Program-made: the position numbers and the translations under genes | Part shown: positions 1 to 64,000 of the stretch, one piece after another | Numbering within the stretch: position 1 is the stretch's first letter | Layout of the letters: every line of letters starts with the position of its first letter | Assembly (NCBI GenBank): GCA_937120535.1 | Contig: CAKZJX010000042.1 | Coordinates: forward strand, 1-64,000 | Direction: 5' to 3' | DNA length: 64,000 nt | From: an uncultured Anaerolineae bacterium | GTDB lineage: Bacteria > Chloroflexota > Anaerolineae > Anaerolineales > Villigracilaceae | Notes under the pieces: generated by a model | The model's database searches: none | Seen by the model: only the letters and a program-made list of their open reading frames with translations | What the model was told of the DNA's origin: nothing

Positions 1-1301
1 GCGCGCTCCGGCGGGAGGTAGCGGCGCAGGAACTCCCGACTCTCCTGGGGGGTGAACTCCTGCAGGGAAAGGCGCCCCAGGGGGAGGGCAGGGGGCCAAT
101 CGGCGCGGCGGGAGGTGATGAGCAGGCGCAGAGCGGAGTGGTGGAGGCGGGAAAACACGCGGTTGGCCGCAGCCGCCTCCTCAAAGTTGTCCAGGATGAG
201 CAGGCGGGGGCCGTCGGATTTCCAGCACTCCAGGGTCGCTTCCACCAGTTCGTCGTGGGTTTCGGCCGGGATGCCCATCCGGCGGCCGTATGCGGCGATC
301 TGCTCGTCCAGGAGGGCGGGGTCGCGCAGGTCCAGCCAGTGGACGCCGCGGAAGCGGTAGCCGTAACGGTAGGCGAACTCCAGGGCCAGTTGGCTCTTGC
401 CCACGCCGCCCATGCCGGTGAGAGCCTGGCCGATCAGGACGCCCGCCGGGGCGCCGCCGTCCCTCAGCAGGGCCTGGGCCAGGTCGCGCAGGGACTCCGC
501 GCGGCCGGTGAAGAACCGGTTGCGCGGGAAGGGGAGGTGGGAGTTGGGCGGCAGGTCGCCGGGGAGGGTGACCGTCTTCCGCAATCGCCGCAGAACGTCC
601 CCGCTCAGGGTGACGGTGTTGCCGGTCCCGATGATGACGACGCTGCTCTGGACGTCGCCCTCGACGAACACCCGGCCCTGGACGATCGCCGCGCCCAGGG
701 TCCGTGTTTCTTCGTCGGAAAGAGCAACGCCCCGCGCCAGTTGCTGAAGGATGAGGTCCAGTTTGGCGCTCACCTCGCCCAGGTCCCGGCGCACTTCCCG
801 GCGCATCGCCAGCAGCATCTGGCCGATGAGCGGCAGGGCGTAGTCCCGGAGAGGGAGCAGGGCGGCGAGGAGGGCCTCGGCGTAGAGGCGGGCGCCGCCG
901 ACGATCTGCTCCTCGGAGAGTTGGCGGCCCAGGTCGCGGGCCAGCGCCTCCCGCAGGGCGGCCTCCACCCCCTCCGGTCCCATCGCTTGGGGGAGTTCGG
1001 CCAGGGCGGCCTGTACGGAGGGGAGCGCGCCGAAGTTCAGGGTGAAGGCCTGGCGCAGGGCGGGGTCGTCGCAGTGCTGGAGGAAGTACGCATCGGCGCG
1101 GCGGGCGGCCTGGAGGAGTTGGGCCGCGGTCTCCTTCTCCTCCAGCCAGCGGTTCAGGGCCTCCTCCACTCTTTCGGCGCCCAGGTCGGCCAGGACATCG
1201 CCTGCGGCGTCCATAAACGCCTCGCCCAGCCACTGCCTGGCCTGATGCTTCAGCAGGGCGGCGAGGAGGCGCAGGATGTGCCGGGGCAGGTCGGTGGGCA
1301 T
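1..1301 (-). CDS. STAND-type P-loop NTPase, partial (3' end beyond left edge)
   Basis: At least 433 codons, open at the window edge. The start ATG follows a GGAGGA ribosome site. Residues 1-190 are a helical region rich in Ala, Leu and Glu. A short Val/Ile/Gly-rich strand segment with a GTGNTV turn follows at about 210-240. A nucleotide-binding domain then shows Walker A GMGGVGKS at about 296-303, Walker B LLILDNFEE at about 367-375 and a downstream LLITSRR arginine motif. This order fits NB-ARC/NACHT-like STAND ATPases, which usually carry C-terminal repeats as a sensor; here that part is off-window. Such proteins act in signalling or antiphage defence; the role here is inference. The gene is more GC-rich than its neighbours and stands alone, so transfer is possible. 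Confidence 0.75.
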   Translation of the reverse strand, partial: MPTDLPRHILRLLAALLKHQARQWLGEAFMDAAGDVLADLGAERVEEALNRWLEEKETAAQLLQAARRADAYFLQHCDDPALRQAFTLNFGALPSVQAALAELPQAMGPEGVEAALREALARDLGRQLSEEQIVGGARLYAEALLAALLPLRDYALPLIGQMLLAMRREVRRDLGEVSAKLDLILQQLARGVALSDEETRTLGAAIVQGRVFVEGDVQSSVVIIGTGNTVTLSGDVLRRLRKTVTLPGDLPPNSHLPFPRNRFFTGRAESLRDLAQALLRDGGAPAGVLIGQALTGMGGVGKSQLALEFAYRYGYRFRGVHWLDLRDPALLDEQIAAYGRRMGIPAETHDELVEATLECWKSDGPRLLILDNFEEAAAANRVFSRLHHSALRLLITSRRADWPPALPLGRLSLQEFTPQESREFLRRYLPPER

Positions 1302-1364
1302 GGCTCCTCCGCGTGGGTGGGTTGGTATCAGTATACTCCAGTTTCTGGATAGGTCAATGGGAGG

Positions 1365-1525
1365 GCTTGTTCAATAAGCACCCCATGACGCGAAAAGAGA
1401 GCCCGGTAGAGCAGGCATGGGAGGGGATCAGCGATGGAATCAGCCGCTGATTCAAGGGTCAAACAGCTTGCTTGTGGTTCTTTAGGGACAGTTCGTACCA
1501 TCCAAAAAGACTTATTGAACAAGGC
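1365..1525. mobile_element. MITE-like inverted-repeat element, copy A
   Basis: About 160 bp bounded by CTTGTTCAATAAG (1366-1378) and its inverse complement CTTATTGAACAAG (1511-1523). A second copy in opposite orientation lies at 19799-19956, similar along its whole length. Inside is a near-palindrome GAATCAG-CCG-CTGATTC. The terminal sequence resembles ends of IS5-family elements. No transposase is encoded, so it would be mobilised in trans. It ends 11 bp past the stop codon of yqeB. No target duplication could be defined by eye. Confidence 0.75.
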
Positions 1526-1535
1526 CATTATAGCA

Positions 1536-2342
1536 TTAGATTTTTCCCAGCAAATGCGCTCGCATCACGGCTTCTAACACACCGCCGCCGACGGCCAGAG
1601 CTTTGTCGGACACCAGGCGACAGATTCCCGGATCGTTGCGGGCATCCACATCGCCGAGCTTCAGCCCGCGGGTCACCTTCATGCCATTGCGCAACAGCCC
1701 ACGCAGCACGCCTTTGAACGGGCTGACCACGGCGGCTTGTTCCTGAGTGGCCGGCGAGTAGACTTCGGCGATCAGTTGTCCTTCCTCAAGTGAATCGCCG
1801 ATCTGCGCCTGGGTGATTAGGATGCCGTCGAGCGGAGCGCGCAACACCCGGCGCGGGTCGCCTTCGGGCAGGCGGGTATCGGGCGCCGTGCTCCCTTTCC
1901 AATACACGCGACCCAGAGTATGACCGCGACGAGTCTCAACCACGGCATCGCAATTCTCCGGCGCAGTAAACCCTGGCCCCAGGCCGATCAGCAGGCGAAC
2001 CGCCACCGGAAGCGGTTCAGGCGGGACCTTGAGCAGGCGCGCATCTACCACCACGGGACACGGGATCAGGCGCAGGACGTTCGCTTCTGGATCGACAAGG
2101 ACGGGGATCTCCCGACGAGCCAGGGTAGCCTCCACCGTATCCGGCGTGACCAGGCGAGCGGTAACGTCTTCTACAGTGACCTGCCCCTCGTACACCGCCT
2201 CTGAGAAGACGACCAGACGGCGCACAGCCAGTGGTTGGGGCAGTTCGGTGATCAGCACGTCGAAGCCGGCATGGTGGAGACGGAGGGCAACTCCGCTGGC
2301 TAAATCGCCACCACCGCGAATCAGGATCAATGGATAAGCCAA
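1536..2342 (-). CDS. yqeB: Selenium-dependent molybdenum hydroxylase accessory protein YqeB (EF2563 family)
   Basis: 268 residues, the usual length for the family. The N-terminus has the glycine-rich nucleotide-binding loop IRGGGDLASG at residues 8-17. A later segment (about 165-230) looks like a biotinyl/lipoyl-type barrel with EGQLIAEVYSPA and VVSPFKGVLRGLL. The start appears to be TTG, 10 nt after AGGAGG. YqeB proteins are known to co-occur with SelD and molybdenum hydroxylases and are thought to help mature the selenium-containing cofactor. Here the gene is last in an operon that encodes the hydroxylase itself, which supports that role. A Sec-type SelD is encoded at 60.7 kb of the same window. 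Confidence 0.82.
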   Translation of the reverse strand: MAYPLILIRGGGDLASGVALRLHHAGFDVLITELPQPLAVRRLVVFSEAVYEGQVTVEDVTARLVTPDTVEATLARREIPVLVDPEANVLRLIPCPVVVDARLLKVPPEPLPVAVRLLIGLGPGFTAPENCDAVVETRRGHTLGRVYWKGSTAPDTRLPEGDPRRVLRAPLDGILITQAQIGDSLEEGQLIAEVYSPATQEQAAVVSPFKGVLRGLLRNGMKVTRGLKLGDVDARNDPGICRLVSDKALAVGGGVLEAVMRAHLLGKI

Positions 2343-2410
2343 TTTTGCAGAACCTCCTGAAGGGCAAGGGTATTCCGGCCATGATTGGTCAAGGCTCCTT
2401 GCGTGGAGAG

Positions 2411-3382
2411 TCAGCCTTGCACTGTCCGTTCTAGGGGAGCGGGGGCCGGCTGGGAATATCGGCTCAGAAAGGCGGATAGCATGGCCTGGACGGCCTCGGG
2501 GCGTTCATGGTAGGGAAGGTGACCGGCGCCCTGGATGGGATGGAATTCTGCCTGGGGGATGGCTTGGCACAGAAGACGGCTTTGCCGGATCGGGACAGCG
2601 CGATCGGCTTCTCCCCATAGGATCAGGGTGGGGATGGCCAGTTTGCCAACGCGCCGATAGGTCTCTAGAAAGCTGTCCAACATGCCGGAGCGCGCCGTGG
2701 AGAGGAGCGCCCGCCGAAAGCCTCGGATGCGGGTTTGGGGTCGGTAGCGGGTGATAAAGCGTTCGACCAGGCGCGGGTCAAAGAGATCGGCGGCAAGGCG
2801 TTGAAGCAATTGTCCTTCGCCGACCAGAGCCAACAAGATTTCGGGCAAGAGGGGCAGGCGGGCCAGGCGGGCCGGCCAGAGAGAGACCGGCTGCGCTCCA
2901 GCCGGGGCGATCAGGATCAGAGAACGGACGCGTTGCGGGTGGGAAGCGGCAAATGAGGCGGCGATCGGCCCACCCATGGAAAGTCCGGCTAGATGAACTG
3001 GGTGGTGGATGGAAAGCCCATCGAGCAGGTCACACAGTTGGCGCACGAAGCGATGGATGGTGTAAGGACCGGGGGGACGATCGGAGTAGCCGCGCCCAAA
3101 TAGATCGTAGCGTAGGACGCCAATCCCCAGGTTGAGCAGGAAGGGAACGATCGGGTCCCAGACGAAATAGGGGGCGGAGAAGCCGTGAATGAGGACGATT
3201 AGGTCGCTCGAGGGCGCGCCCAGCTGTGGGTTCCATGAGGAATCGCCGGCCCGGTCGGGAGGCAGGAGAAGTTGGTAGTGGCAGATTCCCTCGGCGAGGG
3301 AGATGAACGCGCCCTCGGCTTGGGCACGAAGGGCGTCGTTCATCTCTTCGGTTTCGAGGTGGGCAAAGAGATGTTCGAGCAC
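2411..3382 (-). CDS. Alpha/beta hydrolase
   Basis: 323 residues with an alpha/beta-hydrolase fold. The oxyanion segment IHGFSAP is at 65-71 and the nucleophile elbow GLSMGG at 133-138 (Ser135). The acid is probably Asp260 in GEADRAVP and the base His288 in GAGHLPYH. The listed start is a GTG 7 nt from the stop of the upstream hydroxylase subunit; an ATG 39 nt further in (3343) is an alternative, preceded by GAAGAG. It lies between the molybdopterin subunit and yqeB, so it may process a substrate or product of the hydroxylase. Substrate cannot be read from the sequence. No signal peptide, so cytoplasmic. Confidence 0.85.
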   Translation of the reverse strand: MLEHLFAHLETEEMNDALRAQAEGAFISLAEGICHYQLLLPPDRAGDSSWNPQLGAPSSDLIVLIHGFSAPYFVWDPIVPFLLNLGIGVLRYDLFGRGYSDRPPGPYTIHRFVRQLCDLLDGLSIHHPVHLAGLSMGGPIAASFAASHPQRVRSLILIAPAGAQPVSLWPARLARLPLLPEILLALVGEGQLLQRLAADLFDPRLVERFITRYRPQTRIRGFRRALLSTARSGMLDSFLETYRRVGKLAIPTLILWGEADRAVPIRQSRLLCQAIPQAEFHPIQGAGHLPYHERPEAVQAMLSAFLSRYSQPAPAPLERTVQG

Positions 3383-3388
3383 GATCGG

Positions 3389-5584
3389 TTAGATCTTACC
3401 AAGGCCGCGCAGGACACGCTCCGGGGTGAGGGGGAATTCGTTGAACCAGACACCCGTGGCGTCATGGACGGCAGCAGCGACAGCAGCCGCTAAGGGCAGG
3501 AAAGGCAATTCGCCAAGGCCGCGCGCTCCCCAAGGGCCGTTGGGGTCGGGATGTTCAATTATCACCGAATCCACTCGTTCTGGGATGTCGAGGATGGTGG
3601 GGATGAGGTAGGTGGAGAGTTGATCGGTGATCACCCGCCCGTCTTGGACTTTGAAGTCTTCGAGGATGGCATAGCCCTGGGCCTGGACGACACCGCCTTC
3701 GATCTGCCCCTGAACCAAGGTAGGGTTGATGGCTTTGCCGACGTCGTCGGCCGAGACGACACGCACTAGGCGCACGTGACCGGTCTCGGTGTCCACTTCC
3801 ACTTCTGCCGCTTGGGCGACGTAGGCGTAGGCAAAGTTGGGGGTGGAGTAGCCGGTTTGGGGGTCGAAGGGAGTGGTGCGGGGCGCCAGGTAGGTGTATT
3901 CGCCAATGGCGGGGCGTTCCTCGAGATGCCATTTTTTGAGCGCTTCTTGGGCAGCGCCTTTGATGGCATTGCCGGCCATGAAGGTGAGGCGGGAGGCGGA
4001 GGCTGATCCGGGGTTGCCCATGGTGGCCGAGTCGGAGGTGCGTAGTTCGACTTTGCTCAGGTCTACGCCCACCGCTTCAGCAGCCATCTGCATCATCACG
4101 GTGTGAGTGCCTTGACCCACCTCGGCGCCAGCATGATGGACGATCACTTTTTCGATCTCGCCTTCTCCATGCAGTTCGACTTTGGCCCAGCAGTTTTCTT
4201 GGTAGCCAAAGCTGAAGCCGATGTTCTTGAAGCCGGCGGCAAAGCCGCGGCCGCGCCGCAGCGGAGAGGCGGGATCGGGCTGCGGCTTGCGATAGTTCTT
4301 CCAGTCGAAGTGTTCGGCAGCAGCCTGGATGACTTCGACGACGGTGACCGGGGACGGCGCAGGGGTGCCTACGCCCATGGTGTCGCCCTCGCGCAAGGCA
4401 TTTTTCAGCCGCAGTTCTACCGGGTCCATGCCGAGTTTTTCAGCCAGTTTGTTCATTTGGGATTCGGCCACGAACAGGGCTTGAGGCGCGCCAAATCCAC
4501 GAAAGGCGGCGCTGGGGATGTTGTTGGTGTATACGCCGTAGACATCGGCCTTGACGTTCGGGATGAAGTAGGGGCCGGTGCAAGTGATGGTGGAATTGCC
4601 AAGGACTTTGTTGGTCGTGTACATGTAGGCACCACCGTCGCCGATGATCTCGATTTCAGCGGCCACCAGTTTGCCGTCTTTGGTGGCGCCCCAGCGAGCA
4701 CGGGCGATGATCGGGTGACGTTTGGCGTGGCCGATGATCGATTCGCGCCGCGTCCAAATGATGCGCACAGGACGCCGGAGTTTCCAAGCGGCCAGGGCAA
4801 GGACGATCTGGACCGACATGTCTTCTCGTCCGCCAAAGGCGCCGCCGATGGCCGGGTAGATGACGCGCACGTTTTCTTGGGGCAGGGCCAGGGCATGGGC
4901 GATCTCGCGCACGTCGGTGTGGGTCCACTGCCCGCCGGCCACGACGGTGACGCGCCCTTCGTCATCCACATATGCCAAGCCGGCCTCGGGTTGCAGGTAG
5001 GCGTGTTCTTGGCGAGGGGTGCGGTATTCACTCTCGACGATCACGTCGGCCTGGGCGAAGCCGGCTTCGACGTCTCCTTTGCGGATGCGATAATGGGTAC
5101 AGATGTTGGTAGGACCCCGTTCGGGATGGATCAGCGGCGCACCAGGCTGCATGGCCTCAATCGGATCGAAGGCTGCTGGCAGGTCTTCGTATTCGACCAC
5201 GATGCGCTTCACGCCTTCGGCGGCAGCCGCCTCGGTTTCGGCCACCACAGCCGCTACCTGATCGCCAACGAAGCGAACAACGTCGGGGGCGACCCCTTGG
5301 GGCGGCGTGGGGCCTGGCCCGCAAAGCACCGGCTGATCCTGCCACTGCAGGCCATATTCATTGACGGGAACGTCCTTAGCGGTGAACACAGCTACTACGC
5401 CGGGGACGGCCTCCGCTGCGCTGACGTCAATGCGCTTGATTCGAGCATGAGGCCGTTCGGCGAAGAGCATCTTCATGTGCAACATGCCCGGCATAGAGAG
5501 GTCGCCGGAGAAGGCAGTGGCGCCAGTGACTTTACCGCGCGCATCAATGCGGGGAATGGAGAGACCGATGGATTGTGTGGTCAT
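3389..5584 (-). CDS. Molybdenum hydroxylase, molybdopterin-binding large subunit (xanthine dehydrogenase/aldehyde oxidase family)
   Basis: 731 residues, typical for separate large subunits. Cofactor motifs are visible: HAYLQPE at 194-200, GGAFGGRED at 247-255, AFRGFGAPQ at 360-368, EVGQGTHT near 496, and the catalytic glutamate region GARGLGELPF with Glu692. The AFRGFG form resembles xanthine or purine hydroxylases, not the AYRCSFR motif of CO dehydrogenase. It should hydroxylate a heterocycle or aldehyde using water and pass electrons to the FeS/FAD subunit encoded 430 bp upstream in the operon. Presence of yqeB in the operon suggests a selenium-dependent variant. The exact substrate is unknown. 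Confidence 0.93.
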   Translation of the reverse strand: MTTQSIGLSIPRIDARGKVTGATAFSGDLSMPGMLHMKMLFAERPHARIKRIDVSAAEAVPGVVAVFTAKDVPVNEYGLQWQDQPVLCGPGPTPPQGVAPDVVRFVGDQVAAVVAETEAAAAEGVKRIVVEYEDLPAAFDPIEAMQPGAPLIHPERGPTNICTHYRIRKGDVEAGFAQADVIVESEYRTPRQEHAYLQPEAGLAYVDDEGRVTVVAGGQWTHTDVREIAHALALPQENVRVIYPAIGGAFGGREDMSVQIVLALAAWKLRRPVRIIWTRRESIIGHAKRHPIIARARWGATKDGKLVAAEIEIIGDGGAYMYTTNKVLGNSTITCTGPYFIPNVKADVYGVYTNNIPSAAFRGFGAPQALFVAESQMNKLAEKLGMDPVELRLKNALREGDTMGVGTPAPSPVTVVEVIQAAAEHFDWKNYRKPQPDPASPLRRGRGFAAGFKNIGFSFGYQENCWAKVELHGEGEIEKVIVHHAGAEVGQGTHTVMMQMAAEAVGVDLSKVELRTSDSATMGNPGSASASRLTFMAGNAIKGAAQEALKKWHLEERPAIGEYTYLAPRTTPFDPQTGYSTPNFAYAYVAQAAEVEVDTETGHVRLVRVVSADDVGKAINPTLVQGQIEGGVVQAQGYAILEDFKVQDGRVITDQLSTYLIPTILDIPERVDSVIIEHPDPNGPWGARGLGELPFLPLAAAVAAAVHDATGVWFNEFPLTPERVLRGLGKI

Positions 5585-5586
5585 GG

Positions 5587-6009
5587 CTATCGTTTGTATC
5601 TCTTGACTCTGACATTTGGTGGTGGCGCATCCAATGGGCCATAGCGCGGTGGGCCGATCAGACGATACAAGAAGGCATAGGCCACCGCCAACAGGCCCAT
5701 CAACAGAACGGTGAGCAGGAATGTACCCAGCAGAATGGCATAGAGGTTGTTCTGACGTTGGATCCAGGACAGGATACCAATAAGGCCGGGGACCTGGAAG
5801 AGGAAGGAGGGCATCACCGGATAGCCCAGCAGTTCAGAAGGCAGGAAGATGCCGTAGGAAGGTGCAAGGTCAACCAGGATGATGCTCAAGATCCAGGCGA
5901 TAACCGGCGTGATCACAAGCATCAGACAGCCGATCCCGCGCCAGATGGGATGAGGTTCGCGAGGCGGCGGAGGACGATCAGGAATGTAGGAACGGTATTT
6001 GGTGGGCAT
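5587..6009 (-). CDS. Small membrane protein of unknown function in the hydroxylase operon
   Basis: 140 residues with a Pro-rich basic N-terminus (PDRPPPPREPHP) and three likely membrane segments near residues 25-48, 65-85 and 92-115, followed by a basic Pro-rich tail. I do not recognise a family. It sits 6 nt after the FAD/FeS gene and 2 nt before the molybdopterin subunit gene, so it must be co-translated with them. A membrane anchor or a quinone-side partner for the otherwise soluble hydroxylase is possible, but this is inference from position only. It has no cysteine pairs or heme motif. Confidence 0.75.
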   Translation of the reverse strand: MPTKYRSYIPDRPPPPREPHPIWRGIGCLMLVITPVIAWILSIILVDLAPSYGIFLPSELLGYPVMPSFLFQVPGLIGILSWIQRQNNLYAILLGTFLLTVLLMGLLAVAYAFLYRLIGPPRYGPLDAPPPNVRVKRYKR

Positions 6010-6015
6010 CTTGCT

Positions 6016-7431
6016 CTAGGTTTGGTTGATTATGTGGTGTCCTGCAGCTTCGACAGCTTGGAGGATTTTGTAGTAGCCGGTGCAGCGACAAAGGTTACCG
6101 GTCAGGGCTTGTTCGATCTCGCTGCGGGTGGGGCGGGGGCGCTCTTCGAGCAGTTTGGCGGCAGACATGATGAAGCCCGGAATGCAGTAGCCGCACTGGA
6201 CAGCGCCGTAGTCAATAAAAGCTTGTTGCACTGGGTGGAGTTGATCGCCCTGGGCTAGCCCTTCGATAGTGATGATCTCGGCGCCATGGGCGCGCGGGGC
6301 CGGCACCAGGCAAGCCATCACAGCTTTGCCGTCTAGGAAGACGGTGCAGGCGCCGCATTCGCCCTCGGCACATCCTTCTTTGGTGCCAGTAAGCAGGCCC
6401 TCTTCACGCAGTAGGCGCAACAGGCTTTTTTCATGACCGTTATGGAAGATCATCCGCTGGCCGTTGACGGTGGCTTCGATAGGTGCCTGGGGGAAGGAGG
6501 CCGAGAGAGGGGGCGTTGGCGGGAGAGTAGGACCCTGCAGCAAGACGGGCTGTTCGGGCATTCCCTGACGTTCTTGGCCCTGTCGCAAGGCGCGCAGGGC
6601 ACGCAAGACGCTGATGCGCACCATTTCACGTCGGTATGCGGCTGAGGCTCGCAAGTCATCAATCGGGCGGCTGGCTTCCATGGCCAGGCGCGCTGCTTCG
6701 GCTATGGCTGAATCGGTCAGGGCCTTGCCGACCAGGTAGGCTTCGGCTTCGGGAGCATGGATGATGGTAGGAGCCACTGCGCCCAAGGTGATCGCTGCCG
6801 AACGGACGATCTCTCCCTCTAGGTCCAACACAACAGCAGCGTTGACAACGGAGATGGCCTGGGCACGACGCAGGGCAATCTTGATGAATGTTCCACGTTG
6901 AGAAGGACGCAGGGCCGGGAAGGAGATATCTACCAGGAGTTCGTCGGGTTGCATCACCGTTTTGCGAACGCCGGTGTAGAAATCTCGCAAGGGGACGGTG
7001 CGCTCACTGCGCAGCGATGCCAGGGTAACGGAGGCGCCAAGCGCCATGAGAGGGGGAATGGTGTCGTTGGCTGGGGAGGCGGTGATCAGGTTGCCGGCAA
7101 TGGTGCCACGATTGCGAATCTGAGGAGCACCTACTTCCCACGCTGCGCGAGCCAGGGGGTAAGCACGGGCTTGGATCAGGTCGGAGGCGACGACATCGTT
7201 GTGGGTGACGAGCGGGCCGAGGTGGATCACGTCATCCTCGTCCAGGTGGATGTGATTCAGAGCAGGGATGCGGGTGATGTCGATCAGGGTGTCCACGCCC
7301 GGACGCAGGCCTCGCTCCAGCTCAAGCATGAGATCGGTGGCACCGGCCACGATGCGAGCCCGAGGGCCGTTTTCTGCTAATAGACGGAGCGCTTCTTCAG
7401 GGGTGGAGACGAGGAAGTAGTTGTGCCACAT
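6016..7431 (-). CDS. Molybdenum hydroxylase FAD-binding and 2Fe-2S fusion subunit
   Basis: 471 residues joining two subunits that are often separate. Residues 1-290 are a CoxM-type FAD domain with VAGATDL (28-34) and the TIAGN motif near 114. After a Pro-rich linker (about 305-325), residues 326-471 form a CoxS-type domain. It has plant-type 2Fe-2S ligands Cys354, 359, 362 and 374 and a second cluster Cys413, 416, 448, 450 (CGYC...CRC). The order FAD then FeS is the reverse of xanthine dehydrogenase XdhA. It transfers electrons from the molybdenum centre to an acceptor. It is the second gene of the operon, 23 nt after the helical protein gene. Confidence 0.92.
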
Positions 7432-7454
7432 AGTCGTTTTGTGAGAGGAGGCGA

Positions 7455-7982
7455 TTAGGATAGTGGGGTGCCTAGGATGACTTCGTTGCGCCGCCCGAAT
7501 GTTTCAACCGCCTGGCGAGCCAGGGAGGTCAGGTGACGAATGGCGGCCGGTAGGGCCTCAAAATCCGCCAGATTAGCTTCTACATGGTCGAGGGCGCGGC
7601 TGATGTCTTCGGCCAGGTCGAAGAAGGCATTGTCAAACTCGTAGAGTTTGGTTAACTCAGCTTCGTTGATCTTGACGGCATTGAACAGGCCGGAATAGCC
7701 ATAGGAGGCGTGGCGGATTTTGTCAATGAAGGTGCGCATGGCCAGGGCGGCGTTTTCCATGTCGTCCACGAGGGTGAGGTGGCCATGGTCGATCAGGGCG
7801 CTTTGTAAGGTGGAGAGCCGGCCGTGTAGTTCGTCAAAACGGCGAGCAACGGTTTCACGCAGAAGTTGGTCGGCCGCACGTCGGTTTTGTCGTTCTACGT
7901 AACCGCTGAAGCCGGAGAGGCGGGAGGCCAGCCTCTTGAATGGGTCCTGCTGGGACGTGACATGCTCGAACAGATCGCTCAT
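7455..7982 (-). CDS. Helical protein of unknown function, first gene of the hydroxylase operon
   Basis: 175 residues, starting at an ATG preceded by AAGGAGACAACC; an upstream in-frame ATG near 8096 lacks such a site and lies beyond the promoter. The chain is rich in Leu, Ala, Glu and Arg with heptad-like spacing from residue 15 to 165, so mostly alpha-helical and perhaps coiled. There is no cysteine cluster, signal peptide or membrane segment. I recognise no family. Only 23 nt separate it from the FAD/FeS gene, which suggests a shared transcript. It is divergent from the aldolase gene. Confidence 0.72.
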
Positions 7983-8035
7983 GGTTGTCTCCTTGTTAAG
8001 AACTCTAAGACGGAACATAAACTGGTGCGGCCAAG

Positions 8036-8097
8036 CATGATTATAGCCTGACTTCGGGGTTATAATCAAGGAATAGGCGGTTGGCCGGCCGGCCAAC
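8036..8097. promoter_or_regulatory. Divergent promoter region with GGCCGGCC-centred palindrome
   Basis: On the plus strand a TATAAT lies at 8061-8066, upstream of the aldolase. On the minus strand TATAAT reads at 8045-8040 with a TTGATT-like -35 at 8069-8064 (18 bp spacing), directed to the hydroxylase operon. A perfect 18 bp palindrome GTTGGCCGGCCGGCCAAC (8080-8097) lies within the aldolase leader. It may be an operator, but the same GGCCGGCC core is common throughout the window. Confidence 0.45.
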
Positions 8098-8183
8098 TGA
8101 CCGATCCTATTCCGGTGCGATACCGCTAGCGCAGCGGTGGGTTGGTTTATGTATCATCTCGTTCGTTAGAAGGAGTCACAAAA

Positions 8184-9269
8184 ATGGTTACGACCGTTGC
8201 TTCTCCTACCACGGATATTGTCTCTCTGCTGGGCGATAAGGCAGAGTATCTGTTGGGATTCAACACTCCTAAGATCCACAAGGAACGCTTACAGTTGCCG
8301 GGTCCCGATTTTGTCGATCGGGTGTTTGGCCAATCCGATCGCAACAATCGTGTGTTAGCCAATCTGGCTCGCATTTACAACCATGGACGGTTGGCCGGCA
8401 CAGGCTACCTTTCCATCCTACCCGTAGATCAGGGCATCGAACACTCAGGTGGCGCCAGTTTCGCCAAGAACCCTGACTACTTCGATCCGGAGAACATCGT
8501 GCGCTTGGCTATCGAGGGCGGCTGCAATGCAGTGGCTTCCACGTTTGGCGTGTTGGGAATGGTTTCGCGCAAATACGCTCACAAGCTCCCTTTTATCGTC
8601 AAGATCAATCACAATGAGCTGTTGACCTACCCCAACTCGTATCGGCAGATTCTGTTTGGCACCGTCAAGCAGGCCTACGACATGGGTGCAGCGGCTGTCG
8701 GTGCGACGGTCTATTTCGGATCGGACGACGCCCATCGCGAGATCATTGAGATTGCCGAGGCGTTTGCGCTGGCCCACGAGTTGGGCATGGCTACTGTGCT
8801 CTGGGCATATTTGCGCAACCCGGCGTTCAAACGGGATAAGGATTATCACGTTTCGGCCGATCTGACCGGGCAGGCCAATCACCTAGCCGTGACGCTTGAG
8901 GCCGACATTGTCAAGCAGAAGCTGGCCGAGAACAACGGCGGTTATCTGGCCTTGAACATGGATAGCGTCTCATATGGCAAGTTCGACAAGCGCATCTATA
9001 GCGACTTGACCAGCGATCACCCGATCGATCTGTGCCGCTATCAGGTGATCAACTGCTATTCCGGCCGGGTTGGGTTGATCAACAGCGGCGGCCCCTCGGG
9101 GCAGAATGACCTTGCCGAAGCGGTGATGACGGCGGTGATCAACAAACGCGCCGGCGGACAGGGGTTGATCTCTGGTCGCAAGGCGTTCCAGCGCCCGATG
9201 GCCGATGGGATCAAGCTGTTGAACGCCATTCAGGACGTGTATTTAGACCCGAACGTCACGATCGCCTAA
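8184..9269 (+). CDS. fbaB: Class I fructose-bisphosphate aldolase (DhnA/FbaB type)
   Basis: 361 residues from the ATG after AGAAGGAG; an ATG at 8142 lacks a ribosome site. The archaeal/DhnA-type aldolase barrel is seen in [10 protein letters not shown] (79-88), VKINHNE (139-145) and LEADIVKQK (238-246). By comparison with archaeal enzymes, Lys244 is the likely Schiff-base lysine and Asp82 the phosphate-side acid. It cleaves fructose 1,6-bisphosphate to dihydroxyacetone phosphate and glyceraldehyde 3-phosphate in glycolysis or gluconeogenesis. It is monocistronic: own promoter region upstream and a strong terminator 22 nt downstream. Start and family are well supported. Confidence 0.92.
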
Positions 9270-9291
9270 GAGGCCTTTACTATAAAAAAGC

Positions 9292-9327
9292 GCCCGAAGC
9301 CCTTTTTTGGGCTTCGGGCATTTTTTG
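9292..9327 (+). terminator. Rho-independent terminator of the aldolase gene
   Basis: A perfect 11 bp stem GCCCGAAGCCC / GGGCTTCGGGC (9292-9302 and 9309-9319) with a TTTTTT loop, followed by ATTTTTT. AAAAAA also precedes the stem, so it could work in both directions and also stop transcripts of the chelatase operon that ends at 9417. Confidence 0.92.
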
Positions 9328-9416
9328 GGTTTTGTCCGCGGGGCATGGAAAATAGGCTCGCCCTCTCTCCCTTTTCTGTACGCTATGTTACCCGCCTGCG
9401 GGTCAGCGGCTCTGGA

Positions 9417-10388
9417 TTAGGAGGATCTTGGAGGTGGGTGGATCATCTCTTGCCGGACGGCTTGGTAGAGGTTCTTGGCTTTTAGTTCAGTCAGGGTGTA
9501 GCAAGGAGCTTTGAGGTGATTGGCTAGTTGCTGAGCCAGGCCTTGATCGAAGGCGGCATGTTCCATATTGATGACCACGCTGCGGGTCTTGGTGCCGGCA
9601 ATGAGGTCGGCAAAGCGGTAGGCCTCTTCTTGTGGAGGCAGAGGGCCGATGGAGACATTGCCGGCCCCGTCGGTCAGGACGATCAGCAGGGGTTCGATAT
9701 CGGGGTGCACCAGCCGCTCTTGACGCAGCACGTCGTAGGCCATGAGCAGGCCGGCCGAGAGGGGGGTTTTGCCGCCGATCGGGATGTCGGCCAGGGCGCG
9801 TTGGGCGAGTTGGACCGAGTTGGTGGGCGGCAGGACCAAGGTGGCGCGATCTTTCTGGAAGACGATCAGGCCTACCCGATCGCGACGTTGGTAGGCATCG
9901 GTCAGCAAGGAGAGAATGGCGCCTTTGGTAGCATTCATGCGTTCGGCCACGGCCATGGACCAGGAGGCATCCACGAGGAAGAGCACTAGATTGGCGGTGC
10001 GCTTGACGCGCACTTTGCGCTGGAGATCGCTTTTTTCGATGGCAAAGGCCAGGCGCTTGCGTTTTTCCAGGCGGTGTTTCTGGTAGATGGCTGCGGCGCG
10101 GAAGGTGGCATCGAAGGCAATGTCGTCCAGCTTGCTTTTGGCCGGGCGCGCCTTGATGTAGCGGCCGTGTTTGCGCTCGGTCTTGGTGAGCGAGCGCCGG
10201 CCGGCACGTTGACGGGTTAGCTTATCCAGGGGAGTGTTCAGGCGACGCGGCTGGAAGGTTTCGCCGATGCTGACTTTTTTCCCTCCTTCCCACCAATTGG
10301 CGTTGGCGCTGGCGAATACCTCTTGACGGGTAGGTAGGGGTTGTCCCTGTTCGGGGCCGTGCTCGTTCTCTTCTTCAAGCCTTAAGTT
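9417..10388 (-). CDS. Metallochelatase D-like part (VWA domain), reached by -1 frameshift from the I-like part
   Basis: This frame has no start codon of its own with a ribosome site. It begins in the overlap with the I-like gene and stays open through an acidic Glu/Pro stretch, a Trp-containing NANWWEGG segment, a basic region and a von Willebrand A domain. The VWA shows a MIDAS motif DASWS and a TDGAGN loop. In magnesium and cobalt chelatases this module pairs with the AAA+ I module. A -1 slip at the A9 tract (10387-10395) would give a 689-residue I-D fusion, the usual size of one-gene versions. Alternatives are a sequencing error or an indel; the slippery heptamer and upstream Shine-Dalgarno-like run favour programmed shift. 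No large chelatase subunit is in the window. Confidence 0.8.
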   Translation of the reverse strand, partial: NLRLEEENEHGPEQGQPLPTRQEVFASANANWWEGGKKVSIGETFQPRRLNTPLDKLTRQRAGRRSLTKTERKHGRYIKARPAKSKLDDIAFDATFRAAAIYQKHRLEKRKRLAFAIEKSDLQRKVRVKRTANLVLFLVDASWSMAVAERMNATKGAILSLLTDAYQRRDRVGLIVFQKDRATLVLPPTNSVQLAQRALADIPIGGKTPLSAGLLMAYDVLRQERLVHPDIEPLLIVLTDGAGNVSIGPLPPQEEAYRFADLIAGTKTRSVVINMEHAAFDQGLAQQLANHLKAPCYTLTELKAKNLYQAVRQEMIHPPPRSS

Positions 10389-11485
10389 TTTTTTTCCTGG
10401 GTTTGCCCCTCCCGCTCTTCGGTACGCTGCTCTCCTTCTTCCTCTATCGGCAGAGTTTGGGCAGTCAATTGCTCAATCCGCTCTTGCAGCTGTTCGGTGG
10501 TGATTTCTGTCTGCTGAAAGGGGGTGCGCTTGATGCGGTGAGGCAGAGCCAGTTCGGCGGCCAGGGCAATGTCGCGATCGGTGATGCGGGTGCGCCCTTC
10601 AAAGGCCGCCTGAGCACGGGCTGCTTTCAGGATGACCAGATCGGCTCGATGCCCATCAACGTTCAGGGAGGCGGTCAACGCAGCGATGGACAGCAGATCG
10701 CGTCGGGTGTGGGTGACGTGATCCACCAATTCGCGGGCGCGTTCGATGCGACGAGAGAGCTCCTCTTCCTTTGGTAGCCATTCGCGGCGAAAGGCCTCGG
10801 GATCGCGTTCAAAGGCGATGTTGCGCTCGATGATCAGCACCCGCTCCCGCGGATCGCGAATGCCAACGATGTCCACCGATAGGGCAAAGCGATCTAGAAG
10901 CTGGGGACGCAGTTCGCCTTCTTCGGGGTTCATGGTTCCCACTAGGATGAAGCGCGCCGGGTGGGCAAAGGAGATCCCTTCGCGCTCGACCACATTGACG
11001 CCCATGGCGGCCGAGTCGAGCAAGATATCCACCACGTGGTCGTCGAGCAGGTTGACTTCATCGATGTAGAGCAGGCCACGGTTGGCCGCTGCCAACACGC
11101 CGGGTTCGAAGCGGCGCCGGCCCTCCTGGATGGCTGTTTCGATGTCCAACGTGCCCACCACCCGGTCTTCGGTGGCCGAGACAGGCAGGTTCACGAACGG
11201 AATTTTCTTTATTTGATAAGGAAGGTTTTCGCCTGCAGCAGCATGTTCTTTGCATTCGGTGCACCAGGTGGCCGGCTTGTCGGGATCACAACCGAAGCGA
11301 CAATCAGCAACGACCTTCACACTAGGCAGGAGGGCCGCCAAGGCGCGTGCAGCGGTGGATTTGGCCGTGCCACGCTCACCCCGGATCAGCACTCCGCCGA
11401 TGCGGGTATCTACAGCATTCAGGATAAGCGCACGCTTCATGCGCTCTTGACCAACGATCGCAGTAAACGGATAGATAGGCGGCAT
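10382..11485 (-). CDS. AAA+ metallochelatase I-like subunit (cobalt/magnesium chelatase)
   Basis: 367 residues in the zero frame. AAA+ motifs: Walker A GERGTAKST (36-44), Walker B LLYIDEVNLL (138-147), sensor 1 VGTMNPEE. An insert with CX3C and CX2C (Cys62, 66, 75, 78) may bind zinc; it is typical of one-gene cobaltochelatase-like proteins rather than photosynthetic BchI. The end is Glu/Arg/Gln-rich and stops at TAA just after the A9 tract, whereas the -1 frame continues into the VWA part. The gene may therefore make both an I-like product and an I-D fusion. The start follows GGAGAACCGAATTC, with a TATAAT on the minus strand near 11510. No other bacteriochlorophyll gene is near, so a cobalamin role is more likely. 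Confidence 0.88.
   Translation of the reverse strand: MPPIYPFTAIVGQERMKRALILNAVDTRIGGVLIRGERGTAKSTAARALAALLPSVKVVADCRFGCDPDKPATWCTECKEHAAAGENLPYQIKKIPFVNLPVSATEDRVVGTLDIETAIQEGRRRFEPGVLAAANRGLLYIDEVNLLDDHVVDILLDSAAMGVNVVEREGISFAHPARFILVGTMNPEEGELRPQLLDRFALSVDIVGIRDPRERVLIIERNIAFERDPEAFRREWLPKEEELSRRIERARELVDHVTHTRRDLLSIAALTASLNVDGHRADLVILKAARAQAAFEGRTRITDRDIALAAELALPHRIKRTPFQQTEITTEQLQERIEQLTAQTLPIEEEGEQRTEEREGQTQEKKT
10387..10413 (-). promoter_or_regulatory. Probable programmed -1 ribosomal frameshift signal
   Basis: On the minus strand, A9 at 10395-10387 places the heptamer A AAA AAA exactly in the zero frame, directly before ACT TAA. A Shine-Dalgarno-like GGGAGGGG lies at 10413-10406, 10 nt upstream of the A run, the distance known to stimulate -1 shifting as in dnaX. 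After the slip the reading continues AAC TTA AGG into the VWA frame. Confidence 0.75.
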
Positions 11486-11689
11486 ATGAATTCGGTTCTC
11501 CGTTGGAGATTATAATCCAGCACTTCGAACCTGTATACCGTCTGGACAAGAGCTAAGGTATTTCACAGACTCTAGCTGGGAGCGAGGATGTCGGACGCAA
11601 GAATCGCAGGAGACGGGTGATCGACCTGGGCAGCACACGGACAGGTCGGGCCGGCCGACCGAAGCGCGCCCGAAACGCCAGCAAGGGAA

Positions 11690-11725
11690 GATGGGAGGGA
11701 AGAGGGTTTCCTCTCCCTTCCCATC
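11690..11725. terminator. Long hairpin in the 11486-11803 gap (possible ilvE terminator)
   Basis: Two 16-nt arms (11690-11705 and 11710-11725) pair along their whole length with one G-U and one A-C, around a 4-nt GTTT loop. It lies 79 bp past the ilvE stop and 205 bp before the chelatase start on the minus strand. There is no T-run after it, so a terminator role is uncertain; a processing or leader structure is possible. The rest of this 318 bp gap shows only a TATAAT near 11510 for the chelatase gene, and no match to a cobalamin riboswitch. Confidence 0.45.
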
Positions 11726-11803
11726 TCTATCCCCTAGGTCGGAGAAGCGAGGGAATCCTTTTGGGCGCCAAAAGGAGGATAGACGGGCAAACCCGCGCCG
11801 GGT

Positions 11804-12784
11804 TCAGGAGGAAGCGCCCAGCGAGGCGACAGAGGTCGTCTGGTCGAGCGACGAGGAGAGAGGCGGGTTGACGTAGGCGCACCAGGATTCGTACTGGGGC
11901 AGTTTGCCGCGTACCGCTTGGTAGAAGACGCGCTGAATGGAGCGGGTGATCGGGCCGGTCTTACCACTGCCGATGCGGCGGAAGTCGATCTCACATAGGG
12001 CAATGCATTCTGCCGCCGTGCCGCAGACGAACACCTCATCCGCTGTGTACAGTTGATCGCGCGAGATGGGCCGCTCGTGAACTTCGTATCCCAGGTCGTG
12101 GGCAATGGTGATGATGGCGTCGCGGGTGATCCCTTCGAGCACGGTTACCGTGGGCGGGGTGAAGATGCGTCCATCGCGCACGACGAAGAGGTTTTCTCCG
12201 GTGCACTCGGCTACGTAGCCCTGGGGGTCGAGCATGATCGCTTCGTCGAAGCCCAAGCGGGCCGACTCGGTCTTGGCCAGGGCACTGTTGGCGTAGTTGC
12301 CGGAGATCTTGGCCTTGGTCATCATCACGTTCGGATGATGGCGGGTGAAGGACGAGATGTTGGCTCGCACGCCTTTTTCGAGGGCTTCTTCTCCCAAGTA
12401 GTTGGCCCATTCCCAGACGGCGATGGCCAAGGAGGGTTTACCGTTGTCAATATTCAAGTTCCAGCCCCCACCGTCTAGGTAGATCACTGGCCGAATATAA
12501 CAATCGGCAAATTCGTTGATCCGCACGGTGTCTTTGATCGCTTCAGCGACTTCTTCCCACGTCCAAGGCAGGGTGCGGAAGCCGAGCACTTCGGCTGAGC
12601 GGATCAGGCGCTGGGCGTGCTCTTTGAGGCGGAACACAGCCGGCCCCTTGTCGGTGTTGTAGGACCGAATGCCTTCAAACACCGCTACGCCGTAGTGAAG
12701 AGCGGGGGTGAGAAAATGGATGGTGGCCTTCTCAAAAGGCACGAGCTCCCCGTTCATCCAGATGTATTTTGATTGCATTCCCAT
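11804..12784 (-). CDS. ilvE: Branched-chain amino acid aminotransferase
   Basis: 326 residues of the fold-IV PLP transaminase family. The N-terminal MNGELVPFEKATIHFLTPALHYG, YGVAVFEGIR (31-40) and the lysine motif TKAKISGNYANS (Lys159 as Schiff base) are characteristic. Glu193 in YVAECTGENLF contacts the PLP pyridine. It moves amino groups between Leu/Ile/Val and 2-oxoglutarate, the last step of their synthesis. The start ATG follows GAGGTGTCCT; a second ATG two codons later is possible. The C-terminal 15 residues are a Ser-rich tail. It is preceded by a Leu/Val/Ile-rich leader ORF and a terminator hairpin, so expression is probably controlled by attenuation in response to its own products. 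Confidence 0.95.
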   Translation of the reverse strand: MGMQSKYIWMNGELVPFEKATIHFLTPALHYGVAVFEGIRSYNTDKGPAVFRLKEHAQRLIRSAEVLGFRTLPWTWEEVAEAIKDTVRINEFADCYIRPVIYLDGGGWNLNIDNGKPSLAIAVWEWANYLGEEALEKGVRANISSFTRHHPNVMMTKAKISGNYANSALAKTESARLGFDEAIMLDPQGYVAECTGENLFVVRDGRIFTPPTVTVLEGITRDAIITIAHDLGYEVHERPISRDQLYTADEVFVCGTAAECIALCEIDFRRIGSGKTGPITRSIQRVFYQAVRGKLPQYESWCAYVNPPLSSSLDQTTSVASLGASS

Positions 12785-12806
12785 AGGACACCTCGCAGTA
12801 GGGTAT

Positions 12807-12831
12807 AAAAAAGCCCCGCTTTGGGCGGGGC
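12807..12831 (-). terminator. Attenuator terminator upstream of ilvE
   Basis: Minus-strand stem GCCCCGC / GCGGGGC (12831-12825 and 12819-12813), loop CCAAA, then TTTTTT (12812-12807). It lies between the leader peptide stop and the ilvE start, 22 bp before the ilvE ATG. The strand GGGTTGGGATGGCTG within leader codons 25-29 can pair with CAGCC-G-CCCC-GCCC that includes the 5' arm, giving a competing antiterminator. Confidence 0.8.
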
Positions 12832-12858
12832 GGCTGTCTGTAGGTACATTCGGAGATG

Positions 12859-12960
12859 CTACGCCGATTCCGTCTCAGCCATCCCAACCCGTAGCAGGCC
12901 CTCGAGAATGATGACGAGGACCACCAGGATTGGGACGACTACGAGCAGGGAACCAAACAT
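12859..12960 (-). CDS. Leader peptide rich in Leu, Val and Ile (ilvE attenuation)
   Basis: 33 residues, of which 17 are Leu, Val or Ile (7, 7 and 3). They are concentrated in residues 5-23, which contain VVV, VVLV and II runs, followed by EGLLRVGMAETESA and TAG. It starts 10 nt after a TATAAT box, so the transcript has almost no leader and no ribosome site. Its stop is 28 nt before a terminator hairpin and 75 nt before ilvE. Composition, size and position match ilv leader peptides of enterobacteria and actinobacteria. Stalling at these codons when charged tRNAs are scarce would leave codons 25-29 free to form the antiterminator. The alternative, a small single-pass membrane protein, cannot be excluded from the peptide alone. 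Confidence 0.78.
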   Translation of the reverse strand: MFGSLLVVVPILVVLVIILEGLLRVGMAETESA

Positions 12961-12970
12961 GTTGGGTGTG

Positions 12971-12998
12971 ATTATAGGGAAATCAGGAAAAACGTCAA
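12971..12998 (-). promoter_or_regulatory. Sigma-70 type promoter of leader-ilvE
   Basis: On the minus strand TTGACG (12998-12993), 16 bp spacer, and a perfect TATAAT (12976-12971). The expected start of transcription is about 3-5 nt before the leader peptide ATG at 12960, making the leader peptide effectively leaderless. Confidence 0.85.
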
Positions 12999-13469
12999 GG
13001 GTTATATACGGATGATTCAACAACTGTCGCTGCCGCTGTTTGGCCCATAGCCACATCCCCCGCAGGGAATGTTCGCCACGCATCACTGCCAGCAGCAAGA
13101 TTGCCCACAGGCCGAATCACGGATATTGTCGTTCCTGCCGTCCACGCGGGTCCGGAATGGTCTTGAGCGCTTTTGAAGCACACTTGTTATCATCGCTTGG
13201 CTTCCGGAAATGATGCTTTTGAATAAGTGTGCCATAAAGTGAGATCTTTGAAAATACCTGGCCACAGAGTCGCCGCACCGCTTAGCCAGATCAAAGGCCA
13301 TCCCTCCCCAGCACCCATGCAGCGGGGAAGGCGCGGTCCTCTATCTGGGCCGGCCAGGAACCTTGAGCCAACCCTAGCCCAACAATACCGTTGGCCGGTT
13401 TGCATCTCGACCAAGGCGTTCGAGCTCTCTTCCTACTGCGGAGAGAAAAACGCCCTAGGAACTCGCCCT
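12999..13469. other. Non-coding gap between ilvE promoter and SDR gene
   Basis: No ORF here has a plausible start site, family motif or codon pattern. The only structure noted is an inverted repeat GCACACTT (13178-13185) and AAGTGTGC (13225-13232), with a GCTTTTGAA direct repeat beside each arm. It may be the remnant of a lost gene or insertion. Confidence 0.5.
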
Positions 13470-14501
13470 CTATAGCGGTAACTGTTCTGCGGTCCCGTAG
13501 CGTTTACGGATCTCCGGCAGGAAATACTCCTCGAAGAAACGATCCACATCATAGTCCGGCCGCCAGCCCCAATCGCGGCGAGCGCGCTCGTCGTCCACGT
13601 CTTCCGGCCAAGAGTCCACGATCCCTTGGCGACGCAGATTGGGCTCAAAGGTAATCTTCGCCCCGGGGAAGGCTCTCAAGGCGCGGTCGCGAAACTCGCC
13701 AGCAGTAATCGAAAACGCCGTGACGTTATAAACCCGTCGACTGAGCCGTTCGCTCGGGGCGTCGGTCAGCATCAGCAAACACTTGATGGCGTCGGGCATG
13801 GCCATGAATGAGATCTTCGTGTCCTCGCGGACAAAACAGGCATAGGGCTTGCCCTGCGCCGCTGCGTGCAGCATCTCTGGACCATAATCGCTGGTGCCGC
13901 CGCTGGGCACCGTGTAGGCCGAGATCAGGCCAGGGAAGCGCACAGCGCGGAAATCCAACATCACTGGCGGATTGGGGTCGAGATGACGTTGACCGTAGTA
14001 GCGGCTGTAATAAATGCCTAAGTGCTCGCAGTATAGCTTATTGCAGCCGTACATCGTATGGGGCGTGTTCCACTCCTCTTCCTTTACCCGTCCTACCCGA
14101 CGCTTGGTCTCCAGATCGGGCATGCCGTACACGGCAATCGAGCTTGGGAAGATCACCTTGACCGACTTTCGATACTTCTCCGAGCGATAGGCGGCCAACA
14201 TTAACAACTGCATGGTCCCTTCGACGTTGATGCGATGGGCCTCCTCGGTCGCCACCTCCGCTTTTGAGGAGAGCGAAGCGGCCAAGTGATAGATAATGTC
14301 AAAGTCGTAGTCATAGAACTGCTTGATGCGATAGACCAAGTCGCCTTGTACGTGCTCGACTGAAAGGGAGCGGATCGAGTCGGGAAGAGGAGCCAAGTCG
14401 GCAGTCACAATCCGATAGCCGTCGCGGGCGGCCAAAGCTTGCGTGAGCGCCTGTCCGATCTCGCCACATGCCCCCGTTATCAGAACAGATCGTTCAGCCA
14501 T
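13470..14501 (-). CDS. NAD-dependent epimerase/dehydratase-type SDR, probably L-threonine 3-dehydrogenase-like
   Basis: 343 residues from the ATG after AGGAGAG. Rossmann motif LITGACGEIG at 7-16; catalytic Ser121 in PSSIAVYG and YGCNK with Tyr151 and Lys155. The downstream FRAVRFPGLIS segment and a TSDYGPEMLHAA motif resemble the short-chain L-threonine dehydrogenase subgroup, which oxidises threonine to 2-amino-3-ketobutyrate. A nucleotide-sugar epimerase is the main alternative, since the fold is shared. It is a single minus-strand gene, divergent from the lipoprotein gene. Confidence is high for the extended SDR fold and moderate for the substrate. Confidence 0.75.
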   Translation of the reverse strand: MAERSVLITGACGEIGQALTQALAARDGYRIVTADLAPLPDSIRSLSVEHVQGDLVYRIKQFYDYDFDIIYHLAASLSSKAEVATEEAHRINVEGTMQLLMLAAYRSEKYRKSVKVIFPSSIAVYGMPDLETKRRVGRVKEEEWNTPHTMYGCNKLYCEHLGIYYSRYYGQRHLDPNPPVMLDFRAVRFPGLISAYTVPSGGTSDYGPEMLHAAAQGKPYACFVREDTKISFMAMPDAIKCLLMLTDAPSERLSRRVYNVTAFSITAGEFRDRALRAFPGAKITFEPNLRRQGIVDSWPEDVDDERARRDWGWRPDYDVDRFFEEYFLPEIRKRYGTAEQLPL

Positions 14502-14668
14502 GGAAACTCTCCTAGAAAGGGATAGCGCGAGAAGCGCTACCTTATTGTACAATACCTGACGTGATTCGACAGCCCATGTTCCTGCCAAGATTCTCCACCT
14601 CACCCCGCCTTAGATTCCCTTCGGATCGCAGGCTAACCCTAGCAGAGGCCTTTGGCAGCCTAGGAGGC

Positions 14669-15430
14669 ATGCGGCTTGTCTTATTCGTGGGACTGCTTTT
14701 GTCCTCCTGCACCCTGATCGAACGTCCTGCACTCGGGACAGCCACGCCCTCCTTGCCAACGGCCACGGCGATTCCCTCTCCGACCCCGATCTGGTTTCCC
14801 CCCACCGAAACGCCCACTCCTTCGCCGCAACGCCTGCCCACCGCAACCCCCGACATGCTGCCCGGCCTCGGCCCGATCCTGTTCCGCGACGATTTCACCG
14901 ATCCCACGACCTGGCCCGATGCCCCGACCGACGACTTTCAGAATGGCCGCCTGATCCTCACGGCTCCGGCCGGCGCATACCAGATTCGCCTGCATCGTCA
15001 TCGCTCGCTGAGTGATTTCTACGCCGAAGTGCAGATTCAGATCAATCTCTGTCGGCCGGGCGGCGAATATGGGCTGCTGGTGCGTGCCGATTCGGCTTCT
15101 TACTATCGCCTCAGCCTGAACTGCAGCGGCGAGCTGCGAGCCGATCGTGTGCTTCAGGGCAAGCGCTTGGTGCTCCAACCGTCCAGAATAAGCGTCAATG
15201 CGCCGCGCGGCGCGCCGGCCCGAGTGCAGGTTGCGGTGTGGGCCGTGGGTCGGCAGATGCGCTTCTTCCTGAACAGCCATTACCAGTTTACCGTGGACGA
15301 TCCGGTCCTTTCCAGCGGTGGATTGGGATTCTTCGTACGTGCCGGCCCCGACTTCCCGATCGCCGTAGCGGTTTCCGATCTGGTAGTGCGCCGCGTCCTA
15401 GCCAACCCCCTGCCCACCAAGCAACCCTGA
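14669..15430 (+). CDS. Lipoprotein with Thr/Pro linker and LamG/jelly-roll-like domain
   Basis: 253 residues if started at MRLVLF, which gives a clean lipoprotein signal with lipobox LLSSC. The AGGAGG directly before this ATG is only 1 nt away, so an upstream start (14561, adding 36 mostly basic residues) cannot be ruled out. After the signal comes a Thr/Pro-rich linker of about 50 residues. A domain beginning FRDDFTDPTTW follows, with GEYGLLVRADSASYYRLSL and a closing GGLGFFVRAG. That is the pattern of concanavalin-like (DUF1080/LamG) sandwich domains that bind carbohydrate or act as spacers. It would be anchored outside the membrane. Function unknown. Confidence 0.75.
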   Translation: MRLVLFVGLLLSSCTLIERPALGTATPSLPTATAIPSPTPIWFPPTETPTPSPQRLPTATPDMLPGLGPILFRDDFTDPTTWPDAPTDDFQNGRLILTAPAGAYQIRLHRHRSLSDFYAEVQIQINLCRPGGEYGLLVRADSASYYRLSLNCSGELRADRVLQGKRLVLQPSRISVNAPRGAPARVQVAVWAVGRQMRFFLNSHYQFTVDDPVLSSGGLGFFVRAGPDFPIAVAVSDLVVRRVLANPLPTKQP

Positions 15431-15590
15431 AGGACTGAGCTGCGAAGGGTGGCGAGGATACATTATGGCGTCTGCCGTGGGCCGGCCACCAAAACATATC
15501 ATTGCTGCCTACTCTGATTGAGAAGTAGAACAATTGCAGCAAAAACAGCTATCCATTTGGCGTCAGTCTCGTGTATAATAGAAGCACCCC

Positions 15591-15664
15591 GGGCGCTTAG
15601 CTCAGTTGGTCAGAGCGTCTCGTTTACACCGAGAAGGTCGGGGGTTCAAGTCCCTCAGCGCCCA
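15591..15664 (+). tRNA. tRNA-Val (anticodon TAC)
   Basis: 74 nt cloverleaf. Acceptor GGGCGCT (15591-15597) pairs with AGCGCCC (15657-15663), followed by discriminator A. Anticodon stem TCTCG/CGAGA encloses loop TTTACAC with anticodon TAC. The T arm carries GGTTCAAGT. CCA is not encoded. A TATAAT lies at 15574-15579, and a T6 run after the gene may end transcription. Confidence 0.97.
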
Positions 15665-15751
15665 CTGGGGTTTGTTTTTTAACCTGGTGTGGGTAGCGCC
15701 CGATGGCTAAGATGGCTTGCGCAGCGAGTTCCGGCTCTGCTCCTCGATCGG

Positions 15752-18700
15752 TTAGGGGGTAGGGGTAGGAGATTCGGGAGGAGGCGTGTCGGTGGACGGG
15801 GCCGGCGTGGCGGTCGGTGGGAGAGGGGTCGGGGTAGGTGGAATCGGAGTGGCGGTCGGTGGGAGAGGGGTCAGGGTGGGTGGAATCGGAGTGGCGGTCG
15901 GCGAGGGGAACGGCGTGTCAGTGGGCGGAAGGGGCAGTTGAACGGTGAGCAGGACGATCTTTTCCGCCACAGCGTTGTTGGGACCCCAGACGCGCAGGCG
16001 CAAAGCAACGATGCCGTTGGGCACCGGGCTCAGGTCTAGGATGGCCAGCGTGCCATCGCGCACCGGCTGGCGGCTTTCAACAATTGAAATCCAGTTGTGC
16101 GGGTCATCGCTGTGTGCGAAATCCAATGCCCAGCCCCGGAAGCCAGCCGTGGCATCGGCTGTGCCGCGGACTTCAAGTAGGGGCGAGGTGATGACCATTC
16201 CATCTCGTAGGTTGTTGAATTCCAGCAAGGGGCGAGGATCGTCGGAACGGCATTCGCGCTCTGGAGCGAAGACAATCTCGTCATCCGGGAGGTTGTGTGC
16301 CCGCAGCCAGGCCCGACCTTGTGCCGTTTCTAGCCATCTCCGTCCCCACGGATCGTCTACCCGCAACGCCATCACCTCTTGGGCAAACTCCTCACACACT
16401 GGCGAGGCTTCTAAACCGGTCCAGGGATCTATGCGGATCTTGCGGAACAGGTCTTTGCTGGCCGGCAGGGGCGGCTGATCGGCGACGAAGTATTCCCGCC
16501 GCTGTTGGCCGGGGCACCACCGAGAAGGTTTGGTCCCCGAGACGGCGCAGATCACCTCCTCGATGATCCCAGGCGGTGGGACGAAAGGGCTAGGCGATCC
16601 GCCGCTGATCAGCGGGACAGCGTATTGCATGAATTGATTCCAGATCGGCGCTGCGCCGGTCGAGCCGGTGGTTTGAAGCAGGGGGGTGTAATCGGCGTTG
16701 CCGATCCAGACTCCAGTCGCCAAGTCGGGGGTGTAGCCGATGGTCCAGTTGTCGAAGACCCATTCACGGGCATCGCCGCGCGGGGTGCCGCTGGTGCCGG
16801 TCTTGACGGCGGCCGGGAAGGGCAGGTTGAGCGGCGAGTTGCGCCCAAACATCCAAGCGCGAGCTTCGTTATCGGACAGGATGGAAGAGAGGAGGAAGGC
16901 ATGTTCTGGGCGGATGATCGGATCGCCAGCCGGAGGCTGGTATTCCTCAATAACGTTGCCCTCAAAGTCGGTGATCTTGAGGATGGCCACCGGCGGGACG
17001 CGCCGGCCCTGATTGGCAAACACGGCATAGGCAGCGGTCAATTCGAGCAGGCTGACTTCTCCGCCGCCGAGCGTCAGCGAGAGGCCGTAGTCCGGCCGGA
17101 TGAGGGAGGTAATGCCCAGGCGTTCGGCCATGGCGATCAGGCCGTCTTTTTGCGGCGTGGCCGGGTCGTCGTAGATGCCAACAAATTGCAGGGTCTTCAC
17201 CGCCGGAATGTTGAACGAGTTGGCCAATGCCACGCGCACGGTCACTGGGCCGTGGAATTTGCCGTCGTAGTTGGAAGGGACGTAGGGCGGGCGCGGGTCA
17301 CTGGGCAGGCCAGACGGAGGGAATTCGCTGGGCACGTCCCAGATCAGGGTGGCCGGCGTCCATCCCTTTTCAAAGGCGGCGACGTAGGTGATAGGTTTGA
17401 TGGCCGAGCCAGGCTGACGGGTAGGGCTGGTCGCCATGTTGACCTGGCCGCTAATGGCTTCGTTGTAAAAATCGGGCGAACCGACCATGGCCAGGATCTC
17501 GCCGGTCGAGGGCCGAATGGCAACCAGCGCGCCGTTGCGGATGTTGTTGGCCGCTAAGGCGGCCACTTGTTCGCTGACAATGCGCTGGGCATAATCTTGC
17601 AAGCGTGGGTCTAGAGTGGTGTAGACAGTGAATCCCGAACGATAGAGGGTCTGGGCATCATATTTGCTCTCCAACAGGTTGCGCACGTAGTTCACCCAGT
17701 GGGGATAGCGCAGGTCAATCCGAGGCGAGGGGAAGGTGTAGTTGCGAATTGCTTCGGCGGCCGAGGCGGCTGCCACCGCATCCACACAGACCGGTTGCGA
17801 GCTGTTGCTCACGGGAATGCAGCCGCGCTCTTGGCTGAGGAGGTACATGAGCACCACCACTTGTTCGTGGCGTTTGAGGGCGGCTTTGCGATTGGTGTGC
17901 ACGTCGTATATGGCCGGCGATTGGGGCAGGCCGGCCAGGAAGCTAGCCTGGGCCAAGGTGAGTTTATCGGCTGTGGTGTTGAAGTAGGTCTCGGCGGCGG
18001 CTTCAATGCCGTAGGCGAGATTGCCGTAGTAAATTTCGTTGAGGTAGAGTTCGAGGATTTCGTCCTTGCTGTAGCGGCGGCTGATCTCGGCTGCCAGGAT
18101 GATCTCGCGCGCTTTGCGGCGCACAGTGCGCTCGGCGCGTTCTTCTGGCGAGAGCAGCAGGGCCCGGGCCAGTTGTTGGGTAATGGTGGATGCGCCACCT
18201 CCTTGCCCGTCAGTGCGATAGTTTTCCCACAAGGCGCGGGCGATGGCAAAGACGTCGAAGCCGGGATGTTTGTAGAAGTCTTTGTCTTCGGTAGCGATGG
18301 TGGCGGCGATGACGTAGGGCGAGATCTTCTCTAAGGGAACGTAGGTGCGTCGTCCAGCGTTGGGCGGGATGATCTCGTAGAGCGGGAGGCCGTTGCGGTC
18401 CAGGATGCGCGTGGTTTCAAATTGCGAAGCGCGAGCGCGCAGGTCGTCCACACTGGGGAGGGTACGGGCAATCGAGTAGTAGCTGTAGATGGCCAGGGTG
18501 ACGAGGACCAGGGCCAGCAGGGTGCCGGCAAAGATCAGCCCTACCAGGCCATAGGCAAGATAGGCCAGCACATATGGACGATCGAGGGGGAAAGTCTTGG
18601 GCGTGGAGACGGTGGGGGTGGACGCAGCCGGCACGAGTTGAGAGGAGATGCGATAGGCGGCCGGCGAGACGCGCGTCCCGTCTAGGTCTATCTCATCCAC

Positions 18701-18877
18701 TCGACGGGGTAGGGGCATGTGGTCCCGATCCACCGCTGGCGGCAGGATCGGGCCTTCGTGGGGGCCAGGCGACGGTTCGTCTGGGATAGGCGGCGTCAGG
18801 TCTAGGCGGGTTTCCGCTTCGGAGCGCAGCAGTCGGCGGATGCGTTCGCGGTCGGACTCGGGAAGTTGTTCGTTCAT
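15752..18877 (-). CDS. Class A penicillin-binding protein (PBP1A-like) with Thr/Pro-rich C-terminal tail
   Basis: 1041 residues. A cytoplasmic Pro-rich region (1-95) leads to one membrane segment at about 103-130. The glycosyltransferase domain has ATEDKDFYKHPG (catalytic Glu) and GGASTITQQLAR. The transpeptidase domain carries RQPGSAIKP (SxxK serine), SFN and VKTGTSG. A third, beta-rich region (about 870-985) precedes a tail of about 55 residues made of TP repeats. It polymerises and crosslinks peptidoglycan at the outer face of the membrane. The start overlaps the stop of the MaoC gene by ATGA. The tail is typical of cell-wall-spanning linkers in Chloroflexota proteins. Confidence 0.95.
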   Translation of the reverse strand: MNEQLPESDRERIRRLLRSEAETRLDLTPPIPDEPSPGPHEGPILPPAVDRDHMPLPRRVDEIDLDGTRVSPAAYRISSQLVPAASTPTVSTPKTFPLDRPYVLAYLAYGLVGLIFAGTLLALVLVTLAIYSYYSIARTLPSVDDLRARASQFETTRILDRNGLPLYEIIPPNAGRRTYVPLEKISPYVIAATIATEDKDFYKHPGFDVFAIARALWENYRTDGQGGGASTITQQLARALLLSPEERAERTVRRKAREIILAAEISRRYSKDEILELYLNEIYYGNLAYGIEAAAETYFNTTADKLTLAQASFLAGLPQSPAIYDVHTNRKAALKRHEQVVVLMYLLSQERGCIPVSNSSQPVCVDAVAAASAAEAIRNYTFPSPRIDLRYPHWVNYVRNLLESKYDAQTLYRSGFTVYTTLDPRLQDYAQRIVSEQVAALAANNIRNGALVAIRPSTGEILAMVGSPDFYNEAISGQVNMATSPTRQPGSAIKPITYVAAFEKGWTPATLIWDVPSEFPPSGLPSDPRPPYVPSNYDGKFHGPVTVRVALANSFNIPAVKTLQFVGIYDDPATPQKDGLIAMAERLGITSLIRPDYGLSLTLGGGEVSLLELTAAYAVFANQGRRVPPVAILKITDFEGNVIEEYQPPAGDPIIRPEHAFLLSSILSDNEARAWMFGRNSPLNLPFPAAVKTGTSGTPRGDAREWVFDNWTIGYTPDLATGVWIGNADYTPLLQTTGSTGAAPIWNQFMQYAVPLISGGSPSPFVPPPGIIEEVICAVSGTKPSRWCPGQQRREYFVADQPPLPASKDLFRKIRIDPWTGLEASPVCEEFAQEVMALRVDDPWGRRWLETAQGRAWLRAHNLPDDEIVFAPERECRSDDPRPLLEFNNLRDGMVITSPLLEVRGTADATAGFRGWALDFAHSDDPHNWISIVESRQPVRDGTLAILDLSPVPNGIVALRLRVWGPNNAVAEKIVLLTVQLPLPPTDTPFPSPTATPIPPTLTPLPPTATPIPPTPTPLPPTATPAPSTDTPPPESPTPTP
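15799..15910 (-). repeat. 42-bp imperfect tandem repeat coding PBP tail
   Basis: Two copies and a partial third of a 42 bp unit (14 residues, Pro/Thr-rich, approximately PIPPTPTPLPPTAT). The repeated GTGGCGGTCGG block recurs at 15807, 15849 and 15891. It encodes the extended tail of the penicillin-binding protein and could vary in copy number between strains. Confidence 0.8.
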
Positions 18878-19326
18878 GGTTGAGGCTTAGACGCTACGAG
18901 AACTGCTAAGGTTCCGCGCATCACCGTCTCTTGGTTCTGGTTTTTCACCTCTAAGGCCACTTGGGCCAAGCCGGCCCCGAGACGTGGAATGGCTTTTAGC
19001 TCTTTGGCCTCCATTTCTACGTGCAGCGTGTCGCCAATGAAGACCGGTTTGATGAACTTCCACTCGATGATTTCGCGAAAGGCCAGGGCCGTCCCTTCGA
19101 GCACGCCGGTGCGCATGAGCAGTCCGACGGCAATCGAAAGGCCAAGCAAGCCGTGGGCGATGCGCTGACCGAATTGGGTGGTTCTGGCGAATTCGGCATC
19201 GGTGTGAAGCTGGTTGTAATCGCCTGTCAGGCCGGCAAACAGCATGATGTCGCTTTCGGTGATGGTGCGACCAACGCTGGTTAGCCGTTGGCCGACGGAA
19301 AAATCTTCAAAGTACAATCCCGGCAT
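18874..19326 (-). CDS. MaoC-like (R)-specific enoyl hydratase
   Basis: 150 residues from the ATG after GAGGAGACTAACT. A hot-dog fold is indicated by YFEDFSVGQRL at the start and the hydratase motif LTGDYNQLHTD, with Asp36 and His41 as the expected catalytic pair and Asn38 between them. FGQRIAHGLLGLSIAVGLL follows. Family members hydrate (R)-3-hydroxyacyl thioesters. The preceding in-frame ATG at 19383 lacks a ribosome site. It overlaps the PBP start by ATGA, so the two are co-transcribed, although no functional link to peptidoglycan is evident. Confidence 0.88.
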   Translation of the reverse strand: MPGLYFEDFSVGQRLTSVGRTITESDIMLFAGLTGDYNQLHTDAEFARTTQFGQRIAHGLLGLSIAVGLLMRTGVLEGTALAFREIIEWKFIKPVFIGDTLHVEMEAKELKAIPRLGAGLAQVALEVKNQNQETVMRGTLAVLVASKPQP

Positions 19327-19399
19327 AGTTAGTCTCCTCAGAGGGTAGTCATAGGCGATGAAACAGGGCGCCGGCGTTATCACGGTACGCCCAATCTTC

Positions 19400-19753
19400 G
19401 ATTTTTCTATCGTACATAAGCAAGTAAGAAGATCGGCTCTGATGGATAAATCGTGGCTTGGGTCGCCAACAGGCGCGCAGACAGGCGCTCCCCAAAAATG
19501 GTCTTGAAGCGGAACAGGGTCGTTTCTGCCCGGGAACGCCTAGGGTAACCTGAGGGTCTTTCCAGGCATTTTGTCCCTGCTTGCAAATGGCTCGTAGGTT
19601 CTCGTCTCGTTTCAATCGTTCCGCCTGGATATGGCCATGCTGCCAGATGTGGGCGTTCTGGCGGGGCGGGATCCGGACTTTCGCCTGAGGCGCATATTCA
19701 GACCAGTTCTTGACGCGATATACTGTCTTCGGGCGTGGCTGTTTTTTTGGCAT
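19400..19753 (-). pseudogene. IS5-family transposase remnant with large internal deletion
   Basis: The first 20 residues (MPKKQPRPKTVYRVKNWSEY) match the N-terminus of IS5-type transposases. They join directly to the family's C-terminal part, with IPPRQNAHIWQHG and RDENLRAI. More than 200 residues, including the first catalytic Asp region, are missing. After about residue 68 the family pattern continues in another frame (ETTLFRFKTIFGERLSARLL), so a frameshift is also present. The remnant is inactive. It lies 46 bp from inverted-repeat element copy B, which may be a related derivative. Confidence 0.8.
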
Positions 19754-19798
19754 ACCCCAAACTTACACGGTCACGCCCTCTTTGTCAACCTTTCATGG

Positions 19799-19956
19799 CC
19801 TTGTTCAATAAGCCTCTTTGGATGGTACGAACTGTCTCTAGAAGTCATAAGCAGGCCGTTTGACCCTTGAATCAGCGGCTGATTCCACCGCTGATCCCCA
19901 GCCATGCCGGCTCTACCGGGCTCTCCTTTCGCGTCAAGAATACTTATTGAACAAGC
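19799..19956. mobile_element. MITE-like inverted-repeat element, copy B
   Basis: Same element as at 1365-1525 but inverted. Ends are CTTGTTCAATAAG (19800-19812) and CTTATTGAACAAG (19943-19955). The interior shares the GAATCAG/CTGATTC near-palindrome and blocks such as GGATGGTACGAACTGTC and CTCTACCGGGCTCTC. It stops 10 bp before the -35 box of the tetR promoter, so it could have altered that promoter. Confidence 0.75.
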
Positions 19957-19965
19957 TCGTGACCC

Positions 19966-20022
19966 TTGACAGCATACTCCGCTTATGTTATCCTTCCAAT
20001 AGACCGACCAGTCGGTCTATTG
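19966..20022 (+). promoter_or_regulatory. tetR promoter with overlapping palindromic operator
   Basis: TTGACA (19966-19971), 17 bp spacer, TATCCT (19989-19994). A perfect palindrome, 12-bp arms CAATAGACCGAC and its complement separated by CA, covers 19997-20022. It therefore sits on the expected transcription start and ends 4 bp before the tetR ATG. The ACCGAC-N2-GTCGGT core is typical of TetR-family operators, so autorepression is likely. Confidence 0.88.
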
Positions 20023-20026
20023 GCCC

Positions 20027-20635
20027 ATGACCCAACACGACTCATCCTTCTCTTCCGATACCCGTGAACGCATCCTCAAGGCAGCCATCGAGGTCTTTGC
20101 TACCAAAGGCTACCACGATGCCAAAGTGGACGACATCGTAAGCGAGTCGCACACCTCGAAAGGCGCCTTTTATTTCTACTTCCCCAGCAAGCGGGACATC
20201 TTTCTGGCCTTGAGCGACATGTTTGCCGACCTGCTTGAGCGCCGCCTGCGCCAAGCCTTTGAAGGACACTCGAGCGGGCTAGAGCAGATGAACGCCGCCC
20301 TGGAATCCCTGCTGGGATTGTTTGCCCAACACCGCGCCCTGGCGAAGATCGCGCTGATTCAAGCAGTGGGGTTAGGCGCAATCTTCGAAGAGCGACGTCG
20401 CGCTATTTTAGATCGTCTCACCCAGCTCGTCCGATCCCGCCTAGATCAGGCGGTGGCCGAAGGCAGCATTCCGCCTCAGCCTACCGAAATCGTGGCGCGA
20501 GCCTGGATCGGCGCCCTGGGCGAGATCGTTACCCACTGGATTTACACGGGCGAACCGCCGCTCGAACAAACCCTGCCCGTCCTGCGTCGCTTCCTGGCGC
20601 GATCGATCGGCATCCCCAACGAACGCATCCCCTAA
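20027..20635 (+). CDS. TetR/AcrR family transcriptional regulator
   Basis: 202 residues. The N-terminal helix-turn-helix is clear: TRERILKAAIEVFATKGYHDAKVDDIV, then SKGAFYFYFPSKRDIF up to about residue 63. The ligand-binding helical domain follows. The start has no strong ribosome site; it lies directly after the operator, on a transcript expected to begin near 20001. The next gene, 75 nt downstream on the same strand, is the binding protein of an ABC importer, so the regulator probably controls itself and the importer/prenyltransferase genes. The ligand is unknown, perhaps a lipophilic or acyl compound as for many members. Confidence 0.92.
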   Translation: MTQHDSSFSSDTRERILKAAIEVFATKGYHDAKVDDIVSESHTSKGAFYFYFPSKRDIFLALSDMFADLLERRLRQAFEGHSSGLEQMNAALESLLGLFAQHRALAKIALIQAVGLGAIFEERRRAILDRLTQLVRSRLDQAVAEGSIPPQPTEIVARAWIGALGEIVTHWIYTGEPPLEQTLPVLRRFLARSIGIPNERIP

Positions 20636-20710
20636 CAATCGCGACGCGGATCACGATCCGTTTCCTGCCCCCATTCTCAATCCTATCTCAACCTTTCAGG
20701 AGAGTCCACC

Positions 20711-21736
20711 ATGCACCTCTTACGTTTCCTCTCGCTTGTGATTCTCGCCGCTAGCCTGGCGCTCGGCGCCTGCGCGCCTTCAGCACCGACTGCGGTTGCC
20801 CCTGCCGGCCCAACCGAGAGCGTGGCGCCTACACCCACAACCCCCGTCGAAGCACCGACCGCTGAGCCCATCCTGCTGCGGATCGCTGTCCTGCCCATCA
20901 TTGACGCCCTGCCGATGTACGTCGCTCAACAAGAAGGGCTATTTGAAAAGCGCGGGGTTCGGGTGGAATTCGTCCTTGTTGCTTCTGCGCCGGAGCGCGA
21001 TCAATTGCTGGCAGTCGGCCAGGCCGATGGAACCGTCAACGAAACCCTAGCCGTGATGAACTTCAACAGAGACTCCGTCCAGATGCAAGTGGTGCGATAC
21101 GCTCTGCGTCCAGTGGAAGGGTACGGTCACTTCTTCATCCTGGCCTCTGCCCAGAGCGGAATCACCGACGCCCAGGGCCTGAAGGGAGTGGAGATCGGCG
21201 TTTCCAAAGGAACGGTGATTGAATACGTCACTGAGCGCCTACTTCAGGCCGAGGGCCTCTCCAACGACGAGATCAAAACCATAGCGGTCCCAAAAATCCC
21301 CGATCGCATGGCCCTGCTAGCTTCGGGCGAGCTTAAAGCAGCCGTCCTGCCAGATCCGCTGGCCTCGCTGGCCGTGGCCCAAGGAGCGGTCCGGGTCCTT
21401 GATGACTCCAAGTATCCCGAATACGGCTTCAGCGTCATCTCCTTCCGCCGGCCCGTCCTAGAAGCCCATCCACAAGCGATCCGCGCCTTCCTGGCCGCTG
21501 TGGAGGAAGCCACAGCTTTGCTGAATGCCGATCCCGCCCGCTACGGCAGCTTGCTGAGCGAACAGAAACTGGTGCCAGAGCCGCTGATCGGCAAGTTCGT
21601 CATCCCTCCCTTCCCGACCGCCGGCGTTCCGACCGAAGCTGAGTGGCTCGACGCCCTGGCGTGGGCCAAAGACAAAGGCATCCTGACCACCGACGTCTCC
21701 TACACCGACTCGGTGACCGCATCGTTCCTACCATAA
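20711..21736 (+). CDS. ABC transporter substrate-binding lipoprotein (NMT1/SsuA-like)
   Basis: 341 residues. Lipoprotein signal with lipobox LALGAC (Cys at about 21), a Pro/Thr-rich spacer to about 55, then a periplasmic-binding fold beginning LRIAVLPIIDALPMYVAQQEGLF, as in NMT1/THI5 and SsuA proteins for thiamine precursors, sulfonates and similar ligands. DQLLAVGQADGTVNE and GVEIGVSKGTVIEYV are further family-like segments. The ATG follows AGGAGAGTCCACC. The matching ATPase and permease genes lie 1 kb downstream, with a UbiA prenyltransferase between. The ligand cannot be assigned by sequence. Confidence 0.9.
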   Translation: MHLLRFLSLVILAASLALGACAPSAPTAVAPAGPTESVAPTPTTPVEAPTAEPILLRIAVLPIIDALPMYVAQQEGLFEKRGVRVEFVLVASAPERDQLLAVGQADGTVNETLAVMNFNRDSVQMQVVRYALRPVEGYGHFFILASAQSGITDAQGLKGVEIGVSKGTVIEYVTERLLQAEGLSNDEIKTIAVPKIPDRMALLASGELKAAVLPDPLASLAVAQGAVRVLDDSKYPEYGFSVISFRRPVLEAHPQAIRAFLAAVEEATALLNADPARYGSLLSEQKLVPEPLIGKFVIPPFPTAGVPTEAEWLDALAWAKDKGILTTDVSYTDSVTASFLP

Positions 21737-21757
21737 CGCATAACTTTGGAGGCCATC

Positions 21758-22672
21758 ATGGAGCAGAAACTGACTGCAAGCGATGTTCTTGGTCCCATGC
21801 GCCTGCCGTTCCTGCTTCTCCCTCCGGTCTGTGTGGGGCTAGGAACGGCGATCGCCTTCTGGCGCACCGGCGAGATCCACTTCGGTTATGCCTTGCTAGC
21901 CCTCTTAGGAGGCATCACGGCGCACATTAGCGTGAACGCCTTCAATGAATACTTCGACTTCAAAAGCGGTCTCGATGCTATCACCCAGAAGACCCCGTTC
22001 AGCGGCGGAAGCGGGACGCTGCCGGCCCGCCCTCATGCTGCCAAGGCAGCCTTAATCACCGCCATCGCGACTTTGATGATCACGATGGCGATCGGGGCCT
22101 TCTTTGCCATCGTGCGCGGGCCGGCCATCCTGCCGCTCGGCATGGTTGGTCTGCTGTTGATCGTCCTCTACACCACCTGGATCACACATCATTGGCTGCT
22201 CTGTCTGATCGCGCCTGGCCTAGGCTTTGGCGTCCTGATGGTGATGGGAACCGACTTTATTCTGACCGGCAGCTATTCCTGGCAGGCCGCCCTCGTCTCT
22301 CTCATTCCCACCTTCCTGGTCAGCAACTTGCTGTTGCTCAACCAATTTCCCGACGTCGAAGCGGACCGCCAAGTTGGCCGGCGTCACCTACCGATCCGCT
22401 TTGGTCGGCGTGTTGGCAGCCTAGTATACATTGCCCTCCTCGCCTCCACCTACCTGAGCCTCAGCATCGGCGTGTTCTCCGGTCTCCTGCCGGCCTGGGC
22501 ATTGCTGGGATGGCTCACCCTGCCGTTCGCCCTCTCGGCCGGCCGCGGCGCCTACCGCTTTGCCGACCAGGTTGGCAACTTGCTGCCCTACATGGGTCAG
22601 AACGTTCTGCTGAACCTGCTGACTCCTCTCCTTATCGCCCTGGGCATCTCCATTTCCGCCTTCCTGCGCTGA
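21758..22672 (+). CDS. UbiA-family prenyltransferase (MenA-like), within ABC importer genes
   Basis: 304 residues from the ATG after TTTGGAGGCCATC. About eight membrane segments. The two prenyl-diphosphate/Mg motifs are present, NAFNEYFDFKSGLD (about 65-78) and NQFPDVEADRQVGRR (about 194-208), so it should be an active transferase that joins an isoprenoid chain to an aromatic acceptor. It is a second UbiA gene besides menA at 24.3 kb. It lies 21 nt after the binding-protein gene and 76 nt before the ATPase gene, with a TATAAT in the latter gap. Close linkage to an importer suggests that the imported compound, or a quinone made from it, is its acceptor; this is inference. Confidence 0.87.
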   Translation: MEQKLTASDVLGPMRLPFLLLPPVCVGLGTAIAFWRTGEIHFGYALLALLGGITAHISVNAFNEYFDFKSGLDAITQKTPFSGGSGTLPARPHAAKAALITAIATLMITMAIGAFFAIVRGPAILPLGMVGLLLIVLYTTWITHHWLLCLIAPGLGFGVLMVMGTDFILTGSYSWQAALVSLIPTFLVSNLLLLNQFPDVEADRQVGRRHLPIRFGRRVGSLVYIALLASTYLSLSIGVFSGLLPAWALLGWLTLPFALSAGRGAYRFADQVGNLLPYMGQNVLLNLLTPLLIALGISISAFLR

Positions 22673-22748
22673 ACGGCGGTCGAATATTCGGTATAATACC
22701 CCTTCCTCACCCGCTTTGATCGTGGCGGGATGAGGGAGAGCTTTCTCG

Positions 22749-23516
22749 ATGATCCACGTTCATCAAATCACCTTTGGCTACACGCCTACCTCTCCGCTGT
22801 TCGAAGGCTTTACCTGGGACGTTGCTCGCGGCGAGATGTGGGCCATCCTCGGCCCTTCGGGCTGTGGAAAGACCACGCTTCTCATGCTGCTAGCCGGCCT
22901 GCGTTTCCCCACCGCCGGCCAGATCTCCATCGAGGGCCGGCCGATTCATCGCCCACGACCCGGCACGGGATTAATCCTGCAAGATTACGGCCTACTGCCC
23001 TGGGCTACCGTTCGCCAAAACGTAGAACTTGGCCTACGCATTCGCGCCCTCTACGGCCCCGATGGCAAACACGCTCCAAAGGAATCTCTCACCGAGAACC
23101 GCGCCCCTTATTGGATTGACCGCCTAGGTCTGACCGAAGTAGCCGAACGCTACCCCTCCCAGATCTCAGGCGGTCAGCGCCAACGAACCGCCATCGCCCG
23201 CACCCTCGTCCTACAGCCCGACCTGCTCTTGATGGACGAACCCTTCTCCTCCCTCGACGCAGTCACCTGTCACGATCTGCAACACCTCACCCTCTCCCTC
23301 TGCCAAGAACAAGGGATCACCCTGATCGTAGTTACCCATGCCATCGAAGAGGCCCTGGCTCTCGGTCAAAAAATCCTCCTGCTCGGTGCACCGCCCAATC
23401 GCCAGGCGCGTATCTTTGAAAACCCTCGCGCCGGCCAAGGTCAAATTGACCGCCGACTCCACAACCAACTGTGGGAGGAGATGAAACGCCAAGGACACTC
23501 GGTTGCTTCACCCTAA
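22749..23516 (+). CDS. ABC transporter ATP-binding protein (SsuB/TauB-like)
   Basis: 255 residues. Walker A GPSGCGKTT at about 36-44, Q-loop near LILQDYGLLPW, signature SGGQRQR at about 140, Walker B LLLMDEPFSSLD at about 160-171, and switch His in VVTHAIEEAL. It energises import together with the permease that starts 35 nt downstream and the lipoprotein encoded upstream. The pattern fits nitrate/sulfonate/taurine/thiamine-precursor importers. A TATAAT at 22693-22698 could give a second promoter for ATPase and permease. Confidence 0.93.
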   Translation: MIHVHQITFGYTPTSPLFEGFTWDVARGEMWAILGPSGCGKTTLLMLLAGLRFPTAGQISIEGRPIHRPRPGTGLILQDYGLLPWATVRQNVELGLRIRALYGPDGKHAPKESLTENRAPYWIDRLGLTEVAERYPSQISGGQRQRTAIARTLVLQPDLLLMDEPFSSLDAVTCHDLQHLTLSLCQEQGITLIVVTHAIEEALALGQKILLLGAPPNRQARIFENPRAGQGQIDRRLHNQLWEEMKRQGHSVASP

Positions 23517-23551
23517 ATGCAAGAGCATCCTTCCCTCAACGTCCGATCGCC

Positions 23552-24298
23552 ATGGTCATGAAACAACGCGAAATCACCCTAGCGGCGCTTGGCTTGCTGC
23601 TCCTCTGGCAATTGGCCGCCCTGATCGTTCAACGCCCCATCCTGCCTGGGCCAAGCACAGTCTTGCTGATCTTCGTGCGCGAGCTGGGGAACGACCTATT
23701 GCTACACTTCGGCGCCAGCCTGTGGCGGGTCACAGCGGGAATGGCTCTCTCGGTGCTGATCGCCGCCCCGGCCGGGATCGTCATCGGCGCCTCGCCCCGC
23801 TGGAACCGCCTGGTATCCCCGATCATTTACCTGCTATATCCCATCCCGAAGGTGGTACTGGTGCCCATTGTCCTGCTGTTCCTGGGCGTGGGAGATAGGG
23901 CCAAGATCGCCCTGATCTTCCTGATCCTGTTCTTCCAGATCCTGGTCCTGGTGCGCGATCAAGCGGTCGGCATCCCTCCCCAACTCATCCAGAGCCTACG
24001 CAGCATAGGCGCCGGCCGTCGGGCCCTGTTCCGCTTCGTTTACCTCCCGGCTAGCCTGCCCGCCATCCTAACCGCCCTGCGCCAATCTATTGGCACTGCG
24101 GTTGCCGTGCTCTACGTAACCGAACTATTCGCCACCAAATACGGCCTGGGATACTACATCTACTACAACGGCAGCACCTTGCTCAACTACCCGGCCATGT
24201 ATGCCGGCGTGATCGCCATGGCCATCCTGGGTTTCGGCATGTACGTGGTGGTGGACTGGCTCGAACGTCGCTGGTGTGCATGGAAATTTGCCTCCTAG
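23552..24298 (+). CDS. ABC transporter permease (SsuC/TauC-like)
   Basis: 248 residues from the ATG at 23552; a second ATG two codons later is equally possible, and a longer ORF upstream lies inside the ATPase gene. About six membrane segments. The permease coupling loop (EAA-type) appears at about 155-180 with IPPQLIQSLRSIGAGRRALFRFVYLPASLPAILTALR, and WQLAALIV-type N-terminal segments match SsuC/ThiX. It completes the importer with the ATPase and binding protein. The gene ends 11 bp from the convergent menA. Confidence 0.92.
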   Translation: MVMKQREITLAALGLLLLWQLAALIVQRPILPGPSTVLLIFVRELGNDLLLHFGASLWRVTAGMALSVLIAAPAGIVIGASPRWNRLVSPIIYLLYPIPKVVLVPIVLLFLGVGDRAKIALIFLILFFQILVLVRDQAVGIPPQLIQSLRSIGAGRRALFRFVYLPASLPAILTALRQSIGTAVAVLYVTELFATKYGLGYYIYYNGSTLLNYPAMYAGVIAMAILGFGMYVVVDWLERRWCAWKFAS

Positions 24299-24309
24299 CC
24301 CTTCTTCAT

Positions 24310-25227
24310 TCACCACAGTCCACGACCCACCACCTCAACAACCATCCCTAGCCAAAACAACAGGCTAAACCAGAGTGCTGTCTGCGCAGTGCCAGACAGC
24401 GCTGCGTTCAGCGAACGTCCGCCCTCCCTCCATACGATTTGGGCTGAACGAAGGGCGAAAGGCAACGAAAACCACGTCAACCATCCCGCCCATGGAATCA
24501 CCCCCAGCATCGCTGCTATCGGAACAGAAAGATACGCAACCGCCAGGCACAACCCATACTCCAGGCGCGTGCCCCGCTCGCCCAAATACACCGCCAGCGT
24601 ATACTTTCCCGCCGCCCGGTCGCTCTCCCGATCCCGCAAATTGTTCACCACCAGGATCGCTGTAACGATCAACCCGATCGGCAACGCCATCCACCACGCC
24701 GCCGGCCCTGTGGTGCCAGCCTGAACGAAATACGTCCCCACCACTGCCACTGGGCCGAAGAAAATAAAAACGAACACATCCCCCAGCCCATAATACCCAA
24801 ACGGAAAAGGGCCGCCGGTGTACGCCAACGCCGAAAGAATCGCCGCCACGCCTAAAGCGATCACTACCCAACCGCGCAGCGCGGCCAAATATAACCCGGC
24901 TACCGCCGCCAGTCCAAAGATCACCCACAACCCCCGTTTGGCCTGCGCAGGCGTCAGCCAGCCGGCCTGCGTCACCCGCAGCGGCCCTTGGCGATCGGCG
25001 GTATCGGCGCCGCGCTCAAAATCGAACACATCGTTGGCCACATTGCTCCCCATCTGCAGCAACAGCGCCACCACCAACGCCGCCAGCGCCGGCAACGGCT
25101 GAAACACCCCATCCCTCCATGCCAAAGCACACCCCATCACCACGCCCGAAACCGCGGCCAGCAACGTCCGCGGACGAACCGCCAACCACCAAATCTGAAA
25201 CGGCGAAGGTCTGGTTGCAGAAGACAT
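24310..25227 (-). CDS. menA: 1,4-dihydroxy-2-naphthoate polyprenyltransferase
   Basis: 305 residues from an ATG at 25227; the longer reading from 25374 passes through a minus-strand TATAAT, so is unlikely. UbiA fold with the motifs MGSNVANDVFDFERGAD (about 60-75) and VVNNLRDRESDRAAGK, the second being typical of MenA. It attaches the polyprenyl chain to dihydroxynaphthoate in menaquinone synthesis. It is divergent from the ubiE/menG gene, the next step of the pathway, with face-away TATAAT boxes at 25275-25270 and 25323-25328. The pairing supports the MenA assignment over other UbiA enzymes. Confidence 0.88.
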   Translation of the reverse strand: MSSATRPSPFQIWWLAVRPRTLLAAVSGVVMGCALAWRDGVFQPLPALAALVVALLLQMGSNVANDVFDFERGADTADRQGPLRVTQAGWLTPAQAKRGLWVIFGLAAVAGLYLAALRGWVVIALGVAAILSALAYTGGPFPFGYYGLGDVFVFIFFGPVAVVGTYFVQAGTTGPAAWWMALPIGLIVTAILVVNNLRDRESDRAAGKYTLAVYLGERGTRLEYGLCLAVAYLSVPIAAMLGVIPWAGWLTWFSLPFALRSAQIVWREGGRSLNAALSGTAQTALWFSLLFWLGMVVEVVGRGLW

Positions 25228-25361
25228 ATTCGACCCAACAAACCTAAGGCTTCCTAGAACGGTCACGATTATACCCATCTTCACATCCCTGTGCACCCTA
25301 GCTCTCCGTGCGCTAAGCCCGAGTATAATTATCCCCAATTTCCTCTCCTTTCTCCACGCCC

Positions 25362-26057
25362 ATGTCCCTCCCATCGCCCTCTGAACGCCCCCGTTACGTT
25401 CAAGCGCTCTTCACCCGCATTGCCCGGCGGTACGACTTGATGAACCGCCTGATGACCGGCTACCAAGACCAGCGCTGGCGGAGCGAAGTCATCCGTCGGG
25501 CCCGCCTGCATGCCGGCGACCTCTTGCTCGACCTAGGGGCCGGCACCGGCGACCTGGCCTACGAAGCCCTTCGCCAACAACCTCAAGCGCGCGTGGTCGC
25601 CGCCGACTTTACCCTCGAAATGATGCGCGTTGGCCGACACAATCGCTCCGGCCCCCACTGGTCAGCCGCCGATGCCCTCCACCTCCCCTTCCCCAACTCC
25701 ACCTTCGACGCTGCCGTCTCTGGCTTCCTGATCCGCAACGTGAGCGACCCGCTCCGCTGCCTCCGAGAACAACACCGCGTCCTCAAACCCGGCGGCCGCA
25801 TCGTCATCCTCGACACCACGCGCCCTCGGTCCCACCTCCTCTCCCCGCTCATCCGACTCCACATGCATTTCATCATCCCTCTCCTGGGCTGGCTACTCAC
25901 CGGTGACCCCGATGCCTATCATTACCTCTCCCACTCCACCGAAACCTTCTTCACCGCCGAACACCTAGCTGTCCTCCTCGCCTTCGCAGGATTCCAGCGA
26001 ATTGGCTTCCGACGAACCATGTTCGGCACCGTTGCCATCCACTGGGCAGAAAAATAA
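25362..26057 (+). CDS. menG: Demethylmenaquinone methyltransferase
   Basis: 231 residues, the usual size. SAM-binding motif LLLDLGAGTGDLAYEAL at about 48-64. UbiE-type segments include FTRIARRYDLMNRLMTGYQDQRWR near the start and VLKPGGRIVILDTTRP. FLIRNVSDPLRCL replaces the common GLRNV motif. It methylates demethylmenaquinone at C-2, after MenA. The start is 33 nt after a TATAAT and lacks a clear ribosome site. It heads a short plus-strand run with the thioesterase 19 nt downstream. Confidence 0.92.
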   Translation: MSLPSPSERPRYVQALFTRIARRYDLMNRLMTGYQDQRWRSEVIRRARLHAGDLLLDLGAGTGDLAYEALRQQPQARVVAADFTLEMMRVGRHNRSGPHWSAADALHLPFPNSTFDAAVSGFLIRNVSDPLRCLREQHRVLKPGGRIVILDTTRPRSHLLSPLIRLHMHFIIPLLGWLLTGDPDAYHYLSHSTETFFTAEHLAVLLAFAGFQRIGFRRTMFGTVAIHWAEK

Positions 26058-26076
26058 CCCTCCCTAGACGCCACCG

Positions 26077-26544
26077 ATGACCGCCAAACAACCCAACTCT
26101 CGTCACTGCTTTGTATGCGGGCTCGAAAACCCGTTCGGCCTGCGCATCCACTTCTACGAAACTGCGCCCGATGAAGTCACAGCCCACTTCACCGCCCCCG
26201 AACACTACCAAGGCTACCCAGGCATCCTCCATGGCGGCATCACCGCCGCCATCCTCGACGAAGCCGCCGGCCGGGCCTTCATGGGCACCGATCCAGCCAC
26301 CTCCACCTTCATGTACACCGCTGAACTGCGCATCAAATACCGCCACAAAATCCCCATCGGTCAGCCCCTGCGCATCGTGGGCAAACGCGTTCGGCGTAAA
26401 CGCCGCCTAGCCGAAGCCTTTGCCGCCATCTACGACTCCCAAGGTCAACTCCTGGCCGAAGCCACCGCCCTCCTGGTGGACCTCCCCCAACAACCGGCCC
26501 CAGAAGAACGAGAACGGCTAGGATGGCGCGTCTACCCCGAATAA
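26077..26544 (+). CDS. PaaI-like thioesterase (hot-dog fold)
   Basis: 155 residues. CFVCGLENPFGLRIHFYE at 11-28 has a CX2C pair common in this subgroup, and the 4HBT-type core is GYPGILHGGITAAILDEAAGRA (about 48-69) with the HGG motif. The family hydrolyses acyl-CoA or similar thioesters. It follows menG by 19 nt, and in menaquinone synthesis a thioesterase releases dihydroxynaphthoate from its CoA ester. A role there is plausible but not shown, because many such enzymes have other substrates. Confidence 0.82.
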   Translation: MTAKQPNSRHCFVCGLENPFGLRIHFYETAPDEVTAHFTAPEHYQGYPGILHGGITAAILDEAAGRAFMGTDPATSTFMYTAELRIKYRHKIPIGQPLRIVGKRVRRKRRLAEAFAAIYDSQGQLLAEATALLVDLPQQPAPEERERLGWRVYPE

Positions 26545-26672
26545 CCTCCACCTCCCCCGATCGCTCCCCACCCCCGAATTTCTCCTTGGCGCTTCCCACC
26601 CCGCCCGAGGTGCTTGTTTGCCCCTCCACTCTCCCTCGCCCGATCGTCCCATACTCAAAATACCCGCCGACC

Positions 26673-27527
26673 ATGGCCATCATCCATCTAGAACACCTAC
26701 AAACCCACCGCGCCCGAACCTTCAACCTACCGCCCCATCGTCCCCTAAGCACCTCAAAACAAGCCCAACGCTTCCTCGAAGCGCGTGGCTTCATCTTCTT
26801 TTGGCCAGTCAAAGGCATCGACCTACCCTCGCTCTGGACGGCCGTGGCCGGCGACCGCCCTGTAGCCGCTCAACACGACGACCCCGGCCACATCACCTGG
26901 AGCTGGAAAGACGACGCCCTGGGCAAAAAGCGCTGGTACTACGCCAAAATCCTCCACCGCAAAGCCACCCTGATCTCCCTGGCTGACCTCCCCTACTTCT
27001 ACGCCCTCTCCGCAAACTACGGCTCCCCCGAAGAAGACTACCTGCTCGCCTATCGCGAAGGCCGGTTGACTCAGGCCGCCAAACAGATCTACGAAGCCTT
27101 GCTGGAACACGGCCCCTTGCATTCCATTGAACTGCGTCACGCCGCCAAACTCAGCAACGCTCGCGACTCAGAATATCACCGCGGCCTAGAAGACCTGCAA
27201 GCCGACTTCAAAATCCTGCCGGTCGGCATTGCCGAGGCCGGCGCTTGGCGCTACGCCTACATCTACGACCTCACCCACCGCCACTTCCCAGACCTGATCG
27301 ACCGGGCGCGCTCGATCTCCGAAGCGGCCGCCCGTCAAAAACTGGAGGTCCGCTACCTCGATTCCGTCGGCGCCACACAGTTGCCCCACCTCACCCGCCT
27401 GTTCGGCTGGTCCAACGAACTTGTCGAGCAAACCCTGCACCATCTGATCCTCGAAGGGAGGATCATCCAAGCTGCTCATCCTCAACACCCTGGAACCTGG
27501 CTGACCTTGCCCTCCCTGATCGAGTGA
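26673..27527 (+). CDS. AlkZ/YcaQ-related winged-helix protein
   Basis: 284 residues from an internal ATG; the longer ORF from 26523 overlaps the thioesterase and adds a Pro-rich unlikely N-terminus. It shows QAQRFLEARGFIFFWPVKGIDLPSLWTA, a KKRWYYAKILH segment and a central helical region ending in winged-helix-like patterns. This resembles proteins annotated as AlkZ-related, distant kin of the YcaQ/AlkZ crosslink glycosylases. The catalytic QxQ or QxD motif of true AlkZ was not seen, so glycosylase activity is unproven. It ends 2 bp from the convergent DNRLRE gene. Confidence 0.65.
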   Translation: MAIIHLEHLQTHRARTFNLPPHRPLSTSKQAQRFLEARGFIFFWPVKGIDLPSLWTAVAGDRPVAAQHDDPGHITWSWKDDALGKKRWYYAKILHRKATLISLADLPYFYALSANYGSPEEDYLLAYREGRLTQAAKQIYEALLEHGPLHSIELRHAAKLSNARDSEYHRGLEDLQADFKILPVGIAEAGAWRYAYIYDLTHRHFPDLIDRARSISEAAARQKLEVRYLDSVGATQLPHLTRLFGWSNELVEQTLHHLILEGRIIQAAHPQHPGTWLTLPSLIE

Positions 27528-27528
27528 C

Positions 27529-29487
27529 TCAGGGCACTTCATATTCAACGATCAAGCGTGGCCGATTGTCTTCCGACGCATTGCCGCTAAACAGGGACAG
27601 GATGTTGGCTAGGCGGTTATTGTTATCGTCCAGGCGGAAGCGCAAACGAATCTGGGTGAGGCCGGTCAAATTGATGTGGGATCTCGCGCTGCTTAGATCC
27701 AGCGTATACCAATCAGAAGTTAGGTCAGGCCTCAACGGTCCTATGATCTGGTGGGCGCCGCCGCGCCAATCGGTAAGTTGCAGGGATCGATTGTTGCTAA
27801 ACGCTCCTCTGCGCAGATCAACCATGAATCCACCCAACAGGCTCACCGGATCCCCATTGCCGATCACAGCGGAGCGCTTGATCCGTAGCTTCACATTCAC
27901 CACCCTGGCATGATCTGGCAACCCCGAAGTGTCAAACGAGAGAACGGCCCGATACTGGCGATTGTCTGAATCATCGCCCAAGCGGAGCGTCACAGCACCA
28001 GCGTTCAGGGAACCAGCGGCATTCCCGTTTTCCTGATTTTCCAATAGCCAACCATCCTGGTCGCCGATAGACAGCGCCTGGAATGAATTCAATGGCCGGC
28101 CAAATACGATGGTTAGCCGTGGACGGCCCTGAGCATTCCAATCCCCCGTATCCGACGAGACAAAGTACTTGCCGGAATGATAATTGCTGTCTGCCGAATA
28201 CACCGCTAGCCGCAAATGCGTTTCCCCGGCTGCGTAGGCCTTCGCTACAGCATAACCGATATTCCAATCATACCGAACCCCGGGCCAATTCACCGGCTCC
28301 AAGATCGGTTGTACCCAGCATTGGCTGACGTTCTCATAAGCCAACGGCGCGTTATTCCAGTTCAGCGTAGGTTCTGTCCAATCGTCTCGCACTGTGAACA
28401 CCTGAATGAGCGAAGGCGTGCGCTCCTCGGGCGCGCCAGCCCCCCCCCAAAGATACAAAGTCAACGTGGCCGAGCGGATCACTGTTCCGGGCGGTTGGGC
28501 CGGCAACGGGAAGGTAATATAGTACTTGGAAAAACACGGCCAATCTGCCAGGTCGGACTGATTTTGGATATTGAAATCGCCGTATTCTTCCCCACTCGGG
28601 AAGGTGTAATACACTCGTTCCCCCCACTCCGTCCAAAAGTCCATGCCATCCCCACAGTTCGCATAGCCGCCTACGCCGCCGTCGGGAACCTCAGAATTAT
28701 TCGCATCGCGGTGATAAACCACCGCCTGACTGTGCACTGCCGTAGGCCCTGGCAGATATTTGGGCAAGCCAAAGTGCAACCTTGCCCAGGTGACCGGTCG
28801 ATCAGGTGCCATGCCGTCGGGATAGACTTTGTCGGGAATAGGCGTGCCAGCTGCGTTGTCCCGATCGTGCACTTCCAGGGCAATGCCCCAGGTTTGACCG
28901 TGGGGCGTAGAAGATACCCCAAGCGAAGCGAAGGGGATGCGGAAGGTCATCGCCCAGCCTCGATCGTCGCGGTGGTTGTTCCACGAGTCGCCGCGCCAAC
29001 CAGGCTTGGTTGTGAAGGCAATCGAGGCGGTCTCCCAAGTCGTTCCATTGCCGCGTTGGGCCAAGATATAGCGCGAGTCGTGAGTGGGAGCTGGACGAGA
29101 TTGAGAGATGAAGCGATAGGCATTTGAACCAGGTACCTCCCCTACGTTGCCGGTCGTGCTCAGATAGAGCGTCACTGCATCCCAGTTGGTTAGATCGCTC
29201 GCCGAGGGCGTCTCGTCGTACCACAGCCTACGATCGAAGACCGCCACATACACCCATAGTTCGCTCCCGTAGTAGGCGATACGAACATCGGTGAAATTCT
29301 CGGTCGGAGTGATACGTCCGAACCAGAAAATGGCAGCTTCGCTAAACTTATCAACAAAAGTGGGACCGAAATAGGGAACATTCACGATAGGGGCCTCAGT
29401 GTTTTCCCCATCGGCATCAGCCGGCCGGCCAAATGGCAGACCAAGCAAGACCATCAAAACAAGAACCAGAGAAATTCTTCGAATCAT
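27529..29487 (-). CDS. Secreted DNRLRE-domain surface protein with G9 tract
   Basis: About 652 residues from the ATG after AAAGGATGTGTGCC. Signal peptide MIRRISLVLVLMVLLGLPFG. Residues about 30-220 look like a CBM9-type beta sandwich (VYVAVFDRRLWYDE, GWAMTFRIPFASLG). Two DNRLRE-like modules follow: one at about 275-460 with DWTEPTLNWNNAP, one at about 470-652 ending RPRLIVEYEVP. It is probably exposed on the cell surface or released. A run of nine G on the coding strand (plus 28440-28448) lies in the codons for LWGGAGAP, so slippage could switch the gene off. No catalytic motif recognised. Confidence 0.78.
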   Translation of the reverse strand: MIRRISLVLVLMVLLGLPFGRPADADGENTEAPIVNVPYFGPTFVDKFSEAAIFWFGRITPTENFTDVRIAYYGSELWVYVAVFDRRLWYDETPSASDLTNWDAVTLYLSTTGNVGEVPGSNAYRFISQSRPAPTHDSRYILAQRGNGTTWETASIAFTTKPGWRGDSWNNHRDDRGWAMTFRIPFASLGVSSTPHGQTWGIALEVHDRDNAAGTPIPDKVYPDGMAPDRPVTWARLHFGLPKYLPGPTAVHSQAVVYHRDANNSEVPDGGVGGYANCGDGMDFWTEWGERVYYTFPSGEEYGDFNIQNQSDLADWPCFSKYYITFPLPAQPPGTVIRSATLTLYLWGGAGAPEERTPSLIQVFTVRDDWTEPTLNWNNAPLAYENVSQCWVQPILEPVNWPGVRYDWNIGYAVAKAYAAGETHLRLAVYSADSNYHSGKYFVSSDTGDWNAQGRPRLTIVFGRPLNSFQALSIGDQDGWLLENQENGNAAGSLNAGAVTLRLGDDSDNRQYRAVLSFDTSGLPDHARVVNVKLRIKRSAVIGNGDPVSLLGGFMVDLRRGAFSNNRSLQLTDWRGGAHQIIGPLRPDLTSDWYTLDLSSARSHINLTGLTQIRLRFRLDDNNNRLANILSLFSGNASEDNRPRLIVEYEVP

Positions 29488-29717
29488 GGCACACATCCTT
29501 TCCCAATCCAATTCATCGCCGGCCCGGGCCGGCCAAACAACATATCAGATGCCGCCATCTCAAATTATGCAAAGTTCCTGTGAAGAACACAATCCTACCT
29601 TTGGGGGAAAACACTCTTCACTTCTGTTAGGCGAGGGCACATCAACATCGAATACAGAATGGCTTCCAAAACCATGTTTCTGCTCTAGGTTGTGCAGACC
29701 TACCCACATCGAGTAAA

Positions 29718-30350
29718 ATGACGTTCGTGGACGTGCCACGACAGGAATTTTGGCGAACGTTGTATCAGCTAACCGTCGGGATCTTGATCGGCCTGATCAT
29801 AGGCGGGTTCATCTGGTTAATAGGGCGTTCACCGCGCGGCCAGGCTGTTGAACTTTTGCCTGCACCTACAGCGGCGCCACTAATAGTGGATGTGACCGGC
29901 GCAGTGTTGCGGCCGGGGGTATACGAACTGCCTCATGGCAGCCGGGTAAAAGATGCCATCGAAGCGGCCGGCGGCTTGCTGGCAGAGGCCGATCGCTCCA
30001 ACCTTAACTTGGCCGCGCCCCTAGACGACGGTCAACGCCTGGACATCCCATTTCTGCTAGGCATGGAGCCTACGCCGGCGATCCCTCGGGCCGGAGGTTC
30101 CGAATCCGGTGGTCAACCGAATGAACCGACCGCCAAGATCAACATCAACACGGCCACCCTCGAAGAACTGATCACCCTTCCGGGCATTGGGCCCACCTTG
30201 GCCCAGCGTATCATTGACTACCGAAACACCTATGGCGAGTTCTATTTCATTGAAGACATCATAAACGTCCCCGGCATCGGCCCGAAGACATTCGAGCGAA
30301 TTCAAGATTTGATCATGACCGGCTACGAAGACGAAGGGTTCGAAGAGTGA
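29718..30350 (+). CDS. ComEA-like protein: membrane anchor, SLBB and helix-hairpin-helix domains
   Basis: 210 residues. One membrane segment at about 18-36, an SLBB domain with VDVTGAVLRPGVYELPHGSRVKDAIEAAGG (about 57-86), and a ComEA helix-hairpin-helix with ININTATLEELITLPGIGPTLAQRIIDYR (about 140-169) and a second VPGIGPKTFERI. Order and size match DNA receptors of competence systems, in which the outer domain binds incoming double-stranded DNA. No other competence gene is near; ComEC would be its expected partner. Confidence 0.9.
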   Translation: MTFVDVPRQEFWRTLYQLTVGILIGLIIGGFIWLIGRSPRGQAVELLPAPTAAPLIVDVTGAVLRPGVYELPHGSRVKDAIEAAGGLLAEADRSNLNLAAPLDDGQRLDIPFLLGMEPTPAIPRAGGSESGGQPNEPTAKININTATLEELITLPGIGPTLAQRIIDYRNTYGEFYFIEDIINVPGIGPKTFERIQDLIMTGYEDEGFEE

Positions 30351-30366
30351 GTTGCCGGCCAGTGAA

Positions 30367-31155
30367 CTAAGAGGCCAAACGTCGGCCATACAGCCACTTC
30401 TCCAGCCGGCCCGACCCTAACCCCGACGTCTCCACCCCTAACACCAAGAGCACGCCAGCAGCAATCCAGGCAGCAATGACTACAGGCATGGCGCTCTGCT
30501 TAACGGCGATCCCGACGAACGACCAAACCAACACCAGCAGATAAGCCGTATCGCGGCGCGTCCGGGCCATCATCCATCCCAACCACGAAGCGATAGCGAT
30601 CAAGATCACCGCCCAAATCGGCCCCGAGACACCCCAGCCATCCCATCCGATCCAATACAACCAATCCGAAATGTTCGCTACTGTCGCCACTGTGATCCAC
30701 CCTAGATAGATACTAAAGGGAACATCTACTGACCAACGCTCAAGCCAAGTTGCCGGCCCTCGGTTTACATCCAACCGAAGATACGCAGCCACCAGCAAGC
30801 CCAGCAAGGTCAACATGATCACCACGCTCCAGCCGAACCAATTGTAGTGCCACGCAAACAACCAAGCCGCATTGGCCAAGCCACTTAGCGCAAAAAGATA
30901 TCCCAACCGACGCAACCGTGGGTTTTCTTGCTGAGAGGGAAGAAACTGAAAAACCACAAACGCCAGCCATCCTAAATAGATCACCCCCCAGATCGAAAAC
31001 ACATACCCGGCCGGCACGAAGTACACCGGAAACCGATCCGAAATCTCGGCTGTAGTCTGCCCGTTCAGGGGAAGCAGAGAAGCCAACAAATTCACAATCA
31101 AAGCCAAAACAACAGAAAACAGATTAGCAAATTGTCGAATTCTATCTCTCATCAA
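30367..31155 (-). CDS. Tryptophan-rich membrane protein related to TspO/MBR
   Basis: 262 residues with about eight membrane segments and many Trp. The segment PVYFVPAGYVFSIWGVIYLGWLAFVVFQF (about 42-70) and WLFAWHYNWFGWSV are like the TspO family, but the protein is about 100 residues longer than classical TspO. TspO proteins bind porphyrins and affect stress and pigment metabolism. Its position beside crtB suggests a link with carotenoid or light response. It is convergent with the ComEA-like gene and 52 bp downstream of crtB, perhaps on the same transcript. Confidence 0.72.
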   Translation of the reverse strand: MMRDRIRQFANLFSVVLALIVNLLASLLPLNGQTTAEISDRFPVYFVPAGYVFSIWGVIYLGWLAFVVFQFLPSQQENPRLRRLGYLFALSGLANAAWLFAWHYNWFGWSVVIMLTLLGLLVAAYLRLDVNRGPATWLERWSVDVPFSIYLGWITVATVANISDWLYWIGWDGWGVSGPIWAVILIAIASWLGWMMARTRRDTAYLLVLVWSFVGIAVKQSAMPVVIAAWIAAGVLLVLGVETSGLGSGRLEKWLYGRRLAS

Positions 31156-31207
31156 AGGATCCTTTACACTATACCTTAGTCCGTCAGTCCGCTTGCAGGC
31201 CGACGCA

Positions 31208-32161
31208 CTAATCGGATAAAGTGGTCAACTTCCACCAAATGGTCGGCAGGCGTTTTGCCTTCTGCCAAAAGCTCAGGGATGCCCTTCGGCGAAAGACATC
31301 GTAGTCATTCTGCTCGATCACATCCAGGATTCCCTGATAGAGCACAGAGGCTGCTGCCACGGCAAACTGTCCATCTCTCTCCAACAGGCGAACCCCCTCC
31401 CACGCCTCCGCATACAATCGGCGAACACGTTTGATCTGAAATTGCATGAAACGCCGCCAGCGAGGATCCACCTCCTCTCGCTCGATATCCGTTTCCGAGA
31501 TCCCAAACGTAAGCATGTCCTCTCGTGGAAGATAAATGCGACCCTGGCGATAATCCTCACCGACATCGCGCAAAATGTTCGTCATCTGGAGTGCCACGCC
31601 GAGTTTAATTGCATACGGAATTGCTTCAGGAGCCCAGAACCCGATGATGTACATGCTCATCAACCCCACAGTAGAAGCGACACTGTAGCAGTATGTTGCC
31701 AGCTCGTCAAAGGTGGCATAGCGAGTCTGACGCAGATCGCGTTGCACACCATCGATCAACTGAAGAGCATACTGACGGGGAATCGAATAGCGGATCAGGG
31801 TATCCACCCAAGCCAAAGCCACCGGATTGGCGTCGGGAACAGAAGCGGTCTGGGTGACCGTTCTCCAGTAATCCAAGCCAGCTTCTGGGTCCCCCACCTC
31901 TGATACTTCGTCCACCAGATCGTCCACCGTCCGGCAGAAGGCATACAGGGCGCGCACCGCCAAGCGTTTCTCCTCCGGCAAAAAAGCTGAGGCAAAATAG
32001 AAGGATTTGCTGTGTTTGGCGGCGATCTGCTCTGCGTGCCGATAAGCATGATTCAGCGAGTCATCGCCGGCCCAGTAAGAAAAGATCGGTCCATTCGTCG
32101 TCATAGGCATAGGATGAGCTAGGGTTATCAAGCGTTGTTCCCAATTGGCATGGGCAGACAT
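31208..32161 (-). CDS. crtB: Phytoene synthase
   Basis: 317 residues from the ATG after GAGGAGATGCTTG; upstream in-frame codons pass through the promoter. The two Asp-rich motifs are present, FCRTVDDLVDE (about 75-85) and TNILRDVGEDYRQGRIYLP (about 200-218), as in trans-isoprenyl head-to-head synthases. SKSFYFASAFLPEEKR is also typical. It condenses two geranylgeranyl diphosphates to phytoene. It is divergent from crtI, sharing a 135 bp regulatory region with TTGACA-N16-TACAAT of its own. Confidence 0.95.
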   Translation of the reverse strand: MSAHANWEQRLITLAHPMPMTTNGPIFSYWAGDDSLNHAYRHAEQIAAKHSKSFYFASAFLPEEKRLAVRALYAFCRTVDDLVDEVSEVGDPEAGLDYWRTVTQTASVPDANPVALAWVDTLIRYSIPRQYALQLIDGVQRDLRQTRYATFDELATYCYSVASTVGLMSMYIIGFWAPEAIPYAIKLGVALQMTNILRDVGEDYRQGRIYLPREDMLTFGISETDIEREEVDPRWRRFMQFQIKRVRRLYAEAWEGVRLLERDGQFAVAAASVLYQGILDVIEQNDYDVFRRRASLSFWQKAKRLPTIWWKLTTLSD

Positions 32162-32196
32162 CAAGCATCTCCTCGACGTCAAGGATATCTGGGCAA

Positions 32197-32224
32197 ATTG
32201 TACAGATTCTGTAAATTTTGTCAA
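32197..32224 (-). promoter_or_regulatory. crtB promoter
   Basis: On the minus strand TTGACA (32224-32219), 16 bp spacer, TACAAT (32202-32197). The 14-mer CTTGACAAAATTTA is shared with the divergent crtI promoter as an inverted repeat, suggesting one regulator for both. A TGTACA core lies in the spacer/-10 area. Confidence 0.85.
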
Positions 32225-32243
32225 GGTTTTGCAAATAAAAATC

Positions 32244-32271
32244 TTGACAAAATTTAGACATCCTGTATAAT
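32244..32271 (+). promoter_or_regulatory. crtI promoter with probable CarH-type tandem operator
   Basis: Perfect TTGACA (32244-32249), 16 bp spacer, perfect TATAAT (32266-32271). TTGACA, TAGACA (32255-32260) and TATAAT recur at exactly 11 bp intervals, close to the TnnACA tandem repeats known for Thermus CarH, which spans the -35 to -10 region. Binding there would block RNA polymerase in the dark. The regulator gene is 1.6 kb downstream. Promoter certain by consensus; operator inferred. Confidence 0.85.
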
Positions 32272-32296
32272 GCGTGCACAACAAGGAGAACCTCCC

Positions 32297-33826
32297 ATGA
32301 GACCTACCGCAATCGTAATTGGCGCTGGAATCGGCGGTATCGCCCTGGCAGCCCGACTGGCCCGTCAGGGATACCAGGTGACCGTCTTAGAAAAAGAAGC
32401 CGCCCCTGGCGGGCGCTGCAACCAAATTATTCGAGATGGCCACCGCTTTGACATTGGCCCTACGCTCTTCCTGATGCCCGAAGTGTGGGAAGAAACCTTT
32501 GCCGCCCTTGGTGAGCGCATGAGCGATCACTTGGATCTGCGGCGCATTGATCCAACCTACAAAGTGCACTTTGAAGACGGCCTGCAGCTTGCCCTGACCT
32601 CTCATCTAGGAAACATGCAGGCCCAATTGGAGCGCATCGAACCGACCGCCTTCGTCGGCTTCCTACACTACATTGCTGAAGGCAGCCGACACTACAAAAT
32701 CTCGCTCGAAAAGTTCGTCGGGCGCAACTTCTATAGCCTTTTGGAATACTTCTCCCCAGCCAATCTGCCCTTACTCTTTCAGCTCAAAGCCCTCAGGAAA
32801 CACTATGCGAACGTCAGCCGCTTCTTCCAAGACCCTCACCTACGGGCGGCATTCACCTTCCAGAACATGTATCTAGGCCTCAGCCCTTACGACGCACCGG
32901 CAACCTATTCCTTGCTCCAATATACCGAGCTTGCCGAAGGCGTCTGGTATCCCATGGGCGGCATATATGCGGCCATTCAAGCCTTGGTCAAGATTGCCGA
33001 ATCGCTGGGCGTCATCTTCCAATACCAATCGCCGGTCAAACGCATTCAAACCGATGACCATCGCGTCTTGGGTGTCGTCCTTGAAGACGGGCGCACTCTA
33101 ACCGCGGATCTGTTCATCGGCAACGCCGATCTGCCCTACATCTATAAACATCTCCTTCCCGATAGTGCAGAAGCTGAGCGTCTCGACAAAATGCGCTACA
33201 CCTGTTCCACCATCATGTTCTACTGGGGCGTGGACAAAACCTATCCTCAGATCTCCCACCACAACGTCTTCCTAGCCGGCGATTACAAAGCTTCGTTTGT
33301 CCGAATCTTCCATGACTATACCTTGCCCGATGCGCCATCGTTCTACGTCCATGCGCCGGCCCGCACCGACCCAGCGGCTGCGCCTCCTGGTCAAGACACT
33401 CTCTACGTATTGGTGCCGGTCGGTCACATCGAGCCGCGCGCCGATCAAGATTGGGATGCCCTGGTCCGCCGCGCCCGTCAAGCAGTTCTCGACCGCCTCG
33501 CCAAAGAGATGAACGCTCACGATCTAGAGCAGCACATCAAATTCGAGATCATCTACGATCCAAAAGTCTGGCAAACACGATTCAACTTGGACAAGGGAGC
33601 CGCTTTTGGACTAAGTCACAACTTCTGGCAGGTTGGCTACTTTCGTCCGTCCAATCGCCACAAAAAATACCGCAACCTGTACTTCGTCGGCGCTTCCACC
33701 CACCCTGGCACCGGCCTACCGATCGTCTTGCTCTCCGCTCGCCTCACCACCGAACGCATCCTGCGCGAAGCCGGCCACCTGCTTTCTCAACCCCAGCCCG
33801 TCTCCTACGTTCCAGTCAAAACCTGA
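32297..33826 (+). CDS. crtI: Phytoene desaturase (CrtI-type carotenoid oxidoreductase)
   Basis: 509 residues from the ATG 8 nt after AAGGAG; the upstream ATG at 32270 lies within the -10 box. N-terminal FAD-binding motif VIGAGIGGIALAARLARQGYQVTVLEKEAAPGGR, and the C-terminal bacterial-type carotene desaturase signature NLYFVGASTHPGTGLPIVLLSARLTTERIL. It converts phytoene to lycopene or a related polyene. It is divergent from crtB. 58 bp after its stop comes the CarH-type regulator whose promoter overlaps the last codons of this gene. Confidence 0.95.
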   Translation: MRPTAIVIGAGIGGIALAARLARQGYQVTVLEKEAAPGGRCNQIIRDGHRFDIGPTLFLMPEVWEETFAALGERMSDHLDLRRIDPTYKVHFEDGLQLALTSHLGNMQAQLERIEPTAFVGFLHYIAEGSRHYKISLEKFVGRNFYSLLEYFSPANLPLLFQLKALRKHYANVSRFFQDPHLRAAFTFQNMYLGLSPYDAPATYSLLQYTELAEGVWYPMGGIYAAIQALVKIAESLGVIFQYQSPVKRIQTDDHRVLGVVLEDGRTLTADLFIGNADLPYIYKHLLPDSAEAERLDKMRYTCSTIMFYWGVDKTYPQISHHNVFLAGDYKASFVRIFHDYTLPDAPSFYVHAPARTDPAAAPPGQDTLYVLVPVGHIEPRADQDWDALVRRARQAVLDRLAKEMNAHDLEQHIKFEIIYDPKVWQTRFNLDKGAAFGLSHNFWQVGYFRPSNRHKKYRNLYFVGASTHPGTGLPIVLLSARLTTERILREAGHLLSQPQPVSYVPVKT

Positions 33827-33852
33827 ACACTTTCAAAACTGCGTACTATAAT
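33824..33852 (+). promoter_or_regulatory. Putative carH promoter
   Basis: TATAAT at 33847-33852 with a weak CTGAAC (33824-33829) 17 bp upstream, overlapping the crtI stop codon. The transcript would start about 26 nt before the regulator ATG. Confidence 0.5.
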
Positions 33853-33884
33853 CCGATTAATTTAGCGAACTTCGACCCTTCCTT

Positions 33885-35180
33885 ATGTACGACACCACAC
33901 CCGCCTTCAACCTGAAGGCCGTCCTTCGAGAAACTGGCCTCTCCGCCGACGCCCTGCGCGCCTGGGAACGCCGCTATGGTCTCCCGCGACCCCAGCGATC
34001 GGCCGGCGGGCACCGCCTATATTCCGAGCGCGACATTGCCACCATTAAATGGCTGATGGCCCGTCAACGTGATGGCCTCTCGATCTCACGTGCCGTAGAG
34101 TTGTGGAACGAACAGCTAGCCGCTGGAAAAGATCCCCTAGCAGCCCCTCTTCCTTCCCCCGCTCCTGGAACCGCTCCGAGCACGAACCTTGATCGGCTGC
34201 GCGCCCAATGGCTAACCGCTTGCCTGAACTTCGATGAACGCCAAGCAGAACAAATTCTCAACCTGGCCTTTTCTCTATATGACGTAGAGGCCGTCTGCAA
34301 GGATATCCTGCAAAAAGGCATCGCAGAGATCGGCGAACTTTGGTATCAAAACCGCGCCACCGTGCAACAGGAGCATTTTGCCTCAGCCCTAGCCCTACGC
34401 CGGCTCGACTCCCTGCTGGCTGCCTCGCCGCCGGCCGTACGCCCCCAAACCTTATTGCTGGGATGCCCACCCAACGAATGGCACACCTTCACCGTCCTGC
34501 TCCTGGCGCTCCTCCTTCGACGCCGCGGCTGGAACGTGATCTACCTGGGCGCCAACGTGCCTGTCCTCCAATTTCAAGAGACGATCGCCCTGACACGCGC
34601 CCAGCTCGTCATCCTGGTCGCCCAGCAATTGACCACCGCCGCTTCGCTCTACGAAACGGCTCATCACCTAGCTTCCCACCACATCCGCGTGGCCTTTGGA
34701 GGACGCATCTTCAACATTCATCCTTCCCTCACCCGTCGCATCCCAGGACATTACCTGGGCTCCACCATGGATGAAGCCTTTCAGCAGATAGAGACCCTCA
34801 TCCTCACCAACTCTCCCCCTCGGCAGCCTGAGCCAGTCGAAGAAGAATTCGGCATTGCCCTCTCCTGGTTTCAATCCCATCGTCCTCAAATCGAAGCCAC
34901 GTTCCATCAACACATCCAAAACCTCGGCTTGAGCCACATAGACCTGCTTGCCAAAATCGAATTCTTTGGAAACAACATCGCTGCCGCACTACAACTCGGC
35001 GACATGTCCCTGATTGATCACGAGCTGGACTGGCTACAGAGCCTGTTAGAGGCCAATCACGTCCCTGCTAGCACCCTATCTCGCTTTCTCCAGGCCTATG
35101 CCCATGCAGTGGACCTGCACATCAACGGCAGCGGCAAACCGATTCTCGATTGGATTGAACGCTTCAAAGGAGAACCATGA
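33885..35180 (+). CDS. carH: CarH/LitR-type light-sensing MerR regulator with B12-binding domain
   Basis: 431 residues. MerR helix-turn-helix at about 8-75 (LRAWERRYGLPRPQRSAGGHRLYSERDI). A linker (82-100) leads to a B12-binding helical cap with the light-sensor motif W-X9-EH (Trp153, Glu163, His164), then a cobalamin Rossmann domain with NEWHTFTV (His200 as expected ligand) and YLGANVP. These residues define photoreceptors that hold adenosylcobalamin as a dark repressor and release DNA in light. A further region of about 115 residues after 315 is extra relative to Thermus CarH. It probably represses crtB/crtI and its own operon. It overlaps the DICT gene by ATGA. Confidence 0.92.
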   Translation: MYDTTPAFNLKAVLRETGLSADALRAWERRYGLPRPQRSAGGHRLYSERDIATIKWLMARQRDGLSISRAVELWNEQLAAGKDPLAAPLPSPAPGTAPSTNLDRLRAQWLTACLNFDERQAEQILNLAFSLYDVEAVCKDILQKGIAEIGELWYQNRATVQQEHFASALALRRLDSLLAASPPAVRPQTLLLGCPPNEWHTFTVLLLALLLRRRGWNVIYLGANVPVLQFQETIALTRAQLVILVAQQLTTAASLYETAHHLASHHIRVAFGGRIFNIHPSLTRRIPGHYLGSTMDEAFQQIETLILTNSPPRQPEPVEEEFGIALSWFQSHRPQIEATFHQHIQNLGLSHIDLLAKIEFFGNNIAAALQLGDMSLIDHELDWLQSLLEANHVPASTLSRFLQAYAHAVDLHINGSGKPILDWIERFKGEP

Positions 35181-35743
35181 CCGATATTCTTGCCACCTTC
35201 TATGCTCGTCTTCTGCCGCTCTTTCAACCTCGCACCTCATCCTACCTCAACCGGCTCACGCCGGAAGACCTATATAGCACCAACTTTCGCTATATCTTCT
35301 CGGTCCAGAATATGATTACCATCAGCCACATCATCGAAGACGCAGTGATCCGCTCTCCGGGTGTGGCCGAAACCCATGTCTCCTTCCAGTACTTCTCGCG
35401 CTTCCGCTTCCAACAACGCCGATACCGTCGGGTAGCCGAAGCCTCGCGGGGAGTATGGATCTACGGTTTCCAAGACATCCCCATCCCTTCGCTGCCCCGC
35501 ACCGTAGCCGTGCCCACCGACGGCACCCCCCTGGTAAAATATTGGTTCGTGATCGCCTACGGACCAGGGATTTATATGACCTTGCTGGCAGAAGAGATCT
35601 TTTCCGACGGTCAAGAGCGTGCCTACGAAGGGTTTTACACCTTCCAGGCCGCCACCGCCTTCCAGGTGATCTCCATCCTACATCAAATGTTTCCAAATCG
35701 CGTCCTAGCGCCCACCCCTCCAGAACTACACCACATGGATTGA
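35177..35743 (+). CDS. DICT-domain sensory protein
   Basis: 188 residues, start overlapping the carH stop (ATGA). The body resembles the DICT domain (PF10069-type), known from diguanylate cyclases and two-component proteins: ISHIIEDAVIRSPGVAETHVSFQYFSRFRFQQRRYRRVAEA, then VWIYGFQDIPIP and a KYWFVIAYGPGIYMTLLAEE core. It has no output domain of its own, so it may act with the adjacent CarH protein as a partner or modulator. DICT domains have been linked with light response by gene context. The assignment rests on pattern resemblance and is moderately sure. Confidence 0.7.
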   Translation: MTDILATFYARLLPLFQPRTSSYLNRLTPEDLYSTNFRYIFSVQNMITISHIIEDAVIRSPGVAETHVSFQYFSRFRFQQRRYRRVAEASRGVWIYGFQDIPIPSLPRTVAVPTDGTPLVKYWFVIAYGPGIYMTLLAEEIFSDGQERAYEGFYTFQAATAFQVISILHQMFPNRVLAPTPPELHHMD

Positions 35744-35746
35744 CCT

Positions 35747-36592
35747 ATGGAACTTATAACCCTTTGGCTGATTAACGGTTCAATTATCCTGATTCTGATG
35801 TCCCTCACCTGGGTCATCAGCCTGGCCCGCAAAGACTCCAGCATCGCAGACATCGTTTGGGGTCTGGGCTTCGTGATCGTCTTCTGGGCTACCTATGCCT
35901 TGACCTCCCCATCCTGGACGCCGCGCCTGGCCCTCCTGGCCGGCACGATCACCTTGTGGGGAGGGCGTCTTTCCCTACATCTGCTGTTGCGCAACGCCGG
36001 CCGCGGCGAAGATCCGCGCTACGCAGCTTGGCGAGAGCAGGCCGGCCCCGCCTGGTGGTGGCGCAGCTTGTTCAAAGTCTTCCTGCTCCAAGGCAGCCTG
36101 ATGTGGATCATCGCCCTGCCTCTGATCGCTACCCCCCTAGCCAACCTGAGCAGCCCTCTGCGCTGTTTAGACTACGCCGCCTTGGGGTTGTGGGCCATCG
36201 GTTTCATCTTCGAAGCCGGCGGCGACTGGCAACTGGCACGCTTCAAGAAGGATCCCGCCAACCGCGGCCGCATCCTCACCGCCGGCCTGTGGAGCATCAC
36301 TCGCCATCCCAACTACTTCGGCGACGCCGCTCAATGGTGGGCCTTCTGGTTGATCGCCGCCTCGGCCGGCGCTACCTGGACCATCATCAGCCCCCTCCTG
36401 ATGACCTTCCTCTTGGTTCGCGTCTCCGGCGTCGCCATGCTCGAACGCACCCTGGCCTCCCGCCCGGAATACCGCAAATACATGGCGCGCACCAGTGCCT
36501 TCCTTCCCTGGTTCCCGAAACGAGCCCAACCGACTCCGGTTGAACGACTGGCTACTTATCCCGCCCCAACCCCTCAATCCAAGGAGACCTAA
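35747..36592 (+). CDS. DUF1295 / steroid 5-alpha-reductase-like membrane enzyme
   Basis: 281 residues with about seven membrane segments. The C-terminal GLWSITRHPNYFGDAAQWWAFWL (about 185-207) is the SAM- or NADPH-binding signature of DUF1295/isoprenylcysteine-methyltransferase/5-alpha-reductase-like proteins, and ADIVWGLGFV near residue 35 is typical of DUF1295. It could reduce or methylate a lipid; in this cluster a carotenoid or sterol-like substrate is possible. It follows the DICT gene by 3 nt and precedes the Rieske gene by 2 nt. Confidence 0.82.
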   Translation: MELITLWLINGSIILILMSLTWVISLARKDSSIADIVWGLGFVIVFWATYALTSPSWTPRLALLAGTITLWGGRLSLHLLLRNAGRGEDPRYAAWREQAGPAWWWRSLFKVFLLQGSLMWIIALPLIATPLANLSSPLRCLDYAALGLWAIGFIFEAGGDWQLARFKKDPANRGRILTAGLWSITRHPNYFGDAAQWWAFWLIAASAGATWTIISPLLMTFLLVRVSGVAMLERTLASRPEYRKYMARTSAFLPWFPKRAQPTPVERLATYPAPTPQSKET

Positions 36593-36594
36593 CC

Positions 36595-36966
36595 ATGGGC
36601 AACCGTATCTCTCTCGGCAGCCTGAATGATTTTCCCGCCGGCAAGACCCATGTCGTCCAAGTAGCAGGACGTTCTATCGTGATCTACCGAGCCGAAGACG
36701 ATCAGATCTACGCCGTAGAAAACCGCTGCTCCCACCTAGGGTTGCCGCTGGCTAGGGGCAAGGTGGACGGCGCTACCATCACCTGTCCCTTCCACGGTAG
36801 CCGCTTCGACATGCGCACCGGAGAAAACTTAGACTGGGTGACCAGTTTTGCCAACCTCCGTATGCCGGAATGGTCGCGCCGGCTGATCGCCATGGGCAAA
36901 GAACCCACCCCCATTCAGGCCTACCGCGTGCACATCGAGGGCAATCAAATCTATATTGAGCTCTAA
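36595..36966 (+). CDS. Rieske 2Fe-2S ferredoxin-like protein
   Basis: 123 residues with the Rieske ligands Cys-X-His in NRCSHLGLPL (about residues 44-46) and Cys-X2-His in CPFHGSRFD (about 63-66). The small single-domain form resembles NirD or ferredoxin components of oxygenases. It could supply electrons to the P450 (41563) or the DUF1295 enzyme in this operon. Its ATG is preceded by AAGGAGACCTAACC overlapping the previous stop. Confidence 0.9.
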   Translation: MGNRISLGSLNDFPAGKTHVVQVAGRSIVIYRAEDDQIYAVENRCSHLGLPLARGKVDGATITCPFHGSRFDMRTGENLDWVTSFANLRMPEWSRRLIAMGKEPTPIQAYRVHIEGNQIYIEL

Positions 36967-37050
36967 CCTGAAACAAACCTACCCCTTGCCGCTGCCACCA
37001 GGACCGACTGTTTCCTATCTTACCTGCTATACGAAATTTGCCCGCCATCT

Positions 37051-37965
37051 ATGTCCCTGAACCGCATCGGCTACCCCTGTGTCTCCCTGCTCATCGGACG
37101 CACCACCAACCACGACACCACCTTGCGAGCGGCCACTCCCGAAAAACTCCGCAGCCTAATCGCTCGCAACCTGGTCGACTTACAGGCCATCCTGCGCCAC
37201 AACCTGCAACATGGCTGGCGGCTATTCCGCATCGGCTCCTCCCTGATCCCCTTCGGATCGCATCCCATCAACACCATTCCCTGGTGGCGTGAATTCAAGG
37301 CTTCCCTAGCCGAGATCGGCCGCTTCGCTCGGGAAAACGATATTCGCCTCTCGCTCCATCCCGGCCAATTCACCGTGCTTAACTCGCCTGACCCAAACGT
37401 TGTAGGACGCGCTGAAGCTGAGCTGATCTACTCCGCTCGCCTGCTAGATGAACTCCAGCTAGATGCTTCACACAAGATCGTCATCCACGTCGGTGGCACC
37501 TATGGCGACAAGTCGGCTGCTATGCAGCGCTTCTGCCAGACCATCTCTTGGCTTCCTGCTTCAGTGCGAGCTCGTCTGGTGATCGAAAACGATGAGCGCT
37601 TCTATTCCCCGGCCGATGTCCTCGCCCTCTCCCAACAGACCGACCTGCCGGTGGTATTCGATAGCCTGCATTACCAGGCCAATCCTGGCCCCGGCGACCT
37701 ATATCTTCTGCTTGCCGAGATCTTCCGCACCTGGCAGGGTGAACATGGCCTTCCCAAAGTACACTTCTCCTCTCAAGATCCTAACGGCCGGCGCGGACAA
37801 CATGGCCGCTGGGTTGATCCCGACGAACTGCACATTTGGCTCAACCGATGGAGCCAAATCGGCCCCTTTGACCTGATGCTCGAAGCCAAAGACAAAGATC
37901 GTGCTCTGCTGGCCGTGCGTCCTGCCCTCCAATCCTATCTTCGTCTATCACAGGAGAACATATGA
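37051..37965 (+). CDS. uvsE: UV damage endonuclease (UvsE/UVDE)
   Basis: 304 residues of the TIM-barrel UVDE family. Diagnostic segments are IGYPCVSLLIGRTTNH at the start, HPGQFTVLNSPDP (about 109-121), HVGGTYGDKSAAMQRF (about 149-164), RLVIENDERFYSPADVL and VFDSLHYQANP, with His, Glu and Asp residues that bind three metal ions. It nicks DNA 5' to UV photoproducts, starting an alternative excision repair. It lies in the light-regulated cluster and overlaps the SDR gene by ATGA, with photolyase directly after. This gives two UV repair routes in one operon. Confidence 0.95.
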   Translation: MSLNRIGYPCVSLLIGRTTNHDTTLRAATPEKLRSLIARNLVDLQAILRHNLQHGWRLFRIGSSLIPFGSHPINTIPWWREFKASLAEIGRFARENDIRLSLHPGQFTVLNSPDPNVVGRAEAELIYSARLLDELQLDASHKIVIHVGGTYGDKSAAMQRFCQTISWLPASVRARLVIENDERFYSPADVLALSQQTDLPVVFDSLHYQANPGPGDLYLLLAEIFRTWQGEHGLPKVHFSSQDPNGRRGQHGRWVDPDELHIWLNRWSQIGPFDLMLEAKDKDRALLAVRPALQSYLRLSQENI

Positions 37966-38588
37966 ACGTACTGATCTGGGGTGCGGCAGGCGGTATTGGC
38001 AAAGCCCTCACTGCCAAATTTGTTCAAGAAGGGCATACCGTAGTGACCGTCTCCCGTCACCCATCCGAGATGAAGTCCCTTACCCCTCACACCATCGCCG
38101 CCGACCTTACCCAGCCGGCACAAGTGATAGCGGCCGCCCGCCTGGCCGGCGAACTCGTCCAACCGTTTGACCTCTACTGCTACACCGCAGGCGACATCTT
38201 ATCCGCCAAAATTGCCGAACTTTCCCCGGCCGACTGGAATCGCATCCTGGCCGCCAACCTGAGCGGCGCCTTCCTGACCGCCCAGGCTAGCCTGCCCATC
38301 CTATCGCCTCAAGCGCCCTTTGTCTTCCTTGGCGCTGTCCACGAACGCCTACGCCTGCCCGGGCTGAGCGCCTATGCCGCCGCCAAAGCCGGCCTAGAAG
38401 CCTTTGCCGAAGTCCTGCGCAAAGAGACTCGCCATCGCGTGCTAGTAGCCCGTCCCGGCGCGGTGGAGACCCCGTTGTGGAATAAAGTCCCCTTCTCCCT
38501 GCCCAAAAACGCCCTCTCCCCCTCGGCCCTAGCCGACCGACTCTACCTGGCCCTGAACGAAGGCCAGGACGGACTGATCGACCTATGA
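37962..38588 (+). CDS. Short-chain dehydrogenase/reductase
   Basis: 208 residues, slightly short for the family. Cofactor loop IWGAAGGIGKAL at 5-16 and catalytic SAYAAAKAG with Tyr and Lys about 4 apart near 134-138. NLSGAFLTAQASLPIL is also typical. Its substrate cannot be read, but it is locked between uvsE and phr by ATGA overlaps on both sides. A reduction step in pigment or lipid metabolism is possible. It lacks the usual C-terminal extension. Confidence 0.85.
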   Translation: MNVLIWGAAGGIGKALTAKFVQEGHTVVTVSRHPSEMKSLTPHTIAADLTQPAQVIAAARLAGELVQPFDLYCYTAGDILSAKIAELSPADWNRILAANLSGAFLTAQASLPILSPQAPFVFLGAVHERLRLPGLSAYAAAKAGLEAFAEVLRKETRHRVLVARPGAVETPLWNKVPFSLPKNALSPSALADRLYLALNEGQDGLIDL

Positions 38589-39952
38589 CCACGGCCCCGA
38601 CCATCTGGTGGATCCGACGCGACCTGCGTTTGACCGACAACGCCCCGCTTCACGCAGCACTCCAAGCCGGCTCGGTGCTCCCCGTCTATCTCCTCGACCC
38701 ACGGCTGGAGTCCCTCTCCTCGCGCCGTCGCAACTTCCTTTACGCCGGCCTACACGCTCTGGATCGCGACCTACGCGCCCGAGGGTCCTACCTCGTCCTG
38801 CGGCGCGGCCATCCCCTCGACGCCCTGCGCGCCCTGCTGGCCGAAACCGGTGCTACCCGCATCCTGGCCGAGCGCGACTTCACCCCCTTTGCCCGACAAC
38901 GCGACGCAGTCATCGCTCGCCAACTGCCGCTCACCCTGCTCGATGGCCAAACGGTTCATCCCCCCGAGTCCCTGATCAAACCCGACGGCACGCCCTACAC
39001 CGTCTACACCCCCTACGCCAAAGCCTGGAAAGCCCGCCTGATCCCGATCCACCTTCTGCCGGCCCCAGAAATCATCCCCACCCCAGCCGGCATTCTCAGC
39101 GACCCCCTCCCCCCCTTCCACGCCGACTCGGTCTTTCCTGCCGGCGAACGTGCGGCCCTCCAGCGCCTAGAAGACTTCCTCAGCGGCCCAATCTGGGACT
39201 ATGCCGACCTGCGCAACCGCCTCGACCTCGATGCCACCTCCCGCCTCTCCCCCTACTTCCGCTTTGGCATGATCGGCCTGCGACAGGCGGTTCACGCCGT
39301 GCGTCAAATCATGGCCGAGCCCCACCACAAACCCCTCCGTGGTCCAGAAACCTGGCTCAACGAGCTGATCTGGCGTGAGTTCTATATCCAGATCCTCTAT
39401 CACTTTCCTCATGTCACTCAAACCGCCTTCCGAGCCGAGCTGGCCGACATCCCCTGGTGCAACGACGAATCCGACTTTATCGCTTGGAAGGAAGGTCGTA
39501 CCGGTGTTCCGCTGGTAGATGCCGCCATGCGCCAACTGCTTGAGACTGGCTGGATGCACAACCGAGCGCGCATGATCGTTGCCTCCTACCTGGTCAAAGA
39601 CCTGCTCATTGACTGGCGTTGGGGCGAAGCCTGGTTCATGGAAACCCTGATCGACGGCGATCCGGCCGCCAACAACGGCGGCTGGCAATGGACAGCCGGC
39701 GTCGGGACCGATGCTGCCCCCTATTTCCGCATCTTCAACCCGGTCTTGCAAAGCAGAAAATTCGACCCCCATGGCGACTACATCCGTCGCTGGCTGCCTG
39801 AGCTCCGTCATCTCGACTCACAGACCATCCATGCCCCGTGGCAAATCGGTATCCGAGTCCCTGGCTACCCCGCCCATCCCCTTATTGATCACGAAGCAGC
39901 CCGAGAACGCACCCTGCAGGCCTACCAGCGCCTGCGGGCCGGCGCTCCATGA
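38585..39952 (+). CDS. phr: Deoxyribodipyrimidine photolyase (class I CPD type)
   Basis: 455 residues. N-terminal antenna-type Rossmann domain begins with TIWWIRRDLRLTDNAPL. The FAD domain has ETWLNELIWREFYIQILYHFP (about 256-276) and GVPLVDAAMRQLLETGWMHNRARMIVASYL (about 305-334), with DGDPAANNGGWQWTAGVGTDAAPYFRIFNP. The Trp electron-transfer residues and the Asn-rich FAD loop look intact. It repairs cyclobutane dimers using blue light. Overlap with the SDR start by ATGA indicates the same operon, under the CarH-type regulator by inference; in Thermus a photolyase gene also lies among carotenoid genes. Confidence 0.96.
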   Translation: MTTAPTIWWIRRDLRLTDNAPLHAALQAGSVLPVYLLDPRLESLSSRRRNFLYAGLHALDRDLRARGSYLVLRRGHPLDALRALLAETGATRILAERDFTPFARQRDAVIARQLPLTLLDGQTVHPPESLIKPDGTPYTVYTPYAKAWKARLIPIHLLPAPEIIPTPAGILSDPLPPFHADSVFPAGERAALQRLEDFLSGPIWDYADLRNRLDLDATSRLSPYFRFGMIGLRQAVHAVRQIMAEPHHKPLRGPETWLNELIWREFYIQILYHFPHVTQTAFRAELADIPWCNDESDFIAWKEGRTGVPLVDAAMRQLLETGWMHNRARMIVASYLVKDLLIDWRWGEAWFMETLIDGDPAANNGGWQWTAGVGTDAAPYFRIFNPVLQSRKFDPHGDYIRRWLPELRHLDSQTIHAPWQIGIRVPGYPAHPLIDHEAARERTLQAYQRLRAGAP

Positions 39953-40026
39953 ACCTCCAGCAGCCCGTGCGAACGTAGAAATCGGAGACGTCAAAGACAA
40001 TCTTGCTGTGACCATGTGAAGGCCCG

Positions 40027-40563
40027 ATGAACAAACGCGATCTATCTATCTCAATGGAACGAGGCAACCTTATCGCCCTGCTGTTGGCGGTTCCAATAGC
40101 GATCGTCCAATTTCTTCCGTTCGCTCTTTTCCGACAGAGAGAGATCGTGATCACATTTGACGTTCTTCTCATCGTCCTCGTCGGCACCTTGATCAGCATC
40201 GTTATCCATGAAATCCTACATGCCCTCACCTGGATCGTGGCCGGCCGCCTGCCGCGCTCAGCGGTCAAGTTTGGCATCCATCGCCGAACGTTGAGCCCCT
40301 ACACTCATCTCAAAGTACCGGTCAGGGTCAACGTCTATCGCTTAGGCACCTTGATGCCAGGTTTCGTGCTGGGCATCTTGCCCTACGTGGTGGCTCTGAT
40401 CACCGGTCACGTCCCTCTCTTTATGCTCAGCGTGCTCAACACCCTCAGCGCCCTTGGCGATGGGATCATCTTGTGGTTGCTCCGCCGTGTCCCTCCTACA
40501 GTTCAAGTAGAAGATCACCCCAATCGTATCGGATGCTACGTGATCGAATCAGACCCCATGTAA
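40027..40563 (+). CDS. DUF3267-type membrane zinc-peptidase-like protein
   Basis: 178 residues with four membrane segments. The motif HEILHALTW (about 62-70) has the HEXXH of zinc metalloproteases within a membrane helix, as in DUF3267 and site-2-protease-like proteins. The expected third ligand is not clear. LGTLMPGFVLGILPYVVALITGH follows. It may cleave a membrane protein or be a non-catalytic relative. It continues the cluster after a 74 bp gap and is 11 nt from the next gene. Confidence 0.75.
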   Translation: MNKRDLSISMERGNLIALLLAVPIAIVQFLPFALFRQREIVITFDVLLIVLVGTLISIVIHEILHALTWIVAGRLPRSAVKFGIHRRTLSPYTHLKVPVRVNVYRLGTLMPGFVLGILPYVVALITGHVPLFMLSVLNTLSALGDGIILWLLRRVPPTVQVEDHPNRIGCYVIESDPM

Positions 40564-40574
40564 AGAACAAGAAC

Positions 40575-41543
40575 ATGAAATCTAGCTTCAAGAAAATCCT
40601 GCTCACAGCTCTCGCAATCCTCCTAGCCTTGCTTATCGTGGGGCCGTTCCTGATCCCCATCCCGCCGCTAGAAAACACTGCGCCGGTGGAACAGCTGGCC
40701 GATCCCGATAGCCAATTTATTGAAATCAACGGCCTGCGCGTGCACTACAAGCGCTTCGGCCAAGCTCAACCTACGTTCTTCCTGCTCCACGGCTTTGGGG
40801 CCAGCACCTTCTCCTGGCGAGAAGTAACCGCTCCTTTGGCCACCTATGGCACGGTGATCGCCTACGACCGTCCGGCCTTCGGCCTCACCGAGCGTCCCCT
40901 AGAATGGCAGGGCGAAAGCCCTTACAGTCCCGAAGCTCAAGTCGCTCTGCTGATTGGGTTGGTGGACGCCTTTGGGGTTGAGAAAGCCATCTTAGTCGGC
41001 AACTCGGCCGGCGGGACGGTGGCCATACAAACCGCCCTCCAGCATCCTGATCGGGTCCAAGCCCTGATCCTGATCGCGCCGGCGGTCTACGTGGGCGGAG
41101 GCGCGCCCGGCTGGATCCGCCCATTGTTCCAAACGCCCCAGATGCGCCGTCTGGGTCTGCTCCTGGTTCGCCAAATTCAAACCCGCGGCCTCGACCTGCT
41201 CTACCAGGCATGGCACGATCCCTCACGCATCACTCCCGAGATCGTCGAAGGCTACCAAAAACCCTTGCGCGCCCCAAACTGGGATCAAGCCTTGTGGCTG
41301 CTCACCTTGTCTAGCCGCGAGAGCAACTTAGCAGAACGCTTGGACGAACTCACCTTGCCTGTCCTGGTGATCACCGGCGACGACGACCGCGTGGTCCCCA
41401 CCGAGCAATCCATTCGCTTGGCCAGCGATCTACCCAATGCACAACTGAGCGTCCTGCCTCGCTGTGGTCACGTCCCGCAGGAAGAATGTCCTGAGGCCGT
41501 TCTGCAAGCCATTGCCGAATTCTTACCCACCCTCTCTGAGTAA
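40575..41543 (+). CDS. Membrane-anchored alpha/beta hydrolase
   Basis: 322 residues from the ATG at 40575; the earlier in-frame ATG lies inside the preceding gene. N-terminal membrane segment at about 8-28, then LLHGFGASTFSWRE (about 76-89), nucleophile elbow VGNSAGGTVA (Ser near 146), acid in GDDDRVVP and base in PRCGHVPQEE. It is probably an esterase or lipase exposed outside the membrane. In the carotenoid cluster it might act on acylated carotenoids, but this is a guess. It ends 19 nt before the P450 gene. Confidence 0.87.
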   Translation: MKSSFKKILLTALAILLALLIVGPFLIPIPPLENTAPVEQLADPDSQFIEINGLRVHYKRFGQAQPTFFLLHGFGASTFSWREVTAPLATYGTVIAYDRPAFGLTERPLEWQGESPYSPEAQVALLIGLVDAFGVEKAILVGNSAGGTVAIQTALQHPDRVQALILIAPAVYVGGGAPGWIRPLFQTPQMRRLGLLLVRQIQTRGLDLLYQAWHDPSRITPEIVEGYQKPLRAPNWDQALWLLTLSSRESNLAERLDELTLPVLVITGDDDRVVPTEQSIRLASDLPNAQLSVLPRCGHVPQEECPEAVLQAIAEFLPTLSE

Positions 41544-41562
41544 TTCCCCCTTCAAACGGCCT

Positions 41563-42876
41563 ATGTCTGCCTCTCCTTCTCCTGAAACTGGCCGTGCTGT
41601 TTTACGTGCTCTGCTTCGCGAACGGTCCTTGCTCGGCCCCTTGCGCGTGTTGGCCAAACATCTGGGCCGCCTGTTCCAGATTCCCCTACCCAGTTTCCAC
41701 CCCTACGTGGTATTTGGCCCCGAAGCAGCTCGCAAAGTGCTGGTCACCGAACGTCACAAATTGCTCTGGCGCAATCCCGACCCGGTCGCCGACTTGTTGC
41801 GTCGCGGTGTGTTGGTGGTAGATGGTGAAGAGCATGATCGTTATCGCATCTTGATGGAACCCGCACTCCATCCTGCTCGTCTTTCTGACTACACGCAAAT
41901 GATGATCGAGAAAACCGATCGGGTCACCGCCCAGTGGCGCGATGGCCAGGTAGTCGACATGCTGGTCGAAGGCCGCAAGATTGCTCTGTTGATCATTCTC
42001 CAAGCCCTGTTTCGCCGCGATGCCTGGGATGACCTGCCCCACATCTGGCATCCTATCTTGAAGGCCATCGAATTCATCTCCCCGGGCCCTTGGATTTTAT
42101 GGCGCACGATACCCCGCCCAGGCTACAAGCGGCCTCTCCGCGAGCTAGACCAATACCTATATTCTATGATTGCCGAGCGCCGGCAGCAGATGCAACGGGC
42201 CGGCCGCCAACCCTTTCCGCTGCTCTCTGGCGCTTCTTCGAGCGGCGACCTTCCATCGGACATGCTCCAACACCTGATCGACGCCGGCCTAGACGACGAC
42301 ACCATCCGCGACCAGATGCTCACCATGCTCATCGCCGGCCACGACACCTCCACCGCCCTCCTAGCCTGGACCTTTGCCCTGCTCGGCCAACATCCCGATG
42401 TCTTCTCTCGGCTGGTCAACGAAGTGCAGAATGTAGAAAAATCACCCCTGCTCGACCAAGTGATCAAAGAAGCCCTACGTTTGCATCCCCCGATTCACAT
42501 CGCCAATCGCTGTGTCGTCGAGCCGATCACCTTTGAGCAGGGCACCGTGCCGGCCGGCGAACGCCTGTTCTTCTCGATCTACCTCACCCACCGCGATCCA
42601 GCAATATGGGACGACCCCGATGCCTTCCACCCCGAGCGCTTTGCCCAGGGGCGCAAGGTCCCGCCGATGAGCTTCGTACCCTTTGGCGGCGGACCACGCG
42701 CCTGCATCGGCTCGGCCTTCGGCCAGGCCGAAGCGCGCATCGTGATCGCCCACCTGCTGCGTCAATTCCACTTTGAACCGATCCAGCCCTATCGCATTCG
42801 ACCTCACATGGGAGCCACCCTAGAACCACGCCCAGGCGTCTACATGCGCGTCCGGCGCCGAAACAAACCCCAATGA
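41563..42876 (+). CDS. Cytochrome P450 (possible carotenoid hydroxylase/ketolase)
   Basis: 437 residues from the ATG after the alpha/beta hydrolase stop. I-helix AGHDTS (258-263), EXXR at 303-306 (EALR), and heme loop FGGGPRACIG with Cys381. Redox partners are not fused. Thermus CYP175A1, a beta-carotene hydroxylase, is likewise encoded among crtB, photolyase and carotenoid regulator genes. The neighbouring lycopene cyclase, overlapping by ATGA, suggests a cyclic carotenoid as substrate here. Assignment to the P450 family is certain, substrate inferred from context. Confidence 0.93.
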   Translation: MSASPSPETGRAVLRALLRERSLLGPLRVLAKHLGRLFQIPLPSFHPYVVFGPEAARKVLVTERHKLLWRNPDPVADLLRRGVLVVDGEEHDRYRILMEPALHPARLSDYTQMMIEKTDRVTAQWRDGQVVDMLVEGRKIALLIILQALFRRDAWDDLPHIWHPILKAIEFISPGPWILWRTIPRPGYKRPLRELDQYLYSMIAERRQQMQRAGRQPFPLLSGASSSGDLPSDMLQHLIDAGLDDDTIRDQMLTMLIAGHDTSTALLAWTFALLGQHPDVFSRLVNEVQNVEKSPLLDQVIKEALRLHPPIHIANRCVVEPITFEQGTVPAGERLFFSIYLTHRDPAIWDDPDAFHPERFAQGRKVPPMSFVPFGGGPRACIGSAFGQAEARIVIAHLLRQFHFEPIQPYRIRPHMGATLEPRPGVYMRVRRRNKPQ

Positions 42877-43667
42877 CCTACTTCGGCTTTCTCCTTCGCT
42901 TCGTTGCGATCCCGATCCTGATCCTGCTCGCCATCACCCTGTGGGAGCTTCGCCATGGCCGGCGAGCACACAGCATGCTTTGCGCTCGCTTTATCTGGGT
43001 CGGCATCCTGGCCCACATCGTCGCGGCCGTCGTCTATACCACTCCGTGGGACAACTACCTGGTCGCCACCGGCGTCTGGTCCTACAACCCTGAGCTGGTT
43101 ACTGGCATCCTGCTGGGATACGTACCCATCGAGGAGTATACCTTCTTCGTCCTAGAAACCCTGCTAGTCGGTCTGTGGTGGTGGTTCCTGGCCCGTCGGC
43201 CTCTTGCCTCCGACCCGCTCTTTCGTCCCTCCACCGCCCTGCGCCTATCGGCGCTAATCGTTCTCTTCGTCTTATGGGCGATTTCCCTGTACCTGTTCTT
43301 CTTCGGCGCTCCTTCCTGGAACTACCTCTCCATCACCCTGGCCTGGGCCTTGCCGGCCATCTTTCCCCAAGTGCTCTACGGCGCCGACCTGCTCTGGCGT
43401 CACCGCCGGCTGGTTCTTGCGTCCATCCTGGTTCCTGGTGTCTACCTTTCTCTGACGGACATCGTCGCCCTCACCCAAACCACCTGGTCCATTTCCAAAG
43501 AACAAACCACCGGCATCCTGTTCTTCGGCATTCTTCCTTTGGAAGAAATCGTGTTCTTCTTCATCACCAGCACTCTGATCACCTTTGGCATGACGCTTTC
43601 TCTCTCAGAACAAGGTCAAGCGCGCTTTCGCGCCTGGAAAGCCCGTGGTTATCGAGGGATACCATGA
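42873..43667 (+). CDS. Lycopene cyclase, CrtYc-CrtYd fusion type
   Basis: 264 residues with about seven membrane segments in two similar halves. Each half carries the cyclase motif PXEE: VPIEEYTFFVLE (about 88-99) and LPLEEIVFFFITS (about 219-231). VVYTTPWDNYLVATGVW is the family's first-half signature. The fused form matches carotenoid cyclases of the CrtYcd type of archaea, actinobacteria and fungi. It should make beta rings from lycopene. It overlaps the P450 stop and the PPOX start by ATGA, so all three are co-translated. Confidence 0.92.
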   Translation: MTYFGFLLRFVAIPILILLAITLWELRHGRRAHSMLCARFIWVGILAHIVAAVVYTTPWDNYLVATGVWSYNPELVTGILLGYVPIEEYTFFVLETLLVGLWWWFLARRPLASDPLFRPSTALRLSALIVLFVLWAISLYLFFFGAPSWNYLSITLAWALPAIFPQVLYGADLLWRHRRLVLASILVPGVYLSLTDIVALTQTTWSISKEQTTGILFFGILPLEEIVFFFITSTLITFGMTLSLSEQGQARFRAWKARGYRGIP

Positions 43668-44041
43668 CCGATCTAGCTGAACGTCTGAAACGGCATCGCT
43701 ACATCAACCTAGAAACCTTCCGCAAAAACGGACAAGGGGGGCGCACCCCGGTCTGGTTTGTGATCGACGGAGATACACTCTGGGTGTGGACCCAGGCCAA
43801 CTCGGGAAAAGTAAAGCGCATTCGCCGCAACGGAGGCGTGCGCATCGCCCCATGCACCGCTTCTGGCGAACTGCTTGGCGATTGGATGAACGCACATGCG
43901 ACCGAAGAAAACACCCCAGAGGCAATGCGTGCTCTAGAGAAGCGCTTTCACGCCCGATATGGGCTGATGTTTCACTTGCTGAACTTCTTGGGAAAGCTGC
44001 GCGGCGCCCTCTACACCGGCCTACGCATTCGTCTGCAGTGA
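43664..44041 (+). CDS. PPOX-class/F420-type flavin-binding protein
   Basis: 125 residues from ATG overlapping the cyclase stop. It belongs to the split-barrel flavin- or F420-binding group: TPVWFVIDGDTLWVWTQANSGKVKRIRRNGGVRIAPCTASGELLG is the typical beta-barrel core. Members reduce unsaturated compounds or bind heme or biliverdin. As the last gene of the island it could saturate or desaturate a carotenoid or quinone. Its 3' end overlaps the convergent NUDIX gene by 21 nt. Confidence 0.85.
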   Translation: MTDLAERLKRHRYINLETFRKNGQGGRTPVWFVIDGDTLWVWTQANSGKVKRIRRNGGVRIAPCTASGELLGDWMNAHATEENTPEAMRALEKRFHARYGLMFHLLNFLGKLRGALYTGLRIRLQ

Positions 44042-44542
44042 ACCATCGGCGAAGATCAGGCGCAGACGCCCGGCCTGATCGTAGAACGATCGGGCCGAAA
44101 AAGGCGGATCCGCCGGCCCCAGACGCCGTACCCGCTCCAACAGCGGTTCCACATCCTCGACCAGGGGCCGGCTTGCCAGTTCCGCAAAGGGCACCCACTC
44201 TGGCGTTCCCTCGCTTCCTGCCCGCGGCTCCCCATTCGGACACGTGCCGACAAACACGTACAGCCCTACACCGATCGTCTCCTCGGCGTCCACAATCACC
44301 GTGCCAGCCAGACGCAGGTCGGCCCGCAGGCCGGTTTCCTCTTCGAGTTCCCGATAAGCCGCCGAGAGCACGTCCTCGCCGCGTTCCACGTGTCCCCCGA
44401 TTCCGTTATAGCGATTGGCCCATGAGCGCTTGTGCGGTGCTCCCTTGAGCAGCAACACCTCATCTTCGCGCAACACGAAGATCAACACGCGCGGGACTAG
44501 CAAATATCGTCCGTGCACGATGCCTTGATCAGTTTGAGGCAT
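44021..44542 (-). CDS. NUDIX hydrolase
   Basis: 173 residues if started at the ATG at 44542; an upstream ATG (44608) adds 22 residues without a ribosome site. The Nudix box GX5EX7REUXEEXGU is seen in GGHVERGEDVLSAAYRELEEETGL (about 49-72). It removes nucleoside diphosphate derivatives such as oxidised nucleotides; MutT-like 8-oxo-dGTP clean-up is possible. It is convergent with the carotenoid island, with overlapping 3' ends. Confidence 0.9.
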   Translation of the reverse strand: MPQTDQGIVHGRYLLVPRVLIFVLREDEVLLLKGAPHKRSWANRYNGIGGHVERGEDVLSAAYRELEEETGLRADLRLAGTVIVDAEETIGVGLYVFVGTCPNGEPRAGSEGTPEWVPFAELASRPLVEDVEPLLERVRRLGPADPPFSARSFYDQAGRLRLIFADGSLQTNA

Positions 44543-44664
44543 AGATCGCTTAGGACAAAGATCGACACCCAAAGCCGGCCCGACACGGCTCCGCCATGTC
44601 ACAGCCACTTCAAAGAACGCGCCCGGCCGGCCCGAGCTGGCCCCATCACCTGCTGCGGGCGCGG

Positions 44665-45030
44665 CTACAACAACCCTACCTTCTTCAAAGTCGACTCCAA
44701 AACATCAAAGTTGACCGGCTTGATCAACACTGTGTTGGCCCCGCCATGCAACATCCGCCGGCGCGTCTCCGGCTGATCATCCGAAGTGATCACGATCACC
44801 GGCACCGAAAGCAGGCGCGGCTCGCGCCGCAAAAAGGCCAAGATCTCACCGCCGTCTATGCCGGGCATGTTAATGTCGAGCAAAACCACCCGAGGGGTTA
44901 TGATGCTTAGCAACGAGATGGCTGGGCCGGCGCCGTAGGCAACCTGCGCCGATAAACCCAACAATTCAAGCATGTTTTGTAAGGCATCTGCCGTCTGGCG
45001 GTTATCGTCAATCACCAAAGCATCAGACAT
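44665..45030 (-). CDS. Single-domain response regulator
   Basis: 121 residues, only a receiver domain. Acidic pair Asp8-Asp9 (VIDDN), phosphoacceptor Asp in VLLDINMPG (about 52), conserved Thr/Ser in VIVITSDD and Lys in VLIKPVN. There is no output domain and no kinase nearby. It starts 8 nt inside the 3' end of the MoeA-fusion gene, so is translationally coupled to it, an unusual partner for a receiver protein. Confidence 0.9.
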   Translation of the reverse strand: MSDALVIDDNRQTADALQNMLELLGLSAQVAYGAGPAISLLSIITPRVVLLDINMPGIDGGEILAFLRREPRLLSVPVIVITSDDQPETRRRMLHGGANTVLIKPVNFDVLESTLKKVGLL

Positions 45031-47026
45031 GTTGATTCTCCAAGATCAAGGTGCCCATTTGACGAACATCATAGCCGGGCAGGGCCGCCACAGCCTGACG
45101 AAAGGCAGCACTGCCGACCACCTCAAACAACGGCTCCAACAGCCGGCTCTGGGCGTGCTCCATCGGGATCACCAGGTCGTAGCGCTCGTGAAAGAGCGGG
45201 ATAAAATCCAAGCCCAACGCCTGCGCAGCAGCCGGAATGCCCAACCCACAATCAGCGCGCCCGGAAGCCACGGCAGCGGCTACGCCCAAGTGGGTATACT
45301 CCTCCTGATTGTAGCCCCGAATGAGAGATGGGTCTATCCCCAGTAAGTTCAAATGATAATCCAACAAGACGCGCGTCCCAGCCCCGCGCTGGCGGTTGAC
45401 GAAGCGCACTTCCGGCCGAATCAGGTCATTCAGACCGTAAATGTTCTTCGGATTGCCAGGTGCTACCATCAAGCCCTGTTCCCGATGGACCAGGACCATC
45501 AAGCGCAGTGGCACGCCGGGCAAATACTGGCGCAGGGCGGCTAGGTTGTACTCGCCTGTCGCTGGGTCGAGAAGGTGCGAGCCGGCCAGATGAGCTTCGC
45601 CGCGCCGCAAGGCCACCAAGCCCCCTTGTGAGCCTACGTTAGACGAAACAAACCGTCGGTCGCGCTCGGCCAAGAACTGAGCCATCAGGTCCAGGATCAC
45701 ATCATGTGAACCGATGCAGAAGATCGTGCGCTCCAAGTCGTGGGGCTGGCAGAGCAGCCGCACGCGCACTTGTTGGCCGGCCTCGGCGCCCTGCACACCG
45801 CGCGGCAGAATCAACAGCCCATCAGCCCTCACCAACGAAGTGATCACCCCAGCCCCGCGCGAGAGCGGCGCAGCCAACACCTTCTCACCCACTCGGCCCA
45901 CCACCACTCGCACAAAGTCATCGTCGCCGGCCGGGGAGACGATCTTACGGGTCAAGGTTGCCTCTACTTCAGGAAGCTGCCGCGGGCGACGGCCTAACCA
46001 ACGGGCCAACAACGGCTCCACAAAGATCTCTACCGTGAGCGCCGCCGAAACCGGATACCCCGGCACCCCAATGATGGGCACGAGCGATGGGCCTCCATCC
46101 TCGGTCTGCGCATCGGCCGGGCGGCGGATCAAACCCAAGATCACCGGATGTCCTGGGCGAATCGCCACCCCGTGCACCAGCAGGGTGCCCAAGGCTTCCA
46201 CCACACGAGCCGAAAAATCTTCGGATCCGGCCGAGGAGCCGGCGTTGAGCAGGATCAAGTCGTGTTCGCGGGCGGCCTCGCGCACCCGATCGCACAGAGC
46301 TGCAAAATCATCGGGCGTGATTGGGAAGCGCGTCGGCTCACCCCCCATCGCCTGCACCTGGGCGGCCATCACCAACGAATTGTACTCCACGATGTCGCCA
46401 GGTTTGAGCTCGCTGCCGATGGGCGCCAGTTCGGTCCCCGTGGGGAGGATGGCGACCCGGGGCCGGCGCGCCACGCGCAGGGTCGCGTGACCCGAGGCGG
46501 CGATGGCGCCCAGATCGACCGGACGGAGGAGATGCCCGGCCGGCAGGACCAGCTGCGTCGCCACGATGTCTTCCCCTAACGGTCGAACATTCGACCACGG
46601 CGGCACTGCAGCTCGAATTCGGATGAACGCCGGGTGGCGGACTTCCGAAGTCAGCCGCCCTTCGGCGTCCAGCAACTCGACGTGCTCGATAGGGATCACA
46701 GCGTTGGCCCACAAGGGAAGCGGATCGCCGGTATCCACGTAATTCGCTTGAGGGGCAGCTGGGTCCAGGCGCAGGGTGATCGGCGAGGTCGGACCGGCGC
46801 CCTCCGCATCTTCGGAGCGCACTGCAAAACCGTCCATGGCCGCAGCATGATAGTGGGGGGAGGAGATGCGCGCCCAGATCGGCTCGGCCGTCACCCGATT
46901 CAGAGCCTGCTCGTCTAGAGGAACGGTCTCGACACCGAGCACCCTCCAGAGACCGGCTTCCGCAAGGGCGCGTTGAAATCGCTCTTGTGCGGTGGAGAGG
47001 GGAATATCGTTCAGGTAAACAGACAT
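45023..47026 (-). CDS. moeA: Molybdopterin molybdotransferase MoeA fused to a periplasmic-binding-like domain
   Basis: 667 residues from the ATG at 47026, which directly follows a TATATT box. Residues 1-410 are MoeA: HYHAAAMDGFAV (about 49-60), VDTGDPLP, GAIAASGHATLRV, LPTGTELAP, NAGSSAGSEDF and GVPGYPVSA. After about 430 comes a LysR-substrate/PBP-like domain with FCIGSHDVILDLMAQFL, GSQGGLVALRRGEAHLAGSHLLDP, NRQRGAGTRVLLDY and GRADCGLGIPAAA. Such MoeA-PBP fusions are known in some bacteria and archaea. The C-terminal part could sense molybdate or a cofactor form. The enzyme inserts Mo into molybdopterin, which the hydroxylase at 3.4-7.4 kb needs. Confidence 0.92.
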   Translation of the reverse strand: MSVYLNDIPLSTAQERFQRALAEAGLWRVLGVETVPLDEQALNRVTAEPIWARISSPHYHAAAMDGFAVRSEDAEGAGPTSPITLRLDPAAPQANYVDTGDPLPLWANAVIPIEHVELLDAEGRLTSEVRHPAFIRIRAAVPPWSNVRPLGEDIVATQLVLPAGHLLRPVDLGAIAASGHATLRVARRPRVAILPTGTELAPIGSELKPGDIVEYNSLVMAAQVQAMGGEPTRFPITPDDFAALCDRVREAAREHDLILLNAGSSAGSEDFSARVVEALGTLLVHGVAIRPGHPVILGLIRRPADAQTEDGGPSLVPIIGVPGYPVSAALTVEIFVEPLLARWLGRRPRQLPEVEATLTRKIVSPAGDDDFVRVVVGRVGEKVLAAPLSRGAGVITSLVRADGLLILPRGVQGAEAGQQVRVRLLCQPHDLERTIFCIGSHDVILDLMAQFLAERDRRFVSSNVGSQGGLVALRRGEAHLAGSHLLDPATGEYNLAALRQYLPGVPLRLMVLVHREQGLMVAPGNPKNIYGLNDLIRPEVRFVNRQRGAGTRVLLDYHLNLLGIDPSLIRGYNQEEYTHLGVAAAVASGRADCGLGIPAAAQALGLDFIPLFHERYDLVIPMEHAQSRLLEPLFEVVGSAAFRQAVAALPGYDVRQMGTLILENQHV

Positions 47027-47050
47027 GACAAAAATATACCATAGTGAGAG

Positions 47051-47056
47051 TATAAT
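47051..47056 (+). promoter_or_regulatory. tnaA -10 box
   Basis: TATAAT at 47051-47056, 33 nt before the ATG at 47090, which has GGAGG at 47082-47086. A -35 match is weak. There is no room for a TnaC-type leader peptide as found in E. coli. Confidence 0.6.
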
Positions 47057-47089
47057 CGTCACGAACTCCTACGAAATTTATGGAGGCCT

Positions 47090-48466
47090 ATGCTCACCTA
47101 TCCTCCTGAGCCCTTCCGGATCAAGGTCATCGAACCGATCCGCCTGATCCCGCGCCAGGCGCGTGAGCGCGTGCTGCGCGAGGCCGGCTATAATATCTTT
47201 TCCCTGAAGGCCGAAGATATTTTCATCGATCTCCTGACCGACTCTGGCACTGGCGCCATGAGCCACGACCAATGGGCAGCACTGATGCGCGGCGATGAAT
47301 CCTACGCCGGCGCTCGCTCCTTCCATCGCCTAAAGGAAGCGGTGGAAGACATTTTTGGCTTTCGCTATTTCGTCCCCACCCATCAGGGACGGGCAGCCGA
47401 GAATATCTTAAGCGCCGTGTTGGTCAAGCCAGGCATGTACGTGCCCAGCAACATGCACTTCGACACCACGGACGCCAACATCCGCGCCCGAGGCGGTCAT
47501 CCAACCAACCTGGTGATCGACGAGGCCTTCGACCCGGCCAACCCCCATCCGTTCAAGGGAAACATGGACCTGGCCAAGCTCAAGGCGTTCATCGAGAGTG
47601 TCGGGCCGGAGCGCATCCCGTTTGGGATGATCACCGTCACCAACAATGCCGGCGGCGGGCAACCAGTCTCGATGGCCAACCTGAAGGCGGTTGCTGAAAC
47701 TTATCACTCGTATGGCATTCCGTTTTTTATTGACGCTGCCCGCTACGCAGAGAATTGCTATTTCATCAAGTTGCGCGAACCAGGGTATGCCGACAAATCT
47801 ACCCTGGAGATCGCTCGCGAGATGTTCTCGCTGGCCGATGGAATGTGTATGTCGGCCAAGAAGGACGCCATTGTCAACATCGGCGGGCTGCTATGTATGA
47901 ACGATGAAAAGTTGTTCGAAAAGGTGAAGAACGAATTAATCTTACGCGAAGGCTTTCCCACCTATGGCGGCCTGGCCGGCCGCGACCTGGACGCCATGGC
48001 GGTGGGACTCTACGAAGGGTTAGACGAAGCCTACCTGGCCTATCGCCTGAGCCAAACCAGCTACCTGGCCGAACGGCTGAACGAGTTAGGCATTCCCACC
48101 GTTCAACCACCCGGCGGCCATGCCGTGTACGTGGATGTATTCGGCGTGTTGCCGCACATCCCCCAGAGCGAGTTTCCCGGTCAGGCGCTCACTGTGGAAC
48201 TTTATCGTGAGGGAGGGATCCGTGGCTGCGAGATCGGTTCGGTGATGTTTGCCCGACCAGATCCGGATAGCGGTCAGATGATCTATCCGAAATTGGAGCT
48301 GGTGCGCTTGGCCATCCCACGCCGAACCTATACTCAGAGCCACCTGGATTATGTGACAGAGACCCTGGCGCAGATCAAAGAACGGGCCAGTGAGATTCGC
48401 GGTTATCGCTTTGTTTATGCGCCGGAGTTGCTGCGCCACTTCACGGCCCGCTTTGAACCGCTATGA
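47090..48466 (+). CDS. tnaA: Tryptophanase
   Basis: 458 residues of the PLP beta-eliminating lyase family. [13 protein letters not shown] (46-58), [38 protein letters not shown] and [17 protein letters not shown], with the Schiff-base Lys at 257 or 258. It shares [16 protein letters not shown] with E. coli TnaA (AVEIGS). Tyrosine phenol-lyases have MERG there, with an arginine that binds the phenol, so tryptophanase is preferred. It cleaves Trp to indole, pyruvate and ammonia. It is divergent from moeA and followed 53 nt later by the XdhC gene. Indole or its products might be hydroxylase substrates, but this is speculative. Confidence 0.88.
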
Positions 48467-48519
48467 GATGTTCGGGTGTTCTGACAATGAGAATGTTTAG
48501 CGTTTCTGGATAATGGACG

Positions 48520-49326
48520 ATGAACAAGATTTATCAATCTTTGGCCGAAGTTGAAGCCAAACAAGAAACGGCAGCGTTGTGCACGGTGATCAAAAGCGAA
48601 GGTTCCACGCCGCGCCATGTGGGCAGCAAGATGCTGGTCTATCCCGATGGGCGCTTCGTGGGAACGGTCGGCGGCGGGGAGCTAGAATATCGGGTGATTA
48701 ACGAAGCCCGCCAAGCCATGCTGGATGGCCGGCCGCGCTTGTTACACTACAACATGTCCGATCCTTCACGCGGCGACCCGGGCGTGTGCGGCGGACAATT
48801 GGAGATTTTTGTGGAACCGATCCTTCCCCCTCCCACTGTTCTCGTGATCGGCATGGGTCATGTGGGCAAAGCGGTAGCGCATCTAGCCAAGTGGCTGGGC
48901 TTCCGAGTGGCAGTAAGCGACGATCGTCCCGAGTTCTGCACACCGGAAAATGTCCCCGAAGCCGATGCCTACTATCCGGTCCCGATGGCCGAGTTGCCCA
49001 AGCATGCCCCCATCAACCATCAGACCTACCTGGTGCTCACTACGCGCGGGGCGAACGTGGATATAGCCGGCTTGGCGTCCCTGCTAGATACCCAGGCAGC
49101 CTACATCGGCGTGATCGGCTCCAAACGCCGCTGGCTGCAAACCGCCAAAGCGCTGAAGAGCCAGGGCGTGCCAGAAGAAAAGCTGGCCCGCGTCCACTCC
49201 CCGATTGGAATCGAATTGCAAGCCGAAACCCCAGAAGAGATTGCCGTCAGCATCCTAGCCGAAATCCTGATGATCCGCAATCGCAGCACCGGAAAGATGA
49301 TGAGCGAAAAAGTCCGATTGGAATAG
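48520..49326 (+). CDS. xdhC: XdhC/CoxI-family molybdenum hydroxylase maturation factor
   Basis: 268 residues. N-terminal XdhC/CoxI region with CTVIKSEGSTPRHVGSKMLVYPDGRFVGTVGGGELE (about 21-55), and a C-terminal Rossmann domain with VLVIGMGHVGKAVAHLAKWLGFRVAVSDDR (about 107-136) and YIGVIGSKRRW. Members help load sulfurated molybdenum cofactor into hydroxylases. It is separated from the hydroxylase operon at 1.5-8 kb but is its natural helper, along with YqeB and SelD. It follows tnaA on the same strand. Confidence 0.93.
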   Translation: MNKIYQSLAEVEAKQETAALCTVIKSEGSTPRHVGSKMLVYPDGRFVGTVGGGELEYRVINEARQAMLDGRPRLLHYNMSDPSRGDPGVCGGQLEIFVEPILPPPTVLVIGMGHVGKAVAHLAKWLGFRVAVSDDRPEFCTPENVPEADAYYPVPMAELPKHAPINHQTYLVLTTRGANVDIAGLASLLDTQAAYIGVIGSKRRWLQTAKALKSQGVPEEKLARVHSPIGIELQAETPEEIAVSILAEILMIRNRSTGKMMSEKVRLE

Positions 49327-49354
49327 ACGAGTGCTTCCTCACGAAAGGCAGGCC

Positions 49355-50251
49355 ATGCCACCGGTCGAGATCAATGTTGACGCTTTGTACAATGCCCTGA
49401 TCGACGAAATCGCCAAAGCGCTCAACGTGCCCCGAACCAAGGGTGTGATGAGCATGTTGCACGCCTTGTTCGGCCGGGCCGCCCGACGCTTCGTCGAACT
49501 GAGCGCCCAGCTGGACCGAATGGTCGCTCAATCTGGATCGGCGGCTGCGGCTCGATGGGCCCTGCAATACTTTGTCAAAGGACACACTGCACGCGGCGCG
49601 GAGAACATCCCCGACCAGGGGCCGTTGGTGATCGCAGCCAATCACCCGGCCTCGGTGGACTCGCTGGTGATCTCGGCCTATGTGGAACGTCCTGACTATA
49701 AGATCATCATCGGCGACATTCCCTTCTTTCAGAATCTGCCCAACCTCAGCCGGCACGCCATCTTTGCTGCTCACCCTCGCCATCTCCACAAGCGAATGCT
49801 GGTGATCCGTGAGAGCATTCGTCATCTGCAGCACGGTGGTGCGTTGCTGATCTTTCCGCGCGGAGGCATTGAAGCCGACCCGGAGTTCATGTCTGACGCC
49901 GACTCGGAATTCAACCGCTGGTCGCGCAGCCTGGAGATCTTTCTCAAACACGTTCCCCAGACACAGGTTCTGGTCACCATGGTCAGTGGGGTGATCCATC
50001 CTAAAGCCATGAAACATCCTCTCACCTGGTTTCGTCGCGCCCGACCTGACCGCCAACGATTGGCATTCATCTACCAGATGATGCGCCAGATTTTGAGTGG
50101 ACGAGAGCTGTTCGGGCTGATGCCGCGCGTCACCTTCGGCGAACTTCTCGAAGGTCCATCGGCTTGCTCGTTGGTCGCCGTTCACGCCGCCGCCCAACGC
50201 ACGTTGGCCCATCACATGTCCTGGAAGGCCGAAATCAGAAACGACTCATAG
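49355..50251 (+). CDS. PlsC-like lysophospholipid acyltransferase family protein
   Basis: 298 residues from ATG 49355, after AAAGGCAGGCC; a GTG at 49331 is less likely. An N-terminal helical part of about 75 residues precedes the acyltransferase core. HX4D appears in ANHPASVDSLV (about 100-110) and the second motif in IFPRGGIEAD (about 166-175). It should transfer fatty acyl groups to a lysolipid or other acceptor at the membrane. It is 28 nt after xdhC, but a functional link is not evident. Confidence 0.87.
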   Translation: MPPVEINVDALYNALIDEIAKALNVPRTKGVMSMLHALFGRAARRFVELSAQLDRMVAQSGSAAAARWALQYFVKGHTARGAENIPDQGPLVIAANHPASVDSLVISAYVERPDYKIIIGDIPFFQNLPNLSRHAIFAAHPRHLHKRMLVIRESIRHLQHGGALLIFPRGGIEADPEFMSDADSEFNRWSRSLEIFLKHVPQTQVLVTMVSGVIHPKAMKHPLTWFRRARPDRQRLAFIYQMMRQILSGRELFGLMPRVTFGELLEGPSACSLVAVHAAAQRTLAHHMSWKAEIRNDS

Positions 50252-50273
50252 TTGAAGGATATCAGGCGCGCCG

Positions 50274-51623
50274 CTAGCCGGCCCCAGATGCGCCTTGGGC
50301 TTCGAACGTCTCCTCGCGCTGGCTCCCCACTCCTAAGCGATACAGCGCAAAGCCGTGGCGCTCCCACTCCCGGCCGGCCCAACCGTTGACCGTATCGATC
50401 AGGACGGTGGCCGGCGTGAGCGGGCGCAACCTCTCAGGCGTCAGCGCCTGCAAGGAGGCATGACGCACCAGTAGCAGGATCGCTTCAGCATCCTGCACGG
50501 CCTGTCTCAGTTCGGGCACGCACGGCAGATCGGGCAGGCCCTCGGGCTTGAACGGTTCAAAGGCTTTGATCTGTGCCCCTTCACGCAACAAGCGACGGGC
50601 GACCTCCACGGCCGGGCTCTCCCGCAGATCGTCGACGTCGGGTTTGTATGCCAGCCCCAACACGGCGATCCGTCGGCCGGCCAAGGCAGGACCTAACACC
50701 CGCTTCACCAGTTCCAGCACGAAGTGGGGTTGCCCATCGTTGACCTGACGCGCCTGACGGATCAATAGCGCGAGATCGGGCGCCGCCTCCACGAAGAACC
50801 ACGGATCCACGCTGATGCAATGTCCGCCTACGCCTGGGCCGGGGGAAAGGATCTTGACCCGCGGATGCAAATTAGCGATCGAAATCGCCTCCCACACGTC
50901 CACCCCGAATCGTTCGGCTAGCCGAGCGAACTCGTTGGCAATGGCGATGTTGACATCGCGGTAGGTGTTTTCCATCAACTTCACCATCTCAGCCGTGGTA
51001 GCGTCGGTGAGGACGATCTGGCCCTTGACGAACACCGAATACAGATTGCGGCCGGCCTGGGCCGATTCAGGATTCACACCCCCGATCACTCGCGGGTTCT
51101 CGATCAGCTCCTGCAAGATCCGCCCCGGCAAAACCCGCTCTGGCGAATACGCCAGATATACATCGCGACCCACCTTGAGCCCCGACCGTTCCAAAATCGG
51201 GCGCACCACGTCCACCGTGGTGCGCGGCGGCGAGGTGGATTCCAGGATGACCAAGTTGCCCTTTCGCAAATAGGGCACAATCGCTTCTGCGGCCGCAATC
51301 ACCGCCCGCAGATCGGCCTTCTTGAACCGAATCCCGTTCACCTCCCCATACTCATCTTCATAAAATGGGGTCGGGACGGCAATGATAAAGGCATCAGCCA
51401 GCGCCGGCTGTTCAGAAAAGGTCAATCGCCCGGTCTCCAATGCCGCCCGAAACGCTTTGCGCAGACCGGGTTCTTGGATGTGAATCTCGCCGTTGCGCAA
51501 GGTATCCAAGATCGAATGATTGATGTCCACACCCAGCACGCGCAAACCATATGCCGCAAAAGTGGTGGCGGTGGGCAAACCGATGTACCCAAGACCAATG
51601 ACACAGACGGTTTGGAAATTCAA
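50274..51623 (-). CDS. wecC: UDP-N-acetyl-D-mannosamine dehydrogenase
   Basis: 449 residues if started at TTG 51623, which has AAGGAG 6 nt upstream and gives the usual N-terminus NFQTVCVIGLGYIGLPTA. The ATG-initiated version (51695) adds 24 unlike residues and starts upstream of the -10 box. NAD loop at 8-13, substrate region PTPFYEDEYGEV, catalytic Cys269 in GVGGHCISVDPWF, and the C-terminal LGLAYKPDVDDLRESPA. It oxidises UDP-ManNAc to UDP-ManNAcA for surface polysaccharide. The preceding enzyme WecB is encoded at 56.7 kb. Confidence 0.92.
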   Translation of the reverse strand: MNFQTVCVIGLGYIGLPTATTFAAYGLRVLGVDINHSILDTLRNGEIHIQEPGLRKAFRAALETGRLTFSEQPALADAFIIAVPTPFYEDEYGEVNGIRFKKADLRAVIAAAEAIVPYLRKGNLVILESTSPPRTTVDVVRPILERSGLKVGRDVYLAYSPERVLPGRILQELIENPRVIGGVNPESAQAGRNLYSVFVKGQIVLTDATTAEMVKLMENTYRDVNIAIANEFARLAERFGVDVWEAISIANLHPRVKILSPGPGVGGHCISVDPWFFVEAAPDLALLIRQARQVNDGQPHFVLELVKRVLGPALAGRRIAVLGLAYKPDVDDLRESPAVEVARRLLREGAQIKAFEPFKPEGLPDLPCVPELRQAVQDAEAILLLVRHASLQALTPERLRPLTPATVLIDTVNGWAGREWERHGFALYRLGVGSQREETFEAQGASGAG

Positions 51624-51685
51624 TCTAGTCTCCTTCGTCACCCTCTTCCCAGCGCTGCTACAGCGTAGGAAAGGGAAATCTTGCC

Positions 51686-51734
51686 TATTATACAACCTTT
51701 AACAAGCATATAAGAGGAAAGGTGTTGTATAATA
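51686..51734. promoter_or_regulatory. Symmetric divergent promoters between wecC and the NfeD-like gene
   Basis: TATTATACAAC (51686-51696) and GTTGTATAATA (51724-51734) form an inverted repeat with 27 bp between. Each arm contains a TATAAT facing outward: minus 51692-51687 towards wecC, plus 51728-51733 towards the NfeD-like gene. Their -35 regions overlap in the middle, so the two promoters may compete. Confidence 0.8.
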
Positions 51735-51743
51735 AACAAGGGA

Positions 51744-52361
51744 ATGGACATTTTGATCGATCCGACGCTCGCTTATCTGCTGATAATGGGGGCTAGCCTG
51801 TTTGTCCTGCTAGCGCTGCTCACGACGGGGACGGGCATCTTTGAAATCAGCGCCTTGTTTTGTTTGATCCTGGCCGGCTATGCTGTCACGCAGTTGGACA
51901 TCAACCTGTGGTCGCTGCTCCTTATCCTGCTGAGCGTTATCCCGTTTCTCCATGCCATGCGCCGGCCCAAGCGCTACGCCGCTTTGGCAATCTCCTTGCT
52001 GGGCATTATCGTCGGATCAGCGTACCTGTTTCAAGATCAGAAAGGAGGGCCGGCCGTCAATCCAATTGTTGCCACCTTGACATCCATCCTCTACGCCGCT
52101 TTGGTCTGGAGCGCTGTCCAGAAAACCCTACAGGCCCATCAAGCGCCACCCGTTCACAACCTGGACATACTCATCGGTCAGATCGGCGAAGCCAAGACCC
52201 AAATCAATCAGCGCGAAGGATCGGTCCAAGTGGCCGGCGAGCTGTGGAGCGCGCGTTGTACGGGAGAGACACCCATCCCGATAGGATATGCCGTCCGGGT
52301 CATCGGCCGAGAAGGGTTCGTTCTGGAAGTAGAAGCCCTATCGTTGCCATCACAGTCGTAA
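51744..52361 (+). CDS. NfeD-like membrane protein
   Basis: 205 residues, ATG only 10 nt after TATAAT, probably leaderless. Four membrane segments between 10 and 130, then a soluble NfeD-type OB-fold: IGQIGEAKTQINQREGSVQVAGELWSARCTGETPIPIGYAVRVIGREGFVLEVE (about 148-200). NfeD proteins partner with stomatin/slipin proteins, and the slipin gene follows 35 nt downstream, confirming the usual pair. It probably organises membrane domains. Confidence 0.9.
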   Translation: MDILIDPTLAYLLIMGASLFVLLALLTTGTGIFEISALFCLILAGYAVTQLDINLWSLLLILLSVIPFLHAMRRPKRYAALAISLLGIIVGSAYLFQDQKGGPAVNPIVATLTSILYAALVWSAVQKTLQAHQAPPVHNLDILIGQIGEAKTQINQREGSVQVAGELWSARCTGETPIPIGYAVRVIGREGFVLEVEALSLPSQS

Positions 52362-52396
52362 CCGACACATCTCACCTTCAAAAAGGAGAATAACTT

Positions 52397-53287
52397 ATGG
52401 AAAGCATAATCTACCTACTTTGCTTTATCCTAATCATTGGTGCTGCCGTCTTCGTCTTCCTGGCCAATGCCATCCGCATCGTGCCAGAATACCAGCGACT
52501 GGTCGTCTTCCGCCTCGGACGATGCATCGGCACCCGTGGACCGGGCCTGGTGTTGCTGATCCCCATCATCGATCGCGCCGTCAAAGTAGACTTGCGCGAA
52601 CAGATACGCGAAATCCCCCATCAGACGGCCATCACCAAAGACAACGCCAGCATCTCGGTGGACTTTATTTGGTACTACAAAGTGCTCGACCCGACCGAGT
52701 CCGTCCTACAAGTGGGCAACTTTGAAGCTGCCGCCCAAGGCATGGCTACCACCACTCTGCGCGCAGTAATCGGCGGCATCCTGCTGGACGACGTGCTCTC
52801 CGAACGAGAACACATCAACTCCATGCTCCGCACTCGTCTAGACGAAGTCACCGAGCGCTGGGGTGTGAAAGTCACCAACGTTGAAATCCGCGAGATCATC
52901 CCGCCGCGCGAGATCCAGGAGTCGATGAACCGCCAGATGTCGGCCGAGCGCATCCGCCGCGCCGTGGTGACCGAATCGCTGGGCACCCGCGAAGCGGCCA
53001 TCAACGTGGCCGAGGGCGAGAAACAGGCGGCCATTTTGAAGGCCGAGGGCCAAAAGCAAGCCGCCATCTTGCAAGCCGAAGGCGAGCAACAAGCTCAAAT
53101 CCTGCGCGCCGAAGGCTACTCGATCGCCCTGGAGAAGATCTTCAGCGCCGCTCGACAGGTCGACCAGAACACCATGACCTTGCAATACTTCGAAGCCCTC
53201 AAGGCACTGGGGGCCGGCCCCGCTACCAAATACATCTTCCCCTTGGAATTCACCAGCCTGATCGAGCGTTTCACCAAACAGTCATAA
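52397..53287 (+). CDS. Slipin (stomatin/SPFH family)
   Basis: 296 residues after AAAAAGGAG. N-terminal membrane anchor (about 5-27), SPFH domain starting RIVPEYQRLVVFRLGR, with VSEREHINSMLRTRLDEVTERWGVKVTNVEIREI. A coiled tail is built of repeated AEGEKQAAILKAEGQKQAAILQAEGEQQ segments, typical of oligomer formation. It forms membrane scaffolds with NfeD. A strong terminator follows, so NfeD-slipin is a two-gene operon. Confidence 0.95.
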   Translation: MESIIYLLCFILIIGAAVFVFLANAIRIVPEYQRLVVFRLGRCIGTRGPGLVLLIPIIDRAVKVDLREQIREIPHQTAITKDNASISVDFIWYYKVLDPTESVLQVGNFEAAAQGMATTTLRAVIGGILLDDVLSEREHINSMLRTRLDEVTERWGVKVTNVEIREIIPPREIQESMNRQMSAERIRRAVVTESLGTREAAINVAEGEKQAAILKAEGQKQAAILQAEGEQQAQILRAEGYSIALEKIFSAARQVDQNTMTLQYFEALKALGAGPATKYIFPLEFTSLIERFTKQS

Positions 53288-53317
53288 CGACAGCTGCCCA
53301 CTAACAGGGTACAATAA

Positions 53318-53345
53318 AAGCCTCCCTGTGTGGGAGGCTTTCTGC
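53318..53345 (+). terminator. Terminator of the NfeD-slipin operon
   Basis: 9 bp stem AAGCCTCCC / GGGAGGCTT (53318-53326 and 53332-53340) with loop TGTGT. The T-run is short (TT at the stem base, then TCTG), so efficiency is uncertain; position directly after the operon supports the role. Confidence 0.75.
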
Positions 53346-53352
53346 TCTGTAG

Positions 53353-53817
53353 ATGACAACCAGCAAAATTTCCTTGACCTCCCTAGAGATTCAGCCGGCC
53401 TCCCTATTGGACTTGGGCTCCGTGCACCAGATCGAGCAAGTATGCTTCGGACAAGACAGTTGGCCATTGCCGGACCTGATCGCCGTATTAACCCTCCCCA
53501 ACGTCGTGCGCCTGAAAGCGGTGATCGACGGGCGCATAGTGGGTTTTGTGGCTGGCGACCAGCGCGGCAAAACCGATATCGGCTGGATCGCCACCCTGGC
53601 CGTCCTGCCAGCCTACCAACGACAGGGGATCGGCCGCGCCCTGCTCAACGCCTGCGAGGAGAAACTCCGCTCCCCGCGCATCCGTCTGTGCGTCCGCACC
53701 GACAACCTGATCGCCATCCATCTCTACCACCAGGAAGGCTACCGAACCATTGACCTATGGCCGAACTACTACAAAGACGGCGCTTCTGCTCTAGTTCTGG
53801 AGAAGATCCGACCCTAG
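53353..53817 (+). CDS. GNAT acetyltransferase, RimI-like
   Basis: 154 residues. Acetyl-CoA binding motif LAVLPAYQRQGIGRALL (about 80-96), preceded by IGWIATL, and the C-terminal NLIAIHLYHQEGYRTIDLWPNYYKDGASALVLEK, which is characteristic of RimI-type N-terminal acetyltransferases. It probably acetylates ribosomal protein S18 or another N-terminus. Its 3' end overlaps the RNase D gene by 61 nt. Confidence 0.85.
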   Translation: MTTSKISLTSLEIQPASLLDLGSVHQIEQVCFGQDSWPLPDLIAVLTLPNVVRLKAVIDGRIVGFVAGDQRGKTDIGWIATLAVLPAYQRQGIGRALLNACEEKLRSPRIRLCVRTDNLIAIHLYHQEGYRTIDLWPNYYKDGASALVLEKIRP

Positions 53818-54968
53818 ATTCACCTGAACGCACCGCCTCGCAATCAGACACGGCCCCGCTTCGGCCGCCTGTCTGGGTGGATACCCCTGCCGCTTTACAT
53901 GATCTCATCCAAGACCTATCGCGGCAGACCCGCCTAGGGGTAGACACCGAGTCGAACTCGCTCTATGCCTACCGAGAACGAGTTTGCCTGATCCAATTCT
54001 CCACCCCTGAAACCGACTACCTGGTGGATCCCTTGGCCTTGGATGACCTCTCCCCCTTAGGGGTCATCTTCGCCGACCCAAACATCGAAAAAGTCTTCCA
54101 TGCTGTAGAATACGATCTGCTCTGTTTGCGCCGCGATTTTCACTTCACCTTTGCCAACGTCTTCGATACCATGCACGCTGCGCGCGTGCTCGGCTACCCC
54201 AAAGTGGGGTTCGATGCCTTGCTCAAGTGCTTCTTCAACCTCCACCTCGACAAACGCTTCCAAAAAGCCAATTGGGGAAAGCGCCCCCTCCCTGCCCACT
54301 TGCAAAAGTACGCCCAGCTAGACACCCACTACCTGCCCCGGCTGCATGATCACTTGTATCGAGAACTTGCAGCTTCTGGGCGCCTCACCCTGGCTCAAGA
54401 AGACTTTTGTCGCGCCTGCCACGAATCGATACCCCTTTCCCAAGAACTCGACCCGCAGGAACCGTGGAAACGATTTGCCCAACACCGCGACCTCACCCTG
54501 CGGGACCTCACCATCCTGCGCGAACTACTCGCCCTGCGCGAACAGATCGCTGCCCACCTCGACCGCCCGCCCTTCAAGGTAATCGGCGACGACAAGCTAA
54601 TTGCCATCGCCCGATCGCAACCCCGCTCGAAAGAAGAACTGGCCGGCCTCGGCCTGAGCAAACCGCAAATCGCGCGCTGGGGTTCCGTCCTTCTTGAGGC
54701 CGTTGCCCAAGGACAACAGGCCCCCCTCGTCGAACGCCGATCCTCCCCACCTCCCAAAGAGATCATCCTCCGACGATTAGAAGCCCTCAAAACCTGGCGC
54801 AAACAGGTCGCCCAAGAGATGGGTGTAGCGTCCGACATTGTCTTGCCGCGTTCCTATCTGATGCCCCTAGCGATCCACGGCCCACAGGCCCTAACTTCTG
54901 TCCTGGCCGATTCCCCCACTCGCCTAGAGCGCTTTGGCCATCGAATCCTGCACATCCTAGAAGTGTGA
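53757..54968 (+). CDS. rnd: Ribonuclease D
   Basis: 403 residues from an ATG inside the end of the acetyltransferase gene; about 38 weakly conserved residues precede the catalytic domain, so a later start (for example GTG near 53874) is possible. DEDDy exonuclease motifs: LGVDTESNSL (Exo I), HAVEYDLLCLRRDF (Exo II), and YAQLDTHYLPRLHDHL (Exo III with Tyr). Two HRDC-like helical domains follow (about 205-290 and 320-400). It trims 3' ends of tRNA and other RNAs. The gene ends 3 bp before the beta-CASP nuclease gene. Confidence 0.92.
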   Translation: MAELLQRRRFCSSSGEDPTLDSPERTASQSDTAPLRPPVWVDTPAALHDLIQDLSRQTRLGVDTESNSLYAYRERVCLIQFSTPETDYLVDPLALDDLSPLGVIFADPNIEKVFHAVEYDLLCLRRDFHFTFANVFDTMHAARVLGYPKVGFDALLKCFFNLHLDKRFQKANWGKRPLPAHLQKYAQLDTHYLPRLHDHLYRELAASGRLTLAQEDFCRACHESIPLSQELDPQEPWKRFAQHRDLTLRDLTILRELLALREQIAAHLDRPPFKVIGDDKLIAIARSQPRSKEELAGLGLSKPQIARWGSVLLEAVAQGQQAPLVERRSSPPPKEIILRRLEALKTWRKQVAQEMGVASDIVLPRSYLMPLAIHGPQALTSVLADSPTRLERFGHRILHILEV

Positions 54969-54971
54969 ACC

Positions 54972-56366
54972 ATGCAAATCGGTTTCTATGGCGCAGCCCA
55001 AACCGTGACCGGCTCACAGCACCTGATCGAATGCAATGGCGCTCGCCTGTTGCTCGATTGCGGCCTCTACCAGGGCAAGCGCGCCGAGGCCCTGTTCCGC
55101 AATCGCCACTTCCCGTTCGACCCGCGTTCCATCCACGCCGTGCTGCTCTCTCACGCCCACATTGATCACTGCGGCAACCTGCCGACGCTGGTCAAACAAG
55201 GCTTCTCTGGCCCGATCTACGCCACCAAACCCACTGCTGAACTAACGGACCTGATGGTGCGTGACTCAGCACACATCCAAGAAGCCGATGCCGCCTATGT
55301 GAACAAAAAGCGCCTAGCCCACGGCGAACCGCTGGTCGAACCGCTCTACACCCAAGAAGAAGCCGCCGCCGTGGCCGACCATCTGGCGCCCATCCCCTAC
55401 GAACAACCCTTTGAATCCATCCCTGGCGTTACAGCCCGTTTCGTAGAGGCCGGCCACATCCTTGGCTCAGCGGCGATCGCCCTTACCCTGAGCGAGCGCG
55501 GCCGCACCGTGCGCCTCTGGTTCTCAGGCGACATCGGGCGCTATGGCCTGCCGCTGCTGCGCGATCCGATCCTACCTGAAGAGACCGACTACCTGGTGAT
55601 GGAATGCACCTACGGCGACAAGCCCCATCGCGGCCCACAACTGGCCTACGAAGAGTTCCGTGAGACCGTCCGGCGCACAGCCGAGCGTGGCGGAAAAGTG
55701 ATCATCCCAGCCTTTGCCGTAGGACGTACCCAAGAATTGGTCTACTGGCTAAGCCAGATGATCTCCGAGGGCAGCGTTCCTCCGTTGCCGGTGTACGTGG
55801 ATAGCCCTCTGGCCGTCAACGCCTCAGAGATCTTCAAACGGCACGCCGAAGTATTGGACGAAGAGACGCGACGCTTTGTCCAAGAGAATCGCCACCCGGC
55901 TTTGGATTTCCCCCTGCTCACCTACATCCGCTCCGTAGAGCAATCCAAAGCGCTCAACGATCGCCGCGAGCCGATGGTGATCATCTCGGCCTCTGGCATG
56001 GCCGAAACCGGTCGCATCTTGCACCATCTGAAGAACAACATCGAAGACCCGCGCAATACTATCTGCATCGTGTCTTGGCAAGCGCCTAACACGCTAGGAC
56101 GACGCTTGGCCGATCGAGAGCCTCGGGTCAAGATCTTCGGCGAACCGTATGAGGTCCGCGCCGAAGTGGTCACCATCAACGGGCTTTCTGGCCACGCTGG
56201 TCAAGACCTGCTGATGCACTACGCCCTGGCCGGCAACGGCCGCAAGCGCAAGCTGTTCTTAGTGCATGGCGAAGAAAAAGCGGCCTCTATCCTGCGCGGC
56301 AAATTGCACGATATCGGCATCTATCAGGTAGAATACCCCGCCCTGGCCACCCGCGTGGAACTGTAG
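54972..56366 (+). CDS. Beta-CASP metallo-beta-lactamase RNA-processing nuclease
   Basis: 464 residues. The zinc motif HXHXDH appears in LLSHAHIDHCGNLP (about 56-69), followed by EAGHILGSAAI and WFSGDIGRYGLPLL. The beta-CASP region has CTYGDKPH, IPAFAVGRTQELVYWL, VYVDSPLAV, ISASGMAETGRILHHL and a final GLSGHAGQDLL. This is the CPSF73/YsxL-like family acting on RNA. It is coupled to RNase D (3 nt gap), consistent with an RNA maturation pair. Confidence 0.93.
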   Translation: MQIGFYGAAQTVTGSQHLIECNGARLLLDCGLYQGKRAEALFRNRHFPFDPRSIHAVLLSHAHIDHCGNLPTLVKQGFSGPIYATKPTAELTDLMVRDSAHIQEADAAYVNKKRLAHGEPLVEPLYTQEEAAAVADHLAPIPYEQPFESIPGVTARFVEAGHILGSAAIALTLSERGRTVRLWFSGDIGRYGLPLLRDPILPEETDYLVMECTYGDKPHRGPQLAYEEFRETVRRTAERGGKVIIPAFAVGRTQELVYWLSQMISEGSVPPLPVYVDSPLAVNASEIFKRHAEVLDEETRRFVQENRHPALDFPLLTYIRSVEQSKALNDRREPMVIISASGMAETGRILHHLKNNIEDPRNTICIVSWQAPNTLGRRLADREPRVKIFGEPYEVRAEVVTINGLSGHAGQDLLMHYALAGNGRKRKLFLVHGEEKAASILRGKLHDIGIYQVEYPALATRVEL

Positions 56367-56432
56367 ACGAACAGCGCAGACGTGATATAATCTACCCGCT
56401 TGCGCATGCCCAATCTGCGCAGACCGCTCCTT

Positions 56433-56520
56433 GGAGAGGTGCCAGAGTGGTTGATTGGGACGGTCTCGAAAACCGTTGTGGGCCTTGTGTCCACCGAGGG
56501 TTCGAATCCCTCCCTCTCCG
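56433..56520 (+). tRNA. tRNA-Ser (anticodon CGA)
   Basis: 88 nt with a long variable arm typical of class II tRNAs. Acceptor GGAGAGG (56433-56439) pairs with CCTCTCC (56513-56519), discriminator G. Anticodon stem ACGGT/ACCGT with loop CTCGAAA, anticodon CGA for UCG. T arm has GGTTCGAAT. No CCA is encoded. A CTCTTTTTATTTTT run follows. It is not tRNA-Sec, whose anticodon would be TCA. Confidence 0.97.
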
Positions 56521-56658
56521 CTCTTTTTATTTTTGCCGCCCTACCTTCCCAGCTAGGCATGCTCTTCTGCCCGTCTTCCCACGCGCCCAACCCCTACCCC
56601 GCACGATCCCTCCATTCCCTGGCTTGTTCAACCCGATCTTCCCCGCCTTGTTGGATCT

Positions 56659-57783
56659 ATGTCCACCCCCCGAAAGCTGAAAATCCTATCTGTCGTGGGA
56701 ACCCGCCCAGAAGCGGTGAAAATGGCGCCTGTCATCCGTCGTCTGGCGCAGACGGAGCAAGTCGAGTCGCGGGTGTGCGTTACGGCACAGCACCGCCAGA
56801 TGTTGGACCAGGTTTTGGCCCTGTTCGCCATCCGACCGGACTATGACCTGAACTTGATGCGCGAAGACCAATCGCTGGCTGAAGTGAGCGCCGCCATCTT
56901 CACCCACCTGGACCCGATCTTGGTGGACTTTTGCCCGGACTGGGTGCTGGCTCAAGGGGATACGACCACCGTGGCCATCACTGCGCTCCTAGCCTACTAC
57001 CGTCGCACTCGATTCGGACACGTGGAGGCCGGCCTGCGCACCGGCGACAAGTGGCAACCCTTTCCCGAGGAGATCAACCGCCGCGTGGCCGGTGTCATCG
57101 CCGATCTGCATTTCGCCCCCACTGAATGGGCACAGAACAACCTGCTGCGCGAAGGCATTCCATCCGCCCGGATTCGGGTGACCGGCAACCCAGGGATCGA
57201 CGCCCTGCAAGTGATAGCAGCCCAACCCGAACCGCCAGAAGTGACCCACTGGCGAGAGACGCTGCAGCTTGACCGACGGGCGTTGATCCTGGTCACTGCC
57301 CACCGCCGCGAAAACTTCGGCCGGCCCCTGGAGCGCATCTGCCAGGCCTTGCGTCAGTTGGCCGAACGCGAGGACGTGGAGATCCTCTATCCGGTACATC
57401 TCAACCCCAACGTCCAGGAAGCAGTGCGCCGCCTGCTGGAAGGCGTGCCCCATATCACCTTGGTGCCCCCGTTGGACTATTTGCCCGTGGTGCACCTGAT
57501 GAAACACGCTCGCCTGATCCTCACCGACTCGGGTGGCATCCAAGAAGAGGCCCCGGCGTTTGGAGTGCCGGTTCTGGTGCTGCGCGAGGTGACCGAACGC
57601 CCAGAGGGGATCGCTGCCGGTGTGGCCCGGCTGATCGGCACGGAAACCGAGCGTATCGTCCACGAGACGAGCCGCCTGTTGGACGATCTAACCACCTATA
57701 GGCATATGGCTCAGGCCAGCAATCCCTACGGCGATGGCCACGCCGCCGAGCGCATCGTCCAGGCACTGCTGGAGCAAAGCTAG
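56659..57783 (+). CDS. wecB: UDP-N-acetylglucosamine 2-epimerase (non-hydrolysing)
   Basis: 374 residues. Family motifs: VVGTRPEAVKMAPVIR (12-27), VLAQGDTTTV, GHVEAGLRTGD, FPEEINRR, VTAHRRENFGRPL, LNPNVQEAV, LILTDSGGIQEEAPAFGVPVLVLREVTERPEG. It interconverts UDP-GlcNAc and UDP-ManNAc, the substrate of WecC at 50.3 kb. It is transcribed alone on the plus strand after tRNA-Ser. Confidence 0.96.
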   Translation: MSTPRKLKILSVVGTRPEAVKMAPVIRRLAQTEQVESRVCVTAQHRQMLDQVLALFAIRPDYDLNLMREDQSLAEVSAAIFTHLDPILVDFCPDWVLAQGDTTTVAITALLAYYRRTRFGHVEAGLRTGDKWQPFPEEINRRVAGVIADLHFAPTEWAQNNLLREGIPSARIRVTGNPGIDALQVIAAQPEPPEVTHWRETLQLDRRALILVTAHRRENFGRPLERICQALRQLAEREDVEILYPVHLNPNVQEAVRRLLEGVPHITLVPPLDYLPVVHLMKHARLILTDSGGIQEEAPAFGVPVLVLREVTERPEGIAAGVARLIGTETERIVHETSRLLDDLTTYRHMAQASNPYGDGHAAERIVQALLEQS

Positions 57784-57822
57784 CGTTAGCGTTTTTGTAA
57801 TTAAGAAGTCTTGCAAGATTGA

Positions 57823-57828
57823 GTATAA
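57823..57828 (+). promoter_or_regulatory. -10 box of leaderless secreted-protein gene
   Basis: TATAAT 8 nt before a GTG start at 57837. The computed TTG start at 57819 would lie within this promoter and is rejected. No ribosome site is present. Confidence 0.6.
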
Positions 57829-57836
57829 TCATAAGC

Positions 57837-58763
57837 GTGAAACGCACTCTCGGAGTTCTGTGGTTCCTATTCCTGTTGCTGAGAGTCGGGACACCTGTTG
57901 CCGCACAGACAGGGAGCGAATACTTCGAACAGACAGGACATTACGTTACGGGAGAGTTCCTGGCCTACTATCGAAGCGTTCCTAACGCGGAATTGGTGTT
58001 CGGATACCCGATCACCGAGGCCTTTTCGAAAGATGGCCGGCTGATTCAATATTTCCAGCGCGCCCGCTTTGAACTGCATCCTGATCAGCCTCCTGGCCAA
58101 CGGGTGAAACGTACACCGTTGGGCACGCTGCTGTATAAGCGCAGTGAACAGTTGAACATCTTCAACCCCTTTGCATGTCGTTACTTCCCGAAGACGGGGT
58201 TCTCGGTATGTTTTGCGTTTCTCGATTTCTATAAGAAAAACGGCGGCGAGGAGCGCTTTGGCTTGCCGATCTCGCCGTTTGAATTCCATGATGGGCTGAT
58301 CGTGCAATACTTTGAGTATGCCCGTTTCGAGTGGAAACCGTTTATGCCCGAGGGCCAGCGAGTGGTGTTGACCGACCTTGGAACCCAGTACTTCTACGAG
58401 CAAAAGGAAGATTTGCTGTTGCTTCAGCCGGCCCCGAGCGACCGAAGCTTCCGACCGGTGAAGATCTTCGTGCGAGCCTTTGTCTGGAAAGCGGTGACTT
58501 TGGCCAGCGATAGCCAATTGGTGTACGTCATCGTCCAGGATCAAAATCAACAGCCGGTCAAGGACGCTCAAGGGACGGCTATCGCCCGCTGGCCCGATGG
58601 GACGACTTCTAGCAACTCGTTCACGACCAACTCCAGCGGCGTGGGAATTCTCTCGTTTACCTTCAAAGACCAACCATATGGGCAAACGGTGATCATCGAG
58701 ATCCTGGTCACCAAGGATGGGGTGAGCGCTAGAACTTCAACTTCTTTCCGGATTTGGTATTGA
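57837..58763 (+). CDS. Secreted protein with tandem C-terminal beta domains, unknown function
   Basis: 308 residues from GTG 57837. Signal peptide (LWFLFLLLRVGTPVAA, cleavage near AQT). Two similar modules of about 80 residues follow. Each shows a hydrophobic ELVFGYPITEAF / ERFGLPISPF segment, then IQYFQRARFELHP / VQYFEYARFEWKP and PLGTLLYK / DLGTQYFY. This repeat type is common in Chloroflexota secreted proteins and resembles LGFP-like modules. The last 90 residues form an Ig/Big-like domain (VYVIVQDQNQQPV...GVGILSFTF). No enzyme motif. Confidence 0.75.
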   Translation: MKRTLGVLWFLFLLLRVGTPVAAQTGSEYFEQTGHYVTGEFLAYYRSVPNAELVFGYPITEAFSKDGRLIQYFQRARFELHPDQPPGQRVKRTPLGTLLYKRSEQLNIFNPFACRYFPKTGFSVCFAFLDFYKKNGGEERFGLPISPFEFHDGLIVQYFEYARFEWKPFMPEGQRVVLTDLGTQYFYEQKEDLLLLQPAPSDRSFRPVKIFVRAFVWKAVTLASDSQLVYVIVQDQNQQPVKDAQGTAIARWPDGTTSSNSFTTNSSGVGILSFTFKDQPYGQTVIIEILVTKDGVSARTSTSFRIWY

Positions 58764-58856
58764 TCGAGATGGGGGCTGTCTTCGGCCATCGCCAGCGGCT
58801 ACGACACAGCATCGGAGGCAGGCGGTGTTTTTTTGTTGGCCTCTTGCCCACGCACG

Positions 58857-59534
58857 CTAGGCTTTGACTGCAAACACCGGCCCTTCTTCGCAGACCAAGG
58901 CCGGCCGGTCAGGGAGCATCTCTACAGCACAGACACCACACGACGCTAAGGCAGCACACGGCATGGCCGTGCGGATCAACACCTGAACCCACTCGGGCAA
59001 CGCCAAGCCACTCTGAAACAAGGCTGTTCGCTGGGCATACCAACCGGCACGAGAAATGGCCAGCGCTAGATAATCCGCCCAATGACAGACCTCTTCCAAC
59101 GTCGCTAGGGGACGGATCTCCACCTCCGTCGGCAGGTCTACAGGTGGGTCCTGGCACAACAGGCATACGGCGGCTCCCTGCTCGAAGGCCTGCGGCAGCA
59201 GGCCCAGTAGGTAGGCCGGGCTTAAATCAACAGCTGCCAAGGCCACTCGGCGCGCTCCAGGCGGCAGGGAAAAGCCATGCCCCAACGGGCCTCGCAGAGC
59301 GAGCAAACGGCCCGGAAACCAGGCAGATGGCAGCGGGGGCGCAACAAGAAGACCCTCGGGGGAGATGCCGGCTGGGAACAGCGCGACCGCTATGGGGTCG
59401 TCGGAATCCGGATCGTAGGCCAGCAGATATTGCCCGGGAGCAGGGATCAGGTTGGGGGGGACAATCAGGCGCGCAGCGGCACGGCGTTCATCCCAAAATC
59501 GTTCAACAATGCGGCCGAAAATCATGTCTTTCAT
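58857..59534 (-). CDS. PyrK-like iron-sulfur electron transfer protein
   Basis: 225 residues if started at MKDMIF; an ATG three codons later is possible. The C-terminus has the 2Fe-2S pattern of dihydroorotate dehydrogenase B electron-transfer subunits: PCAALASCGVCAVE...LVCEEGPVF (about 192-220). The N-terminal FAD motif RXYS is not obvious and the GPLGHGF segment (about 80-87) is kept. PyrK works with PyrD to pass electrons to NAD. No PyrD is nearby, so the partner may be encoded elsewhere. Divergent from the SPFH gene. Confidence 0.75.
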   Translation of the reverse strand: MKDMIFGRIVERFWDERRAAARLIVPPNLIPAPGQYLLAYDPDSDDPIAVALFPAGISPEGLLVAPPLPSAWFPGRLLALRGPLGHGFSLPPGARRVALAAVDLSPAYLLGLLPQAFEQGAAVCLLCQDPPVDLPTEVEIRPLATLEEVCHWADYLALAISRAGWYAQRTALFQSGLALPEWVQVLIRTAMPCAALASCGVCAVEMLPDRPALVCEEGPVFAVKA

Positions 59535-59604
59535 TCTCGCTCGAAAAGCACGAGAGGGCAAGCGTACAGTATAATACCTAATACTCTCAGATTCGGAGGA
59601 GCGC

Positions 59605-60639
59605 ATGAACATCGCTTCGTTCTTTCAAGCAATTGCCGGTTTTGCATGGCTATTCTTCTTGATCCTGGTGGCAGTGATCCTCACGCGTTCGGCGCGACGC
59701 CAGCCGACGCGTAGCTTGACGACCGGCGCTATCGCCTTGGTGATCTTTGCCTTGTTGAGCACCGTGCTGGGCATGGGATTGGTATTTATCGAGCCGTATG
59801 AGATGGGTGTGGTGGTCTCGATCTTAGCACCGGGAGGCATGCGGGCCGAACCGCTCATGCCAGGATTGCATTGGATTGTGCCGTTTGTGGAGCGCGTGGA
59901 GCGATATCCGATCGCCATCCAGACGTTTACGATGTCGCGCGGCACAGTTGGCGATAACGTCGGCGATTTCTCGGTAGAAGCCCGCACCTCAGACGGTCAA
60001 CGGATTTTTGTGGATTCGTCGGTGATCTATCGCTTGGACCCGGCGTTGATCTTGGACGTGCATCGCAAATGGCAACGACGCTATCAGGAAGACCTGATCG
60101 TGCCCCAGGCGCGCGGGATCATCCGCGATGCGGTCTCGCAATATCGGGTGGATGAGGTGCTGAGCACCAAGCGCTTCGATATGACTTCGCGCATTAGCAA
60201 TGAATTGCAGCGCGTGCTGTCGGAAAATGGGTTGATCTTGGTGGATTTCGTGCTGCGCGATATTACCTTCACGGAGGAATACGCCCAGTCCATCGAACAA
60301 AAGCAGATTGCCGAGCAACAGGCGCTGCAGGCCAAGTTCGTGGTGGAACAGAAAAAGCAGGAAGCCGAACAAGCACGGCAGATCGCTCAGGGACAGGCCG
60401 ACGCTATAGTGATCAAGGCCCGCGGCGAGGCCGAAGCACGCTTGCTCCAGGCCGAGGCCGAAGCCAAAGCCAATCAACTGCTGGCAGCCTCGCTGGCCGG
60501 CCGGCCCGAACTGCTCACCTATCTCTACATCAGCCGTTTGGCGCCGAACATCCAGGTGATGCTGCTGCCGAGCAACACGCCGTTTGTCTTCCCCTTGCCC
60601 GCCCTAACGCCCACGCCAACGCCGGCCCCTACACCTTAG
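59605..60639 (+). CDS. SPFH/band 7 (prohibitin-like) membrane protein
   Basis: 344 residues after CGGAGGAGCGC, with TATAAT at 59570-59575. Two membrane segments (about 10-28 and 42-64). The SPFH domain follows with GLHWIVPFVERVERYPIAIQTFTMS, RIFVDSSVIYRLDP and FDMTSRISNELQRVLSENGLILVDFVLRDITF. A coiled Gln/Glu/Ala-rich stretch (about 225-290) ends in a Thr/Pro tail. Second SPFH protein of the window besides the slipin. Its stop is 12 nt before the selD start, so they share a transcript, a pairing with no obvious reason. Confidence 0.92.
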   Translation: MNIASFFQAIAGFAWLFFLILVAVILTRSARRQPTRSLTTGAIALVIFALLSTVLGMGLVFIEPYEMGVVVSILAPGGMRAEPLMPGLHWIVPFVERVERYPIAIQTFTMSRGTVGDNVGDFSVEARTSDGQRIFVDSSVIYRLDPALILDVHRKWQRRYQEDLIVPQARGIIRDAVSQYRVDEVLSTKRFDMTSRISNELQRVLSENGLILVDFVLRDITFTEEYAQSIEQKQIAEQQALQAKFVVEQKKQEAEQARQIAQGQADAIVIKARGEAEARLLQAEAEAKANQLLAASLAGRPELLTYLYISRLAPNIQVMLLPSNTPFVFPLPALTPTPTPAPTP

Positions 60640-60651
60640 GAGGCAGATTCG

Positions 60652-61713
60652 ATGAAGGTATCCGCCCCCTCTGGGCGAGAGATTCGCCTGACCACCTTGA
60701 GCAGTTGTGCCGGCTGAGCATCGAAATTAGGCGCAGAAGCGCTGGCGCAGGTTCTGCGCCCAATGCAAGCCCTGTTCCGACCGGCCGATTTCCCCGATCT
60801 GCTGATCGGGTTGGAAAGCCCCGACGATGCTGCCGTCTGGCGGTTGGATGAGGCGCGCGCCTTGGTGGTGACCACGGATTTCTTCACGCCAGTGGTAGAT
60901 GATCCATATGACTACGGCGCGATCGCTGCCGCCAACAGTTTGTCGGACGTGTATGCTATGGGCGGGCGTCCTTTCCTAGCGCTCAACGTGGCTGCATTGC
61001 CCGATCATCTGCCGCCGGAGATCACGAGCGACATTCTGCGCGGCGGCGCCGAAAAGGCACGCGAGGCCGGCGTGGTGATCGCCGGCGGACATACGGTGAA
61101 GGACAAGGAACCGAAGTATGGATTGGTGGTGGTGGGTTTTGTGGACCCCCAACGTATCTTGAGCAAGAGCGGGCTGCAACCAGACAATCGCTTGGTGCTG
61201 ACCAAGCCGCTGGGGTTCGGCGTGGTCACAACCGCCCTGAAGCGCGGGCAGGCCGACCCGAACGATGTAGCCGAGGTAACGGCCTGGATGATCCGCCTGA
61301 ATAAGACCGCGTCTGAGCTGGCCGTGGAGATGGGCTTGCGAGCGGCCACCGATATTACCGGCTACGGCTTGATCGGTCACGCGTGGGAGATGGCTGATGC
61401 GTCACGAGTTTCCCTGCATATCGAGTATGATCGTCTGCCGTTTGCCGGCCAGGCACATCGCTATGCCGAGATGGGCATTTTTCCGGGCGGGGCTTTTGAT
61501 AATCAGGCATACTATCGCCCATTCGTCACCATCCGCCGGCCGCTGAACGAAGCAGAAGAATTGCTGCTCTTCGATCCCCAGACCAGCGGCGGCTTGCTGC
61601 TAGGCGTGCCGCCCGAACGGCTACCGGCCTTGCAGGAGCGCGCTCAACAGTGTGGCCAGCCGCTGTGGGTGATCGGCACAGTCAGCGAGGGACGTGGCAT
61701 TAAAATTCTCTAG
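60652..61713 (+). CDS. selD: Selenide, water dikinase, selenoprotein with in-frame UGA (Sec22)
   Basis: 353 residues when TGA at 60715-60717 is read as selenocysteine. The ATG has AGGAGG 8 nt upstream. Residues 12-25 read RLTTLSSCAG-U-ASK, aligning with E. coli SelD HGAGCGCK so that Sec22 replaces catalytic Cys17 and Lys25 matches Lys20. Downstream: VVTTDFFTPVVDDPYDYGAIAAANSLSDVYAMGGRP, VIAGGHTVKDKEPKYGL, LTKPLGFGVV, TDITGYGLIGHAWEMA and FDPQTSGGLLL. It makes selenophosphate from selenide and ATP, for Sec-tRNA and selenium cofactor synthesis. A start at the internal ATG 60763 would lose the catalytic region. The hairpin after the UGA supports recoding. SelA, SelB and tRNA-Sec must be elsewhere. 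Confidence 0.93.
60715..60760 (+). promoter_or_regulatory. UGA Sec codon and bacterial SECIS-like hairpin in selD
   Basis: TGA at 60715-60717. A perfect 9 bp stem GGCGCAGAA / TTCTGCGCC (60730-60738 and 60752-60760) encloses a 13-nt loop beginning with G, which can form a further GCG/CGC pairing. The stem starts 12 nt and the loop 21 nt after the UGA, within the range of bacterial SECIS elements recognised by SelB. Confidence 0.85.
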
Positions 61714-61785
61714 GAGAACGTACGGGATAAAAGCGCTCGGCTTGAAACCGCCGGCAAAAACGGATAGTCACGAGATGAAGGTGAT

Positions 61786-63111
61786 ATGGAAGAACTTCCG
61801 ACAGCTATAAACCTACGGAGCGGCCTGATCGCTATTGGCATCCTGCTATTGTTAAGCGGTATCCTGTCTATGGCAGAGACAGCGCTCGTCTCCGTTCGTA
61901 AAGCCCGTTTACAACACCGAAGCAATCAGGGGGACACCGGAGCTGCCACTGCCTTGAAACTCATCGAGGAACCCAACCGCTTCCTATCAGTGATCCAGAT
62001 CGGGATCACGTTGATTGATTTGCTGATCGGCGCCCTCAGCGGTGCAACGCTGGGCGTGTGGATCGATGGACAACTTGGTCGCCTCCCCGCCCTGGCGCCC
62101 TATAGCACCATTGTCGGCATTGTGGTCGGCGTCTTGCCGATCACCTATCTCTCGCTAGTGCTGGGGGAACTGGTGCCCAAGCGCCTGGCTATGCGCTCGC
62201 CCGAACAGATCGCTTCGTGGGTGGCCAAGCCGATGCTCTTCCTCTCCCGATTGTTTGCGCCCTTGGTACACACCCTGAGTTTCTCGACCGAGAGTATCCT
62301 ACGCTTGTTAGGAGCGCATCCCATCCAAGAACCGCCGGTGACCGAGGAAGAATTGCAAGTGCTGATCGACCAAGGCACCCAGGCCGGCATCTTCGAAGAA
62401 ACCGAACAGGACATGATCGAAGGGGTGTTCAGCATCGGCGATCAACGCGTGTACTCGTTGATGACGCCCCGCACCGAGATCGTCTGGCTCGACGTGCACG
62501 ACACGATAGACGAGATTCGCGAGAAGATCGCCAATTCACCTTATTCCCGCTTTCCAGTGCGCGATGAATCGCTCGATAATGTGATCGGCATCGTTCGCGC
62601 CCGCGATCTGTTGATTGCGGCGCTCTCCGGCCAGCCGATCGACTTGCGTCAACACTTGCACCCCGCAGTGTACATCCCTGAGACCGCTCTGGCCTCCAAG
62701 GCCTTGGAGATGTTCAAAGGCGGCAAAGCCGAACTGCTGTTGGTGGTAGACGAATTTGGCGCCGTGCAGGGCTTGCTTACCTTGACCGACATCCTCTCCG
62801 AGATTGTAGAAGGCATCGGTAGCGACGGACCCCAAGCCACGCAACGCCAAGATGGCTCCTGGCTATTGGATGGCATGTTGCCGGTGGATGACTTCAAGGA
62901 AATTTTCCGCCTGAGCGAATTGCCTGAAGAGGAAAATTACGAAACCTTGGGCGGGTTTGTGATGTTCTCGTTGGGGCGTGTCCCGCAACCGTCCGATCAC
63001 TTCGAGTGGAATGGCTTGCGTTTCGAAGTGGTGGATATGGACGCCCGTCGTGTGGACAAAGTGTTGGTCACTGCCGTCGGCAGACCCACGAACACAGATT
63101 CATCCAAGTAG
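61786..63111 (+). CDS. CNNM/CBS-domain protein (HlyC/CorC family)
   Basis: 441 residues. N-terminal DUF21/CNNM membrane domain with about four segments (GILSMAETALVSVRKARLQ near 30-48, LVLGELVPKRLAMRSPE near 125). A CBS pair follows (about 210-330: SLMTPRTEIVWLD, SRFPVRDESLDNVIGIVRARDLL, LLVVDEFGAVQGLLTLTDILSEIVEGI), then a CorC-type C-terminal domain with DGSWLLDGMLPVDDF. It probably takes part in Mg2+ or other cation efflux. It overlaps no neighbour; the DUF1330 gene starts 5 nt later. Confidence 0.93.
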   Translation: MEELPTAINLRSGLIAIGILLLLSGILSMAETALVSVRKARLQHRSNQGDTGAATALKLIEEPNRFLSVIQIGITLIDLLIGALSGATLGVWIDGQLGRLPALAPYSTIVGIVVGVLPITYLSLVLGELVPKRLAMRSPEQIASWVAKPMLFLSRLFAPLVHTLSFSTESILRLLGAHPIQEPPVTEEELQVLIDQGTQAGIFEETEQDMIEGVFSIGDQRVYSLMTPRTEIVWLDVHDTIDEIREKIANSPYSRFPVRDESLDNVIGIVRARDLLIAALSGQPIDLRQHLHPAVYIPETALASKALEMFKGGKAELLLVVDEFGAVQGLLTLTDILSEIVEGIGSDGPQATQRQDGSWLLDGMLPVDDFKEIFRLSELPEEENYETLGGFVMFSLGRVPQPSDHFEWNGLRFEVVDMDARRVDKVLVTAVGRPTNTDSSK

Positions 63112-63116
63112 GCCCA

Positions 63117-63359
63117 ATGAGCGCCTATGTAATCGTGGATATTGAGGTGCTGGCTCCCGAAGAGTATCAAGACTACATCGCCGCTGCGCCAGCAACAGCG
63201 GCCCTAGGTGGTGGCTGCTATTTGGCCTGCAGCAGCGCCACCGAGACGTTGGAGGGCAATTGGCATGCCAAACGTCTGGTGATCTTGGAATTTCTATCGG
63301 CGGAACAGGCCAAAGCTTGGCTGAACTTGCCCGAATATGCGGGGAGTGTGGCTCCGTAG
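63117..63359 (+). CDS. DUF1330-family protein, C-terminally short
   Basis: 80 residues; the usual length is about 95. The core YVIVDIEVLAPEEYQDYIAAAPATAALGGGCYLACSSATETLEGNW and RLVILEFLSAEQAKAWLNLPEYAGS match DUF1330 (a dimeric ferredoxin-like fold), but the chain ends shortly after the EY motif, where members normally continue with a last beta strand. It may be slightly truncated. 5 nt after the CNNM gene, so in its operon. Confidence 0.82.
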   Translation: MSAYVIVDIEVLAPEEYQDYIAAAPATAALGGGCYLACSSATETLEGNWHAKRLVILEFLSAEQAKAWLNLPEYAGSVAP

Positions 63360-63380
63360 GGCAACCAGCACGTTCGATGT

Positions 63381-63386
63381 TATAAT
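63381..63386 (+). promoter_or_regulatory. -10 box of leaderless zinc-ribbon/LysM gene
   Basis: TATAAT exactly 10 nt before the ATG at 63397, the same spacing as at the ilvE leader and the NfeD-like gene. No ribosome site between. Confidence 0.65.
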
Positions 63387-63396
63387 CGCACTTTGT

Positions 63397-64000
63397 ATGA
63401 GTCCGGAAACCGAATCGAAAAAGACCAAACTCTGCCCAACGTGCGGCACGCGCCTGAGCGAGAGCGCCACCCGCTGCCTGGTGTGCAGAACCGATCTAAC
63501 CTCCGGGCCGGCGCAGCCGGCCCTGGAGGGCGAACCCTCCGCCCGACCGTTGCAGGCGGTGCGCATGCCCAGCATCACGCTGAGCCTGCCGGCAGCCTTG
63601 GCGATCCTGCTCATCACCCTGCTATTCGGGGCCGGCGTGGTGTTCGGCGTGCTGCGCGCCACCAACCGAGTGGTAGACCCTACGCCCCAGCCCACGCCCT
63701 CGCTCACCCCCACCATCACTCCCACGCCCACCGAAACCGGTACCCCGACCCCCACGGCTACGGCCACCGAGCTGCCGCCCTTCGACTACACCGTTGCCCC
63801 GGGCGACGTATGCAGCAGCATTGCCTACACGTTCAACATCTCCGTACAAAGCATCATTATCCTGAACAATCTGGATGTGAACTGTACCCTGCGCGTGGGT
63901 CAGGTGCTGAAGATCCCCTATCCCACAGCGACGCCTCTGCCTCCGCCCACCCGCACCCTGGAGCCGGCCGAGGCCACCCGAGCCGCCTGCCTCACCGCCC
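63397..64000 (+). CDS. Zinc-ribbon, membrane segment, Thr/Pro linker and LysM protein, partial (right edge)
   Basis: At least 201 residues, open at the edge. Residues 12-32 form a zinc ribbon (CPTCG...CLVC). A membrane segment lies at about 65-90, then a Thr/Pro-rich linker (95-125) and a LysM domain FDYTVAPGDVCSSIAYTFNISVQSIIILNNLD...LRVGQVLKIPYP (about 129-173), followed by a second Thr/Pro-rich stretch. A cytoplasmic zinc ribbon with an outer LysM peptidoglycan-binding domain suggests signalling or anchoring across the membrane. Function unknown. Confidence 0.85.
   Translation, partial: MSPETESKKTKLCPTCGTRLSESATRCLVCRTDLTSGPAQPALEGEPSARPLQAVRMPSITLSLPAALAILLITLLFGAGVVFGVLRATNRVVDPTPQPTPSLTPTITPTPTETGTPTPTATATELPPFDYTVAPGDVCSSIAYTFNISVQSIIILNNLDVNCTLRVGQVLKIPYPTATPLPPPTRTLEPAEATRAACLTA

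Follow-up and report, generated by a model that had tools for sequence, protein, structure and literature searches.

Is the ilvE gene of this uncultured Anaerolineae bacterium governed by a transcription attenuator that senses branched-chain amino acids, and does such a switch belong to ilvE alone? Within the window, by which we mean the whole 64,000-nt stretch of DNA analyzed here, the first-pass annotation had pointed to a promoter, a 33-residue open reading frame (ORF) with 17 branched-chain residues, a GC-rich hairpin followed by T6, and ilvE. All of these were found in place on the minus strand, where the element consists of the following features:

12971..12998, minus strand: sigma-70-type promoter, with -35 TTGACG (12998-12993), a 16-nt spacer and -10 TATAAT (12976-12971)
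12859..12960, minus strand: leader peptide ORF MFGSLLVVVPILVVLVIILEGLLRVGMAETESA, followed by a stop; 33 codons with ATG at 12960 (translation)
12915..12941, minus strand: region 1, 5' arm of the protector hairpin, over codons 7-16, the control codons (fold of the RNA alone, 1:2 co-evolution in the family)
12876..12890, minus strand: core of region 2, GGGTTGGGATGGCTG, pairing with region 1 (protector) or region 3 (antiterminator) (simulated-stall folds, duplex, covariation)
12823..12836, minus strand: region 3, CAGCCGCCCCGCCC, 5' arm and loop of the terminator and antiterminator partner of region 2 (duplex, folds, covariation)
12807..12831, minus strand: intrinsic terminator (3:4), with stem 12831-12813, seven G-C pairs and T6 at 12812-12807 (terminator scan)
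12791..12794, minus strand: ribosome-binding site of ilvE, GAGG, 6 nt before the ATG (sequence reading)
11804..12784, minus strand: ilvE, branched-chain-amino-acid transaminase, 326 aa, ATG at 12784 (NCBIfam)

The promoter matches the consensus at 11 of 12 positions and shares its layout with the leaders of relatives. Leu, Val and Ile make up 17 of the 33 residues of the leader, which ends 27 nt before the terminator, and the IlvE protein scores over the curated cut-offs of two NCBIfam models, TIGR01122 (ilvE_I) and NF005146. When the 64-kb window was shuffled 20 times with its dinucleotides preserved, no ORF of 20-60 aa reached the leader's number of Leu/Val/Ile residues, and no ORF of this kind followed by a terminator arose. 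Judged from its sequence and from comparison with relatives, the element is very probably a transcription attenuator of the classical ribosome-mediated kind that responds to branched-chain amino acids, placed here on ilvE alone.

As only 10 nt separate the end of the -10 hexamer from the leader start codon, the promoter predicts a transcription start at about 12964-12962 and thus a 5' UTR of 2-4 nt. The leader had been described as leaderless; for the window this is plausible, given the predicted start, and the description does not extend to the attenuator family. The distance from the -10 hexamer to the start codon is 10-13 nt in a few relatives, 19-23 nt in most of the close ones and 30-40 nt in others.

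Conservation of the Element in Chloroflexota

A simple scanner for short Leu/Val/Ile-rich ORFs followed by a terminator was run on 408 kb of sequence upstream of ilvE in related genomes. Where the start of an operon was included, it almost always returned an element ahead of ilvD, with two in series in some operons; further matches elsewhere in the 408 kb were few. A covariance model built from 20 leaders then matched 196 of 400 Anaerolineales genomes and 69 of 130 genera (E 0.01 per genome), the next gene being ilvD or ilvB in nearly all of the approximately 60 matched places that were read. At E 0.001, the model, whose E-values are rough, matched 34 of the 400 genomes in a sample of the phylum. 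Twelve of the weaker matches in this sample were read: seven lie directly upstream of ilvB or ilvD, carry Leu/Val/Ile leaders and belong to other orders of the class and to other classes, and the other five resemble chance or are ambiguous. Conservation of the leader ORF and hairpin in relatives had been set beforehand as a test of the proposal, and both were found before ilvD/ilvB or ilvE. These sequence matches place the element in a family that is conserved before the ilv-leu operon, both in Anaerolineales and in other Chloroflexota. Control of ilvE alone, as first proposed, thus describes the window and not the rule, since relatives mainly have the attenuator before the whole ilv-leu operon.

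The leaders also look translated. Their core residues are 71% Leu/Ile/Val, with 2.3% Phe, 3.6% Ala and 1.4% Gly, and the Leu/Ile/Val share falls to 34% and 7% in the other two frames, both of which contain stops. Second codon positions are conserved across the family, and Leu, Ile and Val swap freely. The frame, these conserved positions and the low Phe and Ala content all support coding of the leader.

Several loci carry two complete attenuators in series (L123:3109-3389, L125:4938-5211, L128:104-406, L198, L199, L200, L219), with a leader ORF and a terminator in each; they stand before ilvD or at a contig end. At a further locus (L130, genome G015), a second leader-like copy stands before ilvD, 60-250 nt past the first terminator; its own terminator seems degenerate and has no T-run.

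Alternative Pairings and Their Covariation

Each leader can fold into a protector (1:2), an antiterminator (2:3) and a terminator (3:4). Typical antiterminator partners are GGUUAGGAUGGC and GCCGCCCUAACC, and the conserved terminator loop participates in the pairing. In the window, the protector fold of the RNA alone has a z-score of -3.55, and the 2:3 duplex reaches -24.0 kcal/mol, its helix being lengthened by a CUG/CAG pairing, one on each side. An alternative antiterminator formed by GGGTTGGGATGGCTG had been proposed at leader codons 25-29: the pairing is borne out by covariation and duplex energy, and the codon range needs correction, since the segment runs from base 2 of codon 24 to base 1 of codon 29.

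Covariation was counted in an alignment of 106 matches that was fitted to the terminator, not to the antiterminator. The terminator helix covaries in nine of nine pairs of the family alignment. In the antiterminator, both partners have changed in 10 of 11 pairs (columns 73-184, for example, hold AU 26 times, GC 15, CG 6 and UA 4), and the covariation score is 0.185 vs. 0.128 after shuffling and at most 0.090 for slid registers. Such fixed-column counting underestimates the antiterminator, because the A that separates its two halves is bulged out in some leaders but mismatched in others. Swapping partners between leaders is free of this problem: the swap weakens the 2:3 pairing, which goes from -18.7 kcal/mol to -14.5 kcal/mol (z -17), and also the 1:2 pairing (-13.5 to -11.4 kcal/mol, z -10), whereas the controls, spacer:3 and 1:3, stay almost flat. 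The same outcome was obtained in 40 divergent leaders. Compensatory change in the antiterminator, on which the annotation had made its proposal depend, is therefore seen both in the co-varying pairs and in the weakening of 2:3 by the swap.

These pairings bear on another reading of the ORF, which takes it to encode a small membrane protein with a single span and a function of its own, the hairpin being the ordinary terminator of a short transcript. The peptide does resemble small membrane proteins in having a hydrophobic stretch and a charged tail. However, a generic membrane span would not be so dominated by Leu, Ile and Val, so poor in Phe, Ala and Gly and so tolerant of Leu/Ile/Val interchange. 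Parts of the ORF also form two alternative sets of pairings, among themselves and with the terminator, and both sets co-evolve. The relatives found at transporter genes, moreover, have leaders rich in Tyr, Trp and Phe instead. We consider this reading very unlikely.

Simulated Stalling and a Proposed Mechanism

When stalls were simulated in the window leader, those at codons 9, 12 and 16 led to the antiterminator; the terminator formed with the ribosome at codon 19, codon 23 or the stop codon, and also with no ribosome at all. In equilibrium folds of full-length RNA with a stalled ribosome, the switch appeared in only 27 of 98 leaders, the terminator winning in most, and we therefore folded the RNA as it stands just before the 3' arm of the terminator is made. 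With this truncation, some stall position gives 2:3 in 97 of the 98 leaders, and the stalls that work lie chiefly in a zone 15-28 codons ahead of the stop, the part of the leader that is densest in Leu/Val/Ile and consists mostly of their codons. At least five 2:3 pairs remain in 73 of 98 truncated folds with a simple ribosome footprint on the stop codon, and at least five form in 44 of 98 with RNA alone. As the terminator usually wins at equilibrium and the footprint at the stop codon does not prevent 2:3 in every leader, the model needs kinetics. A dependence on kinetics is usual for attenuators.

From these folds, the attenuator in the window can be pictured as follows; its start point, leader translation, stalling, termination and read-through are inferred. 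RNA polymerase would start just upstream of the leader ORF, with a ribosome following. With ample charged Leu-, Val- and Ile-tRNA, the ribosome would pass quickly, region 2 would be kept by region 1 or lie under the ribosome, and the 3:4 terminator would halt transcription before ilvE. A shortage of Leu, Val or Ile would stall the ribosome within about codons 7-16, so that region 1 is covered and region 2 is freed. Region 2 could then pair with region 3 as it emerges, no terminator would form and ilvE would be transcribed.

The Lone ilvE and Its Probable Operon

To which operon would such a gene belong? The IlvE protein places the window's genome among the Anaerolineales of Chloroflexota. Among relatives for which the upstream region was taken, the usual operon is ilvD-ilvB-ilvN-ilvC-leuA-leuC-leuD-cimA-leuB-ilvE, and ilvE follows leuB in 46 of 80 named loci. 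A search of targeted regions of the window's genome located on another contig (C35) the series ilvD-ilvB-ilvN-ilvC-leuA-leuC-leuD-cimA-leuB (NCBIfam names), with no ilvE at its end and with an attenuator of its own, whose leader is MPNVLHFLSLIVVLLAVLIIIKGLFVVGTAKARVRAAS. The window's ilvE therefore looks like the final gene of this operon, found at another place and carrying a switch copy of its own. In what order the two came to be separated is a matter of inference.

The window copy scores 61 bits against the covariance model vs. 84 bits for the operon copy, and its leader is among the more diverged. It might then be a decaying relic of the operon attenuator that no longer switches. We regard this as highly improbable, since all parts of the window copy are intact, its 2:3 duplex is strong and extended by the CUG/CAG pairing, and an attenuator precedes a lone ilvE in two further genomes. 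One of these is a genus mate of the window's genome (G005), where MNVLISPLSLIIILISVLVIKGLFVVRMTTMELKVRK and a terminator stand upstream of ilvE. Its IlvE groups with that of a genome from another genus (G023; 100/99 support), apart from the window's IlvE, which indicates either an independent event or a contaminant contig; contamination of this assembly is 6%, and its attenuator copy may be on a contaminating contig. The other is Longilinea arvoryzae KOME-1 (L106), with MYNSNGLILTLHLALLIPSLFQHGR and a terminator 65 nt upstream of its ilvE match. Neither an ilvD match nor a leuA-type match, nor ilvB above the cut-off, was found in G005, and no ilvD match was found in L. arvoryzae KOME-1. Among about a hundred ilvE loci read, three have a copy on a lone ilvE, so that the arrangement is rare. 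Such copies suggest that the switch accompanies the gene when it leaves the operon, even in genomes where no ilvD was found.

The gene content of G005 recurs in the window's genus: G001 to G005 and G007, several of them over 90% complete, have no ilvD, no leuA-type match and no ilvB above the cut-off. By gene content, these are probably branched-chain amino acid auxotrophs, unlike the window's genome and G006.

Relatives at Transporter Genes

At six loci from several genera of Anaerolineales (L197, L207, L210, L216, L218, L228), the same RNA layout comes with leaders rich in Tyr, Phe and Trp as well as Ile and Val, e.g., MTTSFGYMVIIIIMWVLYYFYYGKAPVFGWDNNGKR, upstream of genes for a periplasmic binding protein and a branched-chain-type ABC permease. 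It is possible, from their leader codons, that these copies attenuate amino acid uptake with another codon specificity. A similar leader, MHISALFFLFAYYLTSIIIMKEKYKRWDGRIR, with a terminator precedes a possible ECF transporter component and an ABC ATPase (L217:2686-2803). Together with the tandem copies, these aromatic-rich relatives make the evolution of sensor specificity testable. We raise as a tentative and rather doubtful idea that all of these copies form one portable, phylum-wide attenuator family, which would stand separately on a stray ilvE, be doubled before ilvD and be recoded for aromatic residues at amino acid ABC transporters, with the near-leaderless mRNA of the window setting its switch by initiation at the extreme 5' end.

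Comparison With Known Systems

Branched-chain genes are controlled by other kinds of RNA as well, the T-box of B. subtilis being mentioned as a control of ilv-leu genes in Firmicutes (PMC5794164). That the window element, with its terminator and alternative fold, is such a metabolite- or tRNA-binding RNA (T-box or riboswitch) carrying an ORF by chance is extremely improbable, given a leader frame that is conserved and stop-free while the other frames contain stops, and the lack of any gathering-level Rfam match in the window or operon leaders. Neither a T-box nor another riboswitch of Rfam 15 was matched in the window element or the operon leaders; Trp_leader (RF00513) reached 19.1 bits in the window, below its gathering cut-off of 41, and Leu_leader (RF00512) 29.3 bits in one relative, below its cut-off of 50. 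The ilvB-II, ilvB-OMG and ilvB motifs likewise gave no Rfam match, although Rfam 15 may not include all of them. Separately, the sequence upstream of a second ilvE-like gene at two loci (L027, L028) resembles a T-box by eye (GGGTGGTACCGCGGA followed by a hairpin and a T-run), with no Rfam match at gathering.

The preferred reading, a ribosome-mediated attenuator, has close counterparts in the ilvGMEDA and ilvBN operons of enterobacteria, whose attenuation depends on the ribosome. The Chloroflexota element resembles these in its Leu/Val/Ile-rich leader and its serial protector, antiterminator and terminator upstream of branched-chain genes. It differs in belonging to another phylum, in having no detectable sequence match to the Rfam leader families, and in occurring also on ilvE alone, there with a predicted, nearly leaderless start.

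In S. aureus, ribosome-mediated branched-chain attenuation has been proposed for the ilvD leader (PMC5794164), which likewise has a Leu/Ile-rich leader peptide and a terminator before ilvD, the first ilv-leu gene. The antiterminator proposed there frees a motif that pairs with the U tail of the terminator, whereas region 2 in Chloroflexota pairs with the terminator 5' arm and loop. Branched-chain attenuation has also been predicted in Actinobacteria (PMC1262725) and proposed in Corynebacterium (PMC10272879). The actinobacterial ilvB leaders and the ilvB-II, ilvB-OMG and ilvB motifs share with our element terminators and upstream ORFs rich in branched-chain codons before ilvB; the comparison with ilvB-OMG, a motif of various phyla, is by description, not by alignment. 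In Actinobacteria, however, the ORF overlaps the terminator and the control codons of S. coelicolor were without effect, whereas the ORF in the window ends 27 nt before its terminator and the antiterminator has covariation support.

As of 2010, leader peptide systems had, to the knowledge of the authors of PMC2965389, been shown only in Proteobacteria and Actinobacteria before their own Firmicutes case. The annotation knew of no description for this lineage, and our search of the attenuation literature on Chloroflexi, Dehalococcoides and Anaerolineae agrees, having found none of the element; an earlier prediction is possible in the survey of Lopatovskaya et al. 2010 (10.1134/S0026893310010164), which was outside this comparison. 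Tandem attenuation in itself is not new, Salmonella mgtCBR being a known case (PMC3641672). As far as could be checked, then, the mechanism is known, and the Chloroflexota lineage, the use on a lone ilvE and the tandem copies in this family are new. Backed by covariation, the element brings ribosome-mediated attenuation to a deep phylum, and it comes with a usable covariance model.
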